The notes beneath the pieces are model-generated. The model was given only the letters and a program-made list of their open reading frames with translations. It was not told the DNA's origin and did no database searches. The translations under genes and the position numbers were made by a program. Shown piece by piece: positions 1 through 61,893 of a DNA stretch of 61,893 nucleotides. The DNA lies in NCBI GenBank assembly GCA_017508825.1, contig JAFWRC010000281.1:1-61893 (forward strand), read 5' to 3'. Position 1 is the stretch's first letter. Each line of letters starts with the position of its first letter. Origin of the DNA: Lachnospiraceae bacterium. Its GTDB lineage: Bacteria; Bacillota; Clostridia; Lachnospirales; Lachnospiraceae.

Positions 1-1374
1 ACCAAAACACAACAAAAAAATGAGTGCTATTTTGCATTTCCAGACGATCCACAAAATCACGAATACTATTTTACTGTTGATCGTGTTATAAGTAGCGATA
101 TTTCAAAATACCTTGACAGCCCATCATCAGAAAAATCACCTATATTTGATCGTAATAGCACTATATATACATTTACAGAATTGATTCCTCCCACAGATGT
201 GAAATGGAATGCTCCTGGTGTATTAGCATTTAGGATTGCATCGAATGATTCAATGGTTTACAAGTGCATTATATATAAAGACGGAGAAGAGTGCGGTTTC
301 CATGAAATGGGGGATTATTCTGGATATATTGATGATCCTAATTTTATTTATTATGTTGCTGAAGATTTTGATGGAACAGGCACCTATACAGCAAAGGTTT
401 TTGTAAGGAGTAATAATTGGGAAAATTCAACTAAAGTATACTCTGAAAACATACCAGAAATCAAATGGATTCAACCAGATAAACGGATTGCTGCGCCAAG
501 TAATCTTCGATGGGAGTACGATGAGGATTATGAGGGTATAGTTGCTATGTGTGACCCTGTAGAAAATGCTCTTGAATATTGTTTTTGTTTATATGAAGAT
601 GATGAATATAGAACGAGTTGGATGAGCTATGATAATACTTGTCATATGGATTACTATATAGATTATTCCAATGAGCACAGCTATTATTTTACTATAAGCT
701 TTATAACAAGTAGTGACTTAACAAAATATGCCAATGGCTATTTTGATAACGACTCTTTAAAATCGCCGATATATAAAACAAATAGCAACAGTACCATCCT
801 AAATCCGGAAGATACAAATGATGCTATTCTGAAAAAGGAAAATGACATCTTTGTATGCTATGTTGACGGTCAGCGTGATGATACCTACTCCGGATATGCG
901 AACTACGAAAACTCCATGTTTTTCGTAGAGAATGGTAGCATAAAAACTGATCTTAATGGAGTGATGATTGATCCGAACAGCGCACCTAATTACGTATGGT
1001 ACTTCAATGCTAATGGTCAAGTACAGATACAACATGTAGGTCTTGCTCTTTATGATGGCGAGTGGTTTTACATAGAAAACGGCAAGGTAGCATCTGATAT
1101 GAACGCTTTTGTAGAGTATGATGGCGGTCTCTTTGCTGTTGGAGCAGGCCGTATTATTAGCGAATATTCAGGTTTGATGCAGGATCCTCAGGATCCAATC
1201 AATGGAGACTGGTATTATTTTGCGGCTGGCCAGGCACAAACTCAATACACAGGTCTTGCCATGTATGATGGTGTGTGGTTCTACGTAATTAACGGAAAAT
1301 TAGCAGTCGATTATACCGGTACTGTTGATTATGATGGTGCTACGTTTAATGTAGAGAATGGTATGGTTAAATAA
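1..1374 (+). CDS. Secreted surface protein with C-terminal cell-wall-binding-like repeats (5' end outside window)
   Basis: The reading frame is open from the first base, so the N-terminus lies upstream; 457 residues are visible. The first ~260 residues are aromatic-rich beta-type sequence resembling fibronectin type III modules (repeated YYF-T and SPIYKT/SPIFD patterns). From about residue 280 to the end there are tandem repeats of roughly 20-25 residues with GLALYDGEWFY, NGKV and EYDGGLF motifs, like glucan- or choline-binding repeats, which usually hold a protein on the cell surface. The last third is nearly identical to the repeat block of the gene at 4347-8120, so the two probably recombine or arose by duplication. 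A hairpin terminator follows. The family assignment of the repeats is by pattern only. Confidence 0.8.
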   Translation, partial: TKTQQKNECYFAFPDDPQNHEYYFTVDRVISSDISKYLDSPSSEKSPIFDRNSTIYTFTELIPPTDVKWNAPGVLAFRIASNDSMVYKCIIYKDGEECGFHEMGDYSGYIDDPNFIYYVAEDFDGTGTYTAKVFVRSNNWENSTKVYSENIPEIKWIQPDKRIAAPSNLRWEYDEDYEGIVAMCDPVENALEYCFCLYEDDEYRTSWMSYDNTCHMDYYIDYSNEHSYYFTISFITSSDLTKYANGYFDNDSLKSPIYKTNSNSTILNPEDTNDAILKKENDIFVCYVDGQRDDTYSGYANYENSMFFVENGSIKTDLNGVMIDPNSAPNYVWYFNANGQVQIQHVGLALYDGEWFYIENGKVASDMNAFVEYDGGLFAVGAGRIISEYSGLMQDPQDPINGDWYYFAAGQAQTQYTGLAMYDGVWFYVINGKLAVDYTGTVDYDGATFNVENGMVK

Positions 1375-1387
1375 TATGATTTTCGCT

Positions 1388-1424
1388 AAAAAGGGATACT
1401 TGGCTACTTAAGTATCCTTTTTTA
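1388..1424 (+). terminator. Rho-independent terminator, conserved in this gene family
   Basis: Arms AAAAAGGGATACTT and AAGTATCCTTTTTT enclose a GGCTACTT-type loop. The same arm sequence follows the genes ending at 8120 and 11092, so gene and terminator were duplicated together. Confidence 0.85.
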
Positions 1425-1455
1425 CCCTATTGATAAATTGAAAGGAGATAATGGC

Positions 1456-4152
1456 ATGGCTAATAAATGGTTAAAAAAGCTTGGCTTAGGAATAGCTGCA
1501 ATTATGACAATTTCACAAGTGAGTGGGATAGTTTGTTTGGCAGCCTTCGATGATGTAGAAGCAGAAAATGTGATGGAAGTTGACGAAATCAATGAAACAA
1601 ATCGTATATCTATTGATAATGAACGAATTATCGCTATTCTATATGATGATGGGACGTTAGAGATAAGCGGAAGCGGAGTATTGGACGTGCTTAAGGAAGC
1701 GGATAACTCATCTTTTGGTGCAGACGCAAAGAAGCTTATAATAAATACCGGGATTACGGAAATAGGGGATCGTGCATTTGAAGGATATGGATTTGAAACT
1801 GTAATCCTTCCATCTTCTGTAGAGGCAATTGGAAAATACGCTTTCGGGCATTGTCTCGAATTGCAAAATGTAACCATACCGGAAGGAGTCAGATCAATTG
1901 GCATGGCAGCATTTGAAGCTTGCTTGAAATTGGAAGCAATCCGTATTCCTGCAAGTGTGACATCTATTGAAGCACCATTATTTGATTTTTGCTATAGCCT
2001 TACATCCTTAGAAGTAGATAGTAACAATAAAGTGTATGACAGCAGAAACAATTGTAATGCTATTATGAATACGAGTACCAACACTCTTATTACAGGGTGT
2101 AATACAACTGTAATTCCAGAAGATACAGTTGCAATTGGTGAAAATGCTCTCGCTTATTTAAAACTTGAATCCGTCACAATTCCGAATAAGGTAACGAAGC
2201 TTGATACAAGCGCATTTAATACAAATAATTCTTTAAAGGAGCTTTATATACCAGCGAGTGTAAAGACAATTGAAAACAAATGCTTTGATAATTGTGACAC
2301 GTTAACTGATGTATACTACGGTGGAAGTGAAACTGACTGGGAAAACATCTATATAGGTAGTAAAAATAATGTGCTTCTATTAGCAGCTATTCACTATGAG
2401 AAAACAAACGGGTCAGAAACTGTGGATATTGAGAACGGTATAACTATCGATAACGGAAGAATTACAGCTGTACTTGATGATGCTGGAACCTTAAAAATAC
2501 AGGGAACAGGAGCTTTGTGGCAATTAAAGCTAGATGATAATTCTTTTTTTGGGCAGGAAGCAACTAATCTGATTATTGAAGAGGGGATTACAGAAATAGG
2601 TGCTCATACATTTGAATATTACCCAAATCTTGAAAGCGTTATGATACCTTCATCGGTGAAGTCTATCGGAAGACAGGCGTTCGGCCATTGTTCTGAATTA
2701 AAAAAAGTAACAATATCGGAAGGAGTAGAGACAATTGGGATGGCAGCCTTTGAGACTTGCCAGAAATTGGAAAATATTAAGCTTCCTGCAAGTGTGACAT
2801 CTATTGAAGCACCATTGTTTGATTTTTGCTATAGCCTAACTTCTTTAGAAGTAGATAGTAACAATAAAGTGTATGACAGCAGAAACAATTGTAATGCTGT
2901 TATGAAGACAGATACAAATACCCTTGTTACGGGATGTGTTGGAACTACAATTCCTGAAGATACTCTTATTATTGGCAAGTATGCTATGTCATATTTAAAT
3001 ATTGAAACAATTGCTATTCCTGCTGGTATAACTCAAATTCAAGACAATGCATTTAATACTTGTAATAATCTTAAAGAAGTATATTTACCGTCCAGCCTAA
3101 TATCAATCGGAAATAAAGCATTTGCTGAATGCGCTTCACTAAAAACCATCTATATACCAAAGAATGTTAAAACACTTGATGGGTCTTGTTTTTATCACGC
3201 ATATAATCTCGCTGATATATATTACGGCGGGAACGAAGAAGAATGGAAGAAGCTGACTAATAATAGCTCGATAAATGATATTTCCCAAAATACAACAATT
3301 CACTATAATTATGTGTCTGATAAAGAAATAGAGGCGGCTGACGAGGCGGCTGCAAAATCAGTATCAGAGAAGATAGATGCAATTGGTGATATAGTAAATA
3401 ATAACGAATGTAAACAAAAAATAGATGATGCGAGAACCTCATATGAGAAGCTTACAGAAGTACAAAAAGAACTCGTATATAATGTAAATAAGCTCGTAGA
3501 AGCGGAAATGGAGTATGAACGATTAATAGCCGTTCCTCAGGAAGGAAATGCAATTGTAAAAAACGAAAATGGAAGCATGGAGTATTATCGAGATGGTGAA
3601 AAACAAAATAACTATCTTGGATTAATATGTGCAGAGAATGAATGGTATTATATTGTTGATGGTATTGTTGATGACAAAAAAAATGGATTTATTGATTATG
3701 AAGGAGGCAAATTCCTGATCGTAAACGGAAAACTGGAAACAAATTCAAATGGGCTTGTGATGGATTCAGAGAATTCAAAAGATTGGTATTTTTGTTCCAA
3801 TGGGCAGGTACAGTTGCAACATACCGGATTAGCTCAGTACGATGGGGAATGGTTCTACGTTAACAACGGAAAGCTTGACGTAACTTTGGCAGATTACGTT
3901 GAATACGATGGTGGACTGTTCTTTGTCGGGGCAGGGCGTATTATGACAGAAGTAAACGGCTTAGCTAAAGATCCGGATGGTCCAGACTGGTATTATCTTT
4001 CTAATGGACAAGCTCAAATTCAGTATACTGGACTTGCTCTGTACGATGGCGAATGGTTCTACGTTATCGCAGGTAAGCTTGCGGAAGATTACACAGGGCC
4101 GGTTGATTACGATGGGGAAACCTTCAATGTTGTCAGCGGTATGGTGAAGTAG
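1456..4152 (+). CDS. BspA-type leucine-rich repeat surface protein with cell-wall-binding repeats
   Basis: 898 residues from the ATG at 1456, which follows AAAGGAG at 1441. A signal peptide covers residues 1-27 (NKWLKKLGLG, hydrophobic core, VCLAA). Two homologous blocks follow, about residues 55-320 and 330-620. Each has BspA/LRR_5 repeats (ITEIGDRAFEGYGF, LPSSVEAIGKYAFGHC, IPASVTSIEAPLF) and ends in a YYGGSETDWENI-like cap. A charged helical segment (about 625-690, ending KLVEAEMEYERL) resembles the helical spacer found in many clostridial wall proteins. The C-terminal 200 residues carry the GLAQYDGEWFY / VEYDGGLFFVGAGR repeats. BspA repeats mediate adhesion in other bacteria; the ligand here is unknown. 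The two LRR blocks include a near-identical stretch of about 110 bp. Confidence 0.88.
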   Translation: MANKWLKKLGLGIAAIMTISQVSGIVCLAAFDDVEAENVMEVDEINETNRISIDNERIIAILYDDGTLEISGSGVLDVLKEADNSSFGADAKKLIINTGITEIGDRAFEGYGFETVILPSSVEAIGKYAFGHCLELQNVTIPEGVRSIGMAAFEACLKLEAIRIPASVTSIEAPLFDFCYSLTSLEVDSNNKVYDSRNNCNAIMNTSTNTLITGCNTTVIPEDTVAIGENALAYLKLESVTIPNKVTKLDTSAFNTNNSLKELYIPASVKTIENKCFDNCDTLTDVYYGGSETDWENIYIGSKNNVLLLAAIHYEKTNGSETVDIENGITIDNGRITAVLDDAGTLKIQGTGALWQLKLDDNSFFGQEATNLIIEEGITEIGAHTFEYYPNLESVMIPSSVKSIGRQAFGHCSELKKVTISEGVETIGMAAFETCQKLENIKLPASVTSIEAPLFDFCYSLTSLEVDSNNKVYDSRNNCNAVMKTDTNTLVTGCVGTTIPEDTLIIGKYAMSYLNIETIAIPAGITQIQDNAFNTCNNLKEVYLPSSLISIGNKAFAECASLKTIYIPKNVKTLDGSCFYHAYNLADIYYGGNEEEWKKLTNNSSINDISQNTTIHYNYVSDKEIEAADEAAAKSVSEKIDAIGDIVNNNECKQKIDDARTSYEKLTEVQKELVYNVNKLVEAEMEYERLIAVPQEGNAIVKNENGSMEYYRDGEKQNNYLGLICAENEWYYIVDGIVDDKKNGFIDYEGGKFLIVNGKLETNSNGLVMDSENSKDWYFCSNGQVQLQHTGLAQYDGEWFYVNNGKLDVTLADYVEYDGGLFFVGAGRIMTEVNGLAKDPDGPDWYYLSNGQAQIQYTGLALYDGEWFYVIAGKLAEDYTGPVDYDGETFNVVSGMVK

Positions 4153-4173
4153 GAAAGAATTTTTACAGGAACA

Positions 4174-4205
4174 GCTCCATTTGCCCGATGCAGATGGAGC
4201 CGTTT
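4174..4205 (+). terminator. Probable terminator hairpin
   Basis: An 11-bp stem (4174-4184 with 4190-4200, one G-T pair, CCGAT loop) is followed by CGTTTTG. The T tract is short, so termination may be partial. Confidence 0.6.
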
Positions 4206-4247
4206 TGTACCTGTGATCCGCACAAACGGGAGATGGTTAGGAATGGT

Positions 4248-4276
4248 TTGTAAAATGATACTCATCATGTTATGAT
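4248..4276 (+). promoter_or_regulatory. Candidate sigma-A promoter for the DUF6273/CAP protein
   Basis: TTGTAA at 4248 and TATGAT at 4271 are separated by 17 bp. The -10 lies in an inverted repeat (CATCAT / ATGATG around 4263-4277) that could be an operator. The start codon is 71 bp downstream. Confidence 0.5.
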
Positions 4277-4346
4277 GGGTGTGTAACTGTTGGGACAATT
4301 CGTCAAAATTTTGATCGAAATAAAGTATTTCAGGCGGGGGTGGCAT

Positions 4347-7300
4347 ATGAAAAAAAGAGTAAACAGATGGCTGACATTAGCGATTACCGGAATGATGTTA
4401 TGGTCAAATCCAGGAGTAATATCAGTATATGCCGGAAATGGTTCTTTGGAAGAAGAGAGCAGCATTTTATCGGAAGACGGAGATTGCGGTGTTGATAGCT
4501 TGTCTGAAAGCATTCAGGAATGTGATGCAGAGCTTTCGGAAGAAAGTACTATAGCTATAGAGTATGACAATGTGAATAAGGCAGATGAAGAAACGGACAT
4601 AGAAGTAACAGACATAGAAGAAGCAGATCAGAGGGATAGTGAAACGGAAGATTCGCATGAAGATGGAGAGGCTTTTGCGGATATTCTTGAAGAAAAATTT
4701 ATCGAAGAGTGGGAGGAAGGTGAAGAAGAGCTCTTTTTTGACTATGAGGTTTTTGAATGTGAGGAAGAGGATGTTTCGGAATTATTTGCCGAAGAAGATG
4801 CGAAATTTGTGAAAGTCTGGGCAGACTGGATCACAGATACCAATGCTGTCCTGAATGTAAAAACAAATATCAAAACAGATAGCCTGGGAGTTAGAGTTGG
4901 TACGGAGGAAGATTTGTCAGATGCCAGGGAGATCACTATAAATTATGTCGATCCCATAGATGAGTTTAACTGTAATGTGAAAAACTGGTATGGAGAGCTG
5001 CAGTCGGAAAGCAGGTATTACTATCAAATGTTCATCGTAATTGATGAAGAAGAATATCAAAGTGATATAAGCTCTTTTACCACATTAAAAGAGACAACAC
5101 ATACACAAAAGAAGTATCAAAGAGGGGATATTATTTGCTTCGGTCATCAGACTTTTGGATATTCGACCATGGTACCGGAGGATATAGAAGATCAGCTCAA
5201 AGGGAAAAGTATCGGCTTATATGAGGTGGACGGCGAGGTATACGGCTGGGACGGAGAATACAATGCTTATCTTACAATCCCGATCCGCTGGATCGTAATG
5301 GAAGATGAGGGAGATTCTTTATTGCTCCTGTCGGAGTACGTGTATCCCGGACGATCATACTTATCTGATACAAATGCTACGGAAGTAACCTGGGTAAACA
5401 GTGAAATAAGATCCTATCTGAACAATTCGTATTATAAAAACAGATTTCTGGCTGACGAATTAGATGATGTTATGGAATCTGTGGTGGAAGGAGAAAACTG
5501 GTGGACGATAGATAGGTTTTTCCTGCCGTCTTATAACGAACTTACAACTTATTTTACCGGTTCTGAAGAAAGAAAAGCACATTATTACGATTTTTATCTG
5601 AAGCCGGATGTGACAACACCGATTACAGGGTTCAGTGATGCACTCGCTTATGATAAGAAGAATTATACCTGCGCATATTGGACGCGTTCGTCTAATCATT
5701 CGAACTATTCATGGTCACAGCCAACATACGTTGATTGTAATGGGGATCTGCGGTGGGGAGGTCGTGTGTATTTTACGTGGAGCAGCGGCGTACGTCCTAT
5801 GATGAGGATCAAAAAAGCATCCACGAATTATTACGATGCACCCAAAGCAGATACAAATTTCCGGTTTGAAGAAAGCCAGGTGGTAATGGATGAGGGTAGT
5901 TACAAAATTGAAGCACCTGATTTGATTGCAGATGGCATTGATATGGAAGAATTCCATCAACCGGTCTGGTACAATATTATTTGGCCGTCCGCATCACAGG
6001 GGCTGATGTTTACAACAGAAAGGTATTATTATCCAAGTAATTGTGTAATTGAAGCGGAGATCCATGGAATTACCCCAACGCCGATCGAGATTACAATGGA
6101 TTTGATTGTTCTTCCGGAGAAACCCGTTATTACGGAAGTGGGGATCTTTTCGGAAGATCATCCTACCGGTGTGTCTCTAAAGTGGTTAAAAAACGATAAT
6201 AATAATTATGCATATGAAATATGGAGAAGTGAAAAAGCGGATGGGCCATATGATCTGCTATACAGCGGAATGGCAGGGACGGATAGTTTTACGCGGAATT
6301 ATTATAAAAACACCGATAAGATAGAGTATTGTTATTGTGATGATACGGCTGTAAAGGGAAGAAATTATTATTACAAGGTACGGGGACTGTTTTATAAGTA
6401 TGACTATGATAATCGTAAGGGCGAATATGTAGCGGAAATAGACGGATATTCCGGCGAATTTTCGGAGATAGTGGATACGAGAAATGGTGGAACAGTATCA
6501 TCTGTAGATGGAGATACGCCTCGTCTGAAGAAAGATTCCGATGGCGTAATCCGTTGCTATGTGAAAGGTAAAGTGGATAATAACTACACAGGTCTGGCGC
6601 TGTATTATACAGAGGAAACAGGTGAGATCTGGGTGTATGTAGAAAAAGGAAAAAGAAATGTAAAATATACCGGGTTTGTAGATTATGATGAAGAGTTGTT
6701 CTATGTGGATAAAGGTGTTCTGGACGATAGCCTGAACGGCGTACAATTAGATCCTGCCAGTACTTCTGCGGATCCCAGATTCTATTTCTGTGCAAATGGT
6801 ATGGTACAGAAACATCATGAGGGCCTGGCAGAATATGATGGAGAGTGGTTTTACATAAAAGATGGTCTGGTACAGGTGAAGATGAATGCCTTTGTGGAAT
6901 ATGATGGAGGAATATTTGCTGTAGGTGCCGGACGTATTATCAGTGAGTACAGTGGACTTATGCAGGATCCGCAAAATACCGTAGACGGGGATTGGTACTA
7001 TTTTGCATTAGGTCAGGCACAGACACAGTATACGGGTCTTGTAGAATATGATACAGCGTGGTTCTATATCGATGATGGAAAGCTGAATAATAATTATACC
7101 GGTGCGGCGGGATACAATGGGAAGAGTTTTCCGGTAGTGAATGGTTGTATGCAATCAGCATATGATTATAGCGGGTATCTGTCTCTGCCTAAATTGTCGC
7201 CGCAGGATATACAGGAATGGTATGCGGCAATGAATTATAGCAGTGATTACTATTTTGATGTCCCGAGTGCTAATATACCCTACAATCCAGGCGTGTTAAG

Positions 7301-8120
7301 CGATTCGTTTTTGCAGAGCGGATTGTCCGCTACAAATCTGGTGCGTGCTATAGCAGGTGTTCCCAGTGTTGAATTGGATCCGGAGTATAACACGAATGCG
7401 CAGTATGCTGCATTGGTAAATGCAGCAAATGGTTATCTGGATCATTATCCATCCATACCCGATGGAATGGATGAAAGTACTTATCAGATGGGTTATGAGG
7501 CTTCAAGTAAGAGCAATCTGGGACTTGGTCATAGCGGGCTGAGTGAAAGTGTATTGAGTTATATGAGGGATTCCGGAAGCTATAAGAATATGACTACGGT
7601 AGGGCATAGACGCTGGGTAATAGATCCAAGGATGACACGTACAGGGTTTGGTTATGTAGGTATCGGACGTGGCGGAGCTACGGCTATGTATGTGATAGGA
7701 AGTCAGGATTTCTCCAATCGCGCGGGAGCACAACAGGGATATTTCTTTGTAGCCTGGCCGAGTTCGGGATATTTCCCGGTAGAATATACAGATTTTTGCG
7801 ATACATGGTCGATATCACTGAATCCATCTGTTTTTGATACAAACAGCTTAAGCGCGAAAAACATATGTGTAACGGTTACGTCACAGGATGGAAGAAAACA
7901 GGTTTTCCAAGGTGAGTCTCTGTCCGGGGTAGACAATAAGAATGAAATGATCTTTACCATAAACCGCGATGGCTACGGATCCGGTCCTGCTATTCTTTTC
8001 CGACCGGGTACCTCTGTATTTAAAGAGGAGGAAACAGGGACTTTCCATGTGGAAGTATCTGGGTTGTATGATAAACAAGGTAATGTTGCAACTCTGGAAT
8101 ATGATGTGAATATGTATTAA
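4347..8120 (+). CDS. Large secreted protein: DUF6273, FN3-like, wall-binding repeats, C-terminal CAP domain
   Basis: 1257 residues from the ATG at 4347, after a G-rich ribosome binding site (GGCGGGGGTGG). The order is: signal peptide (1-32); very acidic Glu/Asp-rich region (35-160); FN3-like module (about 165-250); DUF6273-type domain (about 256-490, with PIRWIVMEDEGDSLLLLSE and the closing SSGVRPMMRI); a second FN3-like part with YYYKVRG; wall-binding repeats (about 730-935); and a CAP/SCP-like domain (about 985-1257) recognised by ATNLVRAIAGVP and VGHRRWVIDP. CAP domains bind lipids or ligands or act as proteases in other proteins; the function here is unknown. Unlike its neighbours, it places the repeats internally and the CAP domain last. 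It does not share the NKWLKKLGLG signal block. Confidence 0.88.
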   Translation: MKKRVNRWLTLAITGMMLWSNPGVISVYAGNGSLEEESSILSEDGDCGVDSLSESIQECDAELSEESTIAIEYDNVNKADEETDIEVTDIEEADQRDSETEDSHEDGEAFADILEEKFIEEWEEGEEELFFDYEVFECEEEDVSELFAEEDAKFVKVWADWITDTNAVLNVKTNIKTDSLGVRVGTEEDLSDAREITINYVDPIDEFNCNVKNWYGELQSESRYYYQMFIVIDEEEYQSDISSFTTLKETTHTQKKYQRGDIICFGHQTFGYSTMVPEDIEDQLKGKSIGLYEVDGEVYGWDGEYNAYLTIPIRWIVMEDEGDSLLLLSEYVYPGRSYLSDTNATEVTWVNSEIRSYLNNSYYKNRFLADELDDVMESVVEGENWWTIDRFFLPSYNELTTYFTGSEERKAHYYDFYLKPDVTTPITGFSDALAYDKKNYTCAYWTRSSNHSNYSWSQPTYVDCNGDLRWGGRVYFTWSSGVRPMMRIKKASTNYYDAPKADTNFRFEESQVVMDEGSYKIEAPDLIADGIDMEEFHQPVWYNIIWPSASQGLMFTTERYYYPSNCVIEAEIHGITPTPIEITMDLIVLPEKPVITEVGIFSEDHPTGVSLKWLKNDNNNYAYEIWRSEKADGPYDLLYSGMAGTDSFTRNYYKNTDKIEYCYCDDTAVKGRNYYYKVRGLFYKYDYDNRKGEYVAEIDGYSGEFSEIVDTRNGGTVSSVDGDTPRLKKDSDGVIRCYVKGKVDNNYTGLALYYTEETGEIWVYVEKGKRNVKYTGFVDYDEELFYVDKGVLDDSLNGVQLDPASTSADPRFYFCANGMVQKHHEGLAEYDGEWFYIKDGLVQVKMNAFVEYDGGIFAVGAGRIISEYSGLMQDPQNTVDGDWYYFALGQAQTQYTGLVEYDTAWFYIDDGKLNNNYTGAAGYNGKSFPVVNGCMQSAYDYSGYLSLPKLSPQDIQEWYAAMNYSSDYYFDVPSANIPYNPGVLSDSFLQSGLSATNLVRAIAGVPSVELDPEYNTNAQYAALVNAANGYLDHYPSIPDGMDESTYQMGYEASSKSNLGLGHSGLSESVLSYMRDSGSYKNMTTVGHRRWVIDPRMTRTGFGYVGIGRGGATAMYVIGSQDFSNRAGAQQGYFFVAWPSSGYFPVEYTDFCDTWSISLNPSVFDTNSLSAKNICVTVTSQDGRKQVFQGESLSGVDNKNEMIFTINRDGYGSGPAILFRPGTSVFKEEETGTFHVEVSGLYDKQGNVATLEYDVNMY

Positions 8121-8151
8121 ATCTAATGAGATGAGTTATGTGATATAGTGT

Positions 8152-8190
8152 AAAAAGGAATACTTGGCTACTTTTAAGTATCCCTTTTCA
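8152..8190 (+). terminator. Rho-independent terminator, family copy
   Basis: Arms AAAAAGGAATACTT (8152-8165) and AAGTATCCCTTTT (8176-8188) match the hairpins at 1388 and 11102. Confidence 0.8.
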
Positions 8191-8218
8191 ACTATTTATC
8201 AGCGAAGGAGATAATGGT

Positions 8219-9298
8219 ATGGAAAATAAATGGTTAAGGAGACTCGGACTTGGAATGGCTATGATTATGACTGTATCCCAGGCAAGTACATATCTGGTAT
8301 ACGCTGCATCGGAGCGTGACTTCGAGGATGCTCTTGAAGATAAATTTGAAGAAGAATCTGAATTAGAACTAGTAGAAGACGACAGTAATGATCCTGAACT
8401 AATGGAAGATAATTATGCCGAAGACTGTTACGTTGTAGAACCGGAAGATACGTTTTTCAGCGAAGTAATGACTGGCTCTGTACAATTGAATAAAGGTGTA
8501 TCAGATAATTTTGTATCTGCACAAAAAACATTAACTGAAGGAATGCTTAAATGGGCCGAGACTATTGATATTGCAGAGCATCATATTCCAAGAGAAGAAA
8601 TAAAGAAACTATATTCTGACACTGTGCTCTCAAACCCCGAATTGTTCTATGTAATTATTGGTTACCGGTTCTATACTACAGATGACGGCTATGTAACGGA
8701 CGTATGTCCAATGTACGAGGACGATTATAGTCAGGCTGAATGCGAGGCACTTAGAGCTAAAGCCCAAGAAATACTATCCTTAATAGATGATGACTGGACT
8801 GATTTAGAAAAGGTTTTATATCTTCACGATTATATTGTTCAACACGTTGAATATGTTGCCAGGTCAGCACATGGTAATCATACTGCATATGACGCTTTAG
8901 TCAGAGGCGAAGCTGTATGTGATGGGTATTCTTCTGCATTTACATATTTACTTTCGCAGATAGGAATAGAATCAGAGATAGTTTATAGTGATGAAATAGG
9001 TCATGCTTGGAATATAGTTTGCTTAGATGGGGAATACTATTACGTCGATGTTACCTGGGATGATCATTCAGATGCCTACAAAAGAAAAACATATTGTGAT
9101 CATGATAATTTTCTGCTGACAAAAAAAGAAATTATAGAACAAGGCCACTCCGGAACTGATTGGTATAGTCCCAAAACAAATCAGAATGTTTATGAAACAA
9201 TAGAGGGATCAGATAATTATTCCAATTTTTTCTGGAAAAATACTGATGGTGCGTTAAATCTTAACGGAACCCAAACCGCATATTGCGACGGCGAATAG
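8219..9298 (+). CDS. Transglutaminase-like secreted protein, 5' part before an in-frame amber codon
   Basis: 359 residues from the ATG at 8219 (AAGGAG upstream). It has the family signal block (NKWLRRLGLG), an acidic stretch (30-80), and a transglutaminase-like fold with the expected Cys-His-Asp triad: Cys in VCDGYSSAF (about residue 234), His in GHAWNIV (about 262) and Asp in VDVTWDD (about 277). Translation ends at TAG 9296-9298, but the same frame continues as IHIYDFSTMKDIATYDY into the part at 9323-11092. The two together look like one protein of about 957 codons. The stop is either a real nonsense mutation, leaving a secreted enzyme without its wall anchor, or a sequencing error; programmed readthrough is less likely. 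Confidence 0.8.
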   Translation: MENKWLRRLGLGMAMIMTVSQASTYLVYAASERDFEDALEDKFEEESELELVEDDSNDPELMEDNYAEDCYVVEPEDTFFSEVMTGSVQLNKGVSDNFVSAQKTLTEGMLKWAETIDIAEHHIPREEIKKLYSDTVLSNPELFYVIIGYRFYTTDDGYVTDVCPMYEDDYSQAECEALRAKAQEILSLIDDDWTDLEKVLYLHDYIVQHVEYVARSAHGNHTAYDALVRGEAVCDGYSSAFTYLLSQIGIESEIVYSDEIGHAWNIVCLDGEYYYVDVTWDDHSDAYKRKTYCDHDNFLLTKKEIIEQGHSGTDWYSPKTNQNVYETIEGSDNYSNFFWKNTDGALNLNGTQTAYCDGE

Positions 9299-9322
9299 AT
9301 ACATATATACGATTTTTCAACA

Positions 9323-11092
9323 ATGAAGGACATAGCCACATATGACTATCAGCATGATAGTTGGCCGGATTCAGAAGATAAGAATAGCAGTTATGGTTCT
9401 ATATACACAAGCATTTCTCGTTTCGAAGGTTCATGGTATTACACTGTTTCTGATGGTATATATCGTTTAAATGCGGATGGTACCTCTGAATGTGTATACG
9501 TTATTACCGATGAAGAAAGTGTTTCCGGTCGTATATATGGTATTATGAATACAAACGACGGTCTATATTACGAATTAGCAGCAACACCGTACACGGATAC
9601 TATTCAGGACGGGGTTTTTAATGGAATAAGTAATGTTCGTATAGGATCAGTTACCCTAAATAATGATTGGTTATCCCTTACAGTAGGTGAAAAAACGAGC
9701 TTAACAGCCACTGTTATGCCGACAAATGCCCCAGATACTGCTATACGCTGGAGTAGTAGTGATGAAAACGTTGCTACAGTAGACGCTAATGGTTTAGTAA
9801 CCGCTATATCGTCAGGAACCGCTACCATTACTGCAACAACAGAAGTAGGTGGCAAAACAGCCACCTGTATAATAGATGTATCTGATCCTATCAGTATAAT
9901 AGGAGTATACTTAGACAAAACCGAACTAATACTTGCGCAGGGTGAACTTGCAGCACTAATCGCAACCGTTTATCCTGAATATGCAATGAACACAAACGTA
10001 AGTTGGAAAAGCGAAAATGAATCTGTAGCTAAAGTTGACGCAACTGGATTGGTAACAGCGATATCTGCAGGAACATCTATTATCACGGCTACTGCAACAA
10101 ATGGTACCGATGATACTTCTGACGATAAAGCCGCAATTTGCCTTGTTACAGTAACCTCAGCGTCAGTTCCCATTATTGATGAAACAAGTGTAACAGATAT
10201 AACCCTTAATAAAGATACATTTTCCCTAAAAGAAGGGCAGGCCACAAGATTGATTGCTAATGTTAAGCCGGAAACAGCAACAAACAAAACGATTATCTGG
10301 TCGTCAGAAAATATCGATGTAGCAACAATAAACGAGAATGGTGTAGTAACTGCAATATCAGAAGGAACAACGAAGATTACTGCTACGGCAACAAATGGAA
10401 CAGCTGATTCTTCAGATGACATATGGACAATATGCTATATAACAGTCTCAAAAGAGCAATCTGATCCACAAATTTCAGAGAATGAAACAGCTCTTATAAA
10501 AGATGAATCTGGTAATCTTAACTATTACAAAGATGGTGAAAAACAAACATCTTATACGGGTTTAGTATCTCTGGATGATGATTGGTGGTATGTAGAAAAA
10601 GGAGTTGTAGCAGAAAGTAAAATTGGTTTCGTTGATTATGAAGGGGCAAAATTTGTCGTAGTCAGTGGAAACTTAGAGACAAAAGCAAACGGTCTGGTAC
10701 AGGATCCGGATAACGACGCTGATTGGTATTATTGTGCTGCAGGCCAGGTACAGAATCAATATACTGGTCTTGCTCAGTACAATGGGGCATGGTTCTATAT
10801 TAATAAGGGCAAATTGGATACTACATTGGCTGATTATGTAGAATATGATAGCGGACTCTTCTATGTAGCAGCAGGCCGAATCATGAAAGAAGTAAATGGT
10901 TTAGCAAAAGATCCGGATGGACCTGATTGGTACTACCTCGCGGAAGGCCAGGCACAGCTCCAGTATAGCGGGTTGGCGATGTATGATGGTGAATGGTTCT
11001 ATGTTATTGGCGGCAAGCTTGCAGAGGATTATTCTGGTCCTGTAGTCTATGACGGTGAAACGTTTTATGTAGAGAACGGTATGGTAAGATAA
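9323..11092 (+). CDS. Big_2 and wall-binding repeat region, 3' part of the interrupted transglutaminase-like gene
   Basis: 589 residues counted from an internal ATG with no convincing ribosome binding site, in the same frame as the gene upstream. After a beta-propeller-like stretch (RFEGSWYYTVSDGIYRLNADG) come three bacterial Ig-like group 2 domains with the usual motifs (WSSSDENVATVDANGLVTAI, GTATITATT), at about nt 9640-9880, 9900-10160 and 10190-10450. Then follow the glucan-binding-like repeats (10480-11090), almost identical to those of the gene at 1456-4152. Without a start of its own this is probably the dead 3' half of one gene, so I read 8219-11092 as a single interrupted gene. Confidence 0.72.
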   Translation: MKDIATYDYQHDSWPDSEDKNSSYGSIYTSISRFEGSWYYTVSDGIYRLNADGTSECVYVITDEESVSGRIYGIMNTNDGLYYELAATPYTDTIQDGVFNGISNVRIGSVTLNNDWLSLTVGEKTSLTATVMPTNAPDTAIRWSSSDENVATVDANGLVTAISSGTATITATTEVGGKTATCIIDVSDPISIIGVYLDKTELILAQGELAALIATVYPEYAMNTNVSWKSENESVAKVDATGLVTAISAGTSIITATATNGTDDTSDDKAAICLVTVTSASVPIIDETSVTDITLNKDTFSLKEGQATRLIANVKPETATNKTIIWSSENIDVATINENGVVTAISEGTTKITATATNGTADSSDDIWTICYITVSKEQSDPQISENETALIKDESGNLNYYKDGEKQTSYTGLVSLDDDWWYVEKGVVAESKIGFVDYEGAKFVVVSGNLETKANGLVQDPDNDADWYYCAAGQVQNQYTGLAQYNGAWFYINKGKLDTTLADYVEYDSGLFYVAAGRIMKEVNGLAKDPDGPDWYYLAEGQAQLQYSGLAMYDGEWFYVIGGKLAEDYSGPVVYDGETFYVENGMVR

Positions 11093-11101
11093 TAAGAGAA
11101 T

Positions 11102-11134
11102 AAAGGGATACTCCATTATTGAAGTATCCCTTTT
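11102..11134 (+). terminator. Rho-independent terminator, family copy
   Basis: AAAGGGATACT (11102-11112) pairs with AGTATCCCTTT (11123-11133). This is a third copy of the hairpin seen at 1388 and 8152. Confidence 0.8.
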
Positions 11135-11168
11135 GGTGTTAAATATAAATCAATAGGGAGAGAACAGT

Positions 11169-11729
11169 ATGGCAAATAAATGGATGAAAAAGCTTGGTTT
11201 AGGAATGTCAGTGATAATGACTGTGTCCCAACTGAGTACCAGTATGGCATTGGCTGCACCGGAAGATGATGATTTTGGTGATCTGCTGCAGGAAAAGTTT
11301 GAAAATGAAGCAGAGGAAGAAGAAAAAGAACTTTCTTTTGAAACAGATCTGGTGGAAGAGGATATTGAGAATAACAAAGCAGATGGCAATATTATTAGCC
11401 AAGGGGCATATGGTGGGATAAAATGGGCATTGAATGATGAAGGGACTATGTTCATAAGTGGCACGGGATGTGGAAGCTATTACGAAGAGAATACAATAAT
11501 TCCAAATGGTTATAATTCCCTTAATTTTTCAGAGAAAGAAATGATAAAAAAGGTAATTATTGAAGATGGTGTTACCGGAATCGCGCAGGGGTTATTTACT
11601 AACTGTGTACAGCTGACCGAAATAACTATTCCAGACAGTGTAACGTTTATTGAAGAAAATGCTTTTTCCGGCTGCAGTAGTTTGACTTCGCTGTCAGTTT
11701 CTGAAACAGTTACATATATATCTAACTAA
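11169..11729 (+). pseudogene. Truncated BspA-type LRR surface protein
   Basis: 186 codons from the ATG at 11169 (GGGAGAG upstream). It has the same signal block as its relatives (NKWMKKLGLG, SMALA), an acidic region (35-75), then the first BspA LRR units (GVTGIAQGLFTNCVQLTEI, IPDSVTFIEENAFSGCSSL). It stops at TAA 11727-11729 in the middle of an LRR, about 30 bp before the left end of the IS element. Intact relatives are about 900 residues, and no continuation is found beyond the IS. It is most likely a 5' remnant; any product would be secreted and unanchored. Confidence 0.78.
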
Positions 11730-11757
11730 GACTTCCCATACCTAAAATGGGGCCTGC

Positions 11758-13279
11758 ACATTGAAAATTCAATATTTCAACCGATAAATTAGCAATTTAT
11801 GCCGCATATTGACCTGTATGCAATGCATTTCTTAAGTATTCAGGCAAGCGTGACTCAAAATCAACCAGTAAGGCATCAAGCTGTGCATCGCTTAATCGAA
11901 GTATTTCTTGGAGGCTTGCAATCATTGCCTCAAAGAGTATGGTCATTGATCTGGCGAATGTAATGTCTGCCATTTCATCAACGAGAAAGAAGAATATTTC
12001 TCCAAGCGTCCGCATATCTTCGTGCTGCCGTTGCTCCATTGCAAGAAGCATGTATCTGGTAAATACTATAGCAGTGTGCGCAGTAAGTGCGTCGTAAGAA
12101 AGGCTATGGCATTCGCCGATGAGGTTTAAGCTTGATTTGCAGGTTTTGAAGAATACCTCTATCTGCCATCTTTTCCCGTAGATCCGGATGATCTCTTCTT
12201 CAGAAAGAGCGATATCGGTGCATACAAATGCCAGCCAGTCCTTTCGATTTGATTTGTTTCTAACGCAAACAATCCTTGCAGGAATGGGATTTTCTTTTCC
12301 GAGCATAACATCAACGCTCAGAAGATATCTTGATCTTCCACGACGTTTTTTGTTACGAGAATAGATCTCCTTGATATTGAGCTGCTCACCTTCGTATTCA
12401 TATTTGATCCGACTGCTCTTTTTGATCATCGCTATAACGTCCATATCCCGTTCATTTATCTGAACGATCTGGGATGGATTTGCAAACCAACAGTCAAAAA
12501 GAACGTATTGTGCTGATAATCCAGCGGACTTTGCAGCATCAAGTAATTTCAGCATTGCATCAGGAGCTTTGGTTTGTGCCAATATCCTGCGCTGCCCGGC
12601 GATAGATCTTTTATCATAATCCTTAACCGGCCCGATGACATTCGATTCTTTAGACGAAGCGATAAGACAACTGTTTACAGGGATGAGAGAATTACCATCA
12701 TTCCAACTTAATGTGAGCATTCGATATCCCTTTTTATAGCGCATATCAACATGATCAAATACACGCGATCCCAACTCGGTTTTCTTACAGCTGGTACGAT
12801 TAAAAAGACTGTCATCGATTATGAATGTGTTGATGCGCTTTTCATCCGTTAGGGGAGTGAGATCCTTGTTGATGATATCGGCAGCAAGCATTGTTGTAAA
12901 TCTGAGCCAGTTCGTCTTCGGGCTGTTCAGGAACCTATAGAAAGTGTTTTTGGAAAAACATTCCTTGAATGAACCGGTACGCTGTTGCATATACATACTG
13001 CGTCCAACAAAAACATTGCCAAGCTTATATCGAAGAAGAGAAATGGCAGGTACGCCCTTTTCCTTTGTACCATTACATTTCTTAAGAATAGCGCCAATTC
13101 TGTGTTTTGAAAAAAATCTCTGAATACAGTCAAAAAGCTCTTTCTTATTGTTATTCTTCTGTGATATAATAGACATGGCATAAATCCTCCAAAGTAGAAT
13201 GGTTTCTGGACAATTCCATTATACTATGCAGAATGGGTTTGTGCCATTTTTATTGACTGAAATATTGAATTTTCAATGT
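11758..13279. mobile_element. IS4-family insertion sequence, about 1.52 kb
   Basis: A perfect 22-bp terminal inverted repeat (11758-11779 and 13258-13279, starting ACATTGAAAATTC) brackets one transposase gene on the minus strand. I see no convincing target-site duplication. The flanks carry an 11/12-bp inverted match (ACTTCCCATACC at 11731 and GGTGTGGGAAGT at 13295), so the element may have inserted into a hairpin. Confidence 0.88.
11797..13176 (-). CDS. IS4-family DDE transposase
   Basis: 459 residues, apparently intact. It starts at the ATG at 13174-13176 behind a GGAGG site. The catalytic triad can be placed: Asp121/122 in FIIDDSLF, Asp228 in VLFDCWF, and Glu340 in the exact IS4 signature Y(2)R(3)E(6)K (Y333, R336, E340, K347 in YGKRWQIEVFFKTCK). 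A typical IS4 beta insertion separates the second Asp from the Glu. It cuts and joins DNA at the element's inverted repeats. The gene nearly fills the IS and there is no passenger gene. Confidence 0.93.
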   Translation of the reverse strand: MSIISQKNNNKKELFDCIQRFFSKHRIGAILKKCNGTKEKGVPAISLLRYKLGNVFVGRSMYMQQRTGSFKECFSKNTFYRFLNSPKTNWLRFTTMLAADIINKDLTPLTDEKRINTFIIDDSLFNRTSCKKTELGSRVFDHVDMRYKKGYRMLTLSWNDGNSLIPVNSCLIASSKESNVIGPVKDYDKRSIAGQRRILAQTKAPDAMLKLLDAAKSAGLSAQYVLFDCWFANPSQIVQINERDMDVIAMIKKSSRIKYEYEGEQLNIKEIYSRNKKRRGRSRYLLSVDVMLGKENPIPARIVCVRNKSNRKDWLAFVCTDIALSEEEIIRIYGKRWQIEVFFKTCKSSLNLIGECHSLSYDALTAHTAIVFTRYMLLAMEQRQHEDMRTLGEIFFFLVDEMADITFARSMTILFEAMIASLQEILRLSDAQLDALLVDFESRLPEYLRNALHTGQYAA

Positions 13280-13282
13280 TCA

Positions 13283-13400
13283 ACACACCTTATTGGTGTG
13301 GGAAGTTTGAGTAAGTTATAATTCAGAGATGAGTTATGGGCTGGTCGAAAGACCCGGGTCCACCTTTGGCGGGTAAGACACCCGCCATTTTTATTAGGGA
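13283..13400 (+). ncRNA. Structured leader upstream of the DUF3800 gene
   Basis: Three hairpins lie between the IS and the DUF3800 gene: CACACC/GGTGTG (13284-13300), GGTC-GAAA-GACC with a GNRA loop (13343-13354), and GGCGGGT/ACCCGCC (13368-13386) followed by ATTTTTATT, which looks like a terminator or attenuator. TATAAT at 13317 could be a -10. RNA motifs upstream of DUF3800 genes have been described as a group; I cannot say whether this is one of them. Confidence 0.5.
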
Positions 13401-13405
13401 GCGAT

Positions 13406-14095
13406 ATGAAAGAGTTAAGCGTTTTTGTTGACGAAAGTGGAGATTTTGGTGAATATGAGAATCATGCACCATATTATATTATCTCACTCGTACTTCATGA
13501 TCAGAAGATGGATATTAGTGAAAATTTAAATATTCTCGAAAGAGAGATGGCGTATCTTGGTTATCCAGAGCATTGTATTCACGTTGGGCCGATTATTCGT
13601 AAGGAAAAAGAATATGAATATGAGGATCTAGAGGTGCGCCGGAAGATTGTTATGAGACTGATGGCATTTGTCAGGCATATTGATATGAAGTTTATAACGG
13701 CCTATATTGAAAAAATGCCTAATGAAGATACTGTCCAATCCGTAGCAAGACTTAGCAAGGAATTATCGTCGGGACTGAGAGACAATCTATCGTTTTTTCA
13801 ACATTTTGATGTGATTAAGGTGTACTATGATAACGGCCAATCAGAAGTGACCAAAATTATTTCATCCGTATTTAACGCTCTATTTGATCACGTTGAAGTT
13901 CGGAAAGTGATGCCGGCTCAATATAGATTGTTTCAAGTAGCTGATTTGGTTTGTACACTTGAGCTTGCGGAGTTAAAAATGAAAAAGAAGATGCTTTCGC
14001 AATCTGAAGAATTGTTTTTTGAGAATGAAAGAATTTTGAGAAAAAACTATTTAAAACCGATTAACCAAAAGTTACTCAATAAAGAAAATTACTGA
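13406..14095 (+). CDS. DUF3800 domain protein
   Basis: 229 residues; the ATG at 13406 follows TTAGGGAG. The N-terminal FVDESGDFGEY motif is the signature of DUF3800, an RNase H-like family often found in accessory and mobile regions. Further acidic residues that fit a nuclease-like site occur in VYYDNGQSE (about residue 151) and QVADLVCTLELAE (about 186). The substrate is unknown. The gene sits directly after a strong hairpin with a T tract, so expression may depend on antitermination. Its position between an IS and a tRNA array fits an accessory or defence-type role, which is inference. Confidence 0.85.
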   Translation: MKELSVFVDESGDFGEYENHAPYYIISLVLHDQKMDISENLNILEREMAYLGYPEHCIHVGPIIRKEKEYEYEDLEVRRKIVMRLMAFVRHIDMKFITAYIEKMPNEDTVQSVARLSKELSSGLRDNLSFFQHFDVIKVYYDNGQSEVTKIISSVFNALFDHVEVRKVMPAQYRLFQVADLVCTLELAELKMKKKMLSQSEELFFENERILRKNYLKPINQKLLNKENY

Positions 14096-14232
14096 GATGA
14101 GCAGGATAAAGTTGATTGAGCTGAATGAAAGACAAGAGTGCAAAAGGCATAATAGTGATTCTCAATTGTTTATTTGAAAATTTGAAAAAAAATGGTTAAC
14201 ACATATATCGAGATGTAGTATTCTGTCTTTCA

Positions 14233-14290
14233 GAGGGAAGTGCCTGTCCTTCATGTTTTGATACATGAAAGCGGAACTTCCCATTTTTTA
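14233..14290 (+). terminator. Branched terminator or attenuator before a small gene
   Basis: GGGAAGT (14235-14241) pairs with ACTTCCC (14276-14282) around an inner TCATG/CATGA hairpin (14251-14268), followed by ATTTTTTAT. It lies directly upstream of the 58-codon gene, as the terminator at 13368 does for DUF3800. Confidence 0.6.
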
Positions 14291-14334
14291 TACCTAAATG
14301 TATTTATAAAATTACAAAGGAGACAAGAAAGCAA

Positions 14335-14511
14335 ATGACAAGACAGCGCGAACAATTTATGAATACAAACAGACTGCCGCAGCAGCCGTTGTTTGATTGC
14401 GCCAAATTTGCCGGAATGGATCTTAATGTGATTAAACGCGCCATTAGTAGCAGCTCCATCATATCACGGCCCGAGTGGAAGTATGATTATGAATGGAATA
14501 GGCGAACATAA
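14335..14511 (+). CDS. Small hypothetical protein, 58 aa
   Basis: ATG at 14335, with AAAGGAG at 14316 (a rather long spacing of 12). The product begins MTRQREQFMNTNRLPQQPLF and ends PEWKYDYEWNRRT. It is basic and aromatic at the C-terminus with no membrane segment. I do not recognise it. A strong terminator follows at 14548, so it is a separate transcription unit between DUF3800 and the tRNA array. Confidence 0.45.
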   Translation: MTRQREQFMNTNRLPQQPLFDCAKFAGMDLNVIKRAISSSSIISRPEWKYDYEWNRRT

Positions 14512-14547
14512 AAGGATATGATGCAAGAAGCAGCATAGTTTCTTTTG

Positions 14548-14581
14548 TGGGAGCCTGAAAATAAAAAGGGCTCCCATTTTT
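14548..14581 (+). terminator. Rho-independent terminator
   Basis: TGGGAGCC (14548-14555) and GGCTCCCA (14569-14576) form an 8-bp stem followed by TTTTTG. Confidence 0.85.
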
Positions 14582-14595
14582 GTTGGGAAGAATAT

Positions 14596-14669
14596 CGCTC
14601 CTTCGTCTAACCGGTCGAGGACACCGCTCTTTCAAGGCGGAAATGCCAGTTCAATTCTGGCAGGAGTGG
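14596..14669 (+). tRNA. tRNA-Glu (TTC)
   Basis: Acceptor CGCTCCT pairs with AGGAGTG. The anticodon arm is CCGCT-CTTTCAA-GGCGG, anticodon TTC; the T-arm is GCCAG-TTCAATT-CTGGC. No CCA is encoded. It is the first tRNA of the array. Confidence 0.92.
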
Positions 14670-14712
14670 TGCGGCAAAGTAAATCATTGCTGCAGAACAT
14701 TACAACATAATA

Positions 14713-14821
14713 TGGGGAGAGGCTCATAAGGAAACCGTTTCCTTATGATGAACACAGGCGCTTCAGCTACGGCATAGAGTACTTGTAAGCGGTAAAACCG
14801 CTAACAAGTACTGCTATCTCC
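14713..14821 (+). ncRNA. Structured RNA candidate between tRNA-Glu and tRNA-Gly
   Basis: A closing helix (GGGGAGA near 14713 with TCTCCCT near 14815) encloses two strong hairpins: CATAAGGAAA/TTTCCTTATG (about 14731-14753), and AGTACTTGT/ACAAGTACT with inner AGCGG/CCGCT (about 14779-14812). It resembles a tRNA in size and seven-base closing helix but has no T-loop or anticodon arm. No known family is recognised. Confidence 0.4.
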
Positions 14822-14826
14822 CTAAT

Positions 14827-14898
14827 GTCCGTGTGGTGTAACGGCAAGCATAGCTGCCTTCCAAGCAGTTGATACGGGTTCAATTCCCGTTACGGGCT
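14827..14898 (+). tRNA. tRNA-Gly (TCC)
   Basis: Acceptor GTCCGTG/TACGGGC with G-T pairs, anticodon loop CTTCCAA (TCC), T-loop TTCAATT. No CCA is encoded. Confidence 0.92.
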
Positions 14899-15030
14899 TT
14901 GAAAACAAAATAATATAACACTCTGATCGGACAGGCACACGATCGGAAAAATGTAACAGAAAACAATTGCAACAGAAAGAAGAGGAAAAGAAAAATGGAT
15001 ACTTATTATTACCTGACGAAGAATAATTAA

Positions 15031-15166
15031 CGGCAGGTAGCGTAATGCTCCAAACCCGCGAAGCGGGTGCGATAGGATTCCGAAGGAATCCCGACTGTGA
15101 ACGCACCGGTCTGTAAAACCGGTACCCGCAGGGCAAACATTGCAGGTTTAAGTCCTGCCCTGCCGA
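15031..15166 (+). tRNA. tRNA-Tyr (GTA) with a 49-nt insert in the D-loop
   Basis: The gene is 136 bp; ordinary bacterial tRNA-Tyr is about 85. Acceptor CGGCAGG/CCTGCCG, anticodon arm CCGGT-CTGTAAA-ACCGG (GTA), a long variable arm with CCC-GCA-GGG, and T-arm GCAGG-TTTAAGT-CCTGC are all intact. The extra sequence is in the D-loop. Removing 15048-15096 leaves the D-arm GCG-TAATGGTGAA-CGC with the invariant GG restored. No CCA is encoded. Whether the insert is spliced out, kept as an extra arm, or kills the gene cannot be told from sequence alone. Confidence 0.8.
15048..15096 (+). other. tRNA insert E1 (two GAA-triloop hairpins)
   Basis: The 49-nt insert in tRNA-Tyr begins CTCCAAACCC and ends ATCCCGACT. 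Hairpin A is ACCCGC-GAA-GCGGGT (15054-15068) and hairpin B is GGATTCC-GAA-GGAATCC (15075-15091), joined by GCGATA. An alternative helix GGTGCG (15066-15071) with CGCACC (15102-15107) would break hairpin A and the tRNA D and anticodon stems. It is related to E2 at 16473 and partly to the element at 57650. Confidence 0.7.
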
Positions 15167-15174
15167 CTAAACAT

Positions 15175-15246
15175 GGCTCTGTAGTGTAGAGGTAAACACG
15201 CCTGATTGTCTATCAGGTAGCACGGGTTCGAATCCCGTCAGGGTCG
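15175..15246 (+). tRNA. tRNA-Asp (GTC)
   Basis: Acceptor GGCTCTG/CAGGGTC, anticodon arm CCTGA-TTGTCTA-TCAGG (GTC), T-loop TTCGAAT, discriminator G. No CCA is encoded. Confidence 0.93.
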
Positions 15247-15311
15247 CTTGTGACGCTAACAGCAATTATTGGAGATGACTGTTAATCATAAAACCAAAGC
15301 GTCATGTATAT

Positions 15312-15384
15312 TCCCGGGTAGCTCAGTAGGTAGAGCGACGGTCTGTTAAACCGAAGGTCGCAGGTTCGAGCCCTGTCCTGGGAG
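15312..15384 (+). tRNA. tRNA-Asn (GTT)
   Basis: Acceptor TCCCGGG/CCTGGGA, D-arm GCTCAGTAGGTAGAGC, anticodon loop CTGTTAA (GTT), T-loop TTCGAGC. No CCA is encoded. Confidence 0.93.
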
Positions 15385-15388
15385 CTAA

Positions 15389-15460
15389 GCCTTAGTGGCG
15401 CAATGGCAACGCAACCGCCTTGTAAGCGGTAGGTTATCGGTTCAAGTCCGTTCTGAGGCT
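15389..15460 (+). tRNA. tRNA-Thr (TGT)
   Basis: Acceptor GCCTTAG/CTGAGGC, anticodon arm ACCGC-CTTGTAA-GCGGT (TGT), T-loop TTCAAGT. It lies 4 bp after tRNA-Asn. No CCA is encoded. Confidence 0.93.
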
Positions 15461-15461
15461 C

Positions 15462-15535
15462 TGCAGCATAGCTCAACTGGCGAGAGCGTTCGGTCCATAC
15501 CCGAAAGGTTATCGGTTCGATTCCGATTGCTGCAA
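15462..15535 (+). tRNA. tRNA-Met or tRNA-Ile2 (CAT) with C33
   Basis: Acceptor TGCAGCA/TGCTGCA (T1-A72 pair, so not a typical bacterial initiator), anticodon arm TTCGG-TCCATAC-CCGAA, T-loop TTCGATT. Position 33 reads C instead of the nearly universal T. Met and lysidine-type Ile cannot be separated here. It lies 1 bp after tRNA-Thr. Confidence 0.88.
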
Positions 15536-15602
15536 TAAAACGAAAGTGAGGAAAATGTAATGAAGCGAAAACAGAAACGAAAGTATCGAAAACCGAAATA
15601 AT

Positions 15603-15674
15603 GCGTCTGTAGCCAAGCGGAATGGCAACGGGCTTTTAACCCGTATACCACAGGTTCGAATCCTGTCAGACGCA
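15603..15674 (+). tRNA. tRNA-Lys (TTT)
   Basis: Acceptor GCGTCTG/CAGACGC, anticodon arm ACGGG-CTTTTAA-CCCGT (TTT), T-loop TTCGAAT, discriminator A. Confidence 0.93.
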
Positions 15675-15678
15675 TTAA

Positions 15679-15751
15679 GCGTCTGTGGCTCAATAGGCAG
15701 AGCAGGCGGCTCTTAACCGTCAGGTTGCAGGTTCGATGCCTGCCAGGCGCA
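15679..15751 (+). tRNA. tRNA-Lys (CTT)
   Basis: Acceptor GCGTCTG/CAGGCGC, anticodon loop CTCTTAA (CTT), T-loop TTCGATG. It shares its acceptor 5' strand with the tRNA-Lys just upstream, though the D-arms differ. Confidence 0.92.
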
Positions 15752-15764
15752 GTTTATAATTTTC

Positions 15765-15836
15765 ACAGGCGTTGGGTAATGGTAGCCCTCCTGATTTGGG
15801 ATCAGGAATGTGTCGGTTCAAGTCCGGTCGCCTGTA
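15765..15836 (+). tRNA. tRNA-Pro (TGG)
   Basis: Acceptor ACAGGCG/CGCCTGT, D-arm GGGTAATGGTAGCCC, anticodon arm CCTGA-TTTGGGA-TCAGG (TGG), T-loop TTCAAGT with wobble pairs in the T-stem. It ends 16 bp before the start codon of the DUF458 gene. Confidence 0.9.
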
Positions 15837-15852
15837 TTTGGAGGAAGAAAAG

Positions 15853-16347
15853 ATGTTTCACAGCGAGACTTATGGAAAACTGAATATAGAGCAGATACCG
15901 GAGAAGCTTCTGGCGTTCTATGAGATGAACAAGAGCTCGGAAGGAGTATTCCAGATTGTTGTTGGAACGGACAGCCAGAACTTCAATGATACCAAGATGG
16001 TGACGGTAATAGCAGCATACAAGGAAGGACACGGCGGGATCTTTTTCTATGAGATAGACCGGATCAATCGTATCACGAATGTAATGCAGAAATTAAACAC
16101 CGAAACATCGAGGTCTTTGGAAGTGATGATGCAGCTGGCGGGCGAGTTGGAAGAGGAGAGCAGATATAAGAAGATGAGAGAGAATACTTTACTATCCATA
16201 CACGTCGATGCCGGATGGTCAGATAAGGGGAAGACCAAAGAGTTGATCCCCGGGCTGGTCGGCTGGATCCGCGCATGTGGATTTGAAGCGAAATGCAAAC
16301 CTGAAAGTTTTGCCGCTTCTAGCATCGCGGACAAGATCAGCAAATAA
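15853..16347 (+). CDS. DUF458 (YkuK-type) RNase H-like nuclease
   Basis: 164 residues; the ATG at 15853 is preceded by TTTGGAGGAAG just after tRNA-Pro. The sequence matches DUF458, a predicted RNase H-like family: QIVVGTDSQNFND (first acidic site, about residue 45), RSLEVMMQLAGELEE, and IHVDAGWSDKGKTKELIPGL (second acidic site). Family members are about 160 residues, so it is full length. It has no visible promoter of its own and is probably co-transcribed with the tRNA array, ahead of the interrupted CAT tRNA at 16440. A role in tRNA or RNA-DNA hybrid processing is inference from this position. Confidence 0.85.
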   Translation: MFHSETYGKLNIEQIPEKLLAFYEMNKSSEGVFQIVVGTDSQNFNDTKMVTVIAAYKEGHGGIFFYEIDRINRITNVMQKLNTETSRSLEVMMQLAGELEEESRYKKMRENTLLSIHVDAGWSDKGKTKELIPGLVGWIRACGFEAKCKPESFAASSIADKISK

Positions 16348-16439
16348 GATTGGGTTGAGAGCAAATGTAGCCTTTGAAGCTTAAGATATAAGTAGTAAAA
16401 GAAATGAGCAGCGCACTGTGGCGACATAATCACAGACGA

Positions 16440-16559
16440 TGGAGCATAACTCAATGGTGAGAGTGGGGGCCTAACCAAACCCCGAAGGGGTGCGACAAGG
16501 ACTTCGAAGAAGTCCCGATCATATGCATCTGGTTCAGGGTTCGAATCCCTGTGCTCCAA
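16440..16559 (+). tRNA. tRNA (CAT) with a 47-nt insert in the anticodon loop
   Basis: The gene is 120 bp. Acceptor TGGAGCA/TGCTCCA is perfect, the D-arm is ACTCAATGGTGAGAGT, and the T-arm is CAGGG-TTCGAAT-CCCTG. Between D- and T-arms there are 70 bases instead of about 23. Removing 16473-16519 gives anticodon arm GGGGC-CTCATAT-GCATC (anticodon CAT, one G-A mismatch and one G-T pair) and a five-base variable loop. This placement is the only one I found that gives T33 and a seven-base loop. Met versus Ile2 is undecided. No CCA is encoded. Confidence 0.7.
16473..16519 (+). other. tRNA insert E2 (two GAA-triloop hairpins)
   Basis: The 47-nt insert begins AACCAAACCCC and ends GTCCCGAT. Hairpin A is ACCCC-GAA-GGGGT (16479-16491) and hairpin B is GGACTTC-GAA-GAAGTCC (16499-16515), joined by GCGACAA. 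As in E1, exactly six bases precede hairpin A. Both stems differ from E1 by paired changes. Confidence 0.68.
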
Positions 16560-16570
16560 TTGCGGGAGAG

Positions 16571-16590
16571 TGGAATGGAATTCCATTCCA
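16571..16590. repeat. 20-bp perfect palindrome
   Basis: TGGAATGGAA is followed directly by its reverse complement, 12 bp after the interrupted tRNA. It could form a processing hairpin or bind a dimeric protein. Confidence 0.6.
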
Positions 16591-16618
16591 GATCCATACC
16601 CTGTCGAACGAAACAGGA

Positions 16619-16650
16619 AAAACGATCGCACATACAGGATCGTTTTTTTA
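16619..16650 (+). terminator. Terminator of the tRNA/DUF458 unit
   Basis: AACGATC and GATCGTT pair across a ten-base loop, followed by TTTTTA. Confidence 0.85.
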
Positions 16651-16682
16651 TTGGGCTTGCACTTTGCTTGCACTTTGGATTG

Positions 16683-16688
16683 TATAAT
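16683..16688 (+). promoter_or_regulatory. Candidate -10 box for preA
   Basis: TATAAT lies 93 bp before the start codon. Upstream there is a direct repeat of TTGCACTTT (16657 and 16668), but neither copy is at ideal spacing (20 and 9 bp), so the -35 is uncertain. Confidence 0.4.
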
Positions 16689-16780
16689 GGGATTAGGATG
16701 TTGAAAAAATGTGTTTTTTGGGAACATCGTTTTGGGGTTAGCTGGGGGGAACAGAAAAAAAGACGAGGAGGTATAGTTCT

Positions 16781-18277
16781 ATGTTGATGAAGAAGATGCT
16801 CAAGCGGACCGATATGATATCCTGTATGTTATGTAAGGATGCCCCGTGTTCTGCGGCCTGTCCAAAGACCGATCCGGGCAGTATCCTGCGTCATGTCTGG
16901 TTTGATAATGAAGATATCGCGGCATTGTCTCTGCCGAAGAACTTCCCTTGTACGGATTGTGATGCTCCCTGCGAGCGTTCCTGTGTCAGAGCCGGAGAAG
17001 TACCGATCCGGAAGCTGATGGAAAAGCTGGAAAAAGAAGTGCGCCCTATGGCGGATATCGATCTTCCTGCAGATGAAGAAAGACTGAAATGCGATCTCTG
17101 CGGCATTCCTTTGGAGAATCCGTTTATGCTTTCGTCTTCGGTTGTGGCTTCCACTTATGATATGTGTGCAAGAGCCTTTGAAGCCGGCTGGGCGGGAGCC
17201 TGTTTTAAGACCATCTGCTCGATGGATATTCATGAGGCTTCTCCGCGTTTTTCTGCGATCACGGGGGATAACGGGAGCATTCTGGGATTTAAGAATATCG
17301 AGCAGTTATCCGATCATACCGTGGCGGAAAATATGGAGATCTTCCGCAGACTGAAAAAGAATTATCCGACAAAATTTATCCTGGCTTCCATTATGGGACA
17401 GGATGAACAGGAGTGGGGAGAACTGGCAAAGCTTTGCGAAGAAAACGGCGCGGATGCCGTGGAGCTTAACTTCTCCTGCCCAAATATGATGGAGGAAGGA
17501 CTTGGCTCGGATATCGGGCAGATCCCGGAACTGGTGGAGCGTTATACCAGAGCAGCCAAGAGAAGTACGACGATCCCGGTACTGGCAAAGCTGACACCAA
17601 ACGTGGCCAACATGAGCCCGGCGGCGGAAGCAGCGATACGAGGAGGCGCGGATGGCGTGTCTGCGATCAATACGATCAAATCGATCATCGGTGTAGATCC
17701 GCTGACTTATGTATCAGCACCGGCTGTAAACGGAAAATCTGCGATCGGTGGTTACAGCGGAAATGCGGTGAAACCCATTGCGCTGCGTTTTATCTCTGAG
17801 CTGGGGCAGAATAAGGCAATGCAGGGGAAACATATCAGTGGCATGGGCGGGATCGAAACCTGGAGAGACGCCCTGGAGTTTATTCTGCTGGGGGCAGACT
17901 CCATCCAGATCACGACAGCGGTTATGCAGTATGGATACCGTATCATTGATGATCTGAAGAACGGACTGAATTACTATCTGGCACAGAGAGATCTTCCATC
18001 TGTGAAAGCGTTGATCGGCGCCGGGCTGGGAAATATCAGCGCGACAACGGATGTGCTAGAGCGTGATACCGTGCTGTTCCCGGCTTTTGACTATGAGAAA
18101 TGTATTGGCTGCGGAAGATGCGCGATCTCCTGTGAAGACGGTGGACATCAGGCGATACGTTTCGAGGAGCGCAGACCGAAGCTGGACGGAAAGAAATGCG
18201 TCGGATGTCATCTGTGTCTGCTGGTATGCCCGATGGAGGCGATCCGCCCTGCCGGGAAGAGAATAGACAGACGTTGA
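16781..18277 (+). CDS. preA: PreA-type dihydropyrimidine dehydrogenase / dihydroorotate dehydrogenase-like Fe-S flavoprotein
   Basis: 498 residues; the ATG at 16781 follows GAGGAGGT. An N-terminal region of about 85 residues has two Cys clusters (CMLCKDAPCSAACP and CTDCDAPCERSC) of the Fe-S type found in electron-transfer flavoproteins. Then comes an FMN-binding TIM barrel of the dihydroorotate/dihydropyrimidine dehydrogenase family (LSSSVVASTYDMCARAF, ELNFSCPN, LAKLTPNV, GMGGIETWRDALEFILLGA). Two C-terminal [4Fe-4S] motifs follow (CIGCGRCAISC, CVGCHLCLLVCP). PreA acts in pyrimidine reduction with PreT, but no preT lies next to it, and the N-terminal cluster region is an addition to the usual PreA. 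Substrate is therefore uncertain. Confidence 0.85.
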   Translation: MLMKKMLKRTDMISCMLCKDAPCSAACPKTDPGSILRHVWFDNEDIAALSLPKNFPCTDCDAPCERSCVRAGEVPIRKLMEKLEKEVRPMADIDLPADEERLKCDLCGIPLENPFMLSSSVVASTYDMCARAFEAGWAGACFKTICSMDIHEASPRFSAITGDNGSILGFKNIEQLSDHTVAENMEIFRRLKKNYPTKFILASIMGQDEQEWGELAKLCEENGADAVELNFSCPNMMEEGLGSDIGQIPELVERYTRAAKRSTTIPVLAKLTPNVANMSPAAEAAIRGGADGVSAINTIKSIIGVDPLTYVSAPAVNGKSAIGGYSGNAVKPIALRFISELGQNKAMQGKHISGMGGIETWRDALEFILLGADSIQITTAVMQYGYRIIDDLKNGLNYYLAQRDLPSVKALIGAGLGNISATTDVLERDTVLFPAFDYEKCIGCGRCAISCEDGGHQAIRFEERRPKLDGKKCVGCHLCLLVCPMEAIRPAGKRIDRR

Positions 18278-18319
18278 GATCACCCTGGCAGAGGAACGGG
18301 CAGCAGGAAAGGACGGAAT

Positions 18320-19024
18320 ATGGGTGTACTGATCCGATTTGAAAATGTAGGAAAGATCTATCATACCGGAGATATCGTATACGAGGCGCTTCACGATGTG
18401 AATCTGACGATCGATGAAGGCGAGATGGTCGTGATCCTGGGACCGTCGGGAGCCGGCAAGAGTACGCTTCTGAATATGCTTGGCGGGCTGGATGCTGCGA
18501 GCAGCGGAAAGATCACCTTCGGGGAACGTGAGATCACATCGCTGGATGACAAGGCGCTGGGGCGGTTCCGGGCGGTAGATGTGGGGATCATCTTTCAGTT
18601 TTACAACCTGGTACCGAGTCTGACAGCCATGGAAAATGTCGGGCTGATGCGGGAACTGGGGCTGGATATCATGGATCCGGTGGAAGCGTTACGGATGGTA
18701 GGGCTGGAGGAGCGGAAGGATAACTTTCCGTCACAGATGTCCGGGGGGCAGCAGCAGAGAGTCTCGATCGCCCGGGCGATCGCCAAACGACCGCGACTGC
18801 TGTTATGTGATGAACCGACCGGCGCGCTGGATACCAATACCGGTAAGGAGATCCTGAAACTGCTGCAGGCGCAGAGCCGTGAGGAACACAGGACCGTTGT
18901 TATGGTGACGCACAACAGCCTGTTTGCCGAGATTGCGGATAAAGTGATCTATGTGAAGAATGGCACGGTGACGGATGTGGTGATCAACGAAAATCCCAAA
19001 GATGCGGATGAGATCATATGGTAG
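18320..19024 (+). CDS. ABC transporter ATP-binding protein, MacB/LolD type
   Basis: 234 residues; ATG at 18320 after AGGAAAGGACGG. Walker A GPSGAGKST, Q-loop IIFQFYNLVPSLTAMENV, signature MSGGQQQRVSIARAI, Walker B LLLCDEPTGALD and the H-loop MVTHN are all present. The GALD after Walker B and the short length are typical of ATPases partnering FtsX-like permeases. It begins an operon with the adaptor (19070) and permease (20684), probably exporting a peptide, lipid or antimicrobial compound. Confidence 0.92.
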   Translation: MGVLIRFENVGKIYHTGDIVYEALHDVNLTIDEGEMVVILGPSGAGKSTLLNMLGGLDAASSGKITFGEREITSLDDKALGRFRAVDVGIIFQFYNLVPSLTAMENVGLMRELGLDIMDPVEALRMVGLEERKDNFPSQMSGGQQQRVSIARAIAKRPRLLLCDEPTGALDTNTGKEILKLLQAQSREEHRTVVMVTHNSLFAEIADKVIYVKNGTVTDVVINENPKDADEIIW

Positions 19025-19069
19025 GGGAAACTTAAGAAGATCATAAAAACAGCAGTGGGGTGACAGAAT

Positions 19070-20680
19070 ATGAAAAAAATCGGAAAAGTGATCATAGGGG
19101 CAGGTATAGCTGCAGCACTGGCAGGAGGCGGTTTTTGGTATCTGAACCGGCCGGAGGAGATGGATACGGCAGCAGTGAAACGAATGACCGTTACGGCAAA
19201 GGTAAGTGAAGTGGGGCATATCACGGCGGACGAATGTGTGACTATTTATGCATCGTCAGCGGGACGCGTGTCGGAAGTGACGGCGCAGGTAAACGATCTC
19301 GTACAGGCGGATGATACACTTCTCCGGTATGATGTGACGTCCCTGGAAACAGCGTATCAGATGGCGGTCTGGAATACGGCTTACCATACGGACGGTTATC
19401 AGGCAGCGGTAGCCGAAAATGACAAATATGCAGGCAGAGCAGACGCGGCGGCAGGAGCGGCGCAGAACTACCGGCAGCAGTATATCACGGCGGCACAGAA
19501 AATGGATGAACTGAGCATCGGACAGGAACTGGAGAATTATTTTATCCAGTCGGATCTGAATACGCTGAATGCAGTATTGGAAAATCTGAATCTGGAGCTG
19601 AGCATACATACGGCCAATCTGGAAGCGGCACAGTCGCAGTATACGGAACTGCAGAACCAGACCGTGATGGCAGAAGCAGAATTTAACGAACTGTGTAAAA
19701 AGGTGGACCGCACTTCCGATGAAGAGGAAAAGGAGACGATCGCTGCGGAACGCGATGCGAAGAAGATCGAATGGAGTACACTGCAGACAGCAAGGGATGT
19801 GGCAGCAGGTAAGAAGGCGGAATGTGAGCGGGCGGTGAATGAACTGAAGGCGCAGATCCAGGAGTACCGCAGATGCATCGCGGCGGTGCCGCTGCCGGCG
19901 ATGACAACGGAAGAGAGCCTGCAGTACAGCAGTCTGGCCCTGGAGCGGGAAATGGTCCTGCATGACTGGGAGCAGAGCCTGAGCAGAAAAGCAGGCGCAG
20001 AAGAACACATCAGTGATCCGGCCGCCTTAAGCCAGCTGGAAGATGCCATGGAACTGGCAAAGCTGCAGGAAGAAGAGGCAAAGAAAGCCCTGGAGCGGGG
20101 AAAAGCCGGTGTGCCTGCCGGGGTATCCGGGATCGTGATGGAGCGGCTGGTGGACGAAGGCGCGTATGTGGAGGCGGGGACTCCTTTGTTTGTGATCCAG
20201 CCGTCCGGGGGGTATAAAGCTGAGCTTTTGGTATCACGTTTTGATATCGGCAGTGTTGCGATCGGACAAAAAGCCGAGGTAACGATCGGGAATACGGTGT
20301 ATGAAGGTACGGTGCAGCGGATCGCGGCAGTGGCGACGATGGATGCGTCCGGGAAACCGAAGGTAAGCGTGGAAGTAGCATTGACGGATCCGGATGCGGT
20401 GCCGGTCATCGGGCTGGAAGCGGAGGTGTGCATCTATGTATCGGAAGCGCCGGATGTGCTGTGTATTCCGGAACGTGCCGTCTATACGGATGATGAGGGC
20501 AGTTATGTCTATGTCATTCAGAATGGTGTGATCGCGAAGCAGAGTATCGTAAAGGGACTCAGCGGTAACGGCTATGTACAGATCACAGAAGGGCCGGGAG
20601 AAGGCGGACAGGTGATCATTTCCCCGTGCTCCGCAGAGGATATTGGCACGAAAGTCACCACGAAAACGCAGGGAGAATAA
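19070..20680 (+). CDS. HlyD/MFP-type membrane-fusion adaptor protein
   Basis: 536 residues. One N-terminal membrane helix (IGKVIIGAGIAAALAGGGFWYL), a split biotinyl-lipoyl-like hairpin (SEVGHITADECVTIYASSAGRV and AGVPAGVSGIVMERLVDEG), a long coiled coil between them (about residues 115-350, rich in Ala, Glu and Lys), then a beta-barrel (AELLVSRFDIGSVAIGQKAEV) and a C-terminal domain with VLCIPERAVYTDDEG. It joins the ATPase at 18320 to the permease 3 bp downstream. In Gram-positive bacteria such adaptors extend into the wall. Confidence 0.88.
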   Translation: MKKIGKVIIGAGIAAALAGGGFWYLNRPEEMDTAAVKRMTVTAKVSEVGHITADECVTIYASSAGRVSEVTAQVNDLVQADDTLLRYDVTSLETAYQMAVWNTAYHTDGYQAAVAENDKYAGRADAAAGAAQNYRQQYITAAQKMDELSIGQELENYFIQSDLNTLNAVLENLNLELSIHTANLEAAQSQYTELQNQTVMAEAEFNELCKKVDRTSDEEEKETIAAERDAKKIEWSTLQTARDVAAGKKAECERAVNELKAQIQEYRRCIAAVPLPAMTTEESLQYSSLALEREMVLHDWEQSLSRKAGAEEHISDPAALSQLEDAMELAKLQEEEAKKALERGKAGVPAGVSGIVMERLVDEGAYVEAGTPLFVIQPSGGYKAELLVSRFDIGSVAIGQKAEVTIGNTVYEGTVQRIAAVATMDASGKPKVSVEVALTDPDAVPVIGLEAEVCIYVSEAPDVLCIPERAVYTDDEGSYVYVIQNGVIAKQSIVKGLSGNGYVQITEGPGEGGQVIISPCSAEDIGTKVTTKTQGE

Positions 20681-20683
20681 GGG

Positions 20684-23011
20684 ATGATGCTGCTGCGAAA
20701 AGTATTGCGTGATCTGAGACAGAACGCAGTACAGTTTCTTGCAATCTATATCATGACGCTTCTCGCGCTGTTGGTCGCCAGTGGCTTTGATGCCAGCGAT
20801 TATGGCGTGTATCTGTCTGCATCCGAATACCTGACGGATCAGAATTTTAAGGATCTGAATATCGAAGGACGCTATTTCGGGCACGAAGATATTGCCATGC
20901 TGGAACAGATGGATGGTGTGGCATATGTAAACGGGATACGTCACGGGACCGGAAAAACGGTGCTGGATCGGGAGCGTCCGCTGGTGATAAGCTATATCGA
21001 CGGCAACGAAGTATCGTCCATGCTCCTGACGGAAGGGGAGCCTTATACCCCCGGCAGCAGCGGCGTGTGGGTGGAAGCGCTGTTTGCGGAACCCATGGGC
21101 ATACGGCCCGGGGATACCCTGACGATCACGACGGAAAACACGACATTTCAGGAAACGGTGCGCGGACTGGTCTATTCTCCGGAGTATCTGTATTATATTC
21201 CCAATTCTACTTATACCGAACCGGAATACGGTACCCATGGTTTTGTGATCATGGACATTCAGGAAGCACCGGGGACAGATAAGCAGTTTGACCAGCTGAT
21301 CGTTGATCTGGGGGATGTGCATGGACAGGGCGGCAGTCTGACGGATGCAGAGAAGGCGGTTATGCGGGATATGCGGGATCGGATCACCCGGAAATTCGAT
21401 GATCCCGGACTCCTGGTCAAACTCAAGACCGAGGATGATATCTACGATGAGTATGTCGGCGCGATCAATTCCACCGGAGCGATCACGACGGTCTTTCCGT
21501 TGATCTTTATGCTGGTAGCCGTATTGGGGATCATTACCACTATGGCGAGGCTCACCGGGAAACAGCGTACCGTGATCGGTACGATGAAAGCGCTGGGGTT
21601 TTCGGATAAACAGATCACGTTGCATTATATGTGTTATTCCGTGATCGTAGCGATACTGGGGTGTATCAGCGGCGTGGTGATCGGTGTCAATACGCTCGGC
21701 GTATATCTGAATGACCTGAACGATTATTATTATCAGAACCCGTACATCTGCCTGAAGCTGACGGGAAAGAGTTTCTATATGTCCATACTTGCAGTGGGGC
21801 TGAGTGTCCTGGTAACCTGGCTTTCCACGCACAAACTGCTGGTGCAGAATGCTTCGGAGATCCTGCGGCCGGAACCGCCGAAGGCGTCGGGGGCAGGAGC
21901 GCTGGAAAAGACACCGTTATGGAAGCGGCTCGGTTTTACCACCCGCTGGAATATCCGGGATGTATACCGGAACAAGATGCGTACGATGGCAAGCATCACG
22001 GGCATCCTGGTATGCAGTCTTTTGCTTTATACCGCCACCGGCTTTTATGAATGCCTGGCATGCCAGTCGGACTGGATGTACGGGGAACTCATCCGGGCGG
22101 AGTATCGTATTTCTTTTGAGGACGGTGTATCCCGGGGAACGGTCTATGATTATGCCAGAGAATATGAAGGCCAGATGGTCGAGGAAGTGAGCACCACACT
22201 GTATTCGGATACGACGGACAGTGTACGTCCGATGATCGTACTGGATCAGGGGAATATGTTCTGGGTGGAGGATGAAGACCTGAACTATACGGATCTTCCG
22301 AAGGATGGGATCGCGCTGACATCGCGCCTGACGGAATTGTTAAATGTCAGTGTCGGTGATACCCTGCGGTGGAAGATTGCCGGAAATGAAAAGATGTACA
22401 GCGCGCCGGTACGGATGATCGTACGGCAGGCTTCCGATCAGGGGATCCTGATGAGCCGGGAATACTGGGAACAGATCGGCGGCGATTTTGCTCCGAATCT
22501 GGTCTATACCAGAAGGACGGTACCGGCAGAACTGAAGAACCGGCCGGAGGTGAGTTCGGCAGACAGTATCGAAACTTTAAAGACGGCACTGGAAAACGCT
22601 AATATGATGGGATATACACTCACCACGATCATGGTAGTGATGGCAGTCGTGATGGGCGTGATCGTATTGTATAACCTGGGAGTTCTTTCCTATATCGAAA
22701 AAGTACGGGAGATCGCAACACTGAAAGTGCTGGGATTTCAGACCGGGGATATCCGGCGGATCCTGCTGCAGCAAAACCTGACGGTCACTGCGGTGGGGGC
22801 GGTATTGGGCGTGCCGCTCGGCATCATTATGCTGCAGGTGGTGGTGGATCTGTTTATGGGAGAAGACGGAGACCTGGTCGTACGCTTCAGACCGATGCCG
22901 TATGTATATGCGATCCTGGGAACCTTTGTGGTATCGGTGCTGGTCAATTTGTTCATTACCCTTAAGGTAAAGAAGATTGATATGGTAGAAGCATTGAAGG
23001 GTGTCGAGTAA
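20684..23011 (+). CDS. FtsX-like ABC transporter permease
   Basis: 775 residues; ATG at 20684, 3 bp after the adaptor stop. An N-terminal membrane helix (FLAIYIMTLLALLVASGF) precedes a large extracellular domain. The FtsX core comes first at about residues 270-400 (TVFPLIFMLVAVLGIITTMARL, RTVIGTMKALGFSDKQI) and again at the C-terminus (IEKVREIATLKVLGFQTGDI, and two more helices), so it is the long form with two four-helix units. It forms the channel of the 18320-23011 export system; the substrate is not evident. Confidence 0.9.
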   Translation: MMLLRKVLRDLRQNAVQFLAIYIMTLLALLVASGFDASDYGVYLSASEYLTDQNFKDLNIEGRYFGHEDIAMLEQMDGVAYVNGIRHGTGKTVLDRERPLVISYIDGNEVSSMLLTEGEPYTPGSSGVWVEALFAEPMGIRPGDTLTITTENTTFQETVRGLVYSPEYLYYIPNSTYTEPEYGTHGFVIMDIQEAPGTDKQFDQLIVDLGDVHGQGGSLTDAEKAVMRDMRDRITRKFDDPGLLVKLKTEDDIYDEYVGAINSTGAITTVFPLIFMLVAVLGIITTMARLTGKQRTVIGTMKALGFSDKQITLHYMCYSVIVAILGCISGVVIGVNTLGVYLNDLNDYYYQNPYICLKLTGKSFYMSILAVGLSVLVTWLSTHKLLVQNASEILRPEPPKASGAGALEKTPLWKRLGFTTRWNIRDVYRNKMRTMASITGILVCSLLLYTATGFYECLACQSDWMYGELIRAEYRISFEDGVSRGTVYDYAREYEGQMVEEVSTTLYSDTTDSVRPMIVLDQGNMFWVEDEDLNYTDLPKDGIALTSRLTELLNVSVGDTLRWKIAGNEKMYSAPVRMIVRQASDQGILMSREYWEQIGGDFAPNLVYTRRTVPAELKNRPEVSSADSIETLKTALENANMMGYTLTTIMVVMAVVMGVIVLYNLGVLSYIEKVREIATLKVLGFQTGDIRRILLQQNLTVTAVGAVLGVPLGIIMLQVVVDLFMGEDGDLVVRFRPMPYVYAILGTFVVSVLVNLFITLKVKKIDMVEALKGVE

Positions 23012-23067
23012 AAAGGATGAAATATTCGCAGAACCGGTAAAAATATCTAAAAAACTACTCGTATTAT

Positions 23068-23096
23068 TTGAATTCTTTGGTAAGATATTATATAAT
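23068..23096 (+). promoter_or_regulatory. Sigma-A promoter of the nucleoside transporter operon
   Basis: TTGAAT (23068-23073), 17-bp spacer, TATAAT (23091-23096), 68 bp before the start of the binding-protein gene. No purine riboswitch is visible in the 5' leader. Confidence 0.72.
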
Positions 23097-23163
23097 ATAA
23101 AGAATAGAAGCTTACGGCCAGGCAGCCGGAAGATACAGAAAAATATTATATGGGGGTAATAGT

Positions 23164-24327
23164 ATGAAAAAAGCAGTATCGGTAATTCTGACAGCAGCTA
23201 TGACCGCATCTCTGGTCGCGTGCGGAAACGCCGGCGGAGGGGAAACGGCAGGCGGGAACACAGGAACATCACAGGCAGCAGGATCCGGGATGAAGGTGGC
23301 GATGATCACAGACTATGGTGATATCACGGACCAGTCCTTTAACCAGACTACCTATGAGGCGTGCAAGGCTTATTCGGAGGCAAACGGCACCGGATTTACC
23401 TATTACAAACCGGAAGGTGATTCCGATGCCGAGAGAGTGGCTATGATCGATAAGGCGGTGGCCGACGGCTACAACGTAGTCGTAATGCCGGGATATGCAT
23501 TTGCCGGGGCGATCAATGAGACTGCAGAAACCTATCCGGATGTGAAATTTGTGGCATTGGATGTATCCGAATATGATCTGGAAGGCGACAGCTCCGATTT
23601 TAACGGAAAGACCTATGACAATGTATTTTCCGCAGTTTACCGGGAAGAACTGCCCGGGTATATGGCAGGGTATGCGGCAGTTAAGATGGGTTATACAAAG
23701 GTTGGTTTCTTAGGCGGTATGGCGGTACCTGCGGTAATCCGTTTCGGATACGGATTTGTGCAGGGAGCAGATGCGGCGGCGGCCGAGACCGGTGCTGCGG
23801 TTGAGATCAACTATGCTTACGGTAACCAGTTCTATGGCGATTCCGATATCACTGCGGCGATGGACACGTGGTATCAGGGCGGCACGGAGGTGGTATTTGC
23901 CTGCGGCGGCGGTATCTTTACCTCGGCGGCAGAGGCGGCGCAGAAGACCGGCGGCAAAGTGATCGGTGTGGATGTGGATCAGGCAGCGACCATTGACGGA
24001 AGCTACGGAAGCGGTATGACGATCACATCCGCAACCAAGGGATTGCAGGCTACGGTGCAGACCCTGCTTACTGCGATCGCATCGGACAAATGGTCTGAAT
24101 ACGCAGGCCAGATCAAGACGCTCGGGCTGGTATCCGCAGACGATATGAGCCAGAACTATGTAGGGCTTGCGCCGTCTACGGTATGGACCGACGGATTCTC
24201 CGAGGCGGATTACAAGAAGCTGGTATCTGATATGGTGAGCGGCAAGATCACGGTTTCGGATGATTCCTCTGCGGAACAGCCGACTGCAACGACTGCAAAG
24301 ATCAATTTCCAGGGAAATATCAAATAA
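23164..24327 (+). CDS. BMP-family ABC transporter substrate-binding lipoprotein (nucleoside type)
   Basis: 387 residues; ATG at 23164 after GGGGGT. The lipobox LVACG places the lipid-anchored Cys at residue 20. The mature part is a PnrA/BMP-type periplasmic-binding-protein fold: MKVAMITDYGDITDQSFNQ, VVVMPGYAF, YPDVKFVALDV, VGFLGGMAVPAVIRFGYGF, VVFACGGGIFTSAAEAA, VIGVDVDQA. BMP proteins bind purine and pyrimidine nucleosides. A gap with a strong terminator follows before the ATPase gene, so binding protein and transporter may be made in unequal amounts. The adenine deaminase downstream supports purine salvage. Confidence 0.92.
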   Translation: MKKAVSVILTAAMTASLVACGNAGGGETAGGNTGTSQAAGSGMKVAMITDYGDITDQSFNQTTYEACKAYSEANGTGFTYYKPEGDSDAERVAMIDKAVADGYNVVVMPGYAFAGAINETAETYPDVKFVALDVSEYDLEGDSSDFNGKTYDNVFSAVYREELPGYMAGYAAVKMGYTKVGFLGGMAVPAVIRFGYGFVQGADAAAAETGAAVEINYAYGNQFYGDSDITAAMDTWYQGGTEVVFACGGGIFTSAAEAAQKTGGKVIGVDVDQAATIDGSYGSGMTITSATKGLQATVQTLLTAIASDKWSEYAGQIKTLGLVSADDMSQNYVGLAPSTVWTDGFSEADYKKLVSDMVSGKITVSDDSSAEQPTATTAKINFQGNIK

Positions 24328-24342
24328 GAAAGCGTAACGTGC

Positions 24343-24380
24343 AAAAGGCCGGAGAATATAGAATTCTACGGCCTTTTTTT
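24343..24380 (+). terminator. Terminator between binding protein and transporter genes
   Basis: AAAAGGCCG (24343-24351) and CGGCCTTTTTTT (24369-24380) pair around a 17-base loop. Confidence 0.8.
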
Positions 24381-24417
24381 CAAATCATTTTCAGAATCAG
24401 GCGATGGAGGTGAGCAG

Positions 24418-25962
24418 GTGGAGAAGAAGAGTGAATACGCCATAGAGATGCAAAACATTACCAAGAGATTTCCCGGGATCATTGCCAACGATAATGTTAC
24501 GATCCGGTTGAAAAGGGGGGAGATCCATGCTCTTCTGGGAGAGAACGGCGCGGGAAAGTCCACACTGATGAGCGTATTGTTCGGACTGTATCAGCCGGAG
24601 GAGGGCGTGATCAAAAAGGACGGTCAGGTCGTGGAGATCAAATCGCCGAATGACGCAAATGCACTGGGGATCGGCATGGTGCACCAGCATTTTAAACTGG
24701 TGCAGTGCTTTACGGTTCTGGAGAATATCATTCTGGGGGAAGAGACGGTCAAACATGGTTTTCTCCAAAAGAAAGAAGCAAGGCAGAAGGTGCTGGAACT
24801 TTCGGAAAAATACGGGCTGATGGTGGATCCGGATGCGAAGATCGAGGATATCACGGTGGGTATGCAGCAGAGAACCGAGATCTTGAAGATGCTGTACCGG
24901 GACAATGAGATATTGATCTTTGACGAGCCCACTGCCGTGCTGACACCTTCCGAGATCGATGAACTGATGAAGATCATGAAAAATCTTGCAAAGGAAGGGA
25001 AATCGATCCTGTTTATTTCACATAAGCTGGCCGAGATCATGGCGGTCGCAGATCGCTGCAGTGTTTTGCGCCGGGGAAAATATATTGGTACGGTCGATAT
25101 CAAAGATACCAATCCGAACGAGCTGAGCCGTATGATGGTAGGAAGGAATGTGCAGTTTGTGGTGGAAAAGAAACCGGCAGAGCCCGGCGAGGTGGTGCTC
25201 TCCGTGAAAGACCTTACCGTGTCGAGTAAACTGCACAGCAAAAATGCGGTCAACCATGTGTCTTTCAGCGTAAGGAGCGGAGAGATCGTCTGCATTGCCG
25301 GGATCGATGGGAATGGCCAGTCAGAGCTGATCTATGGCCTGTCAGGATTGGAAAAATGCACCTCCGGAAAGATCGTTCTGAACGGAAAGGAGCTTCAGAC
25401 GGCACCGATCCGGCAGCGATATGCCGCCGGTATGGGGCATATTCCGGAGGACCGGCATAAGCATGGGCTGGTGCTGGATTATTCCCTGGCGTATGATCTG
25501 GTGCTTCAGCGTTATTTTGAAAGGGACTTTTCGACCGGAACCGGCTTTTTATTAAAATCCCGGATCAACGCGTATGCCGAAAAATTGATCGAACAGTATG
25601 ACATCCGCTCCGGACAGGGGGCGCCGACGATCGTCAGGTCTATGTCAGGAGGAAACCAGCAAAAGGCGATCATTGCAAGAGAGCTGGATCGGAACCCGTC
25701 GCTGCTGCTGGCTGTGCAGCCTACCAGAGGTCTGGATGTGGGGGCAATCGAAGGTATCCATAAGGAGCTGATCGCGCACAGGGACAGAGGAAATGCCATT
25801 CTTCTGGTATCTCTGGAGCTGGATGAGGTAATGTCGGTTTCGGACAGGATCCTCGTAATGTATGAGGGAGAGATCGTCGGAGAGTTTGATCCCAAGACGA
25901 CGACAACGGATGAGCTTGGTCTGTATATGGCAGGGGCTAAGAGAAAGGAGATCAGTGCATAA
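24418..25962 (+). CDS. Nucleoside ABC transporter, duplicated ATP-binding protein
   Basis: 514 residues; GTG start at 24418 preceded by GGAGGTGAG. Two ABC domains are fused as in sugar and BMP-type transporters. The first has GENGAGKST, a signature region degenerate to TVGMQQRTEILKML, and Walker B ILIFDEPTAVLTP. The second lacks a clear Walker A (GIDGNGQSEL), with signature MSGGNQQKAIIARE and LLAVQPTRGLDVGA. It overlaps the next gene by one base (TAATG). With the two permeases and the BMP protein it forms a nucleoside importer. Confidence 0.92.
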   Translation: MEKKSEYAIEMQNITKRFPGIIANDNVTIRLKRGEIHALLGENGAGKSTLMSVLFGLYQPEEGVIKKDGQVVEIKSPNDANALGIGMVHQHFKLVQCFTVLENIILGEETVKHGFLQKKEARQKVLELSEKYGLMVDPDAKIEDITVGMQQRTEILKMLYRDNEILIFDEPTAVLTPSEIDELMKIMKNLAKEGKSILFISHKLAEIMAVADRCSVLRRGKYIGTVDIKDTNPNELSRMMVGRNVQFVVEKKPAEPGEVVLSVKDLTVSSKLHSKNAVNHVSFSVRSGEIVCIAGIDGNGQSELIYGLSGLEKCTSGKIVLNGKELQTAPIRQRYAAGMGHIPEDRHKHGLVLDYSLAYDLVLQRYFERDFSTGTGFLLKSRINAYAEKLIEQYDIRSGQGAPTIVRSMSGGNQQKAIIARELDRNPSLLLAVQPTRGLDVGAIEGIHKELIAHRDRGNAILLVSLELDEVMSVSDRILVMYEGEIVGEFDPKTTTTDELGLYMAGAKRKEISA

Positions 25963-27125
25963 TGCGTAAATTAGTTGCAAAACCTGTCGTCCAGTCGATC
26001 CTGGCGGCACTGCTTTGTATCGTGTTCGGATTGCTCCTGGGGTATATCGTGCTCCTTATCATCAATCCTGCCGGCGCGAGTACGGCGATCGTAACGATCC
26101 TGAAGAACTATTTCACCTATCCTTCCGCCGCAGCCCGGGGCAAATACCTCGGAAACACACTGGTAAAGGCGGCGCCACTTCTTATGTGTGCGCTGTCCAT
26201 ACAGTTCTGCTATCAGGCCGGTCTGTTCAATATCGGTGCAGCGGGACAGTATGTTGCCGGTGCGGGCGCAGCGCTTTTCTGTGCGCTGCAGCTTCATCTG
26301 CATTGGAGTTTATGCCTGTTGGCAGCGATTCTGGCTGGCGGGATCTTCGGAATGGCAGTCGGATTTCTGAAGGCATATTTAAATGTAAATGAGGTAATAT
26401 CAGGGATCATGCTCAACTGGATCGGCTTATATACGGTAAATATGCTTCTGAGCGTAGTGAAGGAAACGGCAAGCCCGTATACGGTCAATCTGGCCAATGC
26501 CAATCCGGCAGCCGTGCTTCCTACGCTGGGGCTGGATAAGCTGTTTTCCAATAACAAATATGTCACGATAGCGATACCGCTGTCCGTGATCATTGCCATA
26601 CTGCTCAAGATCCTGCTGTCCATGACGGTCTTCGGATATGAGATCCGTGCGACGGGTATCGCGAGAGATGCGGCGAAATACAGCGGAATGCGCGAGAAGA
26701 GGAATGTAATCGTGTCGTTGTTTATCGGCGGAGCCTTAGCGGGTATGGGCGCTGCATTCCTGTATCTGACCGGATATGAGCAGTGGTCGGTGACACAGTC
26801 CTCGGTACCGGGCATGGGCTTTAATGGCATCGCGGCTACCTTCCTTGGCGGGCTCGACCCCATCGGAACCGTATTTGCTACGTATTTTATCCAGCATATC
26901 ACCAGTGGCGGCTCTTATCTGGATAAGAACATTTATCCTTCACAGATCTCGGATCTGATCTCGGCGATCATCATCTATCTGTGTGGCTTTGTTATGTTCT
27001 TTAAAATGTACATGAACCGGATACTGAAGCTTTCCGGGGGGACTACTGCTGTGGAAGAGAAGAAAACTGCAGAAGAAAAAAAGGAAACGAAGGCTTCGGA
27101 AAACGGAGAAGGAGGTAATGAATAA
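25962..27125 (+). CDS. Nucleoside ABC transporter permease 1
   Basis: 387 residues with about nine or ten membrane helices. Family motifs include FNIGAAGQYVAGAGAA, VISGIMLNWIGLY and GMGFNGIAATFLGGLDPIG. The C-terminal 30 residues are Lys/Glu-rich and cytosolic. ATG overlaps the ATPase stop; the stop overlaps the ATG of permease 2 at 27125, so the three are translationally coupled. Confidence 0.9.
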   Translation: MRKLVAKPVVQSILAALLCIVFGLLLGYIVLLIINPAGASTAIVTILKNYFTYPSAAARGKYLGNTLVKAAPLLMCALSIQFCYQAGLFNIGAAGQYVAGAGAALFCALQLHLHWSLCLLAAILAGGIFGMAVGFLKAYLNVNEVISGIMLNWIGLYTVNMLLSVVKETASPYTVNLANANPAAVLPTLGLDKLFSNNKYVTIAIPLSVIIAILLKILLSMTVFGYEIRATGIARDAAKYSGMREKRNVIVSLFIGGALAGMGAAFLYLTGYEQWSVTQSSVPGMGFNGIAATFLGGLDPIGTVFATYFIQHITSGGSYLDKNIYPSQISDLISAIIIYLCGFVMFFKMYMNRILKLSGGTTAVEEKKTAEEKKETKASENGEGGNE

Positions 27126-28066
27126 TGTTGCTGCTTCTTCAATATACACTGATTTTTGCATCGGTACTCATTCTGGTGGCGCTGGGCGGCTGCATCTCCG
27201 AGCATTCCGGCGTGATCAATCTGGGACTGGAAGGTATCATGATCATGGGGGCTCTGGGTGGCGCGCTTACGCTGAAATATCTGTCCCCGGATACATCGGC
27301 GATCCTTATCCTGCTGTTGGTGCTTCTGGCAGCGATGCTCTGTGGGCTGGCGTATTCGCTGCTGCTGGCGGTAGCGTGCATCAATTTCAAGGCGGACCAG
27401 ACACTGGTAGGTACTGCGCTCAATATGCTTGCGGCAGCGGTGGCTACCGTGATCGCTAAATCTGTAAACATCGCGGAAAACCCGGACAATGTATCATCCA
27501 CGGTGCAGTATGTCCGGAATAAAAAAGCGCTGGTACTGAGTATCGGGACAAACCAGTTTAATCTGTTTATCCCGGTGGCGGTGATCGCGCTGGTGCTGAT
27601 CTATGTTCTGCTGTATAAGACACGCTTCGGTCTGCGACTGATGGCCTGTGGCGAACATCCGCAGGCGGCGGACAGTGTAGGCATCAATGTATACAAGATG
27701 CGGGCGGCGGCAGTGCTGATCTCCGGAATGCTTGCGGGAATAGGCGGCATCGTGTATATCACCGCGGGTGTGAGTGAATGGAAGTTTGAAGTCGGTGTGG
27801 CCGGTTTTGGATTTCTGGCACTTGCGGTTATGATCTTCGGACAGTGGAAGCCGCTGAACATCGGGCTGGCAGCATTGCTGTTTGGTTTCTTCCGAGCGTT
27901 GTCGAATGTATACTCCGGCTTCGATTTTCTGGCGGCATTGAATATCCCCGGCTCGGTCTATAATATGATGCCATATATCATCTCTCTGGTGGTGCTGGCA
28001 TTTACCTCATCCAGATCACGCGCACCGAAAGCAGAAGGCATTCCGTACGATAAGGGGCAGCGATAA
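27125..28066 (+). CDS. Nucleoside ABC transporter permease 2
   Basis: 313 residues, eight or more membrane helices, with ISEHSGVINLGLEGIMIMGA, FGLRLMACGEHPQAADSVGI and VGVAGFGFLALAVMIFGQW, matching the second permease of BMP-type transporters. It starts on the overlapping TAATG of permease 1 and is followed within 31 bp by adenine deaminase, probably in the same transcript. Confidence 0.9.
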   Translation: MLLLLQYTLIFASVLILVALGGCISEHSGVINLGLEGIMIMGALGGALTLKYLSPDTSAILILLLVLLAAMLCGLAYSLLLAVACINFKADQTLVGTALNMLAAAVATVIAKSVNIAENPDNVSSTVQYVRNKKALVLSIGTNQFNLFIPVAVIALVLIYVLLYKTRFGLRLMACGEHPQAADSVGINVYKMRAAAVLISGMLAGIGGIVYITAGVSEWKFEVGVAGFGFLALAVMIFGQWKPLNIGLAALLFGFFRALSNVYSGFDFLAALNIPGSVYNMMPYIISLVVLAFTSSRSRAPKAEGIPYDKGQR

Positions 28067-28096
28067 AAAGGGATCAGGATCAAGGAGAAGGGACGT

Positions 28097-29908
28097 ATGC
28101 TGAATAAATTTTGCAAAAAGCCGTTGTATGCGGTGACACGTAAGCTTGCGCTTGTGGCAATGGGAACGGAGAAAGCGGATCTGGTGATCCGGGATGCAAA
28201 GCTCATCAATGTTTGTACGGCAGAGATACAGGAGCATACAGATGTGGCTGTTGCAGAGGGCAGGATCGCATTGGTCGGAGATGCAGCGCATTGTATCGGA
28301 CCGGATACCAAAGTGATCGATGCCGGGGGACAGTATATCGCGCCGGGATTTATGGACGGACATCTGCATGTGGAATCCTCTATGGTATCGGTGGGAGAAT
28401 ATGGCCGTGCCGTAGTACCGCATGGGACAACGGCGATCTTTATGGATCCGCATGAAATCTGCAATGTCTTCGGTTTGGAAGGTGTGAAAGCGATGATCGC
28501 AGATGCAAAACGTACACCGTTAAAAGCGATGTGCAGCGCGCCTTCCTGCGTACCGGCGGTTCCCGGGTTTGAAGATACCGGCGCTTCGATCAATGCAGAC
28601 GATATCAGAGAGATGATGTCCTGGGACGGCATTGTGGGATTGGGTGAGATGATGAACTTTCCGGGCGTGACCGGCGGAAACGAGGCGGTACACGCAGAAC
28701 TTGCGGAAACGCTCAAAGCGGATCAGGTCATTACCGGGCATTATCCGGCTTTTAATACCGGCGCGGCGTTGAATGCCTATATCGCGGCAGGGGCCAGATG
28801 CTGTCACGAATCCACCCGGGCGGTGGATGTGCTGGAAAAGATGCGCCATGGGATGTATGCGCAGATACGATACGGCAGCGGCTGGCGGGATCTGCCCAAT
28901 ATCATACAGGCGGTACTGGATGATCATATTGATGACCGTTATGCCTGTCTGGTCACCGATGATGCGCATCCGGAGACGCTGATCGAAAACGGACATCTGG
29001 ATCATCTGGTACGTCTGGCGATCAAAGAAGGACTGGATCCGGTCAGGGCGATCCAGTACGTTACGATCAATACGGCAAGCTGTTTCCGGTTGGAACATGA
29101 AATGGGAAGCATCACGCCGGGGAAATGCGCAGATATCGTTTTCCTGGAAGATCTGAAAGAGATCCGTGTGACGAGAACGATCATTGATGGTGAGATCGCT
29201 GCAGAAAACGGTGAAAGGGCAGAACTGAACGAAGAGCCTGCTTTTCCGGAACATTTCTATCATTCCATGCATGTCGGGGAGATAATCACGGAAGCATCGT
29301 TTGAGATCAAAGCGCCGGAAGAGCTGGTTTTGAATGGGACGATCAAAACGCGTGTGATCGAGAGCCTTCCCGGTAATACCATTACGAAAGAATGTATTGT
29401 TGCCATGCCGGTGCAGAACGGTATCGTTCCGGCAGCGCCGGATCTGGATGTGATCAAGATGGTTGTATTTGAGAGACATCACGAGACCGGAACGAAAGGC
29501 TTTGGTTTTGTGAAAGGCTTCGGTCTGCAGAAAGGCGCGATGGCGCAGACGGTTTCCCATGACGCTCACAATCTGCTGGTGGCGGGAACGAACGATGCGG
29601 ATATGGCGCTGGCGGCAAATACGCTGATCGAATGCGGCGGCGGTATCTGCGCAGTTGCTGACGGAAAGGTACTGGCCGTGGTACCGCTGCCGATCGCAGG
29701 GCTGATGAGTGATAAGCATGTGGAAGAGGTGGCAGAGCAGATCACCCGCCTTGGGGAGGCATGGAAAATACTCGGATGCAGCTTTGCATCACCTTTTATG
29801 ACCATGGCGATCGTACCGCTTGCGTGTATCCCGGAGCTGCGTCTGACAAACCGGGGTCTGGTGGATTGCAGGAGCTTTACAGGAGCAGCCTTGTTTGAAG
29901 CACAGTAA
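28097..29908 (+). CDS. ade: Adenine deaminase
   Basis: 603 residues; ATG at 28097 behind AAGGAGAAGGG. It converts adenine to hypoxanthine. The amidohydrolase metal site is visible: PGFMDGHLHVESSM, VVPHGTTAIFMDPHEICNV, ITGHYPAF, CCHESTRAVDVLEKMRHGM (E and R lid) and LVTDDAHPE. The C-terminal domain carries NGIVPAAPDLDVIKMVVFER and the Gly-rich LIECGGGICAVADGK seen in Ade. Length fits the family. Its place after the nucleoside importer makes a purine salvage operon. Confidence 0.95.
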   Translation: MLNKFCKKPLYAVTRKLALVAMGTEKADLVIRDAKLINVCTAEIQEHTDVAVAEGRIALVGDAAHCIGPDTKVIDAGGQYIAPGFMDGHLHVESSMVSVGEYGRAVVPHGTTAIFMDPHEICNVFGLEGVKAMIADAKRTPLKAMCSAPSCVPAVPGFEDTGASINADDIREMMSWDGIVGLGEMMNFPGVTGGNEAVHAELAETLKADQVITGHYPAFNTGAALNAYIAAGARCCHESTRAVDVLEKMRHGMYAQIRYGSGWRDLPNIIQAVLDDHIDDRYACLVTDDAHPETLIENGHLDHLVRLAIKEGLDPVRAIQYVTINTASCFRLEHEMGSITPGKCADIVFLEDLKEIRVTRTIIDGEIAAENGERAELNEEPAFPEHFYHSMHVGEIITEASFEIKAPEELVLNGTIKTRVIESLPGNTITKECIVAMPVQNGIVPAAPDLDVIKMVVFERHHETGTKGFGFVKGFGLQKGAMAQTVSHDAHNLLVAGTNDADMALAANTLIECGGGICAVADGKVLAVVPLPIAGLMSDKHVEEVAEQITRLGEAWKILGCSFASPFMTMAIVPLACIPELRLTNRGLVDCRSFTGAALFEAQ

Positions 29909-29974
29909 AATATGAGTAAGCGGAAGAACGGAAAGGTTTTGAACATTTGCAAAAACAGAAAGGAGATATGGAAC

Positions 29975-31384
29975 ATGAGCAAAAAGAGATTATCCATACT
30001 TGCAGTAATGATGACGGTGCTCCTGTTTTTCGGGATGCCGGGGATGTGTGTGAATGCTGCGGATGTGTTGCCGTTTGCAGGACCGCTGGATTATTCGCAG
30101 CCGGAAAACTGGCTGTATGACGGAGCATACCCCGAAAATGCGGTGGATGTGTTTATCGTTGCGCCGTCCGTTGATACAAAAAGCGCGGTGAACTCTGAGA
30201 TCACGGAGGCATACAGACAGAGATTTGCTTATGCAATGAACCAGCAGCAGGCATTGTTTGCGCCGACGGCAAAGATCTATGCGCCGTATTACCGGCAGGC
30301 ATCGCTGAATGCGTATGCACTGGATGCGGTGGCAAGAGAGCAGGCGTTAAGCAACGCGTATACCGATGTTTCCGCAGCATTCCGGTATTATCTGGAGCAT
30401 AAGAATAACGGCAGACCGGTGATCCTGGCAGGTTTTTCACAGGGGGCGGATATGTGCTATCGCCTGCTTATGGAGTATTACGGGGATGCAGCGCTTCGCA
30501 GCAATCTGGTGGCAGTATATGCGATCGGCTGGAACATGACGGAAGAGATGCTCCGGCAGTATCCGCAGATCATTCCGGCCCAGGGGGAGACAGATACCGG
30601 TGTGGTAGTCAGTTTTGACTGTGAAAACGGTGAGGTGACAGATTCTCTGATCACACCGGCAGGAACGAAGGCGTACTCGATCAATCCGCTGAACTGGAGA
30701 ACGGACAGTGTGCCGGCAGAAGCTGCATTAAATCATGGCAGTGTAACGCAGGACAGCAAGACCGGTGAGATCACATCGGTAGAAGTCGGAAAGTACGGTG
30801 CCTGCATCGATCCGGACCGTGGTACGCTGATCGTGTCCGGCATTGATACCACAGAGTATCCGGCAGGCCTTGCGATCTTCCCGGAAGGCAGTCTGCATCT
30901 GTATGACAACTTTTTGTTCTTTGTGAACCTGCAGGAAAATGTACAGAAACGCGCCGGGAGTTTTCTGGAGGGCAAAACAGCTGCAGCTGCTGTTTCTGCT
31001 ATGACAGCAACTGCAGAGAATACGCCGGCGGAGCAGAATACATTATTGGGACAGCAGGCGGTGATCGGTGAGAAGTATACACTGTATCTGGGCCTGAATG
31101 ATAAAGATACCTATGAACAGATCATTCCCACGGACACGGCGCTGGAGCTGGCCAACCGGATCTGCGCAAAACATGCCGGCGGCTATACCCAGTTCAGCGC
31201 GAGAGGCGGATGGACCAATGACGACGGTACGATGGGGCATGAGAATACGATTGTTTACCAGCTTTATGATATATCCGAGACGGATCTGAAGGCGCTGCTG
31301 AACGCGCTGATCGTAACATTCAATCAAAGCTCCGTTCTGGTGGAAAAGAGCGAAGCGGTGTATATCTACTATACCGGAGAATGA
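29975..31384 (+). CDS. Secreted DUF3089 protein, lipase-like alpha/beta hydrolase
   Basis: 469 residues from the ATG at 29975, with AGAAAGGAGAT upstream; an in-frame ATG at 29912 lacks such a site. A signal peptide covers about residues 1-30 (ending GMCVNAA). The sequence follows DUF3089: PENWLYDGAYPENAVDVFIVAPSV, ARIYAPYYRQASLNAY-like text, and the nucleophile elbow ILAGFSQGAD. The C-terminal 100 residues are a separate TQFSARGGWTNDDGT domain of unknown family. The native ester substrate is unknown. Confidence 0.82.
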   Translation: MSKKRLSILAVMMTVLLFFGMPGMCVNAADVLPFAGPLDYSQPENWLYDGAYPENAVDVFIVAPSVDTKSAVNSEITEAYRQRFAYAMNQQQALFAPTAKIYAPYYRQASLNAYALDAVAREQALSNAYTDVSAAFRYYLEHKNNGRPVILAGFSQGADMCYRLLMEYYGDAALRSNLVAVYAIGWNMTEEMLRQYPQIIPAQGETDTGVVVSFDCENGEVTDSLITPAGTKAYSINPLNWRTDSVPAEAALNHGSVTQDSKTGEITSVEVGKYGACIDPDRGTLIVSGIDTTEYPAGLAIFPEGSLHLYDNFLFFVNLQENVQKRAGSFLEGKTAAAAVSAMTATAENTPAEQNTLLGQQAVIGEKYTLYLGLNDKDTYEQIIPTDTALELANRICAKHAGGYTQFSARGGWTNDDGTMGHENTIVYQLYDISETDLKALLNALIVTFNQSSVLVEKSEAVYIYYTGE

Positions 31385-31415
31385 ATTTTGAACGAAAACT
31401 ATAGACCACAGTAGA

Positions 31416-31466
31416 CCACAGGGACGGTTCTCCGGCTCATTATGAGCCGGAGAACCGTCCCTGTGG
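31416..31466. repeat. REP-like palindrome, copy 1 (perfect)
   Basis: Two perfect 25-bp arms (CCACAGGGACGGTTCTCCGG... and its complement) are separated by one base. This is the best-preserved member of the family found at six places in the window. No transposase of the REP type is encoded in the window. Confidence 0.9.
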
Positions 31467-31537
31467 CTTCGAAATGTGGCTTTACTCGCCGATGCCCGTT
31501 AACCGGCCGAACCACAGCCCCTTTTTTATGGAGTATA

Positions 31538-32107
31538 TCAATCTAACCGGCCGAACCACAACCCCTTTTTATGAAGCATATCAATCTGACTGGCCTCATC
31601 ATCCGGATCTATATTGAGAAACTCAATAAGTTCATCCTTTGTAAAGTGCTCTCCTGTAAAAGTTTCCTTACAAGCCCCCAACGGTTCGAAATCGGGCTGC
31701 TCACACTCGCTCTCTTCATAGAGGTTTCCGAACTGATCGATATAAACAATGTCACTGCCAAATGCCCAGCCGTAACCCCCACGCCATATTACATTTATAG
31801 AGGCATCTGCTGATGAATTATCAGCAGCGGTATCATCAGCAACTGTATCATCGGCAACTGCAACTGCATTTGCATCATCGGCGGAATCTGTACTCGACTC
31901 GGATGCTTCCGACGAAGCGTCCGATTTATCCTGCATATTCTCATTCGGATCCCTGTCGGGTTTTTCTGAAGCAGCTGTATTTTCCGCCGCTGCCGAAGCG
32001 GTTTGAACCGCTGCAATCTCAGATTTCCCGGATGCCTGTTCCACACTGTTTCCACACCCAGACAGCAACAACATGCCGCTTAACAGAATTACGATTGCTT
32101 TTTTCAT
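31538..32107 (-). CDS. Hypothetical lipoprotein with acidic low-complexity linker
   Basis: 189 residues, ATG at 32105-32107 after a GGAGACAGG site. Lipobox LLSGCG (Cys about residue 18). Residues 25-105 are rich in Ala, Asp, Ser and Glu (DDTVADDTAADNSS), a typical wall-spanning spacer. The C-terminal 85 residues start with NVIWRGGYGWAFGSDIVYID and contain ESECEQPDFEPLGACKETF; I do not recognise the domain. The last 15 codons are duplicated just downstream of the stop (31499-31537), an untranslated echo of the C-terminus. Confidence 0.8.
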   Translation of the reverse strand: MKKAIVILLSGMLLLSGCGNSVEQASGKSEIAAVQTASAAAENTAASEKPDRDPNENMQDKSDASSEASESSTDSADDANAVAVADDTVADDTAADNSSADASINVIWRGGYGWAFGSDIVYIDQFGNLYEESECEQPDFEPLGACKETFTGEHFTKDELIEFLNIDPDDEASQIDMLHKKGLWFGRLD

Positions 32108-32327
32108 ACCTGTCTCCTTTGATGGTCTTTATTCATGACACGATCATTTCGGTCACACTTTTTTTTTCGTTGACAAAGATACGGAAGCAGGAAAGGATTT
32201 TTATGGGTGAAAATAAAAAAAATGTGGCTCATAAGAAAGACAAAAGACATGCTGAGTGAAAATGCAGAACGGAACAGATGGATCCCACAACAACATCTGG
32301 TAAATCTGCTTAAAAAGCAGTATAGTA

Positions 32328-32367
32328 TATTCGGAAATAAGTTGCATATGCGACTAACCTCCGAATA
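32328..32367 (+). ncRNA. Small stem-internal loop-stem candidate before the patatin gene
   Basis: TATTCGGA (32328-32335) pairs with TCCGAATA (32360-32367), enclosing GTTGC-ATAT-GCGAC (32341-32354) with AATAA and TAACC-type internal loops. It lies 60 bp before the start codon. Its size resembles a small cis-regulatory RNA, but no known class is matched. The rest of the 32108-32427 gap holds an 18-codon reading frame at 32203 and nothing else recognisable. Confidence 0.35.
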
Positions 32368-32427
32368 CAGGTAGACGTTAAAAAGGATTTTTATTGGGCA
32401 ATTAAGTGATCGGGAGGACGGAATACA

Positions 32428-33327
32428 GTGAAAAAGATATATTCAGGTTATGAGAATCTTCCGGAAGGAACGGCTTCCGAACATATTACGGATGGCTGTC
32501 TGGTACTGGAAGGCGGGGCGTTTCGCGGTCTCTATACGCAGGGATTTCTGGATGCGCTGATGGAGAGCGATATCAATATGGCGTGTGTGATCGGAGTATC
32601 TGCCGGTGCGCTGTCTGCAATGAACTATGTATCCGGACAGATCGGCCGGTCCGCCAGGATCAATCTGGGCTTCCGCCATGACAGCCGCTATGTGGGTACC
32701 AGGGCGCTCGTGCATAGCCACAGCATACTGGATATAAGCTTTCTGACGGAGGACAGAGGCATCCTGGAGCCATTTGACCGTGAGCGTTTTGAAAACAGTA
32801 AGCAGCGCTTTATCGCAGTGGCAACGAACTGTGATAACGGAAAGGCGGTATGCTTTGAAAAGGGACGGAGCAGGGACATCATGGAAGGCGTAAGGGCATC
32901 GGCTACCATGCCGTATATCTCGCCCATGGTCTGGATCGGCGGCGTGCCGTATCTGGACGGGGGATGTACCTGTAAGATACCCTATCATTGGGCACTCCAA
33001 AACGGGTTTAACAAGATCATTGTGCTGCGGACCAGGGAAACAACGTATCGCAAACCCGATAAGGTTTCGAAGATGGCGCTGCGTTTCTACCGGTCACGGG
33101 AGGCTTTTGCAAAGAAGCTGGCGGTAAGTAATAAATCCTACAATCGTCAATGTGACGAGATCGAACAGCTGCATATGGAAGGCCGGCTGCTCCGGATCGC
33201 GCCGTCCGAGACGGTAACAGTTGCCCGTGTGGAGAGCGATATGGAGAAGCTGGGGCATCTGTATTGGCTGGGATACCGGGACGGGATGGAGAATAACGCG
33301 CTGATCAGAAACTATCTGGGGATCTGA
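32428..33327 (+). CDS. Patatin-like phospholipase
   Basis: 299 residues; GTG start at 32428 after GGGAGGACGG. It has the patatin elements in order: LVLEGGAFRGLYTQGFLDAL (oxyanion hole), GVSAGALSAMN (Ser nucleophile in GxSxG) and LDGGCTCKIPYH (catalytic Asp in DGG). The length matches the short bacterial YjjU-like group. It would hydrolyse acyl esters of phospholipids in the cytosol. No signal peptide is present. Confidence 0.93.
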   Translation: MKKIYSGYENLPEGTASEHITDGCLVLEGGAFRGLYTQGFLDALMESDINMACVIGVSAGALSAMNYVSGQIGRSARINLGFRHDSRYVGTRALVHSHSILDISFLTEDRGILEPFDRERFENSKQRFIAVATNCDNGKAVCFEKGRSRDIMEGVRASATMPYISPMVWIGGVPYLDGGCTCKIPYHWALQNGFNKIIVLRTRETTYRKPDKVSKMALRFYRSREAFAKKLAVSNKSYNRQCDEIEQLHMEGRLLRIAPSETVTVARVESDMEKLGHLYWLGYRDGMENNALIRNYLGI

Positions 33328-33364
33328 CATAGAAATAAAATCACATCATATCTTCACCGATAAG

Positions 33365-33781
33365 TTGATGATCGGCGTGGTGGATCTGAAAAACATTGCG
33401 CTTGCCACACCGGAAGACAAGCTATATAATATTCATGTATGGGCACAGCTTTTTAAGGCGCAGACCTGGGAGGAGATAAAGATGCTGGCTGCAACGAGTT
33501 CCATCATAGATGATGCTGCTGAAACGCTGTATCAGCTGTCGGAAGATGAACGGATCCGGCAGGAATGCGAAGCGCGCGAAGATTATTGGAAGCGTGAGCA
33601 GGGGCTTCTGGACGAAATGAATGAAACGCAGGAGCGGTTTGCGGAAGCGCAAAAAAAGATCGCAGACCAGGAAAAAACGATTGCAGAACAGGAAAAAGCC
33701 CTTACAGAAAAGGATGAAGAAATAGCAAAGCAGCAAGAAGAAATAGCAAAGCTAAAGGCGATGCTGGCAAAGACAAATTGA
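33365..33781 (+). pseudogene. C-terminal remnant of an Rpn/PD-(D/E)XK family nuclease-transposase
   Basis: The frame can be read from before the nominal start (…HIFTDKLMIGVVDLKNIALATPEDK) but has no upstream domain: the PD-(D/E)XK core that should come before this segment is missing and the frame runs into the patatin gene. The remaining text (LYNIHVWAQLFKAQTWEEIKML) and the coiled coil rich in EKEEIAKQ repeats (about residues 75-138) are typical of the C-terminus of Rpn-like proteins in Lachnospiraceae. It is a decayed mobile gene. Confidence 0.65.
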
Positions 33782-33881
33782 TGCGAATCAAATAAATGGA
33801 CATTGTCGGAAATAACGAAAGCGGGCTCCCACAAGCAAAGCTTGATGGCAGGAAAAAGGGCGCGACCCGGAAAGGAAAAAG

Positions 33882-34001
33882 ATGTTTACAGTATTCGGAA
33901 CCAATCTTGAAAAAGGACACGGAAACGCACTGCATGAGCAGAGCTTGATTTGTGTGTGCCCTGAACAGGATGACGGAAAACGGATGGCTGTGAGAAAATA
34001 G
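33882..34001 (+). CDS. Possible small protein, 39 aa
   Basis: ATG at 33882 with AAAGGA nine bases upstream; MFTVFGTNLEKGHGNALHEQ followed by a Cys pair (ICVCPEQ). It is unrecognised, has no strong evidence beyond a start site and a terminator downstream, and may be chance. Confidence 0.25.
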   Translation: MFTVFGTNLEKGHGNALHEQSLICVCPEQDDGKRMAVRK

Positions 34002-34029
34002 ATCGCAGAACGAAGTCAGAGAAACGAAA

Positions 34030-34068
34030 CCGCTTATCCTGAGAAGATCAGGGTAAGCGGTATTTTTT
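34030..34068 (+). terminator. Rho-independent terminator
   Basis: CCGCTTA (34030-34036) pairs with TAAGCGG (34054-34060) around an inner CCTGA/TCAGG hairpin, followed by TATTTTTTAT. Confidence 0.85.
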
Positions 34069-34144
34069 ATACATAAATGGCGGAATAGCCCTGTCTGATG
34101 CATTTGGGGAAAGGAAGAAAAGACGAAGAAGGTGGTGAAAAGAA

Positions 34145-34597
34145 ATGGGAAGAGAACAGAAAACAATGTTTATTATGATGGGAATCCAGGGGAGCGGAAA
34201 ATCAACCTTCTGCGCCAAAGTCCTGCCGGAAGCGGTAAGGGTCAATCTGGATACCCTACATACAAGGAATAAAGAGGCTATTCTGATCGCCGACTGTTTC
34301 GAAAAGGGCTGTGACTATGTTGTGGATAATACCAATCCGACAAGGGAAGACAGGGCGAGGTATATCCCGAAAGCAAAAGAGGCGGGATACCGGGTGATCG
34401 GCTATTTTATGCAGTCCCGTATTCAGGACTGCATTCAGAGAAATGTGCAGCGAACCGGAAAGGAACGGGTTCCGAACGGGGCAATCGCTATGACATCGAA
34501 TAAACTGGAAATGCCGTCTTATGAGGAAGGCTTTGATGAATTGTATTTTGTGAAAAATGAAAATGACAATATGGAAATCTGCGAATGGAGGGATTGA
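34145..34597 (+). CDS. P-loop kinase of the T4 polynucleotide kinase-like (AAA_33) type
   Basis: 150 residues; ATG at 34145. Walker A GIQGSGKST (residues 13-21), then VVDNTNPTREDRARYIPKAKEAGYRVIGYF, the DNTN plus Arg-lid pattern shared by T4 Pnk-like 5'-kinases and related P-loop kinases. It is a single kinase domain without phosphatase. Its stop lies 3 bp before the start of the Thg1-like gene, so the two are coupled. A role in phosphorylating RNA 5'-OH ends before 3'-5' nucleotide addition is inferred from the partner; zeta-toxin-like small-molecule kinases share the same motifs. Confidence 0.78.
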   Translation: MGREQKTMFIMMGIQGSGKSTFCAKVLPEAVRVNLDTLHTRNKEAILIADCFEKGCDYVVDNTNPTREDRARYIPKAKEAGYRVIGYFMQSRIQDCIQRNVQRTGKERVPNGAIAMTSNKLEMPSYEEGFDELYFVKNENDNMEICEWRD

Positions 34598-34599
34598 AG

Positions 34600-35358
34600 A
34601 TGAATTTTGATGAACTGGACAGCAAGATGCGTGTTTATGAGGAATCTCTGGATCAGGTATTGTTACCGGAGCTGTATATGGTAGCACGTCTGGACGGAAA
34701 CCGGTTTACCAGACTGACGAAAGAGGTCTGCAAATTTGAAGCGCCGTTTGATATCCGTTTTCGGGATATGATGGTTGAAACCGTTAAGGCGCTTATGAAT
34801 TACGGCTTCCGGGTGATCTATGGATACACCGAGAGCGATGAGATATCACTGCTCTTTCATCCGGAAGCGGATACCTTTGGGCGCAAGGTCAGGAAGTATA
34901 ATTCCCTTCTGGCAGGTGTGGCAAGCACAACTTTTTCTATGAAGCTGGGACAGCCGGGGATATTTGACTGCCGTATGGTGCCGCTGCCTACCGTGGAGAG
35001 AGTGCAGGATTTTTTCCAGTGGAGACAGGAAGATGCACACAGGAATTCGCTGAACTCGCACTGCTACTGGATGCTGCGTAAGCAGGGAAAGAGTGTCGGA
35101 GAAGCGACAAAGATGCTGGAAGGTCAGACGGTTGCCTTTAAGAATGAACTGCTTTTTCAAAACGGCATCAATTTTGATAAGCTTCCGAGCTGGCAGAAGA
35201 GAGGGATGGGAGTTTATTGGGAGACCTATGAGAAGCAGGGATTCAATCCGGTTACCGGTAAGGCAGAAAAGGCAGAACGTCGGGCTTTGAAGGTGGATGA
35301 GGAAATACCGATCGGTGAGGCGTATTCGGAGTTCATAGCGAATCTGTTGAAGGAGTGA
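34600..35358 (+). CDS. Thg1-like protein (tRNA 3'-5' polymerase family)
   Basis: 252 residues from the ATG at 34600, with GGAGGG seven bases upstream; the in-frame ATG at 34585 lacks a site. Metal-binding residues of Thg1 are in place: Asp32 in ARLDGNRFTRLT, and Asp80-Glu81 in YGYTESDEISLLF. Other family marks are FGRKVRKYNSLLAG, HCYWMLRKQGKS and the SWQKRGMGVYW region. Bacterial and archaeal Thg1-like proteins add nucleotides in the 3'-to-5' direction to repair tRNA 5' ends; eukaryotic Thg1 adds G-1 to tRNA-His. Which tRNA is served here is unknown. Confidence 0.9.
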   Translation: MNFDELDSKMRVYEESLDQVLLPELYMVARLDGNRFTRLTKEVCKFEAPFDIRFRDMMVETVKALMNYGFRVIYGYTESDEISLLFHPEADTFGRKVRKYNSLLAGVASTTFSMKLGQPGIFDCRMVPLPTVERVQDFFQWRQEDAHRNSLNSHCYWMLRKQGKSVGEATKMLEGQTVAFKNELLFQNGINFDKLPSWQKRGMGVYWETYEKQGFNPVTGKAEKAERRALKVDEEIPIGEAYSEFIANLLKE

Positions 35359-35371
35359 CCATAGAGACTGA

Positions 35372-35422
35372 CCACAGGGACGGTTCTCTGGCGAGAAACC
35401 AGCCGGAGAACCGTCCCCATGG
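35372..35422. repeat. REP-like palindrome, copy 2
   Basis: CCACAGGGACGGTTCTCTGG and CCGGAGAACCGTCCCCATGG arms, 14 bp after the Thg1-like stop codon. The central part (GCGAGAAACCAG) diverges from the other copies. Confidence 0.85.
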
Positions 35423-35541
35423 CTGATGTTAAAACAACTGATGGTTGAGTTCAATGAAATATAAGGTTATTGTTATTGAGATGGCTGGATAGTATACTTC
35501 CGGATATAAGGTACCTTAAATACAGTTAAGGAGACAAGTAA

Positions 35542-36594
35542 ATGGAGATTGGAAGTAAAATAAAGCAGCTCAGGTGCAGAGCTTCGTTAACGCAGGAGCA
35601 GTTGGCGGACAAACTTGGTTTGAGTGCGCAGGCAGTATCCAAGTGGGAAAATTCAGCGACAATGCCGGACATTAGTTTATTACCGGAACTGGCGCAGATT
35701 TTCGGGACTTCGATAGACGAATTGTTTGATCTGACTACAGAACAGAAGATCCGGCGTATTGAGAATCGTATGGATATTCAGGATGATCTGGAAGAAGATG
35801 TATTCCGCGAGTATGAGAGTTTCCTGAAAGAACAGATCTCAGATAGTGATAATAAGCAAAGGATTACGAGTGTGCTTGCATATCTTTATCATCATCGTAT
35901 GGAATCGTATGCAAGAAAGGCGGCGTATTATGCGCGTGAAGCTATACAGATGGAGCCGGAGAAAAAGGACTGCCAGTGGATCTTGCAGAAAGCGGAGGGA
36001 AGCGCTGCCTGGGATTGGAATATTGCAAACCATAGCAGAACGATCGAGTTTTACAAAAAACTGATAAGTGAAAGCGGCGAGAGGTTTCCGTCACCACGTC
36101 CGTATTATTATCTGATCGATAACCTGATCGCGGATCATCGGACAAAAGAGGCAAGGGTCTATTTGAAATGTCTGGAGGAATATCCGGAATTCAGACCGTA
36201 TAAGGCAAAGGTTTATGAAGCGGCCATAGAACTCGCGGAATATAATGAGCCCAAGGCGGATGAGATAATGGAAAAGGCTTTGGCTGATCATCATGATGAG
36301 CCGGGGCTTATGTATGAAGCTGCACAGTACTATGCTCGCAAATGTGACTATGAAAAAGCGATTCAATATTATGAAGCGTCTTTTGCTGCAGAAGAGAATA
36401 AAAAGCCTCGTTACACAGATGCATTAGACGGGATCGCGGATATATATGTGATCATGGACGACTATGGAAAAGCGGCAGAGACGAAGAAACGGATACTTGA
36501 TCTACTGAAAAATGAATGGGGATTTACAGAAGAGACCATAATCCATAAAACAGAAACTGAAATTCAGCAACTGAATATGCATGGAAGGGAGTGA
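35542..36594 (+). CDS. XRE-family regulator with TPR-like C-terminus
   Basis: 350 residues; ATG at 35542 after AAGGAGACAAG. Residues 5-60 are a Cro/CI-type HTH (IKQLRCRASLTQEQLADKLGLSAQAVSKWENS). A linker with TEQKIRRIENRMD follows, then helical tetratricopeptide-like repeats (about 90-345; EKAIQYYEASFAAEENK, YGKAAETKKRIL). Such proteins often sense a peptide or partner through the TPR part. It is coupled to the 34-aa membrane peptide that follows. Target genes are unknown. Confidence 0.9.
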   Translation: MEIGSKIKQLRCRASLTQEQLADKLGLSAQAVSKWENSATMPDISLLPELAQIFGTSIDELFDLTTEQKIRRIENRMDIQDDLEEDVFREYESFLKEQISDSDNKQRITSVLAYLYHHRMESYARKAAYYAREAIQMEPEKKDCQWILQKAEGSAAWDWNIANHSRTIEFYKKLISESGERFPSPRPYYYLIDNLIADHRTKEARVYLKCLEEYPEFRPYKAKVYEAAIELAEYNEPKADEIMEKALADHHDEPGLMYEAAQYYARKCDYEKAIQYYEASFAAEENKKPRYTDALDGIADIYVIMDDYGKAAETKKRILDLLKNEWGFTEETIIHKTETEIQQLNMHGRE

Positions 36595-36595
36595 A

Positions 36596-36700
36596 ATGGC
36601 TGATGAAGCATTCACCTGTTTAATCATTGGAATAAATCTCATATTGTTTTCGTTTATCTTTATGATAAAAATGCGTGAAATAAGCCGGCTTCATAGGTAA
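36596..36700 (+). CDS. Small single-pass membrane protein, 34 aa
   Basis: ATG at 36596, one base after the XRE regulator's stop, with GGAAGGGAG as ribosome binding site inside that gene's end. The product is one hydrophobic helix (CLIIGINLILFSFIFMI) with a basic tail (KMREISRLHR). The coupling to an XRE-TPR regulator suggests a peptide partner or a toxin/signal, which is inference. Confidence 0.5.
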   Translation: MADEAFTCLIIGINLILFSFIFMIKMREISRLHR

Positions 36701-36757
36701 AAGAAATGATCCTGAAAAGGGGCGTACTCCATAACTACAGGAGTTAATCAGACACAT

Positions 36758-37240
36758 ATGTTAGGACTTGTATTAAATGAAGAAGGATATGCTACATACC
36801 CTTATAATGTATTTAAGCCGATCGAAGAATATGTAAAAGGGCTGAATTGGCGGATAACCAATGTGGAATGCGGGGGAGACGGAAGTGATCATATGTTTCC
36901 ATTTGAACAACAGGAAGATTCTTTCGTTGACGGGGAGACGTTGTTTGCTATGCTTCGGGAACATCCCGGAATACAATGGTGGTGGGGAGCCTTATCGGGA
37001 TTTCCGAAGGAGATCTCTTGGGATGAAATAAAAAGGAATCCGATCGTGGATCTGACTCTTCGGCAGCCCTATCTGGAGAATGTTTTGCATCATTTAGAAC
37101 CGAAAGCAGTCTTGGAAGTAATTGCTTTTGACAGTACGGAAACCTATCTATTGATCGATGATCAGGAAGTTGTAGATCGGATCATTTCAGCATTTCCCAA
37201 AGCGGAAAATCTTGATAAATATGTATTTGAGAAGGCATAA
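36758..37240 (+). CDS. Hypothetical protein, 160 aa
   Basis: ATG at 36758. It is acidic and soluble, with many aromatic residues (GIQWWWGALSGFPKEI) and YLLIDDQEVVDRIISAF near the end. The layout is a little like the DUF2691-type small proteins or immunity proteins, but I do not recognise it. No clear ribosome binding site is visible. Its end overlaps the start region of the DUF523 gene. Confidence 0.7.
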   Translation: MLGLVLNEEGYATYPYNVFKPIEEYVKGLNWRITNVECGGDGSDHMFPFEQQEDSFVDGETLFAMLREHPGIQWWWGALSGFPKEISWDEIKRNPIVDLTLRQPYLENVLHHLEPKAVLEVIAFDSTETYLLIDDQEVVDRIISAFPKAENLDKYVFEKA

Positions 37241-37244
37241 GCGG

Positions 37245-37664
37245 ATGAAAATTATGGTCAGTGCCTGTCTTGCGGGGGAAAACTGCAAGTATAATGGCGG
37301 AAATAACAGAAATGAAAAAATAATAGAATTGATTTCTCAAAATGAAGCAGTCCTTGTTTGTCCTGAGGTTCTGGGTGGACTGCCTACGCCGCGTATTCCG
37401 GCAGAGATCGTGGATGGGACTGTGATCAATAAAGATGGTATCAGTGTGGACAAGGAGTATCGGCGAGGGGCAGAACAGACGCTGAGAATTGCCGAACGGG
37501 AGAAACCGGATATCATCATCCTGCAGTCAAGAAGTCCGAGCTGCGGAGTGAACCAGCGGTATGACGGAACATTTACGGGAACAAGGATAGATGCGCCGGG
37601 TATAACGGCAGAACTCCTGATCAAAAACGGATTTCAAGTAATTGATATAGAAGATTTGCAATGA
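37245..37664 (+). CDS. DUF523 family protein
   Basis: 139 residues from the ATG at 37245. Signature DUF523 text: VSACLAGENCKYNGGNN (two Cys), VCPEVLGGLPTPRIPAEI (third Cys) and LQSRSPSCGVNQRYDGTFTG (fourth Cys, SPSCG). It is full length for the single-domain form. The family function is unknown; the four conserved Cys suggest a metal site or thiol chemistry. It is followed by a cinA fragment. Confidence 0.88.
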   Translation: MKIMVSACLAGENCKYNGGNNRNEKIIELISQNEAVLVCPEVLGGLPTPRIPAEIVDGTVINKDGISVDKEYRRGAEQTLRIAEREKPDIIILQSRSPSCGVNQRYDGTFTGTRIDAPGITAELLIKNGFQVIDIEDLQ

Positions 37665-37674
37665 GGCTAAGATC

Positions 37675-37953
37675 ATGCAGGGCGTTCCGGCAGAGGTGAT
37701 CGGGAAATATACGGTATATTCGAAGGAAACCGCTGAGGCAATGGCAAGAGCGTGTGCTGATGCATATAAGGCTGACATAGGGATAGGCGTAACGGGAACG
37801 ATGGGCAATATAGATCCGGCGAACAGGGGCGCTTCTCTGGTTGATCGGTATGCGGCTGAAGTAGCCGGTAGGCTGCAGGAAATGGGAGCAACCTTATCTA
37901 AGGAGAAGACTTCGCCGTTGGGTAAACTGCTGAAGAAGTTCAAAGGTAAATAA
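37675..37953 (+). pseudogene. Fragment of a CinA C-terminal (nicotinamide-nucleotide amidase) domain
   Basis: 92 codons. The first 50 residues (VPAEVIGKYTVYSKETAEAM, IGIGVTGTMGNIDPAN) match the middle of the CinA amidase domain, which normally covers about 160 residues. The N-terminal start of the domain with its catalytic region is missing, and after DPAN the text changes to an unrelated helical tail (YAAEVAGRLQEMGA, SPLGKLLKKFKGK). It looks like two gene remnants joined by a deletion; the tail resembles the end of small flavodoxin-like proteins only weakly. Confidence 0.6.
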
Positions 37954-38174
37954 AACGATGAGACTTATTGACGGGATGCGCGTTTGGAAAGAATGCATCC
38001 GGCAAGAGCATAACTATATGAGGAGCCAAAATGTTAAGACCGGAAGAAGTTTGGTAATGTGGTGGACGATAAAAAGTATAAGGAAGGTGAAGTACTGTCG
38101 CTTTATTATTCCGAGATATGAACACAAAACCATAAAAAAGGGACGTACCCCATATAGGGGGGATGAGATGACAG

Positions 38175-38204
38175 GTGGGCGTATCACGCTCCCGAATTTT
38201 TTTG
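38175..38204 (+). terminator. Possible terminator before the sigma factor
   Basis: GGGCG and CGCTCCC pair around TATCA, followed by GAATTTTTTTG. The remaining 37954-38276 stretch shows no gene I can support; it has a GGGACGTACCCC motif (38138) that resembles GGGGCGTACTCC at 36719. Confidence 0.5.
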
Positions 38205-38276
38205 TAACCTTTTTGCCTCCCGGATCGTATTATTGGTGAAAGGCCTTTCGGAATATGATTTTTGGGGACATTTGTT

Positions 38277-38777
38277 ATGAGAGAACCTGTTGAAAAACTG
38301 ATAGAACAGTATCAGAAGCATGTATTTGCGGCAGCCTTCAGTGTATGTCAGAATATTGCGGATGCAGATGATGTCGTGCAGGATACATTTTTGAAGTATC
38401 ACTGCTCCAAAAAGGAATTTTCATCACAAGAGCATATAAAAGCCTGGCTGCTGCGGGTGGCGATCAATAAAGCCAGGGATCATACACGGAGCTTCTGGAA
38501 AAAGAACACAGTATCTATGGAAGAGCTTATGATGGCGTCACCGGATCAGGAAGAACTGACGCTCGCGCAGAAAGACGAGGGGAAGAGGATTCTGGAAAAT
38601 GTCATGAAGCTTCCGGCCAAATACCGTATTGTGATACATCTGTTTTATTATGACGACCTTTCGGTTGCGGAGATCGCGAAGATCCTGGAGTTGAGCGAAA
38701 GCAACGTCAAAACACGGTTGTCGCGTGCCCGCAACATGATGAAAAATGAGATTCTGGAGGTAGAAGCATATGTATGA
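38277..38777 (+). CDS. ECF-type RNA polymerase sigma factor
   Basis: 166 residues from the ATG at 38277 (GGGGAC upstream). Region 2 is visible as VFAAAFSVCQNIADADDVVQDTFLKYH and region 4 as LPAKYRIVIHLFYYDDLSVAEIAKILELSESNVKTRLSRAR. The length is typical for ECF sigma factors. It overlaps the next gene by eight bases; that gene encodes a membrane protein of the anti-sigma layout. It probably directs its own operon and a small stress regulon. Confidence 0.92.
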   Translation: MREPVEKLIEQYQKHVFAAAFSVCQNIADADDVVQDTFLKYHCSKKEFSSQEHIKAWLLRVAINKARDHTRSFWKKNTVSMEELMMASPDQEELTLAQKDEGKRILENVMKLPAKYRIVIHLFYYDDLSVAEIAKILELSESNVKTRLSRARNMMKNEILEVEAYV

Positions 38778-39441
38778 GAATGAGATCTACAGAAAAACTG
38801 TTGATATGATCGGAAGTAAAACGGTGATCACAGCCGATTTGCTGGAGAAAAGAAAGAAAGAACGGAAAAAGAGGCGATTGCAGAAGGCAGTATATGCGCT
38901 TGCGGCATGTATGGTGTTGTTTATAGGTTCGAATGCCGTAACATATGCCATGGAGGGCGAAGCGTGGTTATCCTATGCCTTTAGCTCAAAGACCGGAAAC
39001 GGTGGAGAGATCGCTCTTGAAGAATATACATCGGATGAGATAAACGATATTTCTCTCATATCTTTGGAACTTAAGGGCAATGACAGTATTGAATATTTTA
39101 CACAGGAAGATGGCAGCCTGTTTTTTGTTTTTGGCGACATGAAAGAGGATATCACCGATATATGCACAGGAACCGGTCATTATGATCATGAGTATTATGA
39201 CGAAGACGGGATCCGTCATGTGATAGTGATCGGATGCACGAACGGAGAACCGGAGTGTGCAGAGTATATTTTTAATGAGAATGGCTATGTATTCTGCCTG
39301 GCTCCCTGTATACAAAACAGCGCGGAAGAAGATGATCTGCATTTATACATGGTCAACTCTCCGCTAGGAGGCGATATCCGATATGAAGAAGGCAAACCGG
39401 CCTGGCTGGCGAGCGCAGAAAAGGATCTTGGTCTGAGGTGA
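38770..39441 (+). CDS. Putative membrane-bound anti-sigma factor
   Basis: 223 residues; the ATG at 38770 overlaps the sigma factor. About 40 cytosolic residues, very basic near the membrane (RKKERKKRRLQK), one membrane helix (AVYALAACMVLFIGSNAVTYA), then an extracytoplasmic domain of about 150 residues with YFTQEDGSLFFVFGDM and Cys residues. The layout fits an anti-sigma or sensor partner of the ECF sigma; no known anti-sigma domain is recognised. Confidence 0.75.
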   Translation: MYENEIYRKTVDMIGSKTVITADLLEKRKKERKKRRLQKAVYALAACMVLFIGSNAVTYAMEGEAWLSYAFSSKTGNGGEIALEEYTSDEINDISLISLELKGNDSIEYFTQEDGSLFFVFGDMKEDITDICTGTGHYDHEYYDEDGIRHVIVIGCTNGEPECAEYIFNENGYVFCLAPCIQNSAEEDDLHLYMVNSPLGGDIRYEEGKPAWLASAEKDLGLR

Positions 39442-39507
39442 GTTCGGCCGAAAAAGCCCATCCGAAAGCTGAAAAAATGGGCCGGAAGATCCGGCGAATA
39501 CACTATA

Positions 39508-39541
39508 CCGCTTATCATGTGGCAGGATAAGCGGCTTTTTG
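39508..39541 (+). terminator. Terminator of the sigma/anti-sigma operon
   Basis: CCGCTTATC and GATAAGCGG form a stem followed by CTTTTTGA. Confidence 0.8.
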
Positions 39542-39740
39542 ATGGGCAGTGGGAATATGCAGACTTCAGTGGATTTTGAAAAATAAACTTTACAACAAGG
39601 AACAAGCGTTCTATACTGTTTTATGAGTTGACGATAGAAATATAACACAGAACAAATCTGACAGTTTATCTGCCACAAAAAATAAATAGACATAAATGGC
39701 ACGATAATGTGTAATAAGACTATTAAAAGGACAGAAATGG

Positions 39741-39875
39741 CGTGATAAAGCTGAAGTTTATTTATGGGGAACCAGAATAGGCATTATTTATCAGGACATT
39801 ACAAAAGCATATGCATCCTTTGAGTATGACAAGGATTTTCTGAAAAGCGGTATTGGCAGTACAGTTATTGTTTGA
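39741..39875 (+). pseudogene. hipA N-terminal remnant
   Basis: The frame reads RDKAEVYLWGTRIGIIYQ then YASFEYDKDFLKSGI, the N-terminal motif of HipA-type kinases, and stops at 39875. The kinase core is gone. The rest of 39442-40035 is AT-rich with a second unrecognised frame ending at 40033 (NMQYDPQWKVQYEDAIIPP). No intact partner (hipB) is seen. Confidence 0.6.
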
Positions 39876-40035
39876 AAATCGAGAGTGGTGAAACGAGAGA
39901 TAGTTTGGTCGTAAATGGAAATATGCAATATGATCCGCAGTGGAAAGTGCAGTATGAAGATGCGATAATACCACCATTACGAACGGTTTTGGATGTTAAC
40001 TGCGGAGAATTTGCAGGAGGGGACAGAGTATAAAT

Positions 40036-41022
40036 ATGAGCGTTCTACAAGCATCTGATCTGAAACAGAGATTGAGTAAATATTATAAACGATTAGATAA
40101 GTTTAACGAGACTGCAAAAAGCAAATCAGAAGGGGATGAGTATAAATACTTAAAATACTTTATCAATTTCTGGTCTTATTCATGTGCTTCTGATGAAGAG
40201 ATTGAAGCATTATGTATTGATACATTGAAAAGCAGTTTAAAAGAGAAAAACTATTCTTTGATGCAGGCCACAATGCATTTTCTGAACAAAACGGATCTGC
40301 TTTGGCATAGTAATAATGGCTGTGACCATTCTTACATGGCCTATCATATTGTGAAATATCTTTCATCCGCGGAATATAACAATCTGTACAGGGCATTTCC
40401 GAAGGGACTTTCGCTTGCGGCAAATGGACATACGATGAATGTACATGCGGCAAATCTCATACTCTGTTTGTTATATAACGATGACTATGAAAGAGATAAG
40501 GTTGTAGAAAAGGCGAGAAAATATATCATATCTAAGCAACCAAGATGGGACAGGGCATTTGTGGCTTGCATATTAGGGACTTTGGAGCATGATACGGAAC
40601 TGTTATCTGAGAATCTGCAGGTTGTGTGTGAAACGCTATCCAAAACGGATGTGACGGCTTTTGAAAAACTGCAATGTCAGTTTGCCTATGGGCTGCTTGC
40701 TATTGCATATAATAATATGCCGCCTGAGGAATTTGCATCCATTCGATTGCCGGAATATAAGAATTTCGACCCGGAATATTTAAAATGGCTGATCAAAGGT
40801 GAATTTACAGAAGAAAACCTGATCGAGTTCGGGAAGCCTTATGAAATTTTAAATACCGTTATTTCAGCGCCCGTTTCTCATACTTTAGTCTTTCAGCCTT
40901 ACCTTAATGAAGATGTTCCGGCAAGGCAAAAAAAGCAATTCTTTATGGATTGCGACAAGATGAATGATGAACTGATCCAATATGTGATGAAAGCATCGCA
41001 GGGAAATAGCAGTTTAATTTGA
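40036..41022 (+). CDS. Hypothetical helical protein, possibly immunity-protein-like
   Basis: 328 residues; ATG at 40036 after AGGAGGGG. It is almost all alpha-helical, with no signal or membrane segment (LKYFINFWSYSCASDEEIEAL, RAFPKGLSLAANGHTMNVHA, FVACILGTLEHDTELLSENL). The pattern reminds me of large helical immunity proteins such as Imm49, but the match is impressionistic. It sits after a hipA remnant and before a lipoprotein whose start region it overlaps. Confidence 0.75.
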   Translation: MSVLQASDLKQRLSKYYKRLDKFNETAKSKSEGDEYKYLKYFINFWSYSCASDEEIEALCIDTLKSSLKEKNYSLMQATMHFLNKTDLLWHSNNGCDHSYMAYHIVKYLSSAEYNNLYRAFPKGLSLAANGHTMNVHAANLILCLLYNDDYERDKVVEKARKYIISKQPRWDRAFVACILGTLEHDTELLSENLQVVCETLSKTDVTAFEKLQCQFAYGLLAIAYNNMPPEEFASIRLPEYKNFDPEYLKWLIKGEFTEENLIEFGKPYEILNTVISAPVSHTLVFQPYLNEDVPARQKKQFFMDCDKMNDELIQYVMKASQGNSSLI

Positions 41023-41030
41023 GGGAGCGT

Positions 41031-41900
41031 ATGAAAAGATTACCGGGTATAATATTCATAGTATTGTCGTTAGTTCTTGCGGGCTGCTCAAATCCTATGG
41101 CAGGGCAGATCATGGACGGCGATGGCTCGATACGGACTTTTGACTATACACAGATCACGCAGGAAGAAGCAGAACGGATGATGGCACAGGAAGAAGATTA
41201 TGTGATCGTTGATGTCAGAAGGGAGGATGAGTATGCCGAAGGACATATCCCCGGGGCGATACTTATCCCAAATGAAAGTATACAGGAATACGAAGCACCG
41301 GATGAGCTGAAGGATTCGGATCAGATCATACTGGTATACTGCCGGACCGGACGGCGGAGCAAGGAAGCGGCGGAGAAACTTGCCAGGATGGGATATTCGA
41401 GAGTTTATGAGTTTGGCGGGATCGTGGACTGGGAAGGTGAGGTAGAAGTAAGCAGTCAAAACACCGATGCGTTTGCTCTTGCTGCTGTCATAAATGATAA
41501 CAGCGATATTGACGTACCGCTGTTGGGCGTTGTCAGCACAACGGATGGCGGTTCATCGTCCGGGGGAGGCGGGACGGAAGCGGTTCCTTACAGCAGCTAT
41601 GATGGAGAGGTTAAAGCCTATGCTTTTCCGTATCCTTCAGATAGTGAAACGGTCTATTGGACACAGATATACATTGAGAATGATACCAATCACATATTGG
41701 GGATCCATAACGGCGACGCTGCTTCGGATATTCAGGCTGTGATGGATGAATACGGATATACGTTTAAAGAAAGCACAGAACATATATATACATCCAAGGA
41801 CTGCGATCATAAAGATACTTACAATAATGGCGATGTATATTTCTATTTTTATATGAAAGGCGATGCATTGGTCTACTATCTGGTAAGCGTGCATGACTGA
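41031..41900 (+). CDS. Rhodanese-domain lipoprotein
   Basis: 289 residues from the ATG at 41031 (GAGGGAGC upstream). Lipobox LVLAGC puts the acylated Cys at residue 19. Residues about 38-135 are a rhodanese domain (DVRREDEYAEGHIPGAILIP) with the active-site loop VYCRTGRRS (Cys104). A Gly/Ser linker (GGSSSGGGG) leads to a C-terminal domain of about 100 residues (VYWTQIYIENDTNHILGIHN) of unknown family. It may move sulfane sulfur or act as a thiol redox protein on the cell surface. Confidence 0.88.
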   Translation: MKRLPGIIFIVLSLVLAGCSNPMAGQIMDGDGSIRTFDYTQITQEEAERMMAQEEDYVIVDVRREDEYAEGHIPGAILIPNESIQEYEAPDELKDSDQIILVYCRTGRRSKEAAEKLARMGYSRVYEFGGIVDWEGEVEVSSQNTDAFALAAVINDNSDIDVPLLGVVSTTDGGSSSGGGGTEAVPYSSYDGEVKAYAFPYPSDSETVYWTQIYIENDTNHILGIHNGDAASDIQAVMDEYGYTFKESTEHIYTSKDCDHKDTYNNGDVYFYFYMKGDALVYYLVSVHD

Positions 41901-41909
41901 CAGGAGATT

Positions 41910-42470
41910 ATGATGATATCAGCGGAAGAGGCGATTGAAAAACTGAAAAAGGGGAATGAACAGTATGTTGCGATCGATACATTTCATACGGATGTATCGC
42001 CGACGATACTGGAGCATTTTGCAAAGAACGGGCAGGAGCCGTATGCGATCATTATCGGATGTTCGGATTCCAGGGTTATACCGGAGAGGATATTCCATGC
42101 GGCGATCGGAGACCTATTCACGATCCGTGTGGCCGGCAATGTGATCGATGATCATCAATTGGGCAGTATCGAGTATGCCGCAGGACATCTGGGGACGAAT
42201 CTGATCGTGGTGCTCGGGCATACCCAGTGCGGCGCGGTAACCGCGGCCATCCATCACGATCCGGACGGATATATCAAGTTTATCACGGATGAGATCAAGC
42301 GCGCGATCGGGCAGGAAACGGATGATCGGAAGGCTGCGATGCTCAATGTAAAGCAGAGCATCGATATCATAGAATCCAGTCTGGAGATCCAGAAGGATGA
42401 AGAACACGGGCTGAAAGTGGTCGGCGCGGTCTATGACATAGAAGACGGAACGGTAGAGTTCATGGTTTGA
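41910..42470 (+). CDS. Beta-class carbonic anhydrase
   Basis: 186 residues; ATG at 41910 (or 41913) after CAGGAGA. The zinc site of beta carbonic anhydrases is complete: Cys51 and Asp53 in GCSDSRV, His104 and Cys107 in GHTQCGAV. RVAGNVIDDHQLGSIEYA is also typical. It interconverts CO2 and bicarbonate in the cytosol. Slightly shorter than most (about 200-220). Confidence 0.95.
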   Translation: MMISAEEAIEKLKKGNEQYVAIDTFHTDVSPTILEHFAKNGQEPYAIIIGCSDSRVIPERIFHAAIGDLFTIRVAGNVIDDHQLGSIEYAAGHLGTNLIVVLGHTQCGAVTAAIHHDPDGYIKFITDEIKRAIGQETDDRKAAMLNVKQSIDIIESSLEIQKDEEHGLKVVGAVYDIEDGTVEFMV

Positions 42471-42504
42471 ATTCAAAAGGGAAATAAAACGTGGAGTGAT
42501 GGTT

Positions 42505-43296
42505 ATGAGAAAACGGTTAAAAATATCCGCCCTTCTCGGATTGATCGGAGTAATTTTGGTGATGACGGGATGTGCGTTTGGGCAGAACACATCCGATGGG
42601 AATATAAATATGGTCAGAATAGATATGACCGAGGACGAGATTCGGAATATGTCGGATGAAGATTTTAAGGAATATGGTCTGCTTCTTATACAAGATCTAA
42701 TAGAAGATGTCCAGACACGCAATCCGCAGAGAGAAGAATTCGGATTTACGCGTGAAGAGGGATATCGTTATGCGGGTATGCCGGCAGGAAAATCCGCTTC
42801 GGATTATGACGAGGCATTGAAGATCGCCGGAGAAGAGTGGCAGGATAATGATCTAAATCAGTTCACGGATATTGCTCTTCTGGGTGAAAATGACAAGTTT
42901 TGGCTTTTTAAATGTGATAACTATTATAAGGGCGAATTTAATCTGATCTGTACCACAGCGGTTTATAAAAAAGACTACTATGATGAGAAGTCGAGAACTG
43001 CGTATTTTGAACTGAACGAAGAGAATATCCGGACATTCTTTGCATACCGCTCACCTGATCCGGAAGATCAGTACGGGGCCGTCATCGGAGAATTTGTCAT
43101 CAGGACGGATGAGGGCTATGTTTTCAGAAGATACTCTCTGCAGATAACGTATGGTGATCATGGGCTGAACGATGAAGCGAACCTGTACATGTATGAAGCG
43201 AAGATCTCGAATGAAGGTAAAGTTGACAGGCTTGATTACGGTGACTATAGAAGGTCTGTGACACTCCCGGTCAGCACTATAGGAGATCCATATTAA
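42505..43296 (+). CDS. Hypothetical lipoprotein
   Basis: 263 residues from the ATG at 42505, with GGAG eight bases upstream. Lipobox VMTGC. The mature part has a short acidic linker and then a domain with NDKFWLFKCDNYYKGEFN and YFELNEENIRTFFAYRS; I do not recognise the family. It follows carbonic anhydrase by 34 bp and may share its transcript. Confidence 0.82.
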   Translation: MRKRLKISALLGLIGVILVMTGCAFGQNTSDGNINMVRIDMTEDEIRNMSDEDFKEYGLLLIQDLIEDVQTRNPQREEFGFTREEGYRYAGMPAGKSASDYDEALKIAGEEWQDNDLNQFTDIALLGENDKFWLFKCDNYYKGEFNLICTTAVYKKDYYDEKSRTAYFELNEENIRTFFAYRSPDPEDQYGAVIGEFVIRTDEGYVFRRYSLQITYGDHGLNDEANLYMYEAKISNEGKVDRLDYGDYRRSVTLPVSTIGDPY

Positions 43297-43567
43297 ATCC
43301 GGCTAAACCTGTGTATAATAAATGAAAATTTTGAGAGAAGCGAGGTAATTTATGTTAAGCGTGGTGAGATAACCATTGCATGACGAACAGTGTGCGGCAG
43401 TATAGCCTTTGACACAGTACGAACATTGCAATAAAGAATTTGGAAATTGACAGTAAGGACTGTTGGTTTTATTTCTTGCGCTTAATATCATGAAAGTCAT
43501 AGCCTCGTTTTTTTGATGCTCATTTTTGGGTTCTGATTCCTTATGAGCCGGAAAAGAATTGATAATG

Positions 43568-43608
43568 CGGACCATGATATCTTTGCGTGAGATATCATGG
43601 TCCGTTTT
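43568..43608 (+). terminator. Strong hairpin terminator
   Basis: A perfect 15-bp stem (43568-43582 with 43590-43604, starting CGGACCATG) is followed by TTTTG. The rest of 43297-43684 shows no gene I can support. Confidence 0.8.
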
Positions 43609-43684
43609 GCATGGGGCAGAACGGGAGAGAAATAAAGAAAAGCATTGATCGGACAGATGATCCGGAGAGAATAAGGAGATAAAA

Positions 43685-44111
43685 ATGAATACCGAACAAC
43701 AGATTGGATTTGATAAGGTAAAGGAAATGTGGGCGCAGCTGGCGGTAAGCACCTGTGCGAAAGAAAAGATTGCAGGAACAGTACCGATTATGGATGAGAA
43801 GGAACTGCGCCATCAATTGAAAGCGACAACGGACGCAAGGCAGATGATCGATAAACTTGGGAATCCGCCCCTGCAGGATGTGACGGAGATCCGGGAGATC
43901 CTGCAGGCAGCGGTCCGCGGAGATTGTCTTACACCGTACCAGTTAGAGCGCGTGGAAAAAGTGCTTGTGGTAGTAGAGCGGCTGAAACAGTATCTTGCCC
44001 GGGGAAAATATCAAAAATGTGTTGGAGATACTGGCGGCGGCGAACCGGGACTGCTTCGTCATACTGGATGAGCCGGGATCGGGAACGGATCCGGCGGAAG
44101 GCACAACATGA
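43685..44111 (+). pseudogene. mutS2: mutS2 remnant with large internal deletion and frameshift
   Basis: The first ~110 codons from the ATG at 43685 follow the MutS2/MutS-core N-terminus (QIGFDKVKEMWAQLAVSTCA, LGNPPLQDVTEIREIL). Near 44010 the text jumps, in another frame, to NIKNVLEILAAANRDCFVIL then DEPGSGTDPAEG, the Walker B and signature region that lies several hundred residues later in intact MutS2. About 400 codons including Walker A are missing, as are the clamp and Smr domains. It cannot be functional. Confidence 0.75.
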
Positions 44112-44135
44112 CGAGGCAGCCGCGAAAAAGCTGTT

Positions 44136-44163
44136 TTGAAGTTGCGGATTCATGTGTTATAAT
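44136..44163 (+). promoter_or_regulatory. Candidate promoter for the 431-aa membrane protein
   Basis: TTGAAG (44136) and TATAAT (44158) with a 16-bp spacer. The start codon follows 10 bp after the -10, so either the transcript is nearly leaderless or the true start is internal. Confidence 0.45.
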
Positions 44164-44172
44164 TCTTGAATT

Positions 44173-45468
44173 ATGAAGATCATTTATTCAAAATATGACG
44201 GTGATATCTTAACAGATTATATGGATGAAGTGCTGGATTACCGGGATACTCTTTGCAAAGAACTTGTTTTTAAAAAGTGTTCCGTGGGTCGGATCCGAAC
44301 GGAATTTGGGAAAAAACTGGCCCGTGCTTTTATGCATTTCTGTACAGCGGTCTCATGGATCGGAGCGGTACTGGCAAACATATGGGTCATGGCCATATTC
44401 AGCCCGTGGGCTGTAATACCGGAAGCGATAGCAATGGGGTTGATTCTGTATGGGCTTCATTACCTGTTTGAACGATATCTGGCGCCGGAAGAAATACCGC
44501 TGTGCTCGCTTTCTGTACTTAAGATGCGCAAATCTGCGGAGCTTCGACATGCAAGATACCGGATCTATGATGAACGGGATCCCAAGAACCGGAAATATAA
44601 TAAGGAGAGAGTGGTATACTTTGGCCCAGGCAAGTACATGCTTAAAAAGCATCTTATTCACAGCGATGATGAAACAGAACTGCGCTGCATTGACAGATTA
44701 TTGACGGTGGCCAACCGGTTATCGGATCTGCGGAGTTTTGCCAAGGCATCCAATGAGATCGAAGAATTCATGAAAAACTATGGAGAGGAAAATGTGGATG
44801 TTTCGGTTTCGGTGGAATATATGGATGATATGGAAACCGATTTCAGTGTGTATGAGATCACTCTGAAAGAAAAGTGCGGTAACGAAGCAGGTTCTGTGAT
44901 CCCTACGGAACCGGCAACGTTACAGGTTCGTGTACCGTATGCTCCCGGCGTAAAACTGTTGGACCAACGTAAAAACAAGAAGAATAAAAAAGATGCAACA
45001 ACGCTGGATCTGGGGTATTTTGATCCGGATTACGATGCAATCATGGAGCTGGGTGAGCAGTACCGGTCGGAGATCAAAAAAGACTGGACAGGTAGAAGAA
45101 AATCGGAAAAATCCCCGGTATTTCAAAAACTTTCCCAACTGAATCCCCCTAAATTTGCAGAAATACGGGAGGTCATGAGACAGAAACGCAAGGCGCAGGA
45201 AGAGAAGATCTATCAGAAGGAAGAGATGCGGGATGCGGAAGCGCTGCGTGATCAGGATGATCTTCGTGATGAAGAAATCTGTGATGAAGATGGGCTTCGT
45301 GATGAAGAGAATCTCCGGGATGAAGAGAATTTCCGTGATCAGGAAGCTGTTAAGTCGCAGGAAGATATACAGGTATCAGAAGGTGAGACAGTATTCGGAT
45401 TTCCTGAATTTCCACAGGAGATGGGGAATGACGACGAAATAAGTCTCTCAAAAACGGAAACGGACTGA
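44173..45468 (+). CDS. Hypothetical membrane protein with charged repeat tail
   Basis: 431 residues. Two membrane helices at about 58-100 (AVSWIGAVLANIWVMAIFSPWAV, IAMGLILYGLHYLF), then a soluble domain with VVYFGPGKYMLKKHLIHSDD and VSVSVEYMDDMETDFSVYEI. Residues about 335-410 are a highly charged tail made of near-repeats of LRDEENLRDEEN, in nucleotide sequence GATGAAGAG-rich and likely slippage-prone. No family is recognised. The stop codon TGA is the first three bases of REP copy 3. Confidence 0.75.
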   Translation: MKIIYSKYDGDILTDYMDEVLDYRDTLCKELVFKKCSVGRIRTEFGKKLARAFMHFCTAVSWIGAVLANIWVMAIFSPWAVIPEAIAMGLILYGLHYLFERYLAPEEIPLCSLSVLKMRKSAELRHARYRIYDERDPKNRKYNKERVVYFGPGKYMLKKHLIHSDDETELRCIDRLLTVANRLSDLRSFAKASNEIEEFMKNYGEENVDVSVSVEYMDDMETDFSVYEITLKEKCGNEAGSVIPTEPATLQVRVPYAPGVKLLDQRKNKKNKKDATTLDLGYFDPDYDAIMELGEQYRSEIKKDWTGRRKSEKSPVFQKLSQLNPPKFAEIREVMRQKRKAQEEKIYQKEEMRDAEALRDQDDLRDEEICDEDGLRDEENLRDEENFRDQEAVKSQEDIQVSEGETVFGFPEFPQEMGNDDEISLSKTETD

Positions 45469-45558
45469 GCCATGGGGACGGTTCTTGTGGCTCAAAATGG
45501 GTGAGCCATGGGGACGGTTCTTGTGGCTCAAAATGAGCCGGAGAATCGTCCCTGTGGC
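45466..45558. repeat. REP-like palindrome, copy 3 with duplicated left half
   Basis: A half element (45466-45499: TGAGCCATGGGGACGGTTCT then TGTGGCTCAAAATG) is followed by a full copy (45502-45558) ending GAGAATCGTCCCTGTGGC. The repeat supplies the TGA stop of the upstream gene. Confidence 0.88.
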
Positions 45559-45601
45559 ATGTATTGAATCTGGTGGACACAAAATGTTCACCATTTTTTT
45601 A

Positions 45602-45631
45602 TTGACAATAATACATTTGATGAAATATAAT
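45602..45631 (+). promoter_or_regulatory. Sigma-A promoter of the gpx operon
   Basis: Consensus TTGACA (45602-45607), 18-bp spacer, TATAAT (45626-45631), 46 bp before the gpx start. Confidence 0.8.
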
Positions 45632-45677
45632 GTGGTCAAATGATAAAACAACAAACAGCCAAAAGGAGGGCGTGACC

Positions 45678-46220
45678 ATGAACTTTTATGAACTGAGTGT
45701 TACTGCAGCGACGGGCGAAGAGATAGCGATGAAGGATTTTGAAGGAAAGGTGGTAATGATCGTAAATACTGCGACAGGATGCGGTTTTACACCTCACTAC
45801 AAGGACATTGAGGAGATGTATGAGAAGTATCACGACAGGGGCTTTGAGGTGATCGATGTACCGTGCAACCAGTTTGCAGGGCAGACACCGGGAACGGATG
45901 AAGAGATCCATGAATTCTGCCAGCTGAAGTACAAGACTCAGTTTCCGCAGATGAAAAAGTCTGATGTGAACGGTGAGACGGCAATCCCGCTGTTTAAGTA
46001 TCTGAAGGAGCAGAAAGGCTTTGAAGGATTCGGAAAAGGAGCGACAGCCCTGGCGATGTCTGCTATGTTATCTAAGATCGATAAGGATTATAAGAACAAT
46101 CCGGAGATCAAATGGAACTTTACCAAGTTTGTGGTGGATCGCAAAGGCAATGTGGTGGCAAGATTTGAGCCGACCGCAAAGATGGATAAAGTGGCTGAAT
46201 TTGTAGAAGGTCTGCTGTAA
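45678..46220 (+). CDS. Glutathione peroxidase family protein
   Basis: 180 residues from the ATG at 45678 (AAAAGGAGGGCG upstream). The peroxidatic Cys35 lies in NTATGCGFTPHY, then VIDVPCNQFAGQTPGTDEEI (resolving Cys and the catalytic Gln) and KWNFTKFVVDRKGNV (catalytic Trp and Asn). Thioredoxin is the usual electron donor of this bacterial group. It leads an operon with a MarR/OhrR-like regulator and a flavodoxin, consistent with peroxide response. Confidence 0.93.
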   Translation: MNFYELSVTAATGEEIAMKDFEGKVVMIVNTATGCGFTPHYKDIEEMYEKYHDRGFEVIDVPCNQFAGQTPGTDEEIHEFCQLKYKTQFPQMKKSDVNGETAIPLFKYLKEQKGFEGFGKGATALAMSAMLSKIDKDYKNNPEIKWNFTKFVVDRKGNVVARFEPTAKMDKVAEFVEGLL

Positions 46221-46232
46221 GGAGATACGATC

Positions 46233-46664
46233 ATGGCGCAGGAATATGAACAGCTTTTACTCAAAAATCAATTATGCTTCCCGATGTATGCCTGCGGGAG
46301 AAAGATCGTAGCAGCATATACCCCGTACCTGAAACCTCTAGGGCTTACCTATACGCAGTACGTTGTCTTTATGGTATTGTGGGAGAAGGAAAGCGTGAAT
46401 GTCGGGCAGCTCGGCGCGATCCTGCATCTGGACGCAGGGACGCTGACGCCGCTTCTGAAGCATCTGGAAAAAGAAGGGTATATCACCAGAGCCAGATCGA
46501 AAGAGGACGAACGCGTAACTGTGGTTTGCATTACCGAAAAGGGGAATGCGCTGAAAGAGGCGTGCAAGGACATACCTCGGAAGATCGCAGCAAGCGGATC
46601 ATCACTTTCGGAAAAAGACGCAAAAGAGCTGTACAGACTGCTGTACAAATATTTAGAGGAGTAA
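46233..46664 (+). CDS. MarR-family regulator, OhrR-like
   Basis: 143 residues; ATG at 46233 after AAGGAGATA. LKNQLCFPMYACGRKI carries the N-terminal Cys15 that senses organic peroxide in OhrR, and a winged helix follows (LGAILHLDAGTLTPLLKHLEKEGYITRARS, DERVTVVCITEKG). The gene lies 12 bp after gpx and probably represses this operon until oxidised. An extra Cys21 is nearby. Confidence 0.9.
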   Translation: MAQEYEQLLLKNQLCFPMYACGRKIVAAYTPYLKPLGLTYTQYVVFMVLWEKESVNVGQLGAILHLDAGTLTPLLKHLEKEGYITRARSKEDERVTVVCITEKGNALKEACKDIPRKIAASGSSLSEKDAKELYRLLYKYLEE

Positions 46665-46668
46665 GTCA

Positions 46669-47076
46669 ATGAAATATGCAGTAAGATATTATACAAAAAC
46701 CGGTAATACCAAAAGACTTGCAGAGGCGATCGCGAAAGAACTCGGAGTAGAAGCGCTTCCGGTTAGCGAGACGGTAAACGAGAAGGTGGATATCCTGTTC
46801 CTGGGAAATTCCTACTATGCATTTGATATTGATCCGGAGGTCAAAGCGTTTGTGAACGCTTTAGATAAAGAAAAGGTCGGAAAGATTGTTAATTTCGGAT
46901 CGGCGTGCCTTCTGAATTCGACATACAAAAAAGTAAAGGCGGTTGCAGATAAGGCGGGGATCGCTATGGATGAAAAAGAATTTCATTGCAGGGGCGAATT
47001 TAAAGGGATCCACAAAGGAAGACCGAACGAAGAAGATCTGCAGGCTGCTGTCGAATTTGTAAGGCAGTATATGTAA
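46669..47076 (+). CDS. Flavodoxin-like protein
   Basis: 135 residues; ATG at 46669, 4 bp after the regulator. The phosphate loop YYTKTGNTKRLAEAI, then ILFLGNSYYAFDIDPEV and VNFGSACLLNSTYKKVKAV, match short-chain FMN-binding flavodoxins. It could supply electrons to the peroxidase system. Confidence 0.9.
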   Translation: MKYAVRYYTKTGNTKRLAEAIAKELGVEALPVSETVNEKVDILFLGNSYYAFDIDPEVKAFVNALDKEKVGKIVNFGSACLLNSTYKKVKAVADKAGIAMDEKEFHCRGEFKGIHKGRPNEEDLQAAVEFVRQYM

Positions 47077-47122
47077 TACCGGGAACCGACCATTGGAGAG
47101 TTAAGCGCTGAAATCAAATCTT

Positions 47123-47151
47123 TTGTCAGAAGATCTGTAACGTGGTATAAT
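47123..47151 (+). promoter_or_regulatory. Promoter of the SRAP gene
   Basis: TTGTCA (47123-47128), 17-bp spacer, TATAAT (47146-47151), 41 bp before the start. The flanks closely match the promoter at 49856. Confidence 0.7.
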
Positions 47152-47191
47152 GCTGTAGCGCGACAGAACGCAGAAAGAAGCAAGATATACC

Positions 47192-47758
47192 ATGTGTGGA
47201 CGATACTATATTCAACATAAAATGTATGATAATCTGCCGGCATTTATGATACCGGCAGATTATGCGTTATATACCGGGGATGTCTGTCCGTCGGAAAAAG
47301 CGCTGATCCTCCGGCAGGGATGCCGGGGAATGGAAGGCGGCGTATTATCCTGGGGCTATCCTTCGAAAAATTCCGGCGGTCTGGTGATCAATGCCAGAGT
47401 GGAGACACTGCATGAGAAGCCGATGTTCTGCGAAGATGTGATGCATCGACGGTGTCTGATCCCGGCAAGCGGTTTTTATGAATGGGATAAAGAAAAACAG
47501 AAAGCAACAATACGCCGGCCGGAGAAAGAGTTGATCTATTTTGCCGGATTTTACGGGATCCGTAACGGGCAGGAGCGTTTTGTGATCATCACCCGGCAGG
47601 CGGCCGGTGAGATGTGCAGGATCCATGACCGGATGCCGCTCATCATTCCGGGCGAATGTATGGAAGAGTGGTTTTCGGGCGATTATGAATATCTGCTCAA
47701 AACGGAAGCGCCTGTTTTGCAGATAGAGATTGAGAATGAGCAGTTATCGTTTTTGTAG
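47192..47758 (+). CDS. SRAP-domain protein (HMCES/YedK family)
   Basis: 188 residues; ATG at 47192. Cys2 directly after Met is the catalytic residue that covalently traps abasic sites in single-stranded DNA. Other family marks are INARVETLHEKPMF, RRCLIPASGFYEW, and HDRMPLII with the active-site His. It shields abasic sites at replication forks. It fits with the Y-family polymerase encoded at 51872. Confidence 0.94.
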   Translation: MCGRYYIQHKMYDNLPAFMIPADYALYTGDVCPSEKALILRQGCRGMEGGVLSWGYPSKNSGGLVINARVETLHEKPMFCEDVMHRRCLIPASGFYEWDKEKQKATIRRPEKELIYFAGFYGIRNGQERFVIITRQAAGEMCRIHDRMPLIIPGECMEEWFSGDYEYLLKTEAPVLQIEIENEQLSFL

Positions 47759-47832
47759 TTTATAGTTTTGAGTTTTGCAGTTTATTGTTTTGTAGTTTGC
47801 TGTTTGTAGTTTTTGTAGTTTGTAGTTTAGCT
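47757..47832. repeat. Degenerate TTTGTAGTTT tandem repeat
   Basis: About 75 bp of imperfect TTTGTAG / TTTTGTAGTT units directly after the SRAP stop and up to the EamA start. No gene or hairpin is seen; likely replication slippage. It leaves no room for an ordinary ribosome binding site before EamA. Confidence 0.75.
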
Positions 47833-47836
47833 GTTT

Positions 47837-48763
47837 ATGGAAAAGAAGGCATTTTTTGAAAAGAATACGGCAGTGATCTTCGGAACCATGATCTGCAGTC
47901 TGCTATGGGGAAGCGCATTCCCGTTTGTAAAGATCGGTTACCGGCTGCTGGATCTGGACGCATCGGAAACGGCTTCACAGATCCTGTTTGCCGGTATCCG
48001 TTTTACGATCGCAGGACTGATGGTGATACTGTTCGGAAGCATAACGCAAAAGAAGCTGATGCTGCCGAAAAAAGCAGAACTCCGGCCGGTCATGGTGGTC
48101 TCAATGTTTCAGACGGTCGGACAGTACATTCTGTACTATATCGGGCTGGCGCATACCAGCGGTGTCCGCGGCGCGATCATCATCGGAACCAATGTGTTTG
48201 TAGCAATCCTGGTTTCGAGTCTGATCTTCCGGCAGGAGAAGCTTACCATGCGCAAGATTGCCGGAAGCATCGTCGGGTTTCTCGGCGTGATTCTTATCAA
48301 TGTGGCAGGCGGCTCTTTAGGAGAAGGCAGTTTCCTCAAAGGGGATCTGCTCGTTTTTTTGTGTACATTCTGCTATGCATTTTCATCGGTCTTTATGAAG
48401 AAATATTCAGGAACGTACGATACGGTAATGATCAGCGGATACCAGTTCTTTCTGGGCGGGATCCTGATGACAATCGTGGGACTGATCCCGGGCGGAACGC
48501 TGCACTTCACTGAAGACGGATCGTGGGCGGTGCTCCTGTATCTGTCCTTTGTCTCTGCGGCGGCTTATACGCTTTGGAGCAGGATCCTGAAATACAATCC
48601 GGTTTCGAAAATTGCGGTATATGGCTTTATGAATCCGGTGTTTGGCGTGATCCTTTCTGCCGTGCTGCTGAAAGAAGGCTCCGCTCTCGGGATCTTCAGT
48701 ATCCTGGCATTGCTGCTCGTTTGCGCAGGCATCGTGATCGTCAACCGGGAAAAACACGGCTGA
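47837..48763 (+). CDS. EamA/DMT-family transporter
   Basis: 308 residues, ten membrane helices in two EamA repeats (GTMICSLLWGSAFPFVKIGY at the start; LLVFLCTFCYAFSSVFMKKY at the start of the second half; closing LLVCAGIVIVNREKHG). It exports or imports a small metabolite. The upstream region is low complexity with no clear ribosome binding site, and the stop codon lies in REP copy 4. Confidence 0.9.
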   Translation: MEKKAFFEKNTAVIFGTMICSLLWGSAFPFVKIGYRLLDLDASETASQILFAGIRFTIAGLMVILFGSITQKKLMLPKKAELRPVMVVSMFQTVGQYILYYIGLAHTSGVRGAIIIGTNVFVAILVSSLIFRQEKLTMRKIAGSIVGFLGVILINVAGGSLGEGSFLKGDLLVFLCTFCYAFSSVFMKKYSGTYDTVMISGYQFFLGGILMTIVGLIPGGTLHFTEDGSWAVLLYLSFVSAAAYTLWSRILKYNPVSKIAVYGFMNPVFGVILSAVLLKEGSALGIFSILALLLVCAGIVIVNREKHG

Positions 48764-48816
48764 GTCATGGGGACGGTTCTATGGCCCGGAACGAGCCGGA
48801 GAACCGTCCCTATGGC
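48761..48816. repeat. REP-like palindrome, copy 4
   Basis: TGAGTCATGGGGACGGTTCT and GAACCGTCCCTATGGC arms. Its first three bases are the stop codon of the EamA gene. Confidence 0.85.
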
Positions 48817-48856
48817 GCATGCAACTTATAGTAGCATACATGACAAGCCGGGTAGG

Positions 48857-48906
48857 TTGTATTATTATCCGGCAGATATATAATAGCTGTTATATCGATC
48901 GATATA
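48857..48906 (+). promoter_or_regulatory. Promoter with palindromic operator candidate
   Basis: TTGTAT (48857), 16-bp spacer, TATAAT (48879). Directly after the -10 lies the perfect 16-bp palindrome TATATCGATCGATATA (48891-48906), a likely repressor site over the transcription start. Confidence 0.6.
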
Positions 48907-48955
48907 GTAACCTGAAAACCTACATTATTTGAGAGTTTTGAGAGGGGGGCTTAAA

Positions 48956-49765
48956 ATGAAAGACAAACCTGTAAAAGTAACACGAAGGATCGTAACGATG
49001 CTGTCAGGAATTGTGCTTACCGGACAGCTCGCTACAGCAGGAATGCCCATTTATGCGCATGCAGAAGGGGCGTCGGAGACAGAAAAGATCTGTGAGGTCG
49101 GTCTGATCACTGCAGAAGGTGTGGCAAATGGAGGAGCGACTGTAACACCGACAACAACCGGAACGATCGTTGCAGGCTTCGATCTGGTGATCACGCAGGA
49201 CAATTCGTATTACCAGAAACTGATCAAGACGGTTGACAGTCTGGTGAAAGCAAAGCAGATCACCGGTAATAAAAAGTATGCACAGTGGTCTACGGTCTGC
49301 CCGTTTACCTGCAAGAGCACCAATACAGACCTTACCATTGCGATCAATATGGATACTCGCGATATTGCACGCTATTCTTCAGCAGAAGAAATGGCAAAAA
49401 ACGCAGTATTTCATATCACCGGTACCCATCGCGGCAAAAAAGTGGATCGCTATATCGCCTATTGTGATGCGCTGAAAAACTTACGCTCACAGCTGGAGAA
49501 GGCAAAGCAGGCGCAGATCAAGATTTACCTGCAGAAATCGAAGACGTTGTATGGTGACTATATGATCGTATCGCAGCCGGGTCAGATCCTGGTCTGGACA
49601 GAGGAGCTGGGCAGGATCTGCGTTCGTACCGACTCGAATTTAAGTAATCTGCCGTTTAACGGTAATGGACAGGTACGCGTAAAGATCACGAATATCAAGG
49701 TGGTTACTCCGACCACAAGTGATCCGAATACGAATATTACAGGTAAAGTAACAGTCGTGAAATAA
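48956..49765 (+). CDS. Hypothetical secreted protein
   Basis: 269 residues from the ATG at 48956 (GAGAGGGGGGC upstream). Signal peptide about 1-33 (IVTMLSGIVLTGQLATAGM, cleavage near AHA-EG). The mature protein starts with a Thr-rich VTPTTTGT segment, then a two-part domain (VAGFDLVITQDNSYYQKLIK and FHITGTHRGKKVDRYIAYCDAL). Not recognised. The operator-like palindrome upstream suggests tight control. Confidence 0.8.
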   Translation: MKDKPVKVTRRIVTMLSGIVLTGQLATAGMPIYAHAEGASETEKICEVGLITAEGVANGGATVTPTTTGTIVAGFDLVITQDNSYYQKLIKTVDSLVKAKQITGNKKYAQWSTVCPFTCKSTNTDLTIAINMDTRDIARYSSAEEMAKNAVFHITGTHRGKKVDRYIAYCDALKNLRSQLEKAKQAQIKIYLQKSKTLYGDYMIVSQPGQILVWTEELGRICVRTDSNLSNLPFNGNGQVRVKITNIKVVTPTTSDPNTNITGKVTVVK

Positions 49766-49787
49766 GCGCATAATTAAATGCGAAATG

Positions 49788-49834
49788 ACGCCCGTCAACA
49801 GAAAGAAATACTTTCTTTGACGGGCGTTTTTTGC
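49788..49834 (+). terminator. Rho-independent terminator
   Basis: GACGCCCGTCAA and TTGACGGGCGTTTTTT form a long stem with an inner AAAG/CTTT pairing. Confidence 0.9.
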
Positions 49835-49855
49835 ACTTTGGGGAAATGCGCCGGT

Positions 49856-49884
49856 TTGTCAGAAGGACTATCTCATGGTATAAT
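49856..49884 (+). promoter_or_regulatory. Promoter of the SCP2 gene
   Basis: TTGTCA (49856-49861), 17-bp spacer, TATAAT (49879-49884). REP copy 5 lies between the -10 and the gene, so it is transcribed in the leader. Confidence 0.7.
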
Positions 49885-49896
49885 GCGTTATACGTA

Positions 49897-49952
49897 TGAG
49901 CCATGGGGACGGTTCTGTGGCTCAAAATGAGCCGGAGAACCGTCCCCGTGGC
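49897..49952. repeat. REP-like palindrome, copy 5
   Basis: TGAGCCATGGGGACGGTTCT and GAGAACCGTCCCCGTGGC arms. It is in the 5' leader of the SCP2-like gene and could form a stable RNA hairpin 34 bases before the start codon. Confidence 0.88.
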
Positions 49953-49986
49953 CTGTTTGAAAACGCTGAATCAGGAGAGGGTCAAA

Positions 49987-50304
49987 ATGACATTTAATGA
50001 ATTGTTAGAAAAGGTAAGAACGATGGCGGCGCAGAAGGATGTTTCGGATAAAGATTTCCTGGCGGTACAGGTGAATATTACCGGGAAAGAAAGCGGCGTG
50101 TTCTATGTGGAGATCAAGGATCATAAGATCCGTGTGGAGCCGTATGAGTATATCGACCGGAACTGCGCGGTTACGATGAGCCTGACGGATTTCAATAAAT
50201 TGCTGGATGGCAAGCTGGATCCGGTTCTGGCATTCGGAACAGGCAAACTGAAAGTGGATGGGGATGCAGGGAAGGCGTTGGAGTTTTCCAGGATTTTGAA
50301 ATAA
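49987..50304 (+). CDS. SCP2 sterol-binding-like domain protein
   Basis: 105 residues from the ATG at 49987 (CAGGAGAGGG upstream). Single SCP2-type domain: LAVQVNITGKESGVFYVEI, then MSLTDFNKLLDGKLDPVLAF and TGKLKVDGDAGKALEFSRIL. In bacteria such proteins bind lipids or other hydrophobic ligands; the ligand is unknown. Confidence 0.88.
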   Translation: MTFNELLEKVRTMAAQKDVSDKDFLAVQVNITGKESGVFYVEIKDHKIRVEPYEYIDRNCAVTMSLTDFNKLLDGKLDPVLAFGTGKLKVDGDAGKALEFSRILK

Positions 50305-50316
50305 AGGGCTGAAGCG

Positions 50317-50724
50317 ATGGGATTATTCAGCACAAAACAGGTCGTATCTTTTGAGCGGGTATTCTGGCGAATCAGCGGTATGCGCTGTATTTGCGAGTAT
50401 GAGATCATCCGGCAGGGCGATACGGCGGCCATAGCGGAATACGAGATGTATTATCAGGATGAGAAGGATGACCGGCGGCTTCGGAGGATCGCAGATTGTC
50501 CGGCAGATACTATGCTCAGCCTGCTGAACGAATGCGGGATCCTGAAGTGGGATGGATTTCATGGAAAGCATCCCCCGGGAGTAAAAGACGGAGAGATGTT
50601 TTCGTTTGAAGCCATAGTCAATGATGACGAAACGATAAAGGCATCGGGATCGGCGAACTTTCCGAAACATTTCGGGGAATTCCGCAGCGCGATCGGTGAA
50701 ATGCTGAAACCTGTAGAAGAATAG
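50317..50724 (+). CDS. Hypothetical protein, 135 aa
   Basis: ATG at 50317, 12 bp after the SCP2-like gene and probably co-transcribed. Soluble, with MRCICEYEIIRQGDTAAIAE and LLNECGILKWDGFHGKHPPG. The second half (FSFEAIVNDDETIKASGSANFP) looks beta-rich. Not recognised. Confidence 0.78.
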   Translation: MGLFSTKQVVSFERVFWRISGMRCICEYEIIRQGDTAAIAEYEMYYQDEKDDRRLRRIADCPADTMLSLLNECGILKWDGFHGKHPPGVKDGEMFSFEAIVNDDETIKASGSANFPKHFGEFRSAIGEMLKPVEE

Positions 50725-50745
50725 CAACATAGAAAAGGATTGCAA

Positions 50746-51222
50746 ATGTTGAAGTACAGAGAAATGACAGAGGCAGACAACGAGGCTGTTGCTGCGCTGG
50801 TAAGAGATAATTTGAAACAGTTTGGACTGGATATCCCCGGGACGGTGTATTTTGATGAGGGGCTGGATCATCTGAGTGACTTTTACGGCAGGGATGAGCG
50901 TAGATATTTTGTTATCGAGGATGCGAACGGTACAGTGATCGGTGGGATCGGTTACGCACGTTTTGAACTGATGGCAGATACGGCGGAGCTTCAGAAGCTG
51001 TATCTTGCGGATTCTGCTAAGGGTTCCGGAATTGGCTATGAAATGATCGGATTCATTGAGGATAAAATGCGCGAGGCGGGCTATAAGCAATCCTACCTGG
51101 AAACGCATGATAATCTGCAGGCGGCGATCCACATCTACGAAAAATGCGGATATAAAGAGATCGAGCGGCCGAAGGAAGTGGTCCATTCTGCGATGGATCG
51201 TTTTTTCGTTAAGGCACTGTAG
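50746..51222 (+). CDS. GNAT-family N-acetyltransferase
   Basis: 158 residues from the ATG at 50746; a TTG two codons upstream is also in frame. The acetyl-CoA fold is clear: YREMTEADNEAVAALVRDNL, IGGIGYARFELMADTAELQKLYLADSAKGSGIGYEMIGF (with the pyrophosphate loop GSGIG), and LQAAIHIYEKCGYKEIERP. The acceptor is unknown. Confidence 0.9.
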   Translation: MLKYREMTEADNEAVAALVRDNLKQFGLDIPGTVYFDEGLDHLSDFYGRDERRYFVIEDANGTVIGGIGYARFELMADTAELQKLYLADSAKGSGIGYEMIGFIEDKMREAGYKQSYLETHDNLQAAIHIYEKCGYKEIERPKEVVHSAMDRFFVKAL

Positions 51223-51236
51223 GAGAAGATAACAAA

Positions 51237-51803
51237 ATGCATTTTTCATGTCAGTGCGGCTATGTGATCCATGATACGGCGGATAATCTTCCTTACAAAG
51301 GGAAGATTATAGCCGATCAGGATTTCAATACGTTATGGGATCTTATTGAAAAGTTGGAGAAGCAGCATATTGATCGGATCGATGTATATAATAAAATTCA
51401 TGATCTGTTAATGCGGGAGATCTATCAGTGCCCGAAATGCGGAAGAATATATATTGAGAATCAGGCACAAAATTATGATCTTGTCGGATTTCAGATGGAA
51501 TCACCGGAGCAGCAGGAGAAAAAAGAAAACAGATCGTTGCTGTTATCCGCATACGGAGAAAAATGGAAAGGTCATTTATATGCGGAGTGGAGAGATGAAA
51601 AACCGGATTGGTGGTGTGATCATCATGGGATTATCATGCCGGAAGTGAATATAAAGATGGACAATCTGGTGTTTGATGATTATGACGCTTTCGAAAAGCG
51701 CTTCTATGAGGTGTTTGAGGAGTTGAAAGTAAGAGATATCATAGTTAGCGCATCCCTTAAGGCGAATGGAAAAACCATTTTTACATGGCCAGGTAAGAAG
51801 TAA
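51237..51803 (+). CDS. Hypothetical protein with a split Cys pair motif
   Basis: 188 residues; ATG at 51237. CQCGYVIHDTADNLPYKG at the N-terminus and YQCPKCGRIYIE near residue 65 supply two CxC/CxxC pairs that could form one zinc site. The C-terminal part (FDDYDAFEKRFYEVFEELK) is helical. Not recognised; possibly an immunity or zinc-binding protein. Confidence 0.75.
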   Translation: MHFSCQCGYVIHDTADNLPYKGKIIADQDFNTLWDLIEKLEKQHIDRIDVYNKIHDLLMREIYQCPKCGRIYIENQAQNYDLVGFQMESPEQQEKKENRSLLLSAYGEKWKGHLYAEWRDEKPDWWCDHHGIIMPEVNIKMDNLVFDDYDAFEKRFYEVFEELKVRDIIVSASLKANGKTIFTWPGKK

Positions 51804-51871
51804 CCTATTGAGGAGCAGAAGTATATGAGATGGCTTGATGGCAGTGATATCGATGTAAAACAAAACAGGGT

Positions 51872-53377
51872 TTACGCGCGGTGACCGCCGATCCACTGGT
51901 TTCGCTGCCTTGTCATAGCGCCTTCCAGGAAGTTGGTTCCCTTCAGGATCGCATTTTTTCCAAACTTATCTTTGATCTTAAGCGTTGCGAGCTGCAGCGC
52001 TTTTTCTTTTTCCAGACGGATATCTTCTTCCTGTCTGGCGCGTTCCAGAGCGTCATAATCCGTAAACAGATCCAGCTGTTCGTACTCCGGATGCGCCGGC
52101 ACGGAGCCTTCCGGGACGACACGGCATGCGCATATGTTTACGCGCCGTATCAGCAGACGGGTATCTGTGATCGCTTCATAAAGTTCCATTACGGCGGTGG
52201 TGAGCAGCTGTGTGGAAGCGGTATAGCGGTGAATATTGGCCGTACCGGCAGCGTGCTTTGGCGTGATTCGTCCGTAGTAGTCGAGATGCAGTTCGCCGTC
52301 ATAGTCCTTCAGCTGTGACGGATCTTTGATGCACTCATATCCGATGTAGAGAACCAGCTGGTCGGTCACCAATCCCTTACGTACCAGATCAAGAGAGAGC
52401 AGGTCGGTCATCTCCCGTACAATGATCAGGCATTCGTCATACCTGTAGGGGCGCTGCAGGACCTGCCCGGAGGATAAGCTGTTGACCGCCGGACGGTACT
52501 GCTTGATGTGCTCGATCGTGACCGGTTCCCATCCCCAGGCATGGTCGATCAGCAATTCGGCGTTGATCCCGAAGGTTTTGTACAGATGCCGTTCATCGTG
52601 CTCGGAATAGTGGGCAACATCCCCCATAGTGACCAGCCCGAGATTGTACAGTCTGCGCGCTGTGCCGCCGCCGACACGCCAGAAGTCAGTGATGGGGGTA
52701 TGATCCCAGAGTTTTTCGCGAAAACTGTACTCGTCCAGGGAGGCGATACGCACGCCGCTTTCATCGGCGGGCATATGCTTTGCTACGATATCCATAGCTA
52801 CCTTGCTTAAAAACAGGTTTGTGCCGATCCCGGCGGTCGCGGTGATGCCGGTTTCGGTCAGAACATCCCGGATCATAGTGATCGCAAGATCGTGCGCGTT
52901 TTTGTTGTAAAGGGAAAGGTACTGTGTTACATCAATAAACACTTCGTCGCATGAGTAGACATGGATGTCTTCCGGGGCAACGTAACGCAGATAGATCCTG
53001 TAGATCCTGGTGCTGTACTGCATATACAGGAGCATGCGAGGCACGGCAGTGATATAGTCCAGTTCCAGTGCGGGGTTCGAATTCAACTCCGGTAAAAAAT
53101 AAGACTTGCCGGTAAAACGCCGGCATGGGGCATGGGATCTGCGTTCCGCATTGATCTCCTTTACGGCCTGAATGACTTCGAACAATCTCGGGCGGCCGGG
53201 GATCCCGTAGGATTTTAATGACGGTGAGACGGCCAGACAGATGGTCTTGTCCGTGCGGGTATTGTCGGCTACCACCAGATTAGTGGTAAGCGGATCCAGG
53301 TCGCGTTCCACACACTCTACAGATGCGTAAAATGACTTCAGATCGATTGCTATGTAGGCATGCGGCGCCTGGATCAT
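51872..53377 (-). CDS. Y-family DNA polymerase (DinB/UmuC-like)
   Basis: 501 residues from the ATG at 53375-53377, with AAGGAG upstream; longer in-frame starts reach into REP copy 6 and lack a site. Catalytic motifs: AIDLKSFYASVE (first Asp), VYSCDEVFIDVT (Asp-Glu), and ATAGIGTNLFLSKVAMDIVAK. The C-terminal 90 residues are an RRVNICACRV little-finger part and a charged tail. It is closer in layout to UvrX/YqjW-type polymerases than to short DinB. It bypasses DNA damage. It is the only gene on the minus strand in this half of the window. Confidence 0.92.
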   Translation of the reverse strand: MIQAPHAYIAIDLKSFYASVECVERDLDPLTTNLVVADNTRTDKTICLAVSPSLKSYGIPGRPRLFEVIQAVKEINAERRSHAPCRRFTGKSYFLPELNSNPALELDYITAVPRMLLYMQYSTRIYRIYLRYVAPEDIHVYSCDEVFIDVTQYLSLYNKNAHDLAITMIRDVLTETGITATAGIGTNLFLSKVAMDIVAKHMPADESGVRIASLDEYSFREKLWDHTPITDFWRVGGGTARRLYNLGLVTMGDVAHYSEHDERHLYKTFGINAELLIDHAWGWEPVTIEHIKQYRPAVNSLSSGQVLQRPYRYDECLIIVREMTDLLSLDLVRKGLVTDQLVLYIGYECIKDPSQLKDYDGELHLDYYGRITPKHAAGTANIHRYTASTQLLTTAVMELYEAITDTRLLIRRVNICACRVVPEGSVPAHPEYEQLDLFTDYDALERARQEEDIRLEKEKALQLATLKIKDKFGKNAILKGTNFLEGAMTRQRNQWIGGHRA

Positions 53378-53480
53378 AAAGATGTTTTCTCCTTCTGTGG
53401 TAATTTGAGACAAACATACGTTCTTGTATATAATATAGAACATATATTCGGTTAAATCAATTGGTAAAATAAACGAAAAG

Positions 53481-53538
53481 TGAGCCATGGGACGGTTCTT
53501 TGGCCCCAAAAGAGCCGGAGAAACGTCCCTGTGGGCTC
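53481..53538. repeat. REP-like palindrome, copy 6
   Basis: TGAGCCATGGGACGGTTCT and GAGAAACGTCCCTGTGGGCTC arms, with a one-base deletion and other changes; upstream of the polymerase gene. Confidence 0.85.
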
Positions 53539-53716
53539 AGCAGCAATTCGGAGGATTATTTTGCTCCGGAAGAGGCCGTACTGGTAGCAATCAAGTAGCA
53601 TTTCGAAAATCGGCTGCAATGTACTCTTAAGAAAAATTATCGGTTCTGCAGGATTGCATGGTATAATACGGAAAGTAAAATCTGAGGACAGGATAAGAAA
53701 AGATGAGGGGAAAATT

Positions 53717-54595
53717 ATGAAAAAGACGAACAGAATGAAAAAGGCCGTCATGGTGATGATGGCGGCAGGGATGCTGTGTGCGTGCGGAAACAATGAGCAG
53801 TCCGCATCACGAGGAAGCATCGGAGATGCACCGGAGCCTAAGGTCACAACGGAACCAACTATACAGGAACCGATCGCACAGGAACCGGGCACAACAACAG
53901 AACCGGATAACGATCCGATTACCGGGGGGATCGTAACGGCGGAAGTAGAGGGAGTGTCCGTTCGGTATTACAACGGATATAATATTGCTACCGGTGATAT
54001 AATCAGTGATACCATCCCCTGCAATACGGTAGAGGTAAGCGGTGATGCACTGACCGGGTTATCGGAGATCCTTCCGGAGTTGTCCGCTATTACGGAAAAT
54101 TCCCAATCGGAAGAATATGGACACATCATGTACGATCATCTTATGGATTATTATGAGTTGTCCATTAATGATGATCTGGTGTTGGATATCGGGGATGAGT
54201 ATGGTGTTTGTAAGTCTACCGGCGAGGTATTTCAGGTGCCGGCAGAATTATACGATATTGTTAATGAAATTGCGGAAGAGAATAACAAGAACAATGTATA
54301 TGCGACTTTGGATACAGATCAGATCACGGTTACCGATCAGGACGGACGGGAACTGGAGATCACTGACCCGGATCAGTTGAAAACTTTGCTGTCGGTCGAA
54401 TACTACCCGATCAACGCTGAGGATGAGATGTTTGAAGGTGAAAAGGTGGCGTATGTTATGGATCTGCACAATGGTGATGAGCTGGATGTATATTTTGCCA
54501 GTGTGCTCGGAAGACTTCGTCATGCAGACGGCAGTTATGAATATGTGCATATTCAGGAGATGGAAGATCATCTGAAACGTATCTTTGCGGAATAA
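53717..54595 (+). CDS. Hypothetical lipoprotein
   Basis: 292 residues from the ATG at 53717 (GAGGGGAAAA upstream). Lipobox MLCAC, then a Pro/Glu/Thr spacer (EPTIQEPIAQEPGTTTEPDN) and a domain with EVEGVSVRYYNGYNIATGD and ELSINDDLVLDIGDEYGVC. Not recognised. A TATAAT at 53662 may be its -10. Confidence 0.8.
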   Translation: MKKTNRMKKAVMVMMAAGMLCACGNNEQSASRGSIGDAPEPKVTTEPTIQEPIAQEPGTTTEPDNDPITGGIVTAEVEGVSVRYYNGYNIATGDIISDTIPCNTVEVSGDALTGLSEILPELSAITENSQSEEYGHIMYDHLMDYYELSINDDLVLDIGDEYGVCKSTGEVFQVPAELYDIVNEIAEENNKNNVYATLDTDQITVTDQDGRELEITDPDQLKTLLSVEYYPINAEDEMFEGEKVAYVMDLHNGDELDVYFASVLGRLRHADGSYEYVHIQEMEDHLKRIFAE

Positions 54596-54614
54596 GTTCA
54601 TACCGATCGTTGTG

Positions 54615-54647
54615 AGGTGCGGATCGATGAGGTTCGCACCTTTTTTG
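54615..54647 (+). terminator. Rho-independent terminator
   Basis: AGGTGCG (54615-54621) and CGCACCT (54635-54641), then TTTTTG. Confidence 0.85.
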
Positions 54648-54650
54648 ATT

Positions 54651-54679
54651 TTACAGAGCGCTGTATTTTAAAATATAAT
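54651..54679 (+). promoter_or_regulatory. Promoter of the first rtcB gene
   Basis: TTACAG (54651), 17-bp spacer, TATAAT (54674-54679), 59 bp before the start codon. Confidence 0.65.
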
Positions 54680-54737
54680 GCAGATAACGAAGGGCGAGAT
54701 GAATAAAATTAAATGATCAGGAAAGGAAGATAAGGCA

Positions 54738-55946
54738 ATGATCGAGATCAAAGGGAAAGTAAATACTGCATTATGTTATGCGACAGTTGTAGAGGAAGAG
54801 GCAATCGAGCAGGTCAGACGGATGTGTGATTATCCGTTCACAGAGGGGGCAAAGATCCGTATCATGCCGGATGTACACGCAGGCAAAGGCTGCACGATCG
54901 GTACCACCATGACCGTGGTGGACAAGGCGGTTCCGAATGTCGTTGGCGTCGATATCGGCTGCGGCATGTATACCGTAAATCTGGGCAAAGCGGATATTGA
55001 TCTGGAAAAGCTGGATGAAGCAGCGCACTATATCCCTTCCGGCATGAATGTATGGGAAGGACGACAGGAACGTTTTGACCTGACCGGTCTGCGCTGCTAC
55101 AGAGAACTGAAAGAGATGAAATGGCTCGAAAGATCCCTGGGAACCCTGGGGGGCGGCAATCATTTCATAGAAGTCGACCGCGCTGCGGACGGAACGAATT
55201 ATCTGGTGATCCATTCAGGCAGCCGTAATCTCGGCAAGCAGGTGGCGGATCTGTACCAGAATCTGGCCATCAACTTAAGCCGGGGCTACGGGGACTATCT
55301 GGAGCAGCGTGATGAGATCATCCGTACCTACAAGGAGCAGGGAAGAAGAAATGAGATCCAGGAGGCGCTGAAACAGCTGCACTGGCAGGTGTATCAGAGT
55401 GATACGCCGATCCCGGAAGATCTCTGCTACCTGTCCGGAAAATACCTGGAGAACTATCTGCATGATGTGGTGATCTGCCAGCGGTTTGCAAGAAGAAACC
55501 GGGAGAAGATGGCGGAGATCCTGCTGGAGCGTACCGGCATCAGCGGCGGTGAGGCGTTCCATACCATTCACAACTATATCGATACAGACGAGATGATCCT
55601 GCGGAAAGGCGCCATCGCGGCACATGCAGGGGAAAAAGTACTGATCCCGATCAATATGCGGGACGGAAGCGTGCTTGCGATCGGAAAAGGCAACCCGGAG
55701 TGGAACTATTCCGCGCCGCACGGAGCAGGAAGGGTCATGTCCAGATCCAAGGCAAAGAACACGCTTTCTATGGAGGAGTATAAGGAGGAAATGAAAGGGA
55801 TCTATACAACTTCTGTCAATGAGAAAACGCTGGATGAGGCTCCGATGGCATATAAGTCATTAAACGACATCATTGATGTGATCAAAGAGTCGGTAGAGGT
55901 GATTGATGTGATGAAGCCAATCTATAACTTTAAAGCATCCGACTAA
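54738..55946 (+). CDS. rtcB: RNA-splicing ligase RtcB, copy 1
   Basis: 402 residues; ATG at 54738 after AAAGGAAG. RtcB joins 2',3'-cyclic phosphate or 3'-phosphate RNA ends to 5'-OH ends using GTP and manganese. Metal and catalytic residues are present: Asp72 and Cys75 in GVDIGCGMYTV, His142 in GGGNHFIEVD, His159 in VIHSGSRNLG, His278 in TIHNYID, and the guanylylated His328 in SAPHGAGR. The length and DVHAGKGCTIG match the short bacterial RtcB. It is transcribed separately from copy 2 (about 37% identical by eye), whose own promoter lies downstream. Confidence 0.95.
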   Translation: MIEIKGKVNTALCYATVVEEEAIEQVRRMCDYPFTEGAKIRIMPDVHAGKGCTIGTTMTVVDKAVPNVVGVDIGCGMYTVNLGKADIDLEKLDEAAHYIPSGMNVWEGRQERFDLTGLRCYRELKEMKWLERSLGTLGGGNHFIEVDRAADGTNYLVIHSGSRNLGKQVADLYQNLAINLSRGYGDYLEQRDEIIRTYKEQGRRNEIQEALKQLHWQVYQSDTPIPEDLCYLSGKYLENYLHDVVICQRFARRNREKMAEILLERTGISGGEAFHTIHNYIDTDEMILRKGAIAAHAGEKVLIPINMRDGSVLAIGKGNPEWNYSAPHGAGRVMSRSKAKNTLSMEEYKEEMKGIYTTSVNEKTLDEAPMAYKSLNDIIDVIKESVEVIDVMKPIYNFKASD

Positions 55947-55979
55947 AAAAGCTTTCGCGGATGCTTCCGGCAATAAAGA

Positions 55980-56035
55980 CGTTTCTGTCAGCAGAAATTA
56001 TTTTTGTTGACAGAAACGAAAAATAAAGCTATACT
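55980..56035 (+). promoter_or_regulatory. Promoter of the rtcB2 operon with overlapping inverted repeat
   Basis: Consensus TTGACA (56007-56012), 17-bp spacer, TATACT (56030-56035). An 11-bp perfect inverted repeat (CGTTTCTGTCA at 55980 and TGACAGAAACG at 56008) covers the -35, so a repressor or activator could bind here. Confidence 0.75.
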
Positions 56036-56106
56036 GCAAAATCAGAGACATGCACGAGTCTCGTTTTCATTGTAACTATTCACCACAGCACCGAAAGGAG
56101 GACAAC

Positions 56107-56184
56107 ATGCTACAGCAAACAATACAGAACAGAATGATGCAGACAGCAGAGGCATACGTTGTCCGCGGTGTATTTTTGTGGTAG
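56107..56184 (+). CDS. Probable leader peptide of the rtcB2 operon, 25 aa
   Basis: ATG at 56107 behind a near-perfect GAAAGGAGGACAAC. The product is MLQQTIQNRMMQTAEAYVVR followed by GVFLW. It lies between the promoter at 56007 and a terminator-like hairpin at 56231, as in translation-controlled attenuators. Gln and Met are frequent; the regulatory codon is not obvious. Confidence 0.55.
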   Translation: MLQQTIQNRMMQTAEAYVVRGVFLW

Positions 56185-56230
56185 TGATCGAATAGGATTT
56201 CTCGGATAAAAGTATAACGCAGGATAACAG

Positions 56231-56271
56231 AACACCTCTGATCGTCGAACGACGAAAAGGGTGTTTTTTTC
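56231..56271 (+). terminator. Attenuator-type terminator before the Cys-rich protein and rtcB2
   Basis: AACACCT (56231-56237) pairs with GGGTGTT (56259-56265) around an inner CGTC-GAAC-GACG hairpin, followed by TTTTTC. It lies in the leader of the rtcB2 operon, after the leader peptide. Confidence 0.75.
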
Positions 56272-56297
56272 GTATGTTTTTTCAGGAGGAAGAAAAA

Positions 56298-56489
56298 ATG
56301 AAAGACAGAGTGAATCCCTGCGTACATTATGTGTGTAAAGGGGAAGACTGCAAAAAAGGATTTGTAAAGGTAGATCTGAAGAAGTGTAAAAACTGTCCGA
56401 AGTATGAGCCGCGGAAGTGTTCGAAAAAAGCGGAGTCTGTGAAAGTACGCAGACAGAAAGATAAGGACAGACACGATCGCTACGAGTAG
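56298..56489 (+). CDS. Small Cys-rich basic protein
   Basis: 63 residues from the ATG at 56298, with AGGAGG at 56283. Six Cys form pairs (NPCVHYVCKGEDCKKGF, KKCKNCPKYEPRKC) that fit a small zinc-binding fold, followed by a very basic tail (KVRRQKDKDRHDRYE) suited to RNA binding. It lies 25 bp before rtcB2 in the same transcript. A role as an RNA-binding helper of RtcB is inference. Not recognised as a named family. Confidence 0.75.
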   Translation: MKDRVNPCVHYVCKGEDCKKGFVKVDLKKCKNCPKYEPRKCSKKAESVKVRRQKDKDRHDRYE

Positions 56490-56514
56490 TTTTGATGAAA
56501 GGAAGATTTTATTT

Positions 56515-57660
56515 ATGATAACGATTTACGGAAAATATACCAACGCGCAGGTGTATACGGTGAAGAATGAGGAGTATGCACTGGAGGAACATGCGCGTGC
56601 GCAGATCCAGATGATCTGCAATCACCCGAGCGCGGCGGGCAGCAAGATCCGCGTGATGCCGGATGTGCATCCGGGGAAAGTGGCAACGGTCGGACTGACC
56701 ATGACCATCGGAAACAGCATCCTGCCGAGCCTGGTAGGCGTTGATATCGGCTGTGGTATGACACTGGCAAGAATAAAAGCAAAGGGATTGGAGTTTCAGA
56801 AGCTGGATACCGTGATCCGGGAAGAGGTACCGGTGGGGCCACAGATCCGCAAGAATACGCATAAGTATGCAGACCGTATCGATCTGGGCAGGCTGCGCTG
56901 CTATAAGCACATCAATGCAGGCAAGGCAATGCGCAGCATAGGGACCCTGGGAGGCGGTAATCATTTCATCGAGCTGGATCGGGATGAAGACGGAAATATC
57001 TATCTGATCGTGCATTCCGGCAGCCGGCATCTGGGGATGGAAGTGGCGGAATATTATCTGCACGCCGGACAGAAAGAGATGCAGATGAAAAAAGAGGGCG
57101 GCTATGCATCCTATGAAATGACCTGTATCTCCGGAGCTCTGATGGAAGACTATCTGCACGATCTGGAAGTGATGCAGGAGTTTGCAAAGATCAACCGTGA
57201 GGCAATCGTTGACAGTATCGTACGCGGAATGAAGTGGAAGACGGAAGATGCGTTTACCTGTATTCACAACTATGTGGATTTCCGTAATGCGGATGCGCCG
57301 ATCCTGCGAAAAGGTTCGATCAGCGCAATGGAAGGGGAGCGCGTGATCATCCCGATCAATATGAAAGACGGTGTGATCCTGGGCGCCGGAAGAGGTAATG
57401 AAGAATGGAACTGTTCCGCACCGCATGGCGCAGGCAGGATCTGCAAGCGGACGGATGTGGACAGCCGGCATACGGTTTCGGAGTTTAAGAAGGTTATGAA
57501 AGGTATCTACTCGACCTGTATCAACGAAGGAACGCTGGATGAAGCGCCGTTTGCCTACCGTACGCTGGAGGATATCGAAGGTGTGATCGGTGAGACGGTC
57601 ACCATCGACCGGATCATCCGCCCGGTATACAACTATAAGGCTGGAGGAAGGCGCGATTAG
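56515..57660 (+). CDS. rtcB: RNA-splicing ligase RtcB, copy 2
   Basis: 381 residues; ATG at 56515 after GAAAGGAAG. It has the same residues as copy 1: Asp77 and Cys80 in GVDIGCGMTLA, His150 in GGGNHFIELD, His167 in VHSGSRHLG, His251 in IHNYVDF, and the nucleophile His304 in SAPHGAGR. It belongs to a divergent RtcB subgroup (PDVHPGKVATVG), so the two copies are old paralogs rather than a recent duplication. The last residues (GGRRD) and the TAG stop lie inside a structured GAA-hairpin element (57650). It heads an operon with MoxR and the vWA protein. Confidence 0.93.
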   Translation: MITIYGKYTNAQVYTVKNEEYALEEHARAQIQMICNHPSAAGSKIRVMPDVHPGKVATVGLTMTIGNSILPSLVGVDIGCGMTLARIKAKGLEFQKLDTVIREEVPVGPQIRKNTHKYADRIDLGRLRCYKHINAGKAMRSIGTLGGGNHFIELDRDEDGNIYLIVHSGSRHLGMEVAEYYLHAGQKEMQMKKEGGYASYEMTCISGALMEDYLHDLEVMQEFAKINREAIVDSIVRGMKWKTEDAFTCIHNYVDFRNADAPILRKGSISAMEGERVIIPINMKDGVILGAGRGNEEWNCSAPHGAGRICKRTDVDSRHTVSEFKKVMKGIYSTCINEGTLDEAPFAYRTLEDIEGVIGETVTIDRIIRPVYNYKAGGRRD

Positions 57661-57724
57661 GACGAAGTCCTGATTATGCATCGCGCCGACCGATGTGGCA
57701 GGATTATGAAGTAATCCTGCCGAT
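57650..57724 (+). other. GAA-hairpin element E3 between rtcB2 and the MoxR gene
   Basis: GGCGCGAT (57650-57657) pairs with ATCGCGCC (57680-57687) around AGGAC-GAA-GTCCT (57659-57671) and TGATTATGC. A second hairpin, GGCAGGATTAT-GAA-GTAATCCTGCC (57697-57721), follows, then GAT. The first half matches the 3' part of insert E2 (GTCC-YGAT-TATGCATC). It contains the rtcB2 stop codon and ends just before the MoxR ribosome binding site. Confidence 0.6.
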
Positions 57725-57745
57725 ACCATGGAGGTAAATAAGTTT

Positions 57746-58822
57746 ATGAATTTAGCATTTAATGTAACACCGAATGAATTGACCGATATTTTGCTGAACA
57801 TCGCGCCGGTGCGTCCGGTCTTTATCTGGGGCGCGCCGGGCATCGGCAAATCTGCGTTGGTACAGAAGTTTGCGGATGAAGTGGGCATGGAATGTGTATC
57901 GCTTCTGGGAAGCCAGCTGGCGCCGGAAGATATCATCGGCATTCCGCGCATTGCGGACGAAACATCCGAATTTTTACCGCCGAAGATGATCGCCAAAAAA
58001 GAACCGTATGTGCTGTTTCTGGATGAGCTGAATGCGTGCTCTCAGGAAGTGCAGAAAGCTTTTTACAGTCTGATCCATGAACACCGTGTCGGCGAATACC
58101 ATCTGCCGGAGGGCAGCGTGGTGATCGGCGCGGGCAATCGTTCGCAGGACGGAGCGATCGTAAAGACCATGTCATCGGCACTGGTCAACCGTATGTTTCA
58201 TGTGCAGCTGGTGGCAAATACCAGCCAGTGGCTGGACTGGGCCTATGAGAACCATCTGCATCCCTGGGTGATCGATTATATCACGCAGCGGCCGGATCAT
58301 CTCTTTAGTGAACCACCCAAGACGGAGGAGCCGTATTCCACACCGCGCAGCTGGCATATGTTAAGCGATGCACTGAAGGAGTATCACGCAGGAGAAGAAG
58401 GCGTTGAAATCTCACATGAGATCCTTAAGGTGCTGGCTTACGGCAGTGTCAGCCCGTCACATGCGGGTATGTTTGTTGCTTACAGCCGAACGCTGCACAA
58501 CAAGGATATCTTAAGCGCGATCATCAAGGGCGATGCGCGCTGGCCGGGCAGACCGGAAGAGCGGGATGTACTGTACTTCCTGGCACAGTCCTTCCGTGCA
58601 AAACTTTTGCTGGAACTCCCTGCAAATAAGGAGAAGATGAGCAAGGACGGGCAGTTCCTTACCCACAGGGCAAAGGCGCTGATCAAGGAACTCAGCAGCA
58701 TCAATTATGAACTGGCGCAGATGGTCGTATCAGCAGACGATAACGAGGTGCTGCCGGACTGGTTTATGGTGGAGATCGTACGCGACCTGCCGAGACTGGT
58801 GAATAAAGCCAATGCAAATTAA
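57746..58822 (+). CDS. MoxR-type AAA+ ATPase
   Basis: 358 residues from the ATG at 57746; GGAGGT at 57730 gives good spacing, while the ATG at 57728 lies inside that site. Walker A FIWGAPGIGKSALVQKFA, Walker B PYVLFLDELNACSQEVQKAF, sensor 1 VVIGAGNRSQD and an Arg finger region (SSALVNRMFHVQL) mark the MoxR branch. MoxR ATPases work as chaperones together with vWA proteins, and the gene after this one encodes such a partner. Their linkage to rtcB2 suggests remodelling of an RNA-repair complex. Confidence 0.92.
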   Translation: MNLAFNVTPNELTDILLNIAPVRPVFIWGAPGIGKSALVQKFADEVGMECVSLLGSQLAPEDIIGIPRIADETSEFLPPKMIAKKEPYVLFLDELNACSQEVQKAFYSLIHEHRVGEYHLPEGSVVIGAGNRSQDGAIVKTMSSALVNRMFHVQLVANTSQWLDWAYENHLHPWVIDYITQRPDHLFSEPPKTEEPYSTPRSWHMLSDALKEYHAGEEGVEISHEILKVLAYGSVSPSHAGMFVAYSRTLHNKDILSAIIKGDARWPGRPEERDVLYFLAQSFRAKLLLELPANKEKMSKDGQFLTHRAKALIKELSSINYELAQMVVSADDNEVLPDWFMVEIVRDLPRLVNKANAN

Positions 58823-58871
58823 ACTGCGTTGACTTTGCCAACGGCGGATGCACAGACAAGGATAAAGTAAT

Positions 58872-60719
58872 ATGGGAAAGAAAACAGAACGGATCAGTCC
58901 GAATGAAGAGGCATTATTGCTTGGTTTGGAGATCATCAAACAGAGCCCGCTCTTTTCAAGGCTGTACGGAAAACCGGAGATCCGGAAAAAAGACCGGCTG
59001 GGAAAAGCGAGCGCCGTAGCGGATGCCGGTGGGTATATATGGCTGAATAAGGATATCACGCACAGTCCGGAAGAATGGGCGTTTCTGTATGCGCACTGCA
59101 AACTGCATTATGCTTTCGGGCATTTTGATGCGGATAAAGTGCCCTATCAGGAACGATTGGAAGCGGACGGAAGTTATCATCGCATATTAAATTTTGACCG
59201 TGCGCTTTGGAATCTGGCGTGCGATATCTATGTGACACGCTTTCTGGAAGAGATCAAATTCGGGAGAAATCCGGGAAGGACGGCCGCAGACACAGCGGCT
59301 CTCGGAAAAGATGAGATTGCGATCTACCGGAATCTGCAGCAGAACGGTGTACCGGAAGATCTGTATTTCGGCACCGGTGTGAAAGGCTATCCGGATATGG
59401 AGGGACTGGACAAGCCGCTGACGTATGAGAAGAACTATCGTTATAACACCCGGCCGACGGAATACTTTGCGACCGCGCTGGCCTATTCGGTATCGGCGGC
59501 GGTGAGCACGGCGGGCGGTCACAGTTTTGAAGAGAAGCAGGTTAAGACACGGGGGAAAAGAGCGGCAGAATGGTTTATCAATCATTATCCGCTTTTGGGC
59601 GGCATGGCAGCCGGTTTTAAGATCATTGAGGATGCGGATCTTTGCCACCGCGAAGAGATCTCCATCGCTGCGGTCAGTGTTACGGATATGGAGATTTATG
59701 TGAATCCGGCGGCACGGCTGGATGAGGAAGAACTGCGTTTTGTACTGGCGCATGAGTATCTGCATGTGGGACTGCAGCATTATGACCGCTGTCTCGGAAG
59801 AGACCGGTATCTGTGGAATGTGGCCTGCGATTATGTGATCAACGGCTGGCTGAAAGAGATGCAGGTGGGAAAGATGCCGTTGGACGGAATCCTGTATGAC
59901 GAAGAACTGGCGGGGCTTTCTGCGGAGGAGATCTATGACCGCATCGTTACGGATCTCAGAAAATACCGGAAAGTGCAGACGCTGCGGGGCTATGGCCGGG
60001 GAGATGTGATCGGGGATCACCGGGTGCGTCCCGGTTACCGGAATGCCATGGATCTGGATGAGTTTTGCAGAAGCGCAATGCAGCAGGGGCTGGAATACCA
60101 TCTGGGCAGCGGACGGGGGCTGATCCCCGCGGGACTGGTACAGGAGATCCGCGCGCTGGCGATGCCGCCGATCCCATGGGACGTAAAACTGGGGCAGTGG
60201 TTTGATGTGCACTTCCTGCCAATCGAACCCAAACGCACTTATGCCAGGCCGAGCCGCCGGCAGGGCAGCACACCGGATATCCCCAGACCACGGTATGTAG
60301 CGGCAGATATCCCGGAATACAGCAGGACCTTTGGCGTGGTGGTAGATACTTCGGGTTCCATGAATGCGGAAAAGATCGGTTATGCGCTTGGCGCGATCGC
60401 CAGTTATTCCGCAGCCAAAGAGGTGCCGTATGCAAGAGTGGTATTCTGTGATGCGGATGCCTATGACGCAGGTTATATTTCGCCGGAGGATATCGCGGGA
60501 CGTGTGGAGGTAAAAGGTCGCGGCGGCACGATACTGCAGCCGGGTGTGGACATGCTGGAAAAAGCAAAAGACTTACCAAAGGATGCGCCGATCCTGATCA
60601 TAACGGATGGCTATATCGAACCGGACCTGACGGTGAAGCGGGATCATGCCTACCTGCTTCCGAGAGGCGGTACGCTGCCGTTCCGGGCCAGAGGAGAAGT
60701 ATTTCATTTTGATAAGTGA
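58872..60719 (+). CDS. Metallopeptidase-like/vWA protein (DUF2201 type)
   Basis: 615 residues; ATG at 58872. Two parts: an N-terminal metallopeptidase-like domain with the zinc motif HEYLHVGLQHYDRCLG (HExxH at residues 294-298) and repeated NLACDIYVTRFLEE / NVACDYVINGWLKE text, and a C-terminal vWA-like domain with the metal-adhesion site VVVDTSGSMN (Asp492), CDADAYD and IITDGY. This is the usual partner of MoxR. Whether the zinc site is proteolytic is unknown. It lies 49 bp after the MoxR gene in the same operon. Confidence 0.9.
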   Translation: MGKKTERISPNEEALLLGLEIIKQSPLFSRLYGKPEIRKKDRLGKASAVADAGGYIWLNKDITHSPEEWAFLYAHCKLHYAFGHFDADKVPYQERLEADGSYHRILNFDRALWNLACDIYVTRFLEEIKFGRNPGRTAADTAALGKDEIAIYRNLQQNGVPEDLYFGTGVKGYPDMEGLDKPLTYEKNYRYNTRPTEYFATALAYSVSAAVSTAGGHSFEEKQVKTRGKRAAEWFINHYPLLGGMAAGFKIIEDADLCHREEISIAAVSVTDMEIYVNPAARLDEEELRFVLAHEYLHVGLQHYDRCLGRDRYLWNVACDYVINGWLKEMQVGKMPLDGILYDEELAGLSAEEIYDRIVTDLRKYRKVQTLRGYGRGDVIGDHRVRPGYRNAMDLDEFCRSAMQQGLEYHLGSGRGLIPAGLVQEIRALAMPPIPWDVKLGQWFDVHFLPIEPKRTYARPSRRQGSTPDIPRPRYVAADIPEYSRTFGVVVDTSGSMNAEKIGYALGAIASYSAAKEVPYARVVFCDADAYDAGYISPEDIAGRVEVKGRGGTILQPGVDMLEKAKDLPKDAPILIITDGYIEPDLTVKRDHAYLLPRGGTLPFRARGEVFHFDK

Positions 60720-60812
60720 TCGGTATTTATTGATGGCGGATAAATATGTGAGAAAAAATATGTTAAAAAAATATGTTAGAATAGAAAAAGTTTGAAAGAT
60801 GAGGGGAAGAAA

Positions 60813-61361
60813 ATGACAAACGAATATGTGAGTATGGGAAAATATGTATCCTATCTGTTGCGGCATCATCCAGAGGAGGCCGGCGTGGTCCTGGATGAAC
60901 ATGGCTGGACGGATGTGACGGATCTGGTTGCAAAGGTGCAGCCGAAGTATCCGCTGACGGAAGAATTGCTGCATAAGATGGCAGTAGCACCGGATAAGCA
61001 ACGGTATGAGTTCAGCGAAGACGGAAAAAGGATCCGCGCTGTCCATGGACATTCCGTTCCGGTGGATCTGGGATACGAGGAAGCAGAGCCGCCGGCAGTT
61101 TTATATCACGGCAGCGCAGAGAAGTACAGGGCCGGGATTGCGGCGGAAGGGCTGAAGAAAAAAGATCGGCTGTTCGTTCATTTATCGGAAAGAATCGATG
61201 CAGCGAAGGAAGTGGGCCGCAGACACGGAAAGCTGGTTTTGTATCAGATCGATGCACAGCAGATGTACCGGGACGGGTATAAGTTTTGTCGGTCTTCGAG
61301 CGGCGTCTGGCTGACCGATGCGGTACCGCTGAAATATATGGAAGAGATCAAAATTCTGTAA
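60813..61361 (+). CDS. kptA: RNA 2'-phosphotransferase KptA/Tpt1
   Basis: 182 residues from the ATG at 60813 (GAGGGGAAGAA upstream); an in-frame TTG at 60792 has no site. KptA/Tpt1 transfers an internal 2'-phosphate of RNA to NAD+, which in fungi completes tRNA splicing. Family motifs: YVSYLLRHHPEEAGVVLDEH, DKQRYEFSEDGKRIRAVHGH, YHGSAEKYRAGIAAEGL, RLFVHLSE and FCRSSSGVWLT. Full length. A 93-bp gap separates it from the vWA gene; no clear terminator lies between, so it may be in the rtcB2 operon. Confidence 0.94.
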   Translation: MTNEYVSMGKYVSYLLRHHPEEAGVVLDEHGWTDVTDLVAKVQPKYPLTEELLHKMAVAPDKQRYEFSEDGKRIRAVHGHSVPVDLGYEEAEPPAVLYHGSAEKYRAGIAAEGLKKKDRLFVHLSERIDAAKEVGRRHGKLVLYQIDAQQMYRDGYKFCRSSSGVWLTDAVPLKYMEEIKIL

Positions 61362-61459
61362 AAACTATCCCGTGTGATGCTGTAATTTTCCTGTTTATTC
61401 TCCCCGGGGCATTTGGTATGATAGGATAGTTAAAATATTCAGCAGGGGGATAAAAAACT

Positions 61460-61893
61460 ATGAAAAAGAAAGTGATCATAGGGCTGGGCATCGTATTGTT
61501 TGTCGTGTTTTTTGTGTTTTGGATATTGGGCGTAATGCAGCGGTATGATCGTCAGCAGCATGTGGATCCGGCACCGGATACGTTGGATTATCTGTTATTC
61601 GGGGTTGGAGAAGATGAGGGGGTTCCGGATTCGGTACAACGGGCAGTATTGGAAGCTATGAATGATCCGGCGTTGACAGAGGACGGGGCGGATCCTTCGG
61701 AGGCAGTTACGGAAGCAGAACAGAAGACACTGGATTCTTTTAAGACGGTTTCGGAAGGAATTTATTCCCTGGATTACTATGGCGATATTTTGGAAGATGA
61801 ATACCTGGATGCGAATATTAAGACCGTGGAAGATTTTGACCGGTGGATGACAGAGAATCTTACCAAAGGCGTACCCACCGGAGATTTTCCGGA
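61460..61893 (+). CDS. Hypothetical membrane-anchored protein (3' end outside window)
   Basis: 144 codons are visible, open to the window end. ATG at 61460 behind AGCAGGGGGAT. A signal anchor (VIIGLGIVLFVVFFVFWILG) leads into an acidic extracytoplasmic region (LLFGVGEDEGVPDSVQRAVL, DLYYGDILEDEY-like text). Family not recognised. A TATGAT at 61418 may be its -10. Confidence 0.72.
   Translation, partial: MKKKVIIGLGIVLFVVFFVFWILGVMQRYDRQQHVDPAPDTLDYLLFGVGEDEGVPDSVQRAVLEAMNDPALTEDGADPSEAVTEAEQKTLDSFKTVSEGIYSLDYYGDILEDEYLDANIKTVEDFDRWMTENLTKGVPTGDFP

What the first reader, a model, noticed from the sequence alone, without database searches (positions are those of the whole stretch)
15048..16519. 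The two tRNA inserts are homologous and show compensatory base changes
Both inserts have NNCCAA, hairpin A with a GAA loop, linker GCGAY(A)A, hairpin B with a GAA loop, and end CCCGAY. Hairpin A is ACCCGC/GCGGGT in one and ACCCC/GGGGT in the other; hairpin B is GGATTCC/GGAATCC versus GGACTTC/GAAGTCC. Bases change in pairs, which indicates selection on structure. The boundaries were inferred independently from tRNA rules, yet in both exactly six bases precede hairpin A. The inserts sit in different loops of different tRNAs, so the element has moved.
Basis: seen in the sequence. Interest (0 to 1): 0.9.

Follow-up and report, generated by a model that had tools for sequence, protein, structure and literature searches.

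The report
Mobile hairpin repeat interrupting tRNA genes
A tiny two-hairpin DNA element has spread through a group of Lachnospiraceae bacteria, landing repeatedly inside tRNA genes of apparently spare tRNA clusters and, in reading frame, inside protein genes; it looks like a selfish repeat rather than a new kind of intron, but whether the interrupted tRNAs still work is untested.

Summary
Two homologous two-hairpin inserts interrupt a tRNA-Tyr D-loop (15048-15096) and an Ile(UAU)-type anticodon loop (about 16473-16519). A covariance model built without the second insert recovers it (E 1.1e-16) and finds the element in 7 of 35 genomes of the genus. Of 39 full copies, 17 lie in tRNA genes (14 sites), 4 between genes of tRNA arrays, 5 in long ORFs in one reading frame, 13 elsewhere. 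Pairing is conserved: 99.0% of cells paired, 9 of 13 pairs with two-sided changes.

The intron reading is not supported: ORF copies stay in frame, one tRNA copy is antisense, cutting never restores Asn (G001) nor the expected anticodon of window Ile and G031 His, and 8 of 11 interrupted genes checked have intact duplicates. Best reading: a non-autonomous palindromic mobile element, working like Rickettsia palindromic elements, with an unusual taste for tRNA arrays. Unexplained: 13 of 14 sites are sense, 12 of 14 in or beside hairpin loops, and RtcB RNA ligase occurs in 7 of 7 element-bearing genomes against 11 of 28 others. RNA-level splicing or mobility is not excluded.

The parts
15031..15166 (+). 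tRNA-Tyr gene (GUA) interrupted in its D-loop
   Evidence: Acceptor CGGCAGG/CCTGCCG, anticodon arm and T arm read in the sequence; intact orthologues in G001 and G032; 35 of 36 cuts give tRNA-Tyr
15048..15096 (+). Insert 1: two-hairpin element, 49 nt; inferred empty site TAATG^GTGAAC
   Evidence: Alignment with intact tRNA-Tyr of G001/G032; R1 match 15049-15095, 73.3 bits
15054..15068 (+). Hairpin A of insert 1 (ACCCGC-GAA-GCGGGT)
   Evidence: Sequence; DNA fold
15075..15091 (+). Hairpin B of insert 1 (GGATTCC-GAA-GGAATCC)
   Evidence: Sequence; DNA fold
16440..16559 (+). tRNA-Ile(UAU)-type gene interrupted in the anticodon loop; no cut tried gives back UAU
   Evidence: RF00005 match 44.4 bits; intact homologue L163:1419-1490 in G001; cuts
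16473..16519 (+). Insert 2: two-hairpin element (boundaries uncertain by about 1-2 nt)
   Evidence: R1 match 16474-16519, 59.9 bits; alignment with intact Ile gene
16479..16491 (+). Hairpin A of insert 2 (ACCCC-GAA-GGGGT)
   Evidence: Sequence; DNA fold
16499..16515 (+). Hairpin B of insert 2 (GGACTTC-GAA-GAAGTCC)
   Evidence: Sequence; DNA fold
14595..15836 (+). tRNA array around the interrupted Tyr gene: Glu, Gly, Asp, Asn, Thr, Met, Lys, Lys, Pro (9 tRNAs found by ARAGORN)
   Evidence: related arrays in G001, G022, G032
15853..16347 (+). RNaseH_like (PF04308) gene between the array and the interrupted Ile-type gene
   Evidence: Pfam E 4e-39; a match in 5 of 35 genomes of the genus

Best explanation
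A non-autonomous palindromic mobile element of about 46-49 nt: two hairpins, mostly with GNA triloops, held by unpaired motifs CAA, GCGAYA(A) and CGA. It spreads at DNA level by an unidentified enzyme, inserting without target duplication and sometimes replacing 1-2 bases. It persists where it does least harm: in loops of redundant tRNA genes in accessory-looking arrays, in frame in proteins, inside its own linker, and between genes. Hairpin covariation reflects what the element needs to move (or to stay harmless), not intron splicing. Shown: dispersal, covariation, empty sites, in-frame copies, nesting, duplicates for 8 of 11 tRNAs checked. Inferred: DNA-level movement, loss of function of interrupted tRNAs, harm avoidance as the cause of where copies are found.
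For: Dispersed copies: 16 matches in G000, element in 7 of 35 genomes of the genus. Empty sites in homologues: Met, Asp, Asn (G001 v. G032, the window or G001's second array), Leu-UAA (G001 v. G031), Pro (G030), Tyr (window), Arg (G032 v. G001). In-frame copies in five long ORFs, always frame PNPRSGCD; an RlmD-like gene has a nested core in G000, a different module at the same site in G022, a remnant in G018 and no recognisable element in G006, G002, G001, G032. Core-in-core nesting: at one locus G018 has the nested form (outer core cut by the contig start) and G000 the simple one, 396 of 410 flank bases identical. Antisense copies: Arg in G032, and between two Ser genes in G022. The four highest tRNA counts of 35 genomes, G001 (78), G022 (67), G032 and G031 (51 each), are all in element-bearing genomes; all six interrupted genes of G001 have intact copies in its second array. 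Anticodons altered beside the insert in Ile (window) and His (G031).
Against: 13 of 14 tRNA sites are sense (two-sided p 0.0018); 9 of 14 lie strictly in hairpin loops and 12 of 14 counting the T-arm border (one-sided p 0.03 and 0.0002, on my own count of loop positions). A DNA element landing in dispensable genes needs no such bias. 13 of 17 interrupted genes give a tRNA to ARAGORN for some cuts. No mobilising enzyme was found: Y1 transposase is in 4 of 7 element-bearing and 11 of 28 other genomes, none in G000. RtcB is in 7 of 7 against 11 of 28. The window's Tyr and Ile genes have no other copy in this assembly, which however also shows no Phe, Trp or His gene.
Confidence: 0.72

Rival explanations
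1. A new protein-spliced tRNA intron class: the insert is cut out of the precursor and the halves are joined by RtcB, so interrupted tRNAs work.
For: Insert almost always sense and mostly in loops; cutting gives back a tRNA for 13 of 17 genes at some boundaries; RtcB in 7 of 7 element-bearing genomes; two RtcB genes and a KptA/Tpt1 2'-phosphotransferase in this window; conserved unpaired linkers could be enzyme-recognition sites; in Asp of G001 the predicted fold keeps acceptor, D and T arms.
Against: One reading frame kept in five ORFs; antisense copy and replaced bases in Asn and Arg; lost anticodons in window Ile and G031 His; intact duplicates for 8 of 11 checked; no guide pairing (permutation p 0.45); insertion at many tRNA positions; no convincing Rfam match to two copies and one long form. 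RtcB also occurs in 11 of 28 element-free genomes and the test ignores relatedness. For some sites (Arg, His, one long-arm tRNA) 4-5 of 8 shifted control cuts also gave a tRNA, so recovery there means little.
Confidence: 0.08
2. The insert is tolerated as an extra arm: the tRNA keeps both hairpins in the mature molecule and still functions, at least for D-loop insertions.
For: Loop bias; hairpins self-contained; acceptor, D and T arms preserved in the Asp prediction.
Against: Inserts in the anticodon loop (5 sites), T arm (3) and anticodon stem (1) would be expected to block decoding or elbow formation; the predicted fold lacks the canonical D arm in Tyr, the T arm in Met and the acceptor stem in Leu.
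Confidence: 0.11
3. RNA-level mobility: the hairpin RNA is ligated into cleaved tRNA or mRNA loops by RNA repair and copied back into DNA.
For: Sense bias and loop bias, no target duplication and 1-2 base replacements; RtcB co-occurrence.
Against: No link to a reverse transcriptase was tested; antisense copies exist; self-nesting and intergenic copies do not need it.
Confidence: 0.06

Closest known systems
Rickettsia palindromic elements (RPE) and Wolbachia palindromic elements
   Same: Dispersed palindromic repeats found in existing ORFs without destroying the frame (PMC3767692, passages read)
   Different: Different bacteria; no sequence comparison was made. The core here is 46-49 nt against 100-150 bp; frequent use of tRNA genes as sites; two-hairpin core with conserved linkers
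REP/BIME repeats and IS200/IS605-derived MITEs (features recalled)
   Same: Short hairpins, no target duplication
   Different: No shared flanking tetranucleotide at the sites read; Y1 transposase does not co-occur; found within genes
Archaeal/eukaryotic protein-spliced tRNA introns and group I introns in bacterial tRNAs (features recalled)
   Same: Interrupt tRNA genes; one site (Asp) is at 37/38
   Different: No fixed position, no Rfam intron match in the copies tested, also in ORFs in frame and once antisense; far smaller than a group I intron
tRNA array units (PMC5966550, abstract start seen in listing)
   Same: The host loci are dense clusters of tRNA genes
   Different: Here they act as insertion targets

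Membership tests
Rickettsia palindromic element-like repeat | Dispersed, palindromic, multiple copies per genome | tested here: met
   16 matches in G000, 13 in G018
Rickettsia palindromic element-like repeat | Inserted into existing ORFs in frame | tested here: met
   5 long ORFs; RlmD-like orthologues without the element
Rickettsia palindromic element-like repeat | Sequence homology to RPE/WPE families | not tested
   No RPE sequence was compared; I claim likeness in habit, not membership
MITE of a DDE transposon | Terminal inverted repeats and target-site duplication | tested here: not met
   Met, Asp and Pro sites show no duplication; ends TACC...CGAC are not inverted repeats
REP/IS200-IS605-derived element | Co-occurring Y1 transposase | tested here: not met
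   4 of 7 against 11 of 28, p 0.43; none in G000, an incomplete assembly
Self-splicing intron (group I/II) or known ribozyme | Match to the family model | tested here: not met
   Two copies with flanks: besides tRNA only chance-level matches, E 1.7, 5.5 and 9.7, the last overlapping a copy on the other strand; long form: none up to E 10
Protein-spliced tRNA intron | Precise excision yields functional tRNA | tested here: inconclusive
   13 of 17 genes give a tRNA to ARAGORN at some cuts; 4 never do; window Ile never with UAU, G031 His never with GUG
Protein-spliced tRNA intron | Spliced RNA product | not testable with these tools
   No RNA data

The most novel reading that the evidence does not exclude
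The two-hairpin RNA itself is mobile: RNA repair of the RtcB type ligates it into cleaved loops of tRNAs (and of other transcripts, sense only), the chimera is copied back into DNA, and the same machinery can cut it out again, so that some interrupted tRNAs are working intron-bearing genes in a bacterium.
Probability: 0.08. Interest if true: 0.93.

Novelty: new variant of a known kind. Interest (0 to 1): 0.62.

Why it matters
In-frame palindromic repeats in genes are known to me mainly from Rickettsia and Wolbachia. Here an element in Lachnospiraceae does the same and also repeatedly enters tRNA genes, at 14 different sites, nearly always sense and mostly in or beside loops. That makes testable whether tRNA arrays are neutral landing pads or whether RNA structure guides insertion or tolerance. 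It also warns annotators: ARAGORN called none of the 17 interrupted genes with the insert in place, while the Rfam tRNA model still found several of them.

Tried and rejected
Guide pairing between the 5' flank and the element's 3' end looked good in Asp, Pro and Glu but over 15 entries (14 sites, Ile entered twice) is no better than permuted flanks, p 0.45. Y1 (HUH) transposase as partner: no co-occurrence. Known RNA family: nothing convincing. Phage or plasmid origin: the long form has no blastn match in 50,697 phage and 72,556 plasmid records, and no viral contig holds the strict core pattern. A search for a short anticodon pattern was too loose to use. An automatic reading of the long form's closing helix failed for most of 12 copies; that helix is read by eye. 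Literature: ten searches of the held library listed no paper whose title or abstract start describes this element, and its peptide is in none; I read passages of one paper only (PMC3767692); subscription papers are not held.

Selection of copies: two G018 loci (L058, L062), whose 110 bases on each side are identical to those of L057 and L061, were left out of the 39-copy alignment, as were partial modules and matches weaker than E 1e-12. The Ile genes of four genomes were counted as one site. Of the 13 copies counted as elsewhere, two (L018, L060) lie in open frame at or just before the start of a long ORF.

I also wrote that replaced bases always prevent recovery; Arg of G032 is still recognised in 33 of 36 cuts. 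I lowered the best explanation from 0.74 to 0.72 for this.

Full report
WHAT IS THERE. The window carries a tRNA array with nine tRNAs found by ARAGORN. Within it lies a tRNA-Tyr gene split in the D-loop by a 49-nt insert (15048-15096), and after an RNaseH_like gene a second split tRNA (16440-16559; Rfam tRNA 44.4 bits despite the insert). The second tRNA is an Ile(UAU)-type gene: an intact homologue lies at L163:1419-1490 in genome G001.

HOMOLOGY AND COVARIATION. A DNA search of the window's own genome with the Tyr gene gave nine further matches, all to the insert part. Model R1, from five copies without the Ile insert, recovers the Ile insert at E 1.1e-16 and gives 16 matches in G000, some partial. 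In a search of 98 genomes (own included) 9 match at E 0.001 or better, 7 of them in the genus of 35; the other two (G077, G097) are weak and look like chance. A strict pattern scan of a collection of 84,980 species genomes gave 12 stretches in 7 assemblies, all titled Lachnospiraceae bacterium MAGs, three with Rumen in the contig name; records very near the window's own may be left out there. On 39 full copies (33 distinct) 99.0% of cells pair, 9 of 13 pairs change on both sides, and the score is 0.418 against 0.158 in shuffles and at most 0.145 in slid controls. The count of further pair types does not exceed shuffles (202 of 500). The alignment was fitted to the model's structure, which favours it somewhat. 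Unpaired positions average 1.64 bits against 1.43 for paired ones; CAA, GCGA-A and CGA are invariant; triloops are GNA in 31 of 33 for hairpin B and 19 of 33 for hairpin A, with ANA in 10 more. GNA triloops are very stable in single-stranded DNA (recalled), a hint, not proof, of a DNA intermediate.

WHERE THE COPIES ARE. My tally of the 39 copies, from contexts: 17 in tRNA genes; 4 in arrays between genes (L051:3211, two in L053, one in L104); 5 in long ORFs; 13 elsewhere. The 17 represent 14 sites, counting the Ile gene of four genomes once: D-loop 4 (Tyr, Leu-CAA, Gln, Ser), anticodon loop 5 (Ile, Asp, Glu, His, one tRNA with a long variable arm), T arm at 52-54 3 (Met, Pro, Leu-UAA), anticodon stem 1 (Asn), variable loop 1 (Arg, antisense). 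None is in an acceptor stem. Thirteen are sense and one antisense. In G001 all 6 matches lie within 2.9 kb of a 4.2-Mb genome. The chance figures treat sites as independent and use my own count of loop junctions (26 of 72). G018, with 13 matches, has none in a tRNA gene.

EMPTY SITES. Homologous arrays give filled and empty sites. Met and Asp of G001 match intact copies in G032, the window or G001's other array, so the insert reads TACC...CGAC with no duplication of the target. Pro of G030 shows the same. Asn of G001 equals Asn of G032 around the site except that GT is replaced by the insert plus AA; Arg of G032 has TA replaced. Insertion is therefore sometimes imprecise. With the insert cut out, 13 of 17 interrupted genes give ARAGORN a tRNA at some of 36 boundary pairs; Asn_G001, IleX_G030, Pro_G030 and Glu_G030 never do. 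Shifted control cuts gave a tRNA in 0-2 of 8 for 14 genes but in 4 of 8 for the long-arm tRNA and 5 of 8 for Arg and His. Pro and Ile of G030 are also damaged by a second, different palindromic repeat; why Glu of G030 fails I did not establish. In the window's Ile gene 0 of 27 recognised cuts give UAU and in His of G031 0 of 34 give GUG; in Ile of G001 2 of 28 give UAU and in Asp of G001 5 of 32 give GUC.

PROTEIN GENES. Five long ORFs carry the element in the same frame (VPNPRSGCDKEFEEFP and variants), among them a methyltransferase with TRAM domain that I call RlmD-like, an HD-domain protein and a YidC-like protein with a weak sulfatase match; two have no Pfam match. At the RlmD-like site G000 carries a nested core, G022 the element's tail module, G018 a remnant, and G006, G002, G001 and G032 no recognisable element. 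If the element were spliced from RNA there would be no reason to keep this frame. The long form has head and tail hairpins and a closing helix around the core that reads GCGCC/GGCGC, GTCGC/GCGAC or GTCCC/GGGAC (by eye; the script's own pairing failed for most). Cores also insert into the linker of other cores (locus comparison).

ACCESSORY-LOOKING ARRAYS. G001, G022, G032 and G031 have the highest tRNA counts of 35 genomes. G001 has two arrays; the fetched part of the second holds no element match and intact versions of all six interrupted isoacceptors. In G000 Leu-CAA has an intact copy (L113), and in G032 Arg-TCT. For the window's Tyr and Ile no second copy was found among the 42 tRNA matches of G000, but the assembly is 89.7% complete and shows no Phe, Trp or His gene either; for Ile of G032 none was found in the 20 stretches fetched outside the array, which are not all. 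Duplicates for the remaining sites (Ser, the long-arm tRNA, His, Glu, Pro) were not looked for. The RNaseH_like gene is in 4 of 7 element-bearing and 1 of 28 other genomes.

WIDER RELATIVES. Model R2 over 397 family genomes hits 7 at E 1e-4, one being G000. G356 (another genus) has three copies with quite different helices, two of them keeping CAA, GCGATAA and CCGAC; two are at ORF ends, one between genes. G320 has one between tRNA-Asn and tRNA-Cys. The other four are single and doubtful. So the motif may be older than the genus, and the tRNA habit is not universal.

RESULTS THAT DISTURB THE BEST READING. RtcB RNA ligase is in 7 of 7 element-bearing genomes and 11 of 28 others (Fisher p 0.0076; not corrected for relatedness, genome size or the three families tested). 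This window itself holds two RtcB genes, a MoxR-type AAA, a metallopeptidase/vWA protein and a KptA/Tpt1 RNA 2'-phosphotransferase at 54.7-61.4 kb, which looks like an RNA-repair cluster. A bacterial RtcB operon regulated by damaged tRNAs is described in PMC7790460 (title and abstract start seen in listing). With the sense and loop bias this keeps RNA-level splicing or mobility alive at low probability. The mobilising enzyme remains unknown.

VERDICT. A real, structurally constrained, mobile palindromic element; works like Rickettsia palindromic elements, with tRNA arrays as a favoured site; not shown to be an intron. New variant of a known kind.

Noticed in passing
window 54738-61361: RNA-repair-like cluster: two RtcB genes, MoxR AAA, DUF2201 metallopeptidase/vWA, KptA/Tpt1, with a GA-cis RNA (57642-57731) between the second RtcB and MoxR whose hairpins also carry GAA loops.
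   Followed up: partly
L050 (G030:C125), about 2290-2370 and 3103-3160: A second, different palindromic repeat (ending GACCGGAGCGAAGCGGAGAC) sits in the T-loop of the interrupted Ile gene and at a Tyr/Pro gene fusion; a related copy lies near the element in L105.
   Followed up: no
window 14710-14820: The spacer between tRNA-Glu and tRNA-Gly holds two long inverted repeats inside a GGGGAGA...TCTCCC stem; the shorter spacer at the same place in L104 lacks them.
   Followed up: no
window 14995-15030: A tiny ORF MDTYYYLTKNN with three Tyr codons ends directly before the interrupted tRNA-Tyr; L104 has a small ORF in its array that contains the element in frame.
   Followed up: no
L163 and L049 (G001): One genome carries two large tRNA arrays beside its other tRNAs (78-80 tRNA matches).
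   Followed up: partly
window 13337-14095: DUF3800 gene preceded by a DUF3800-XI RNA (Rfam RF02975), upstream of the array.
   Followed up: no
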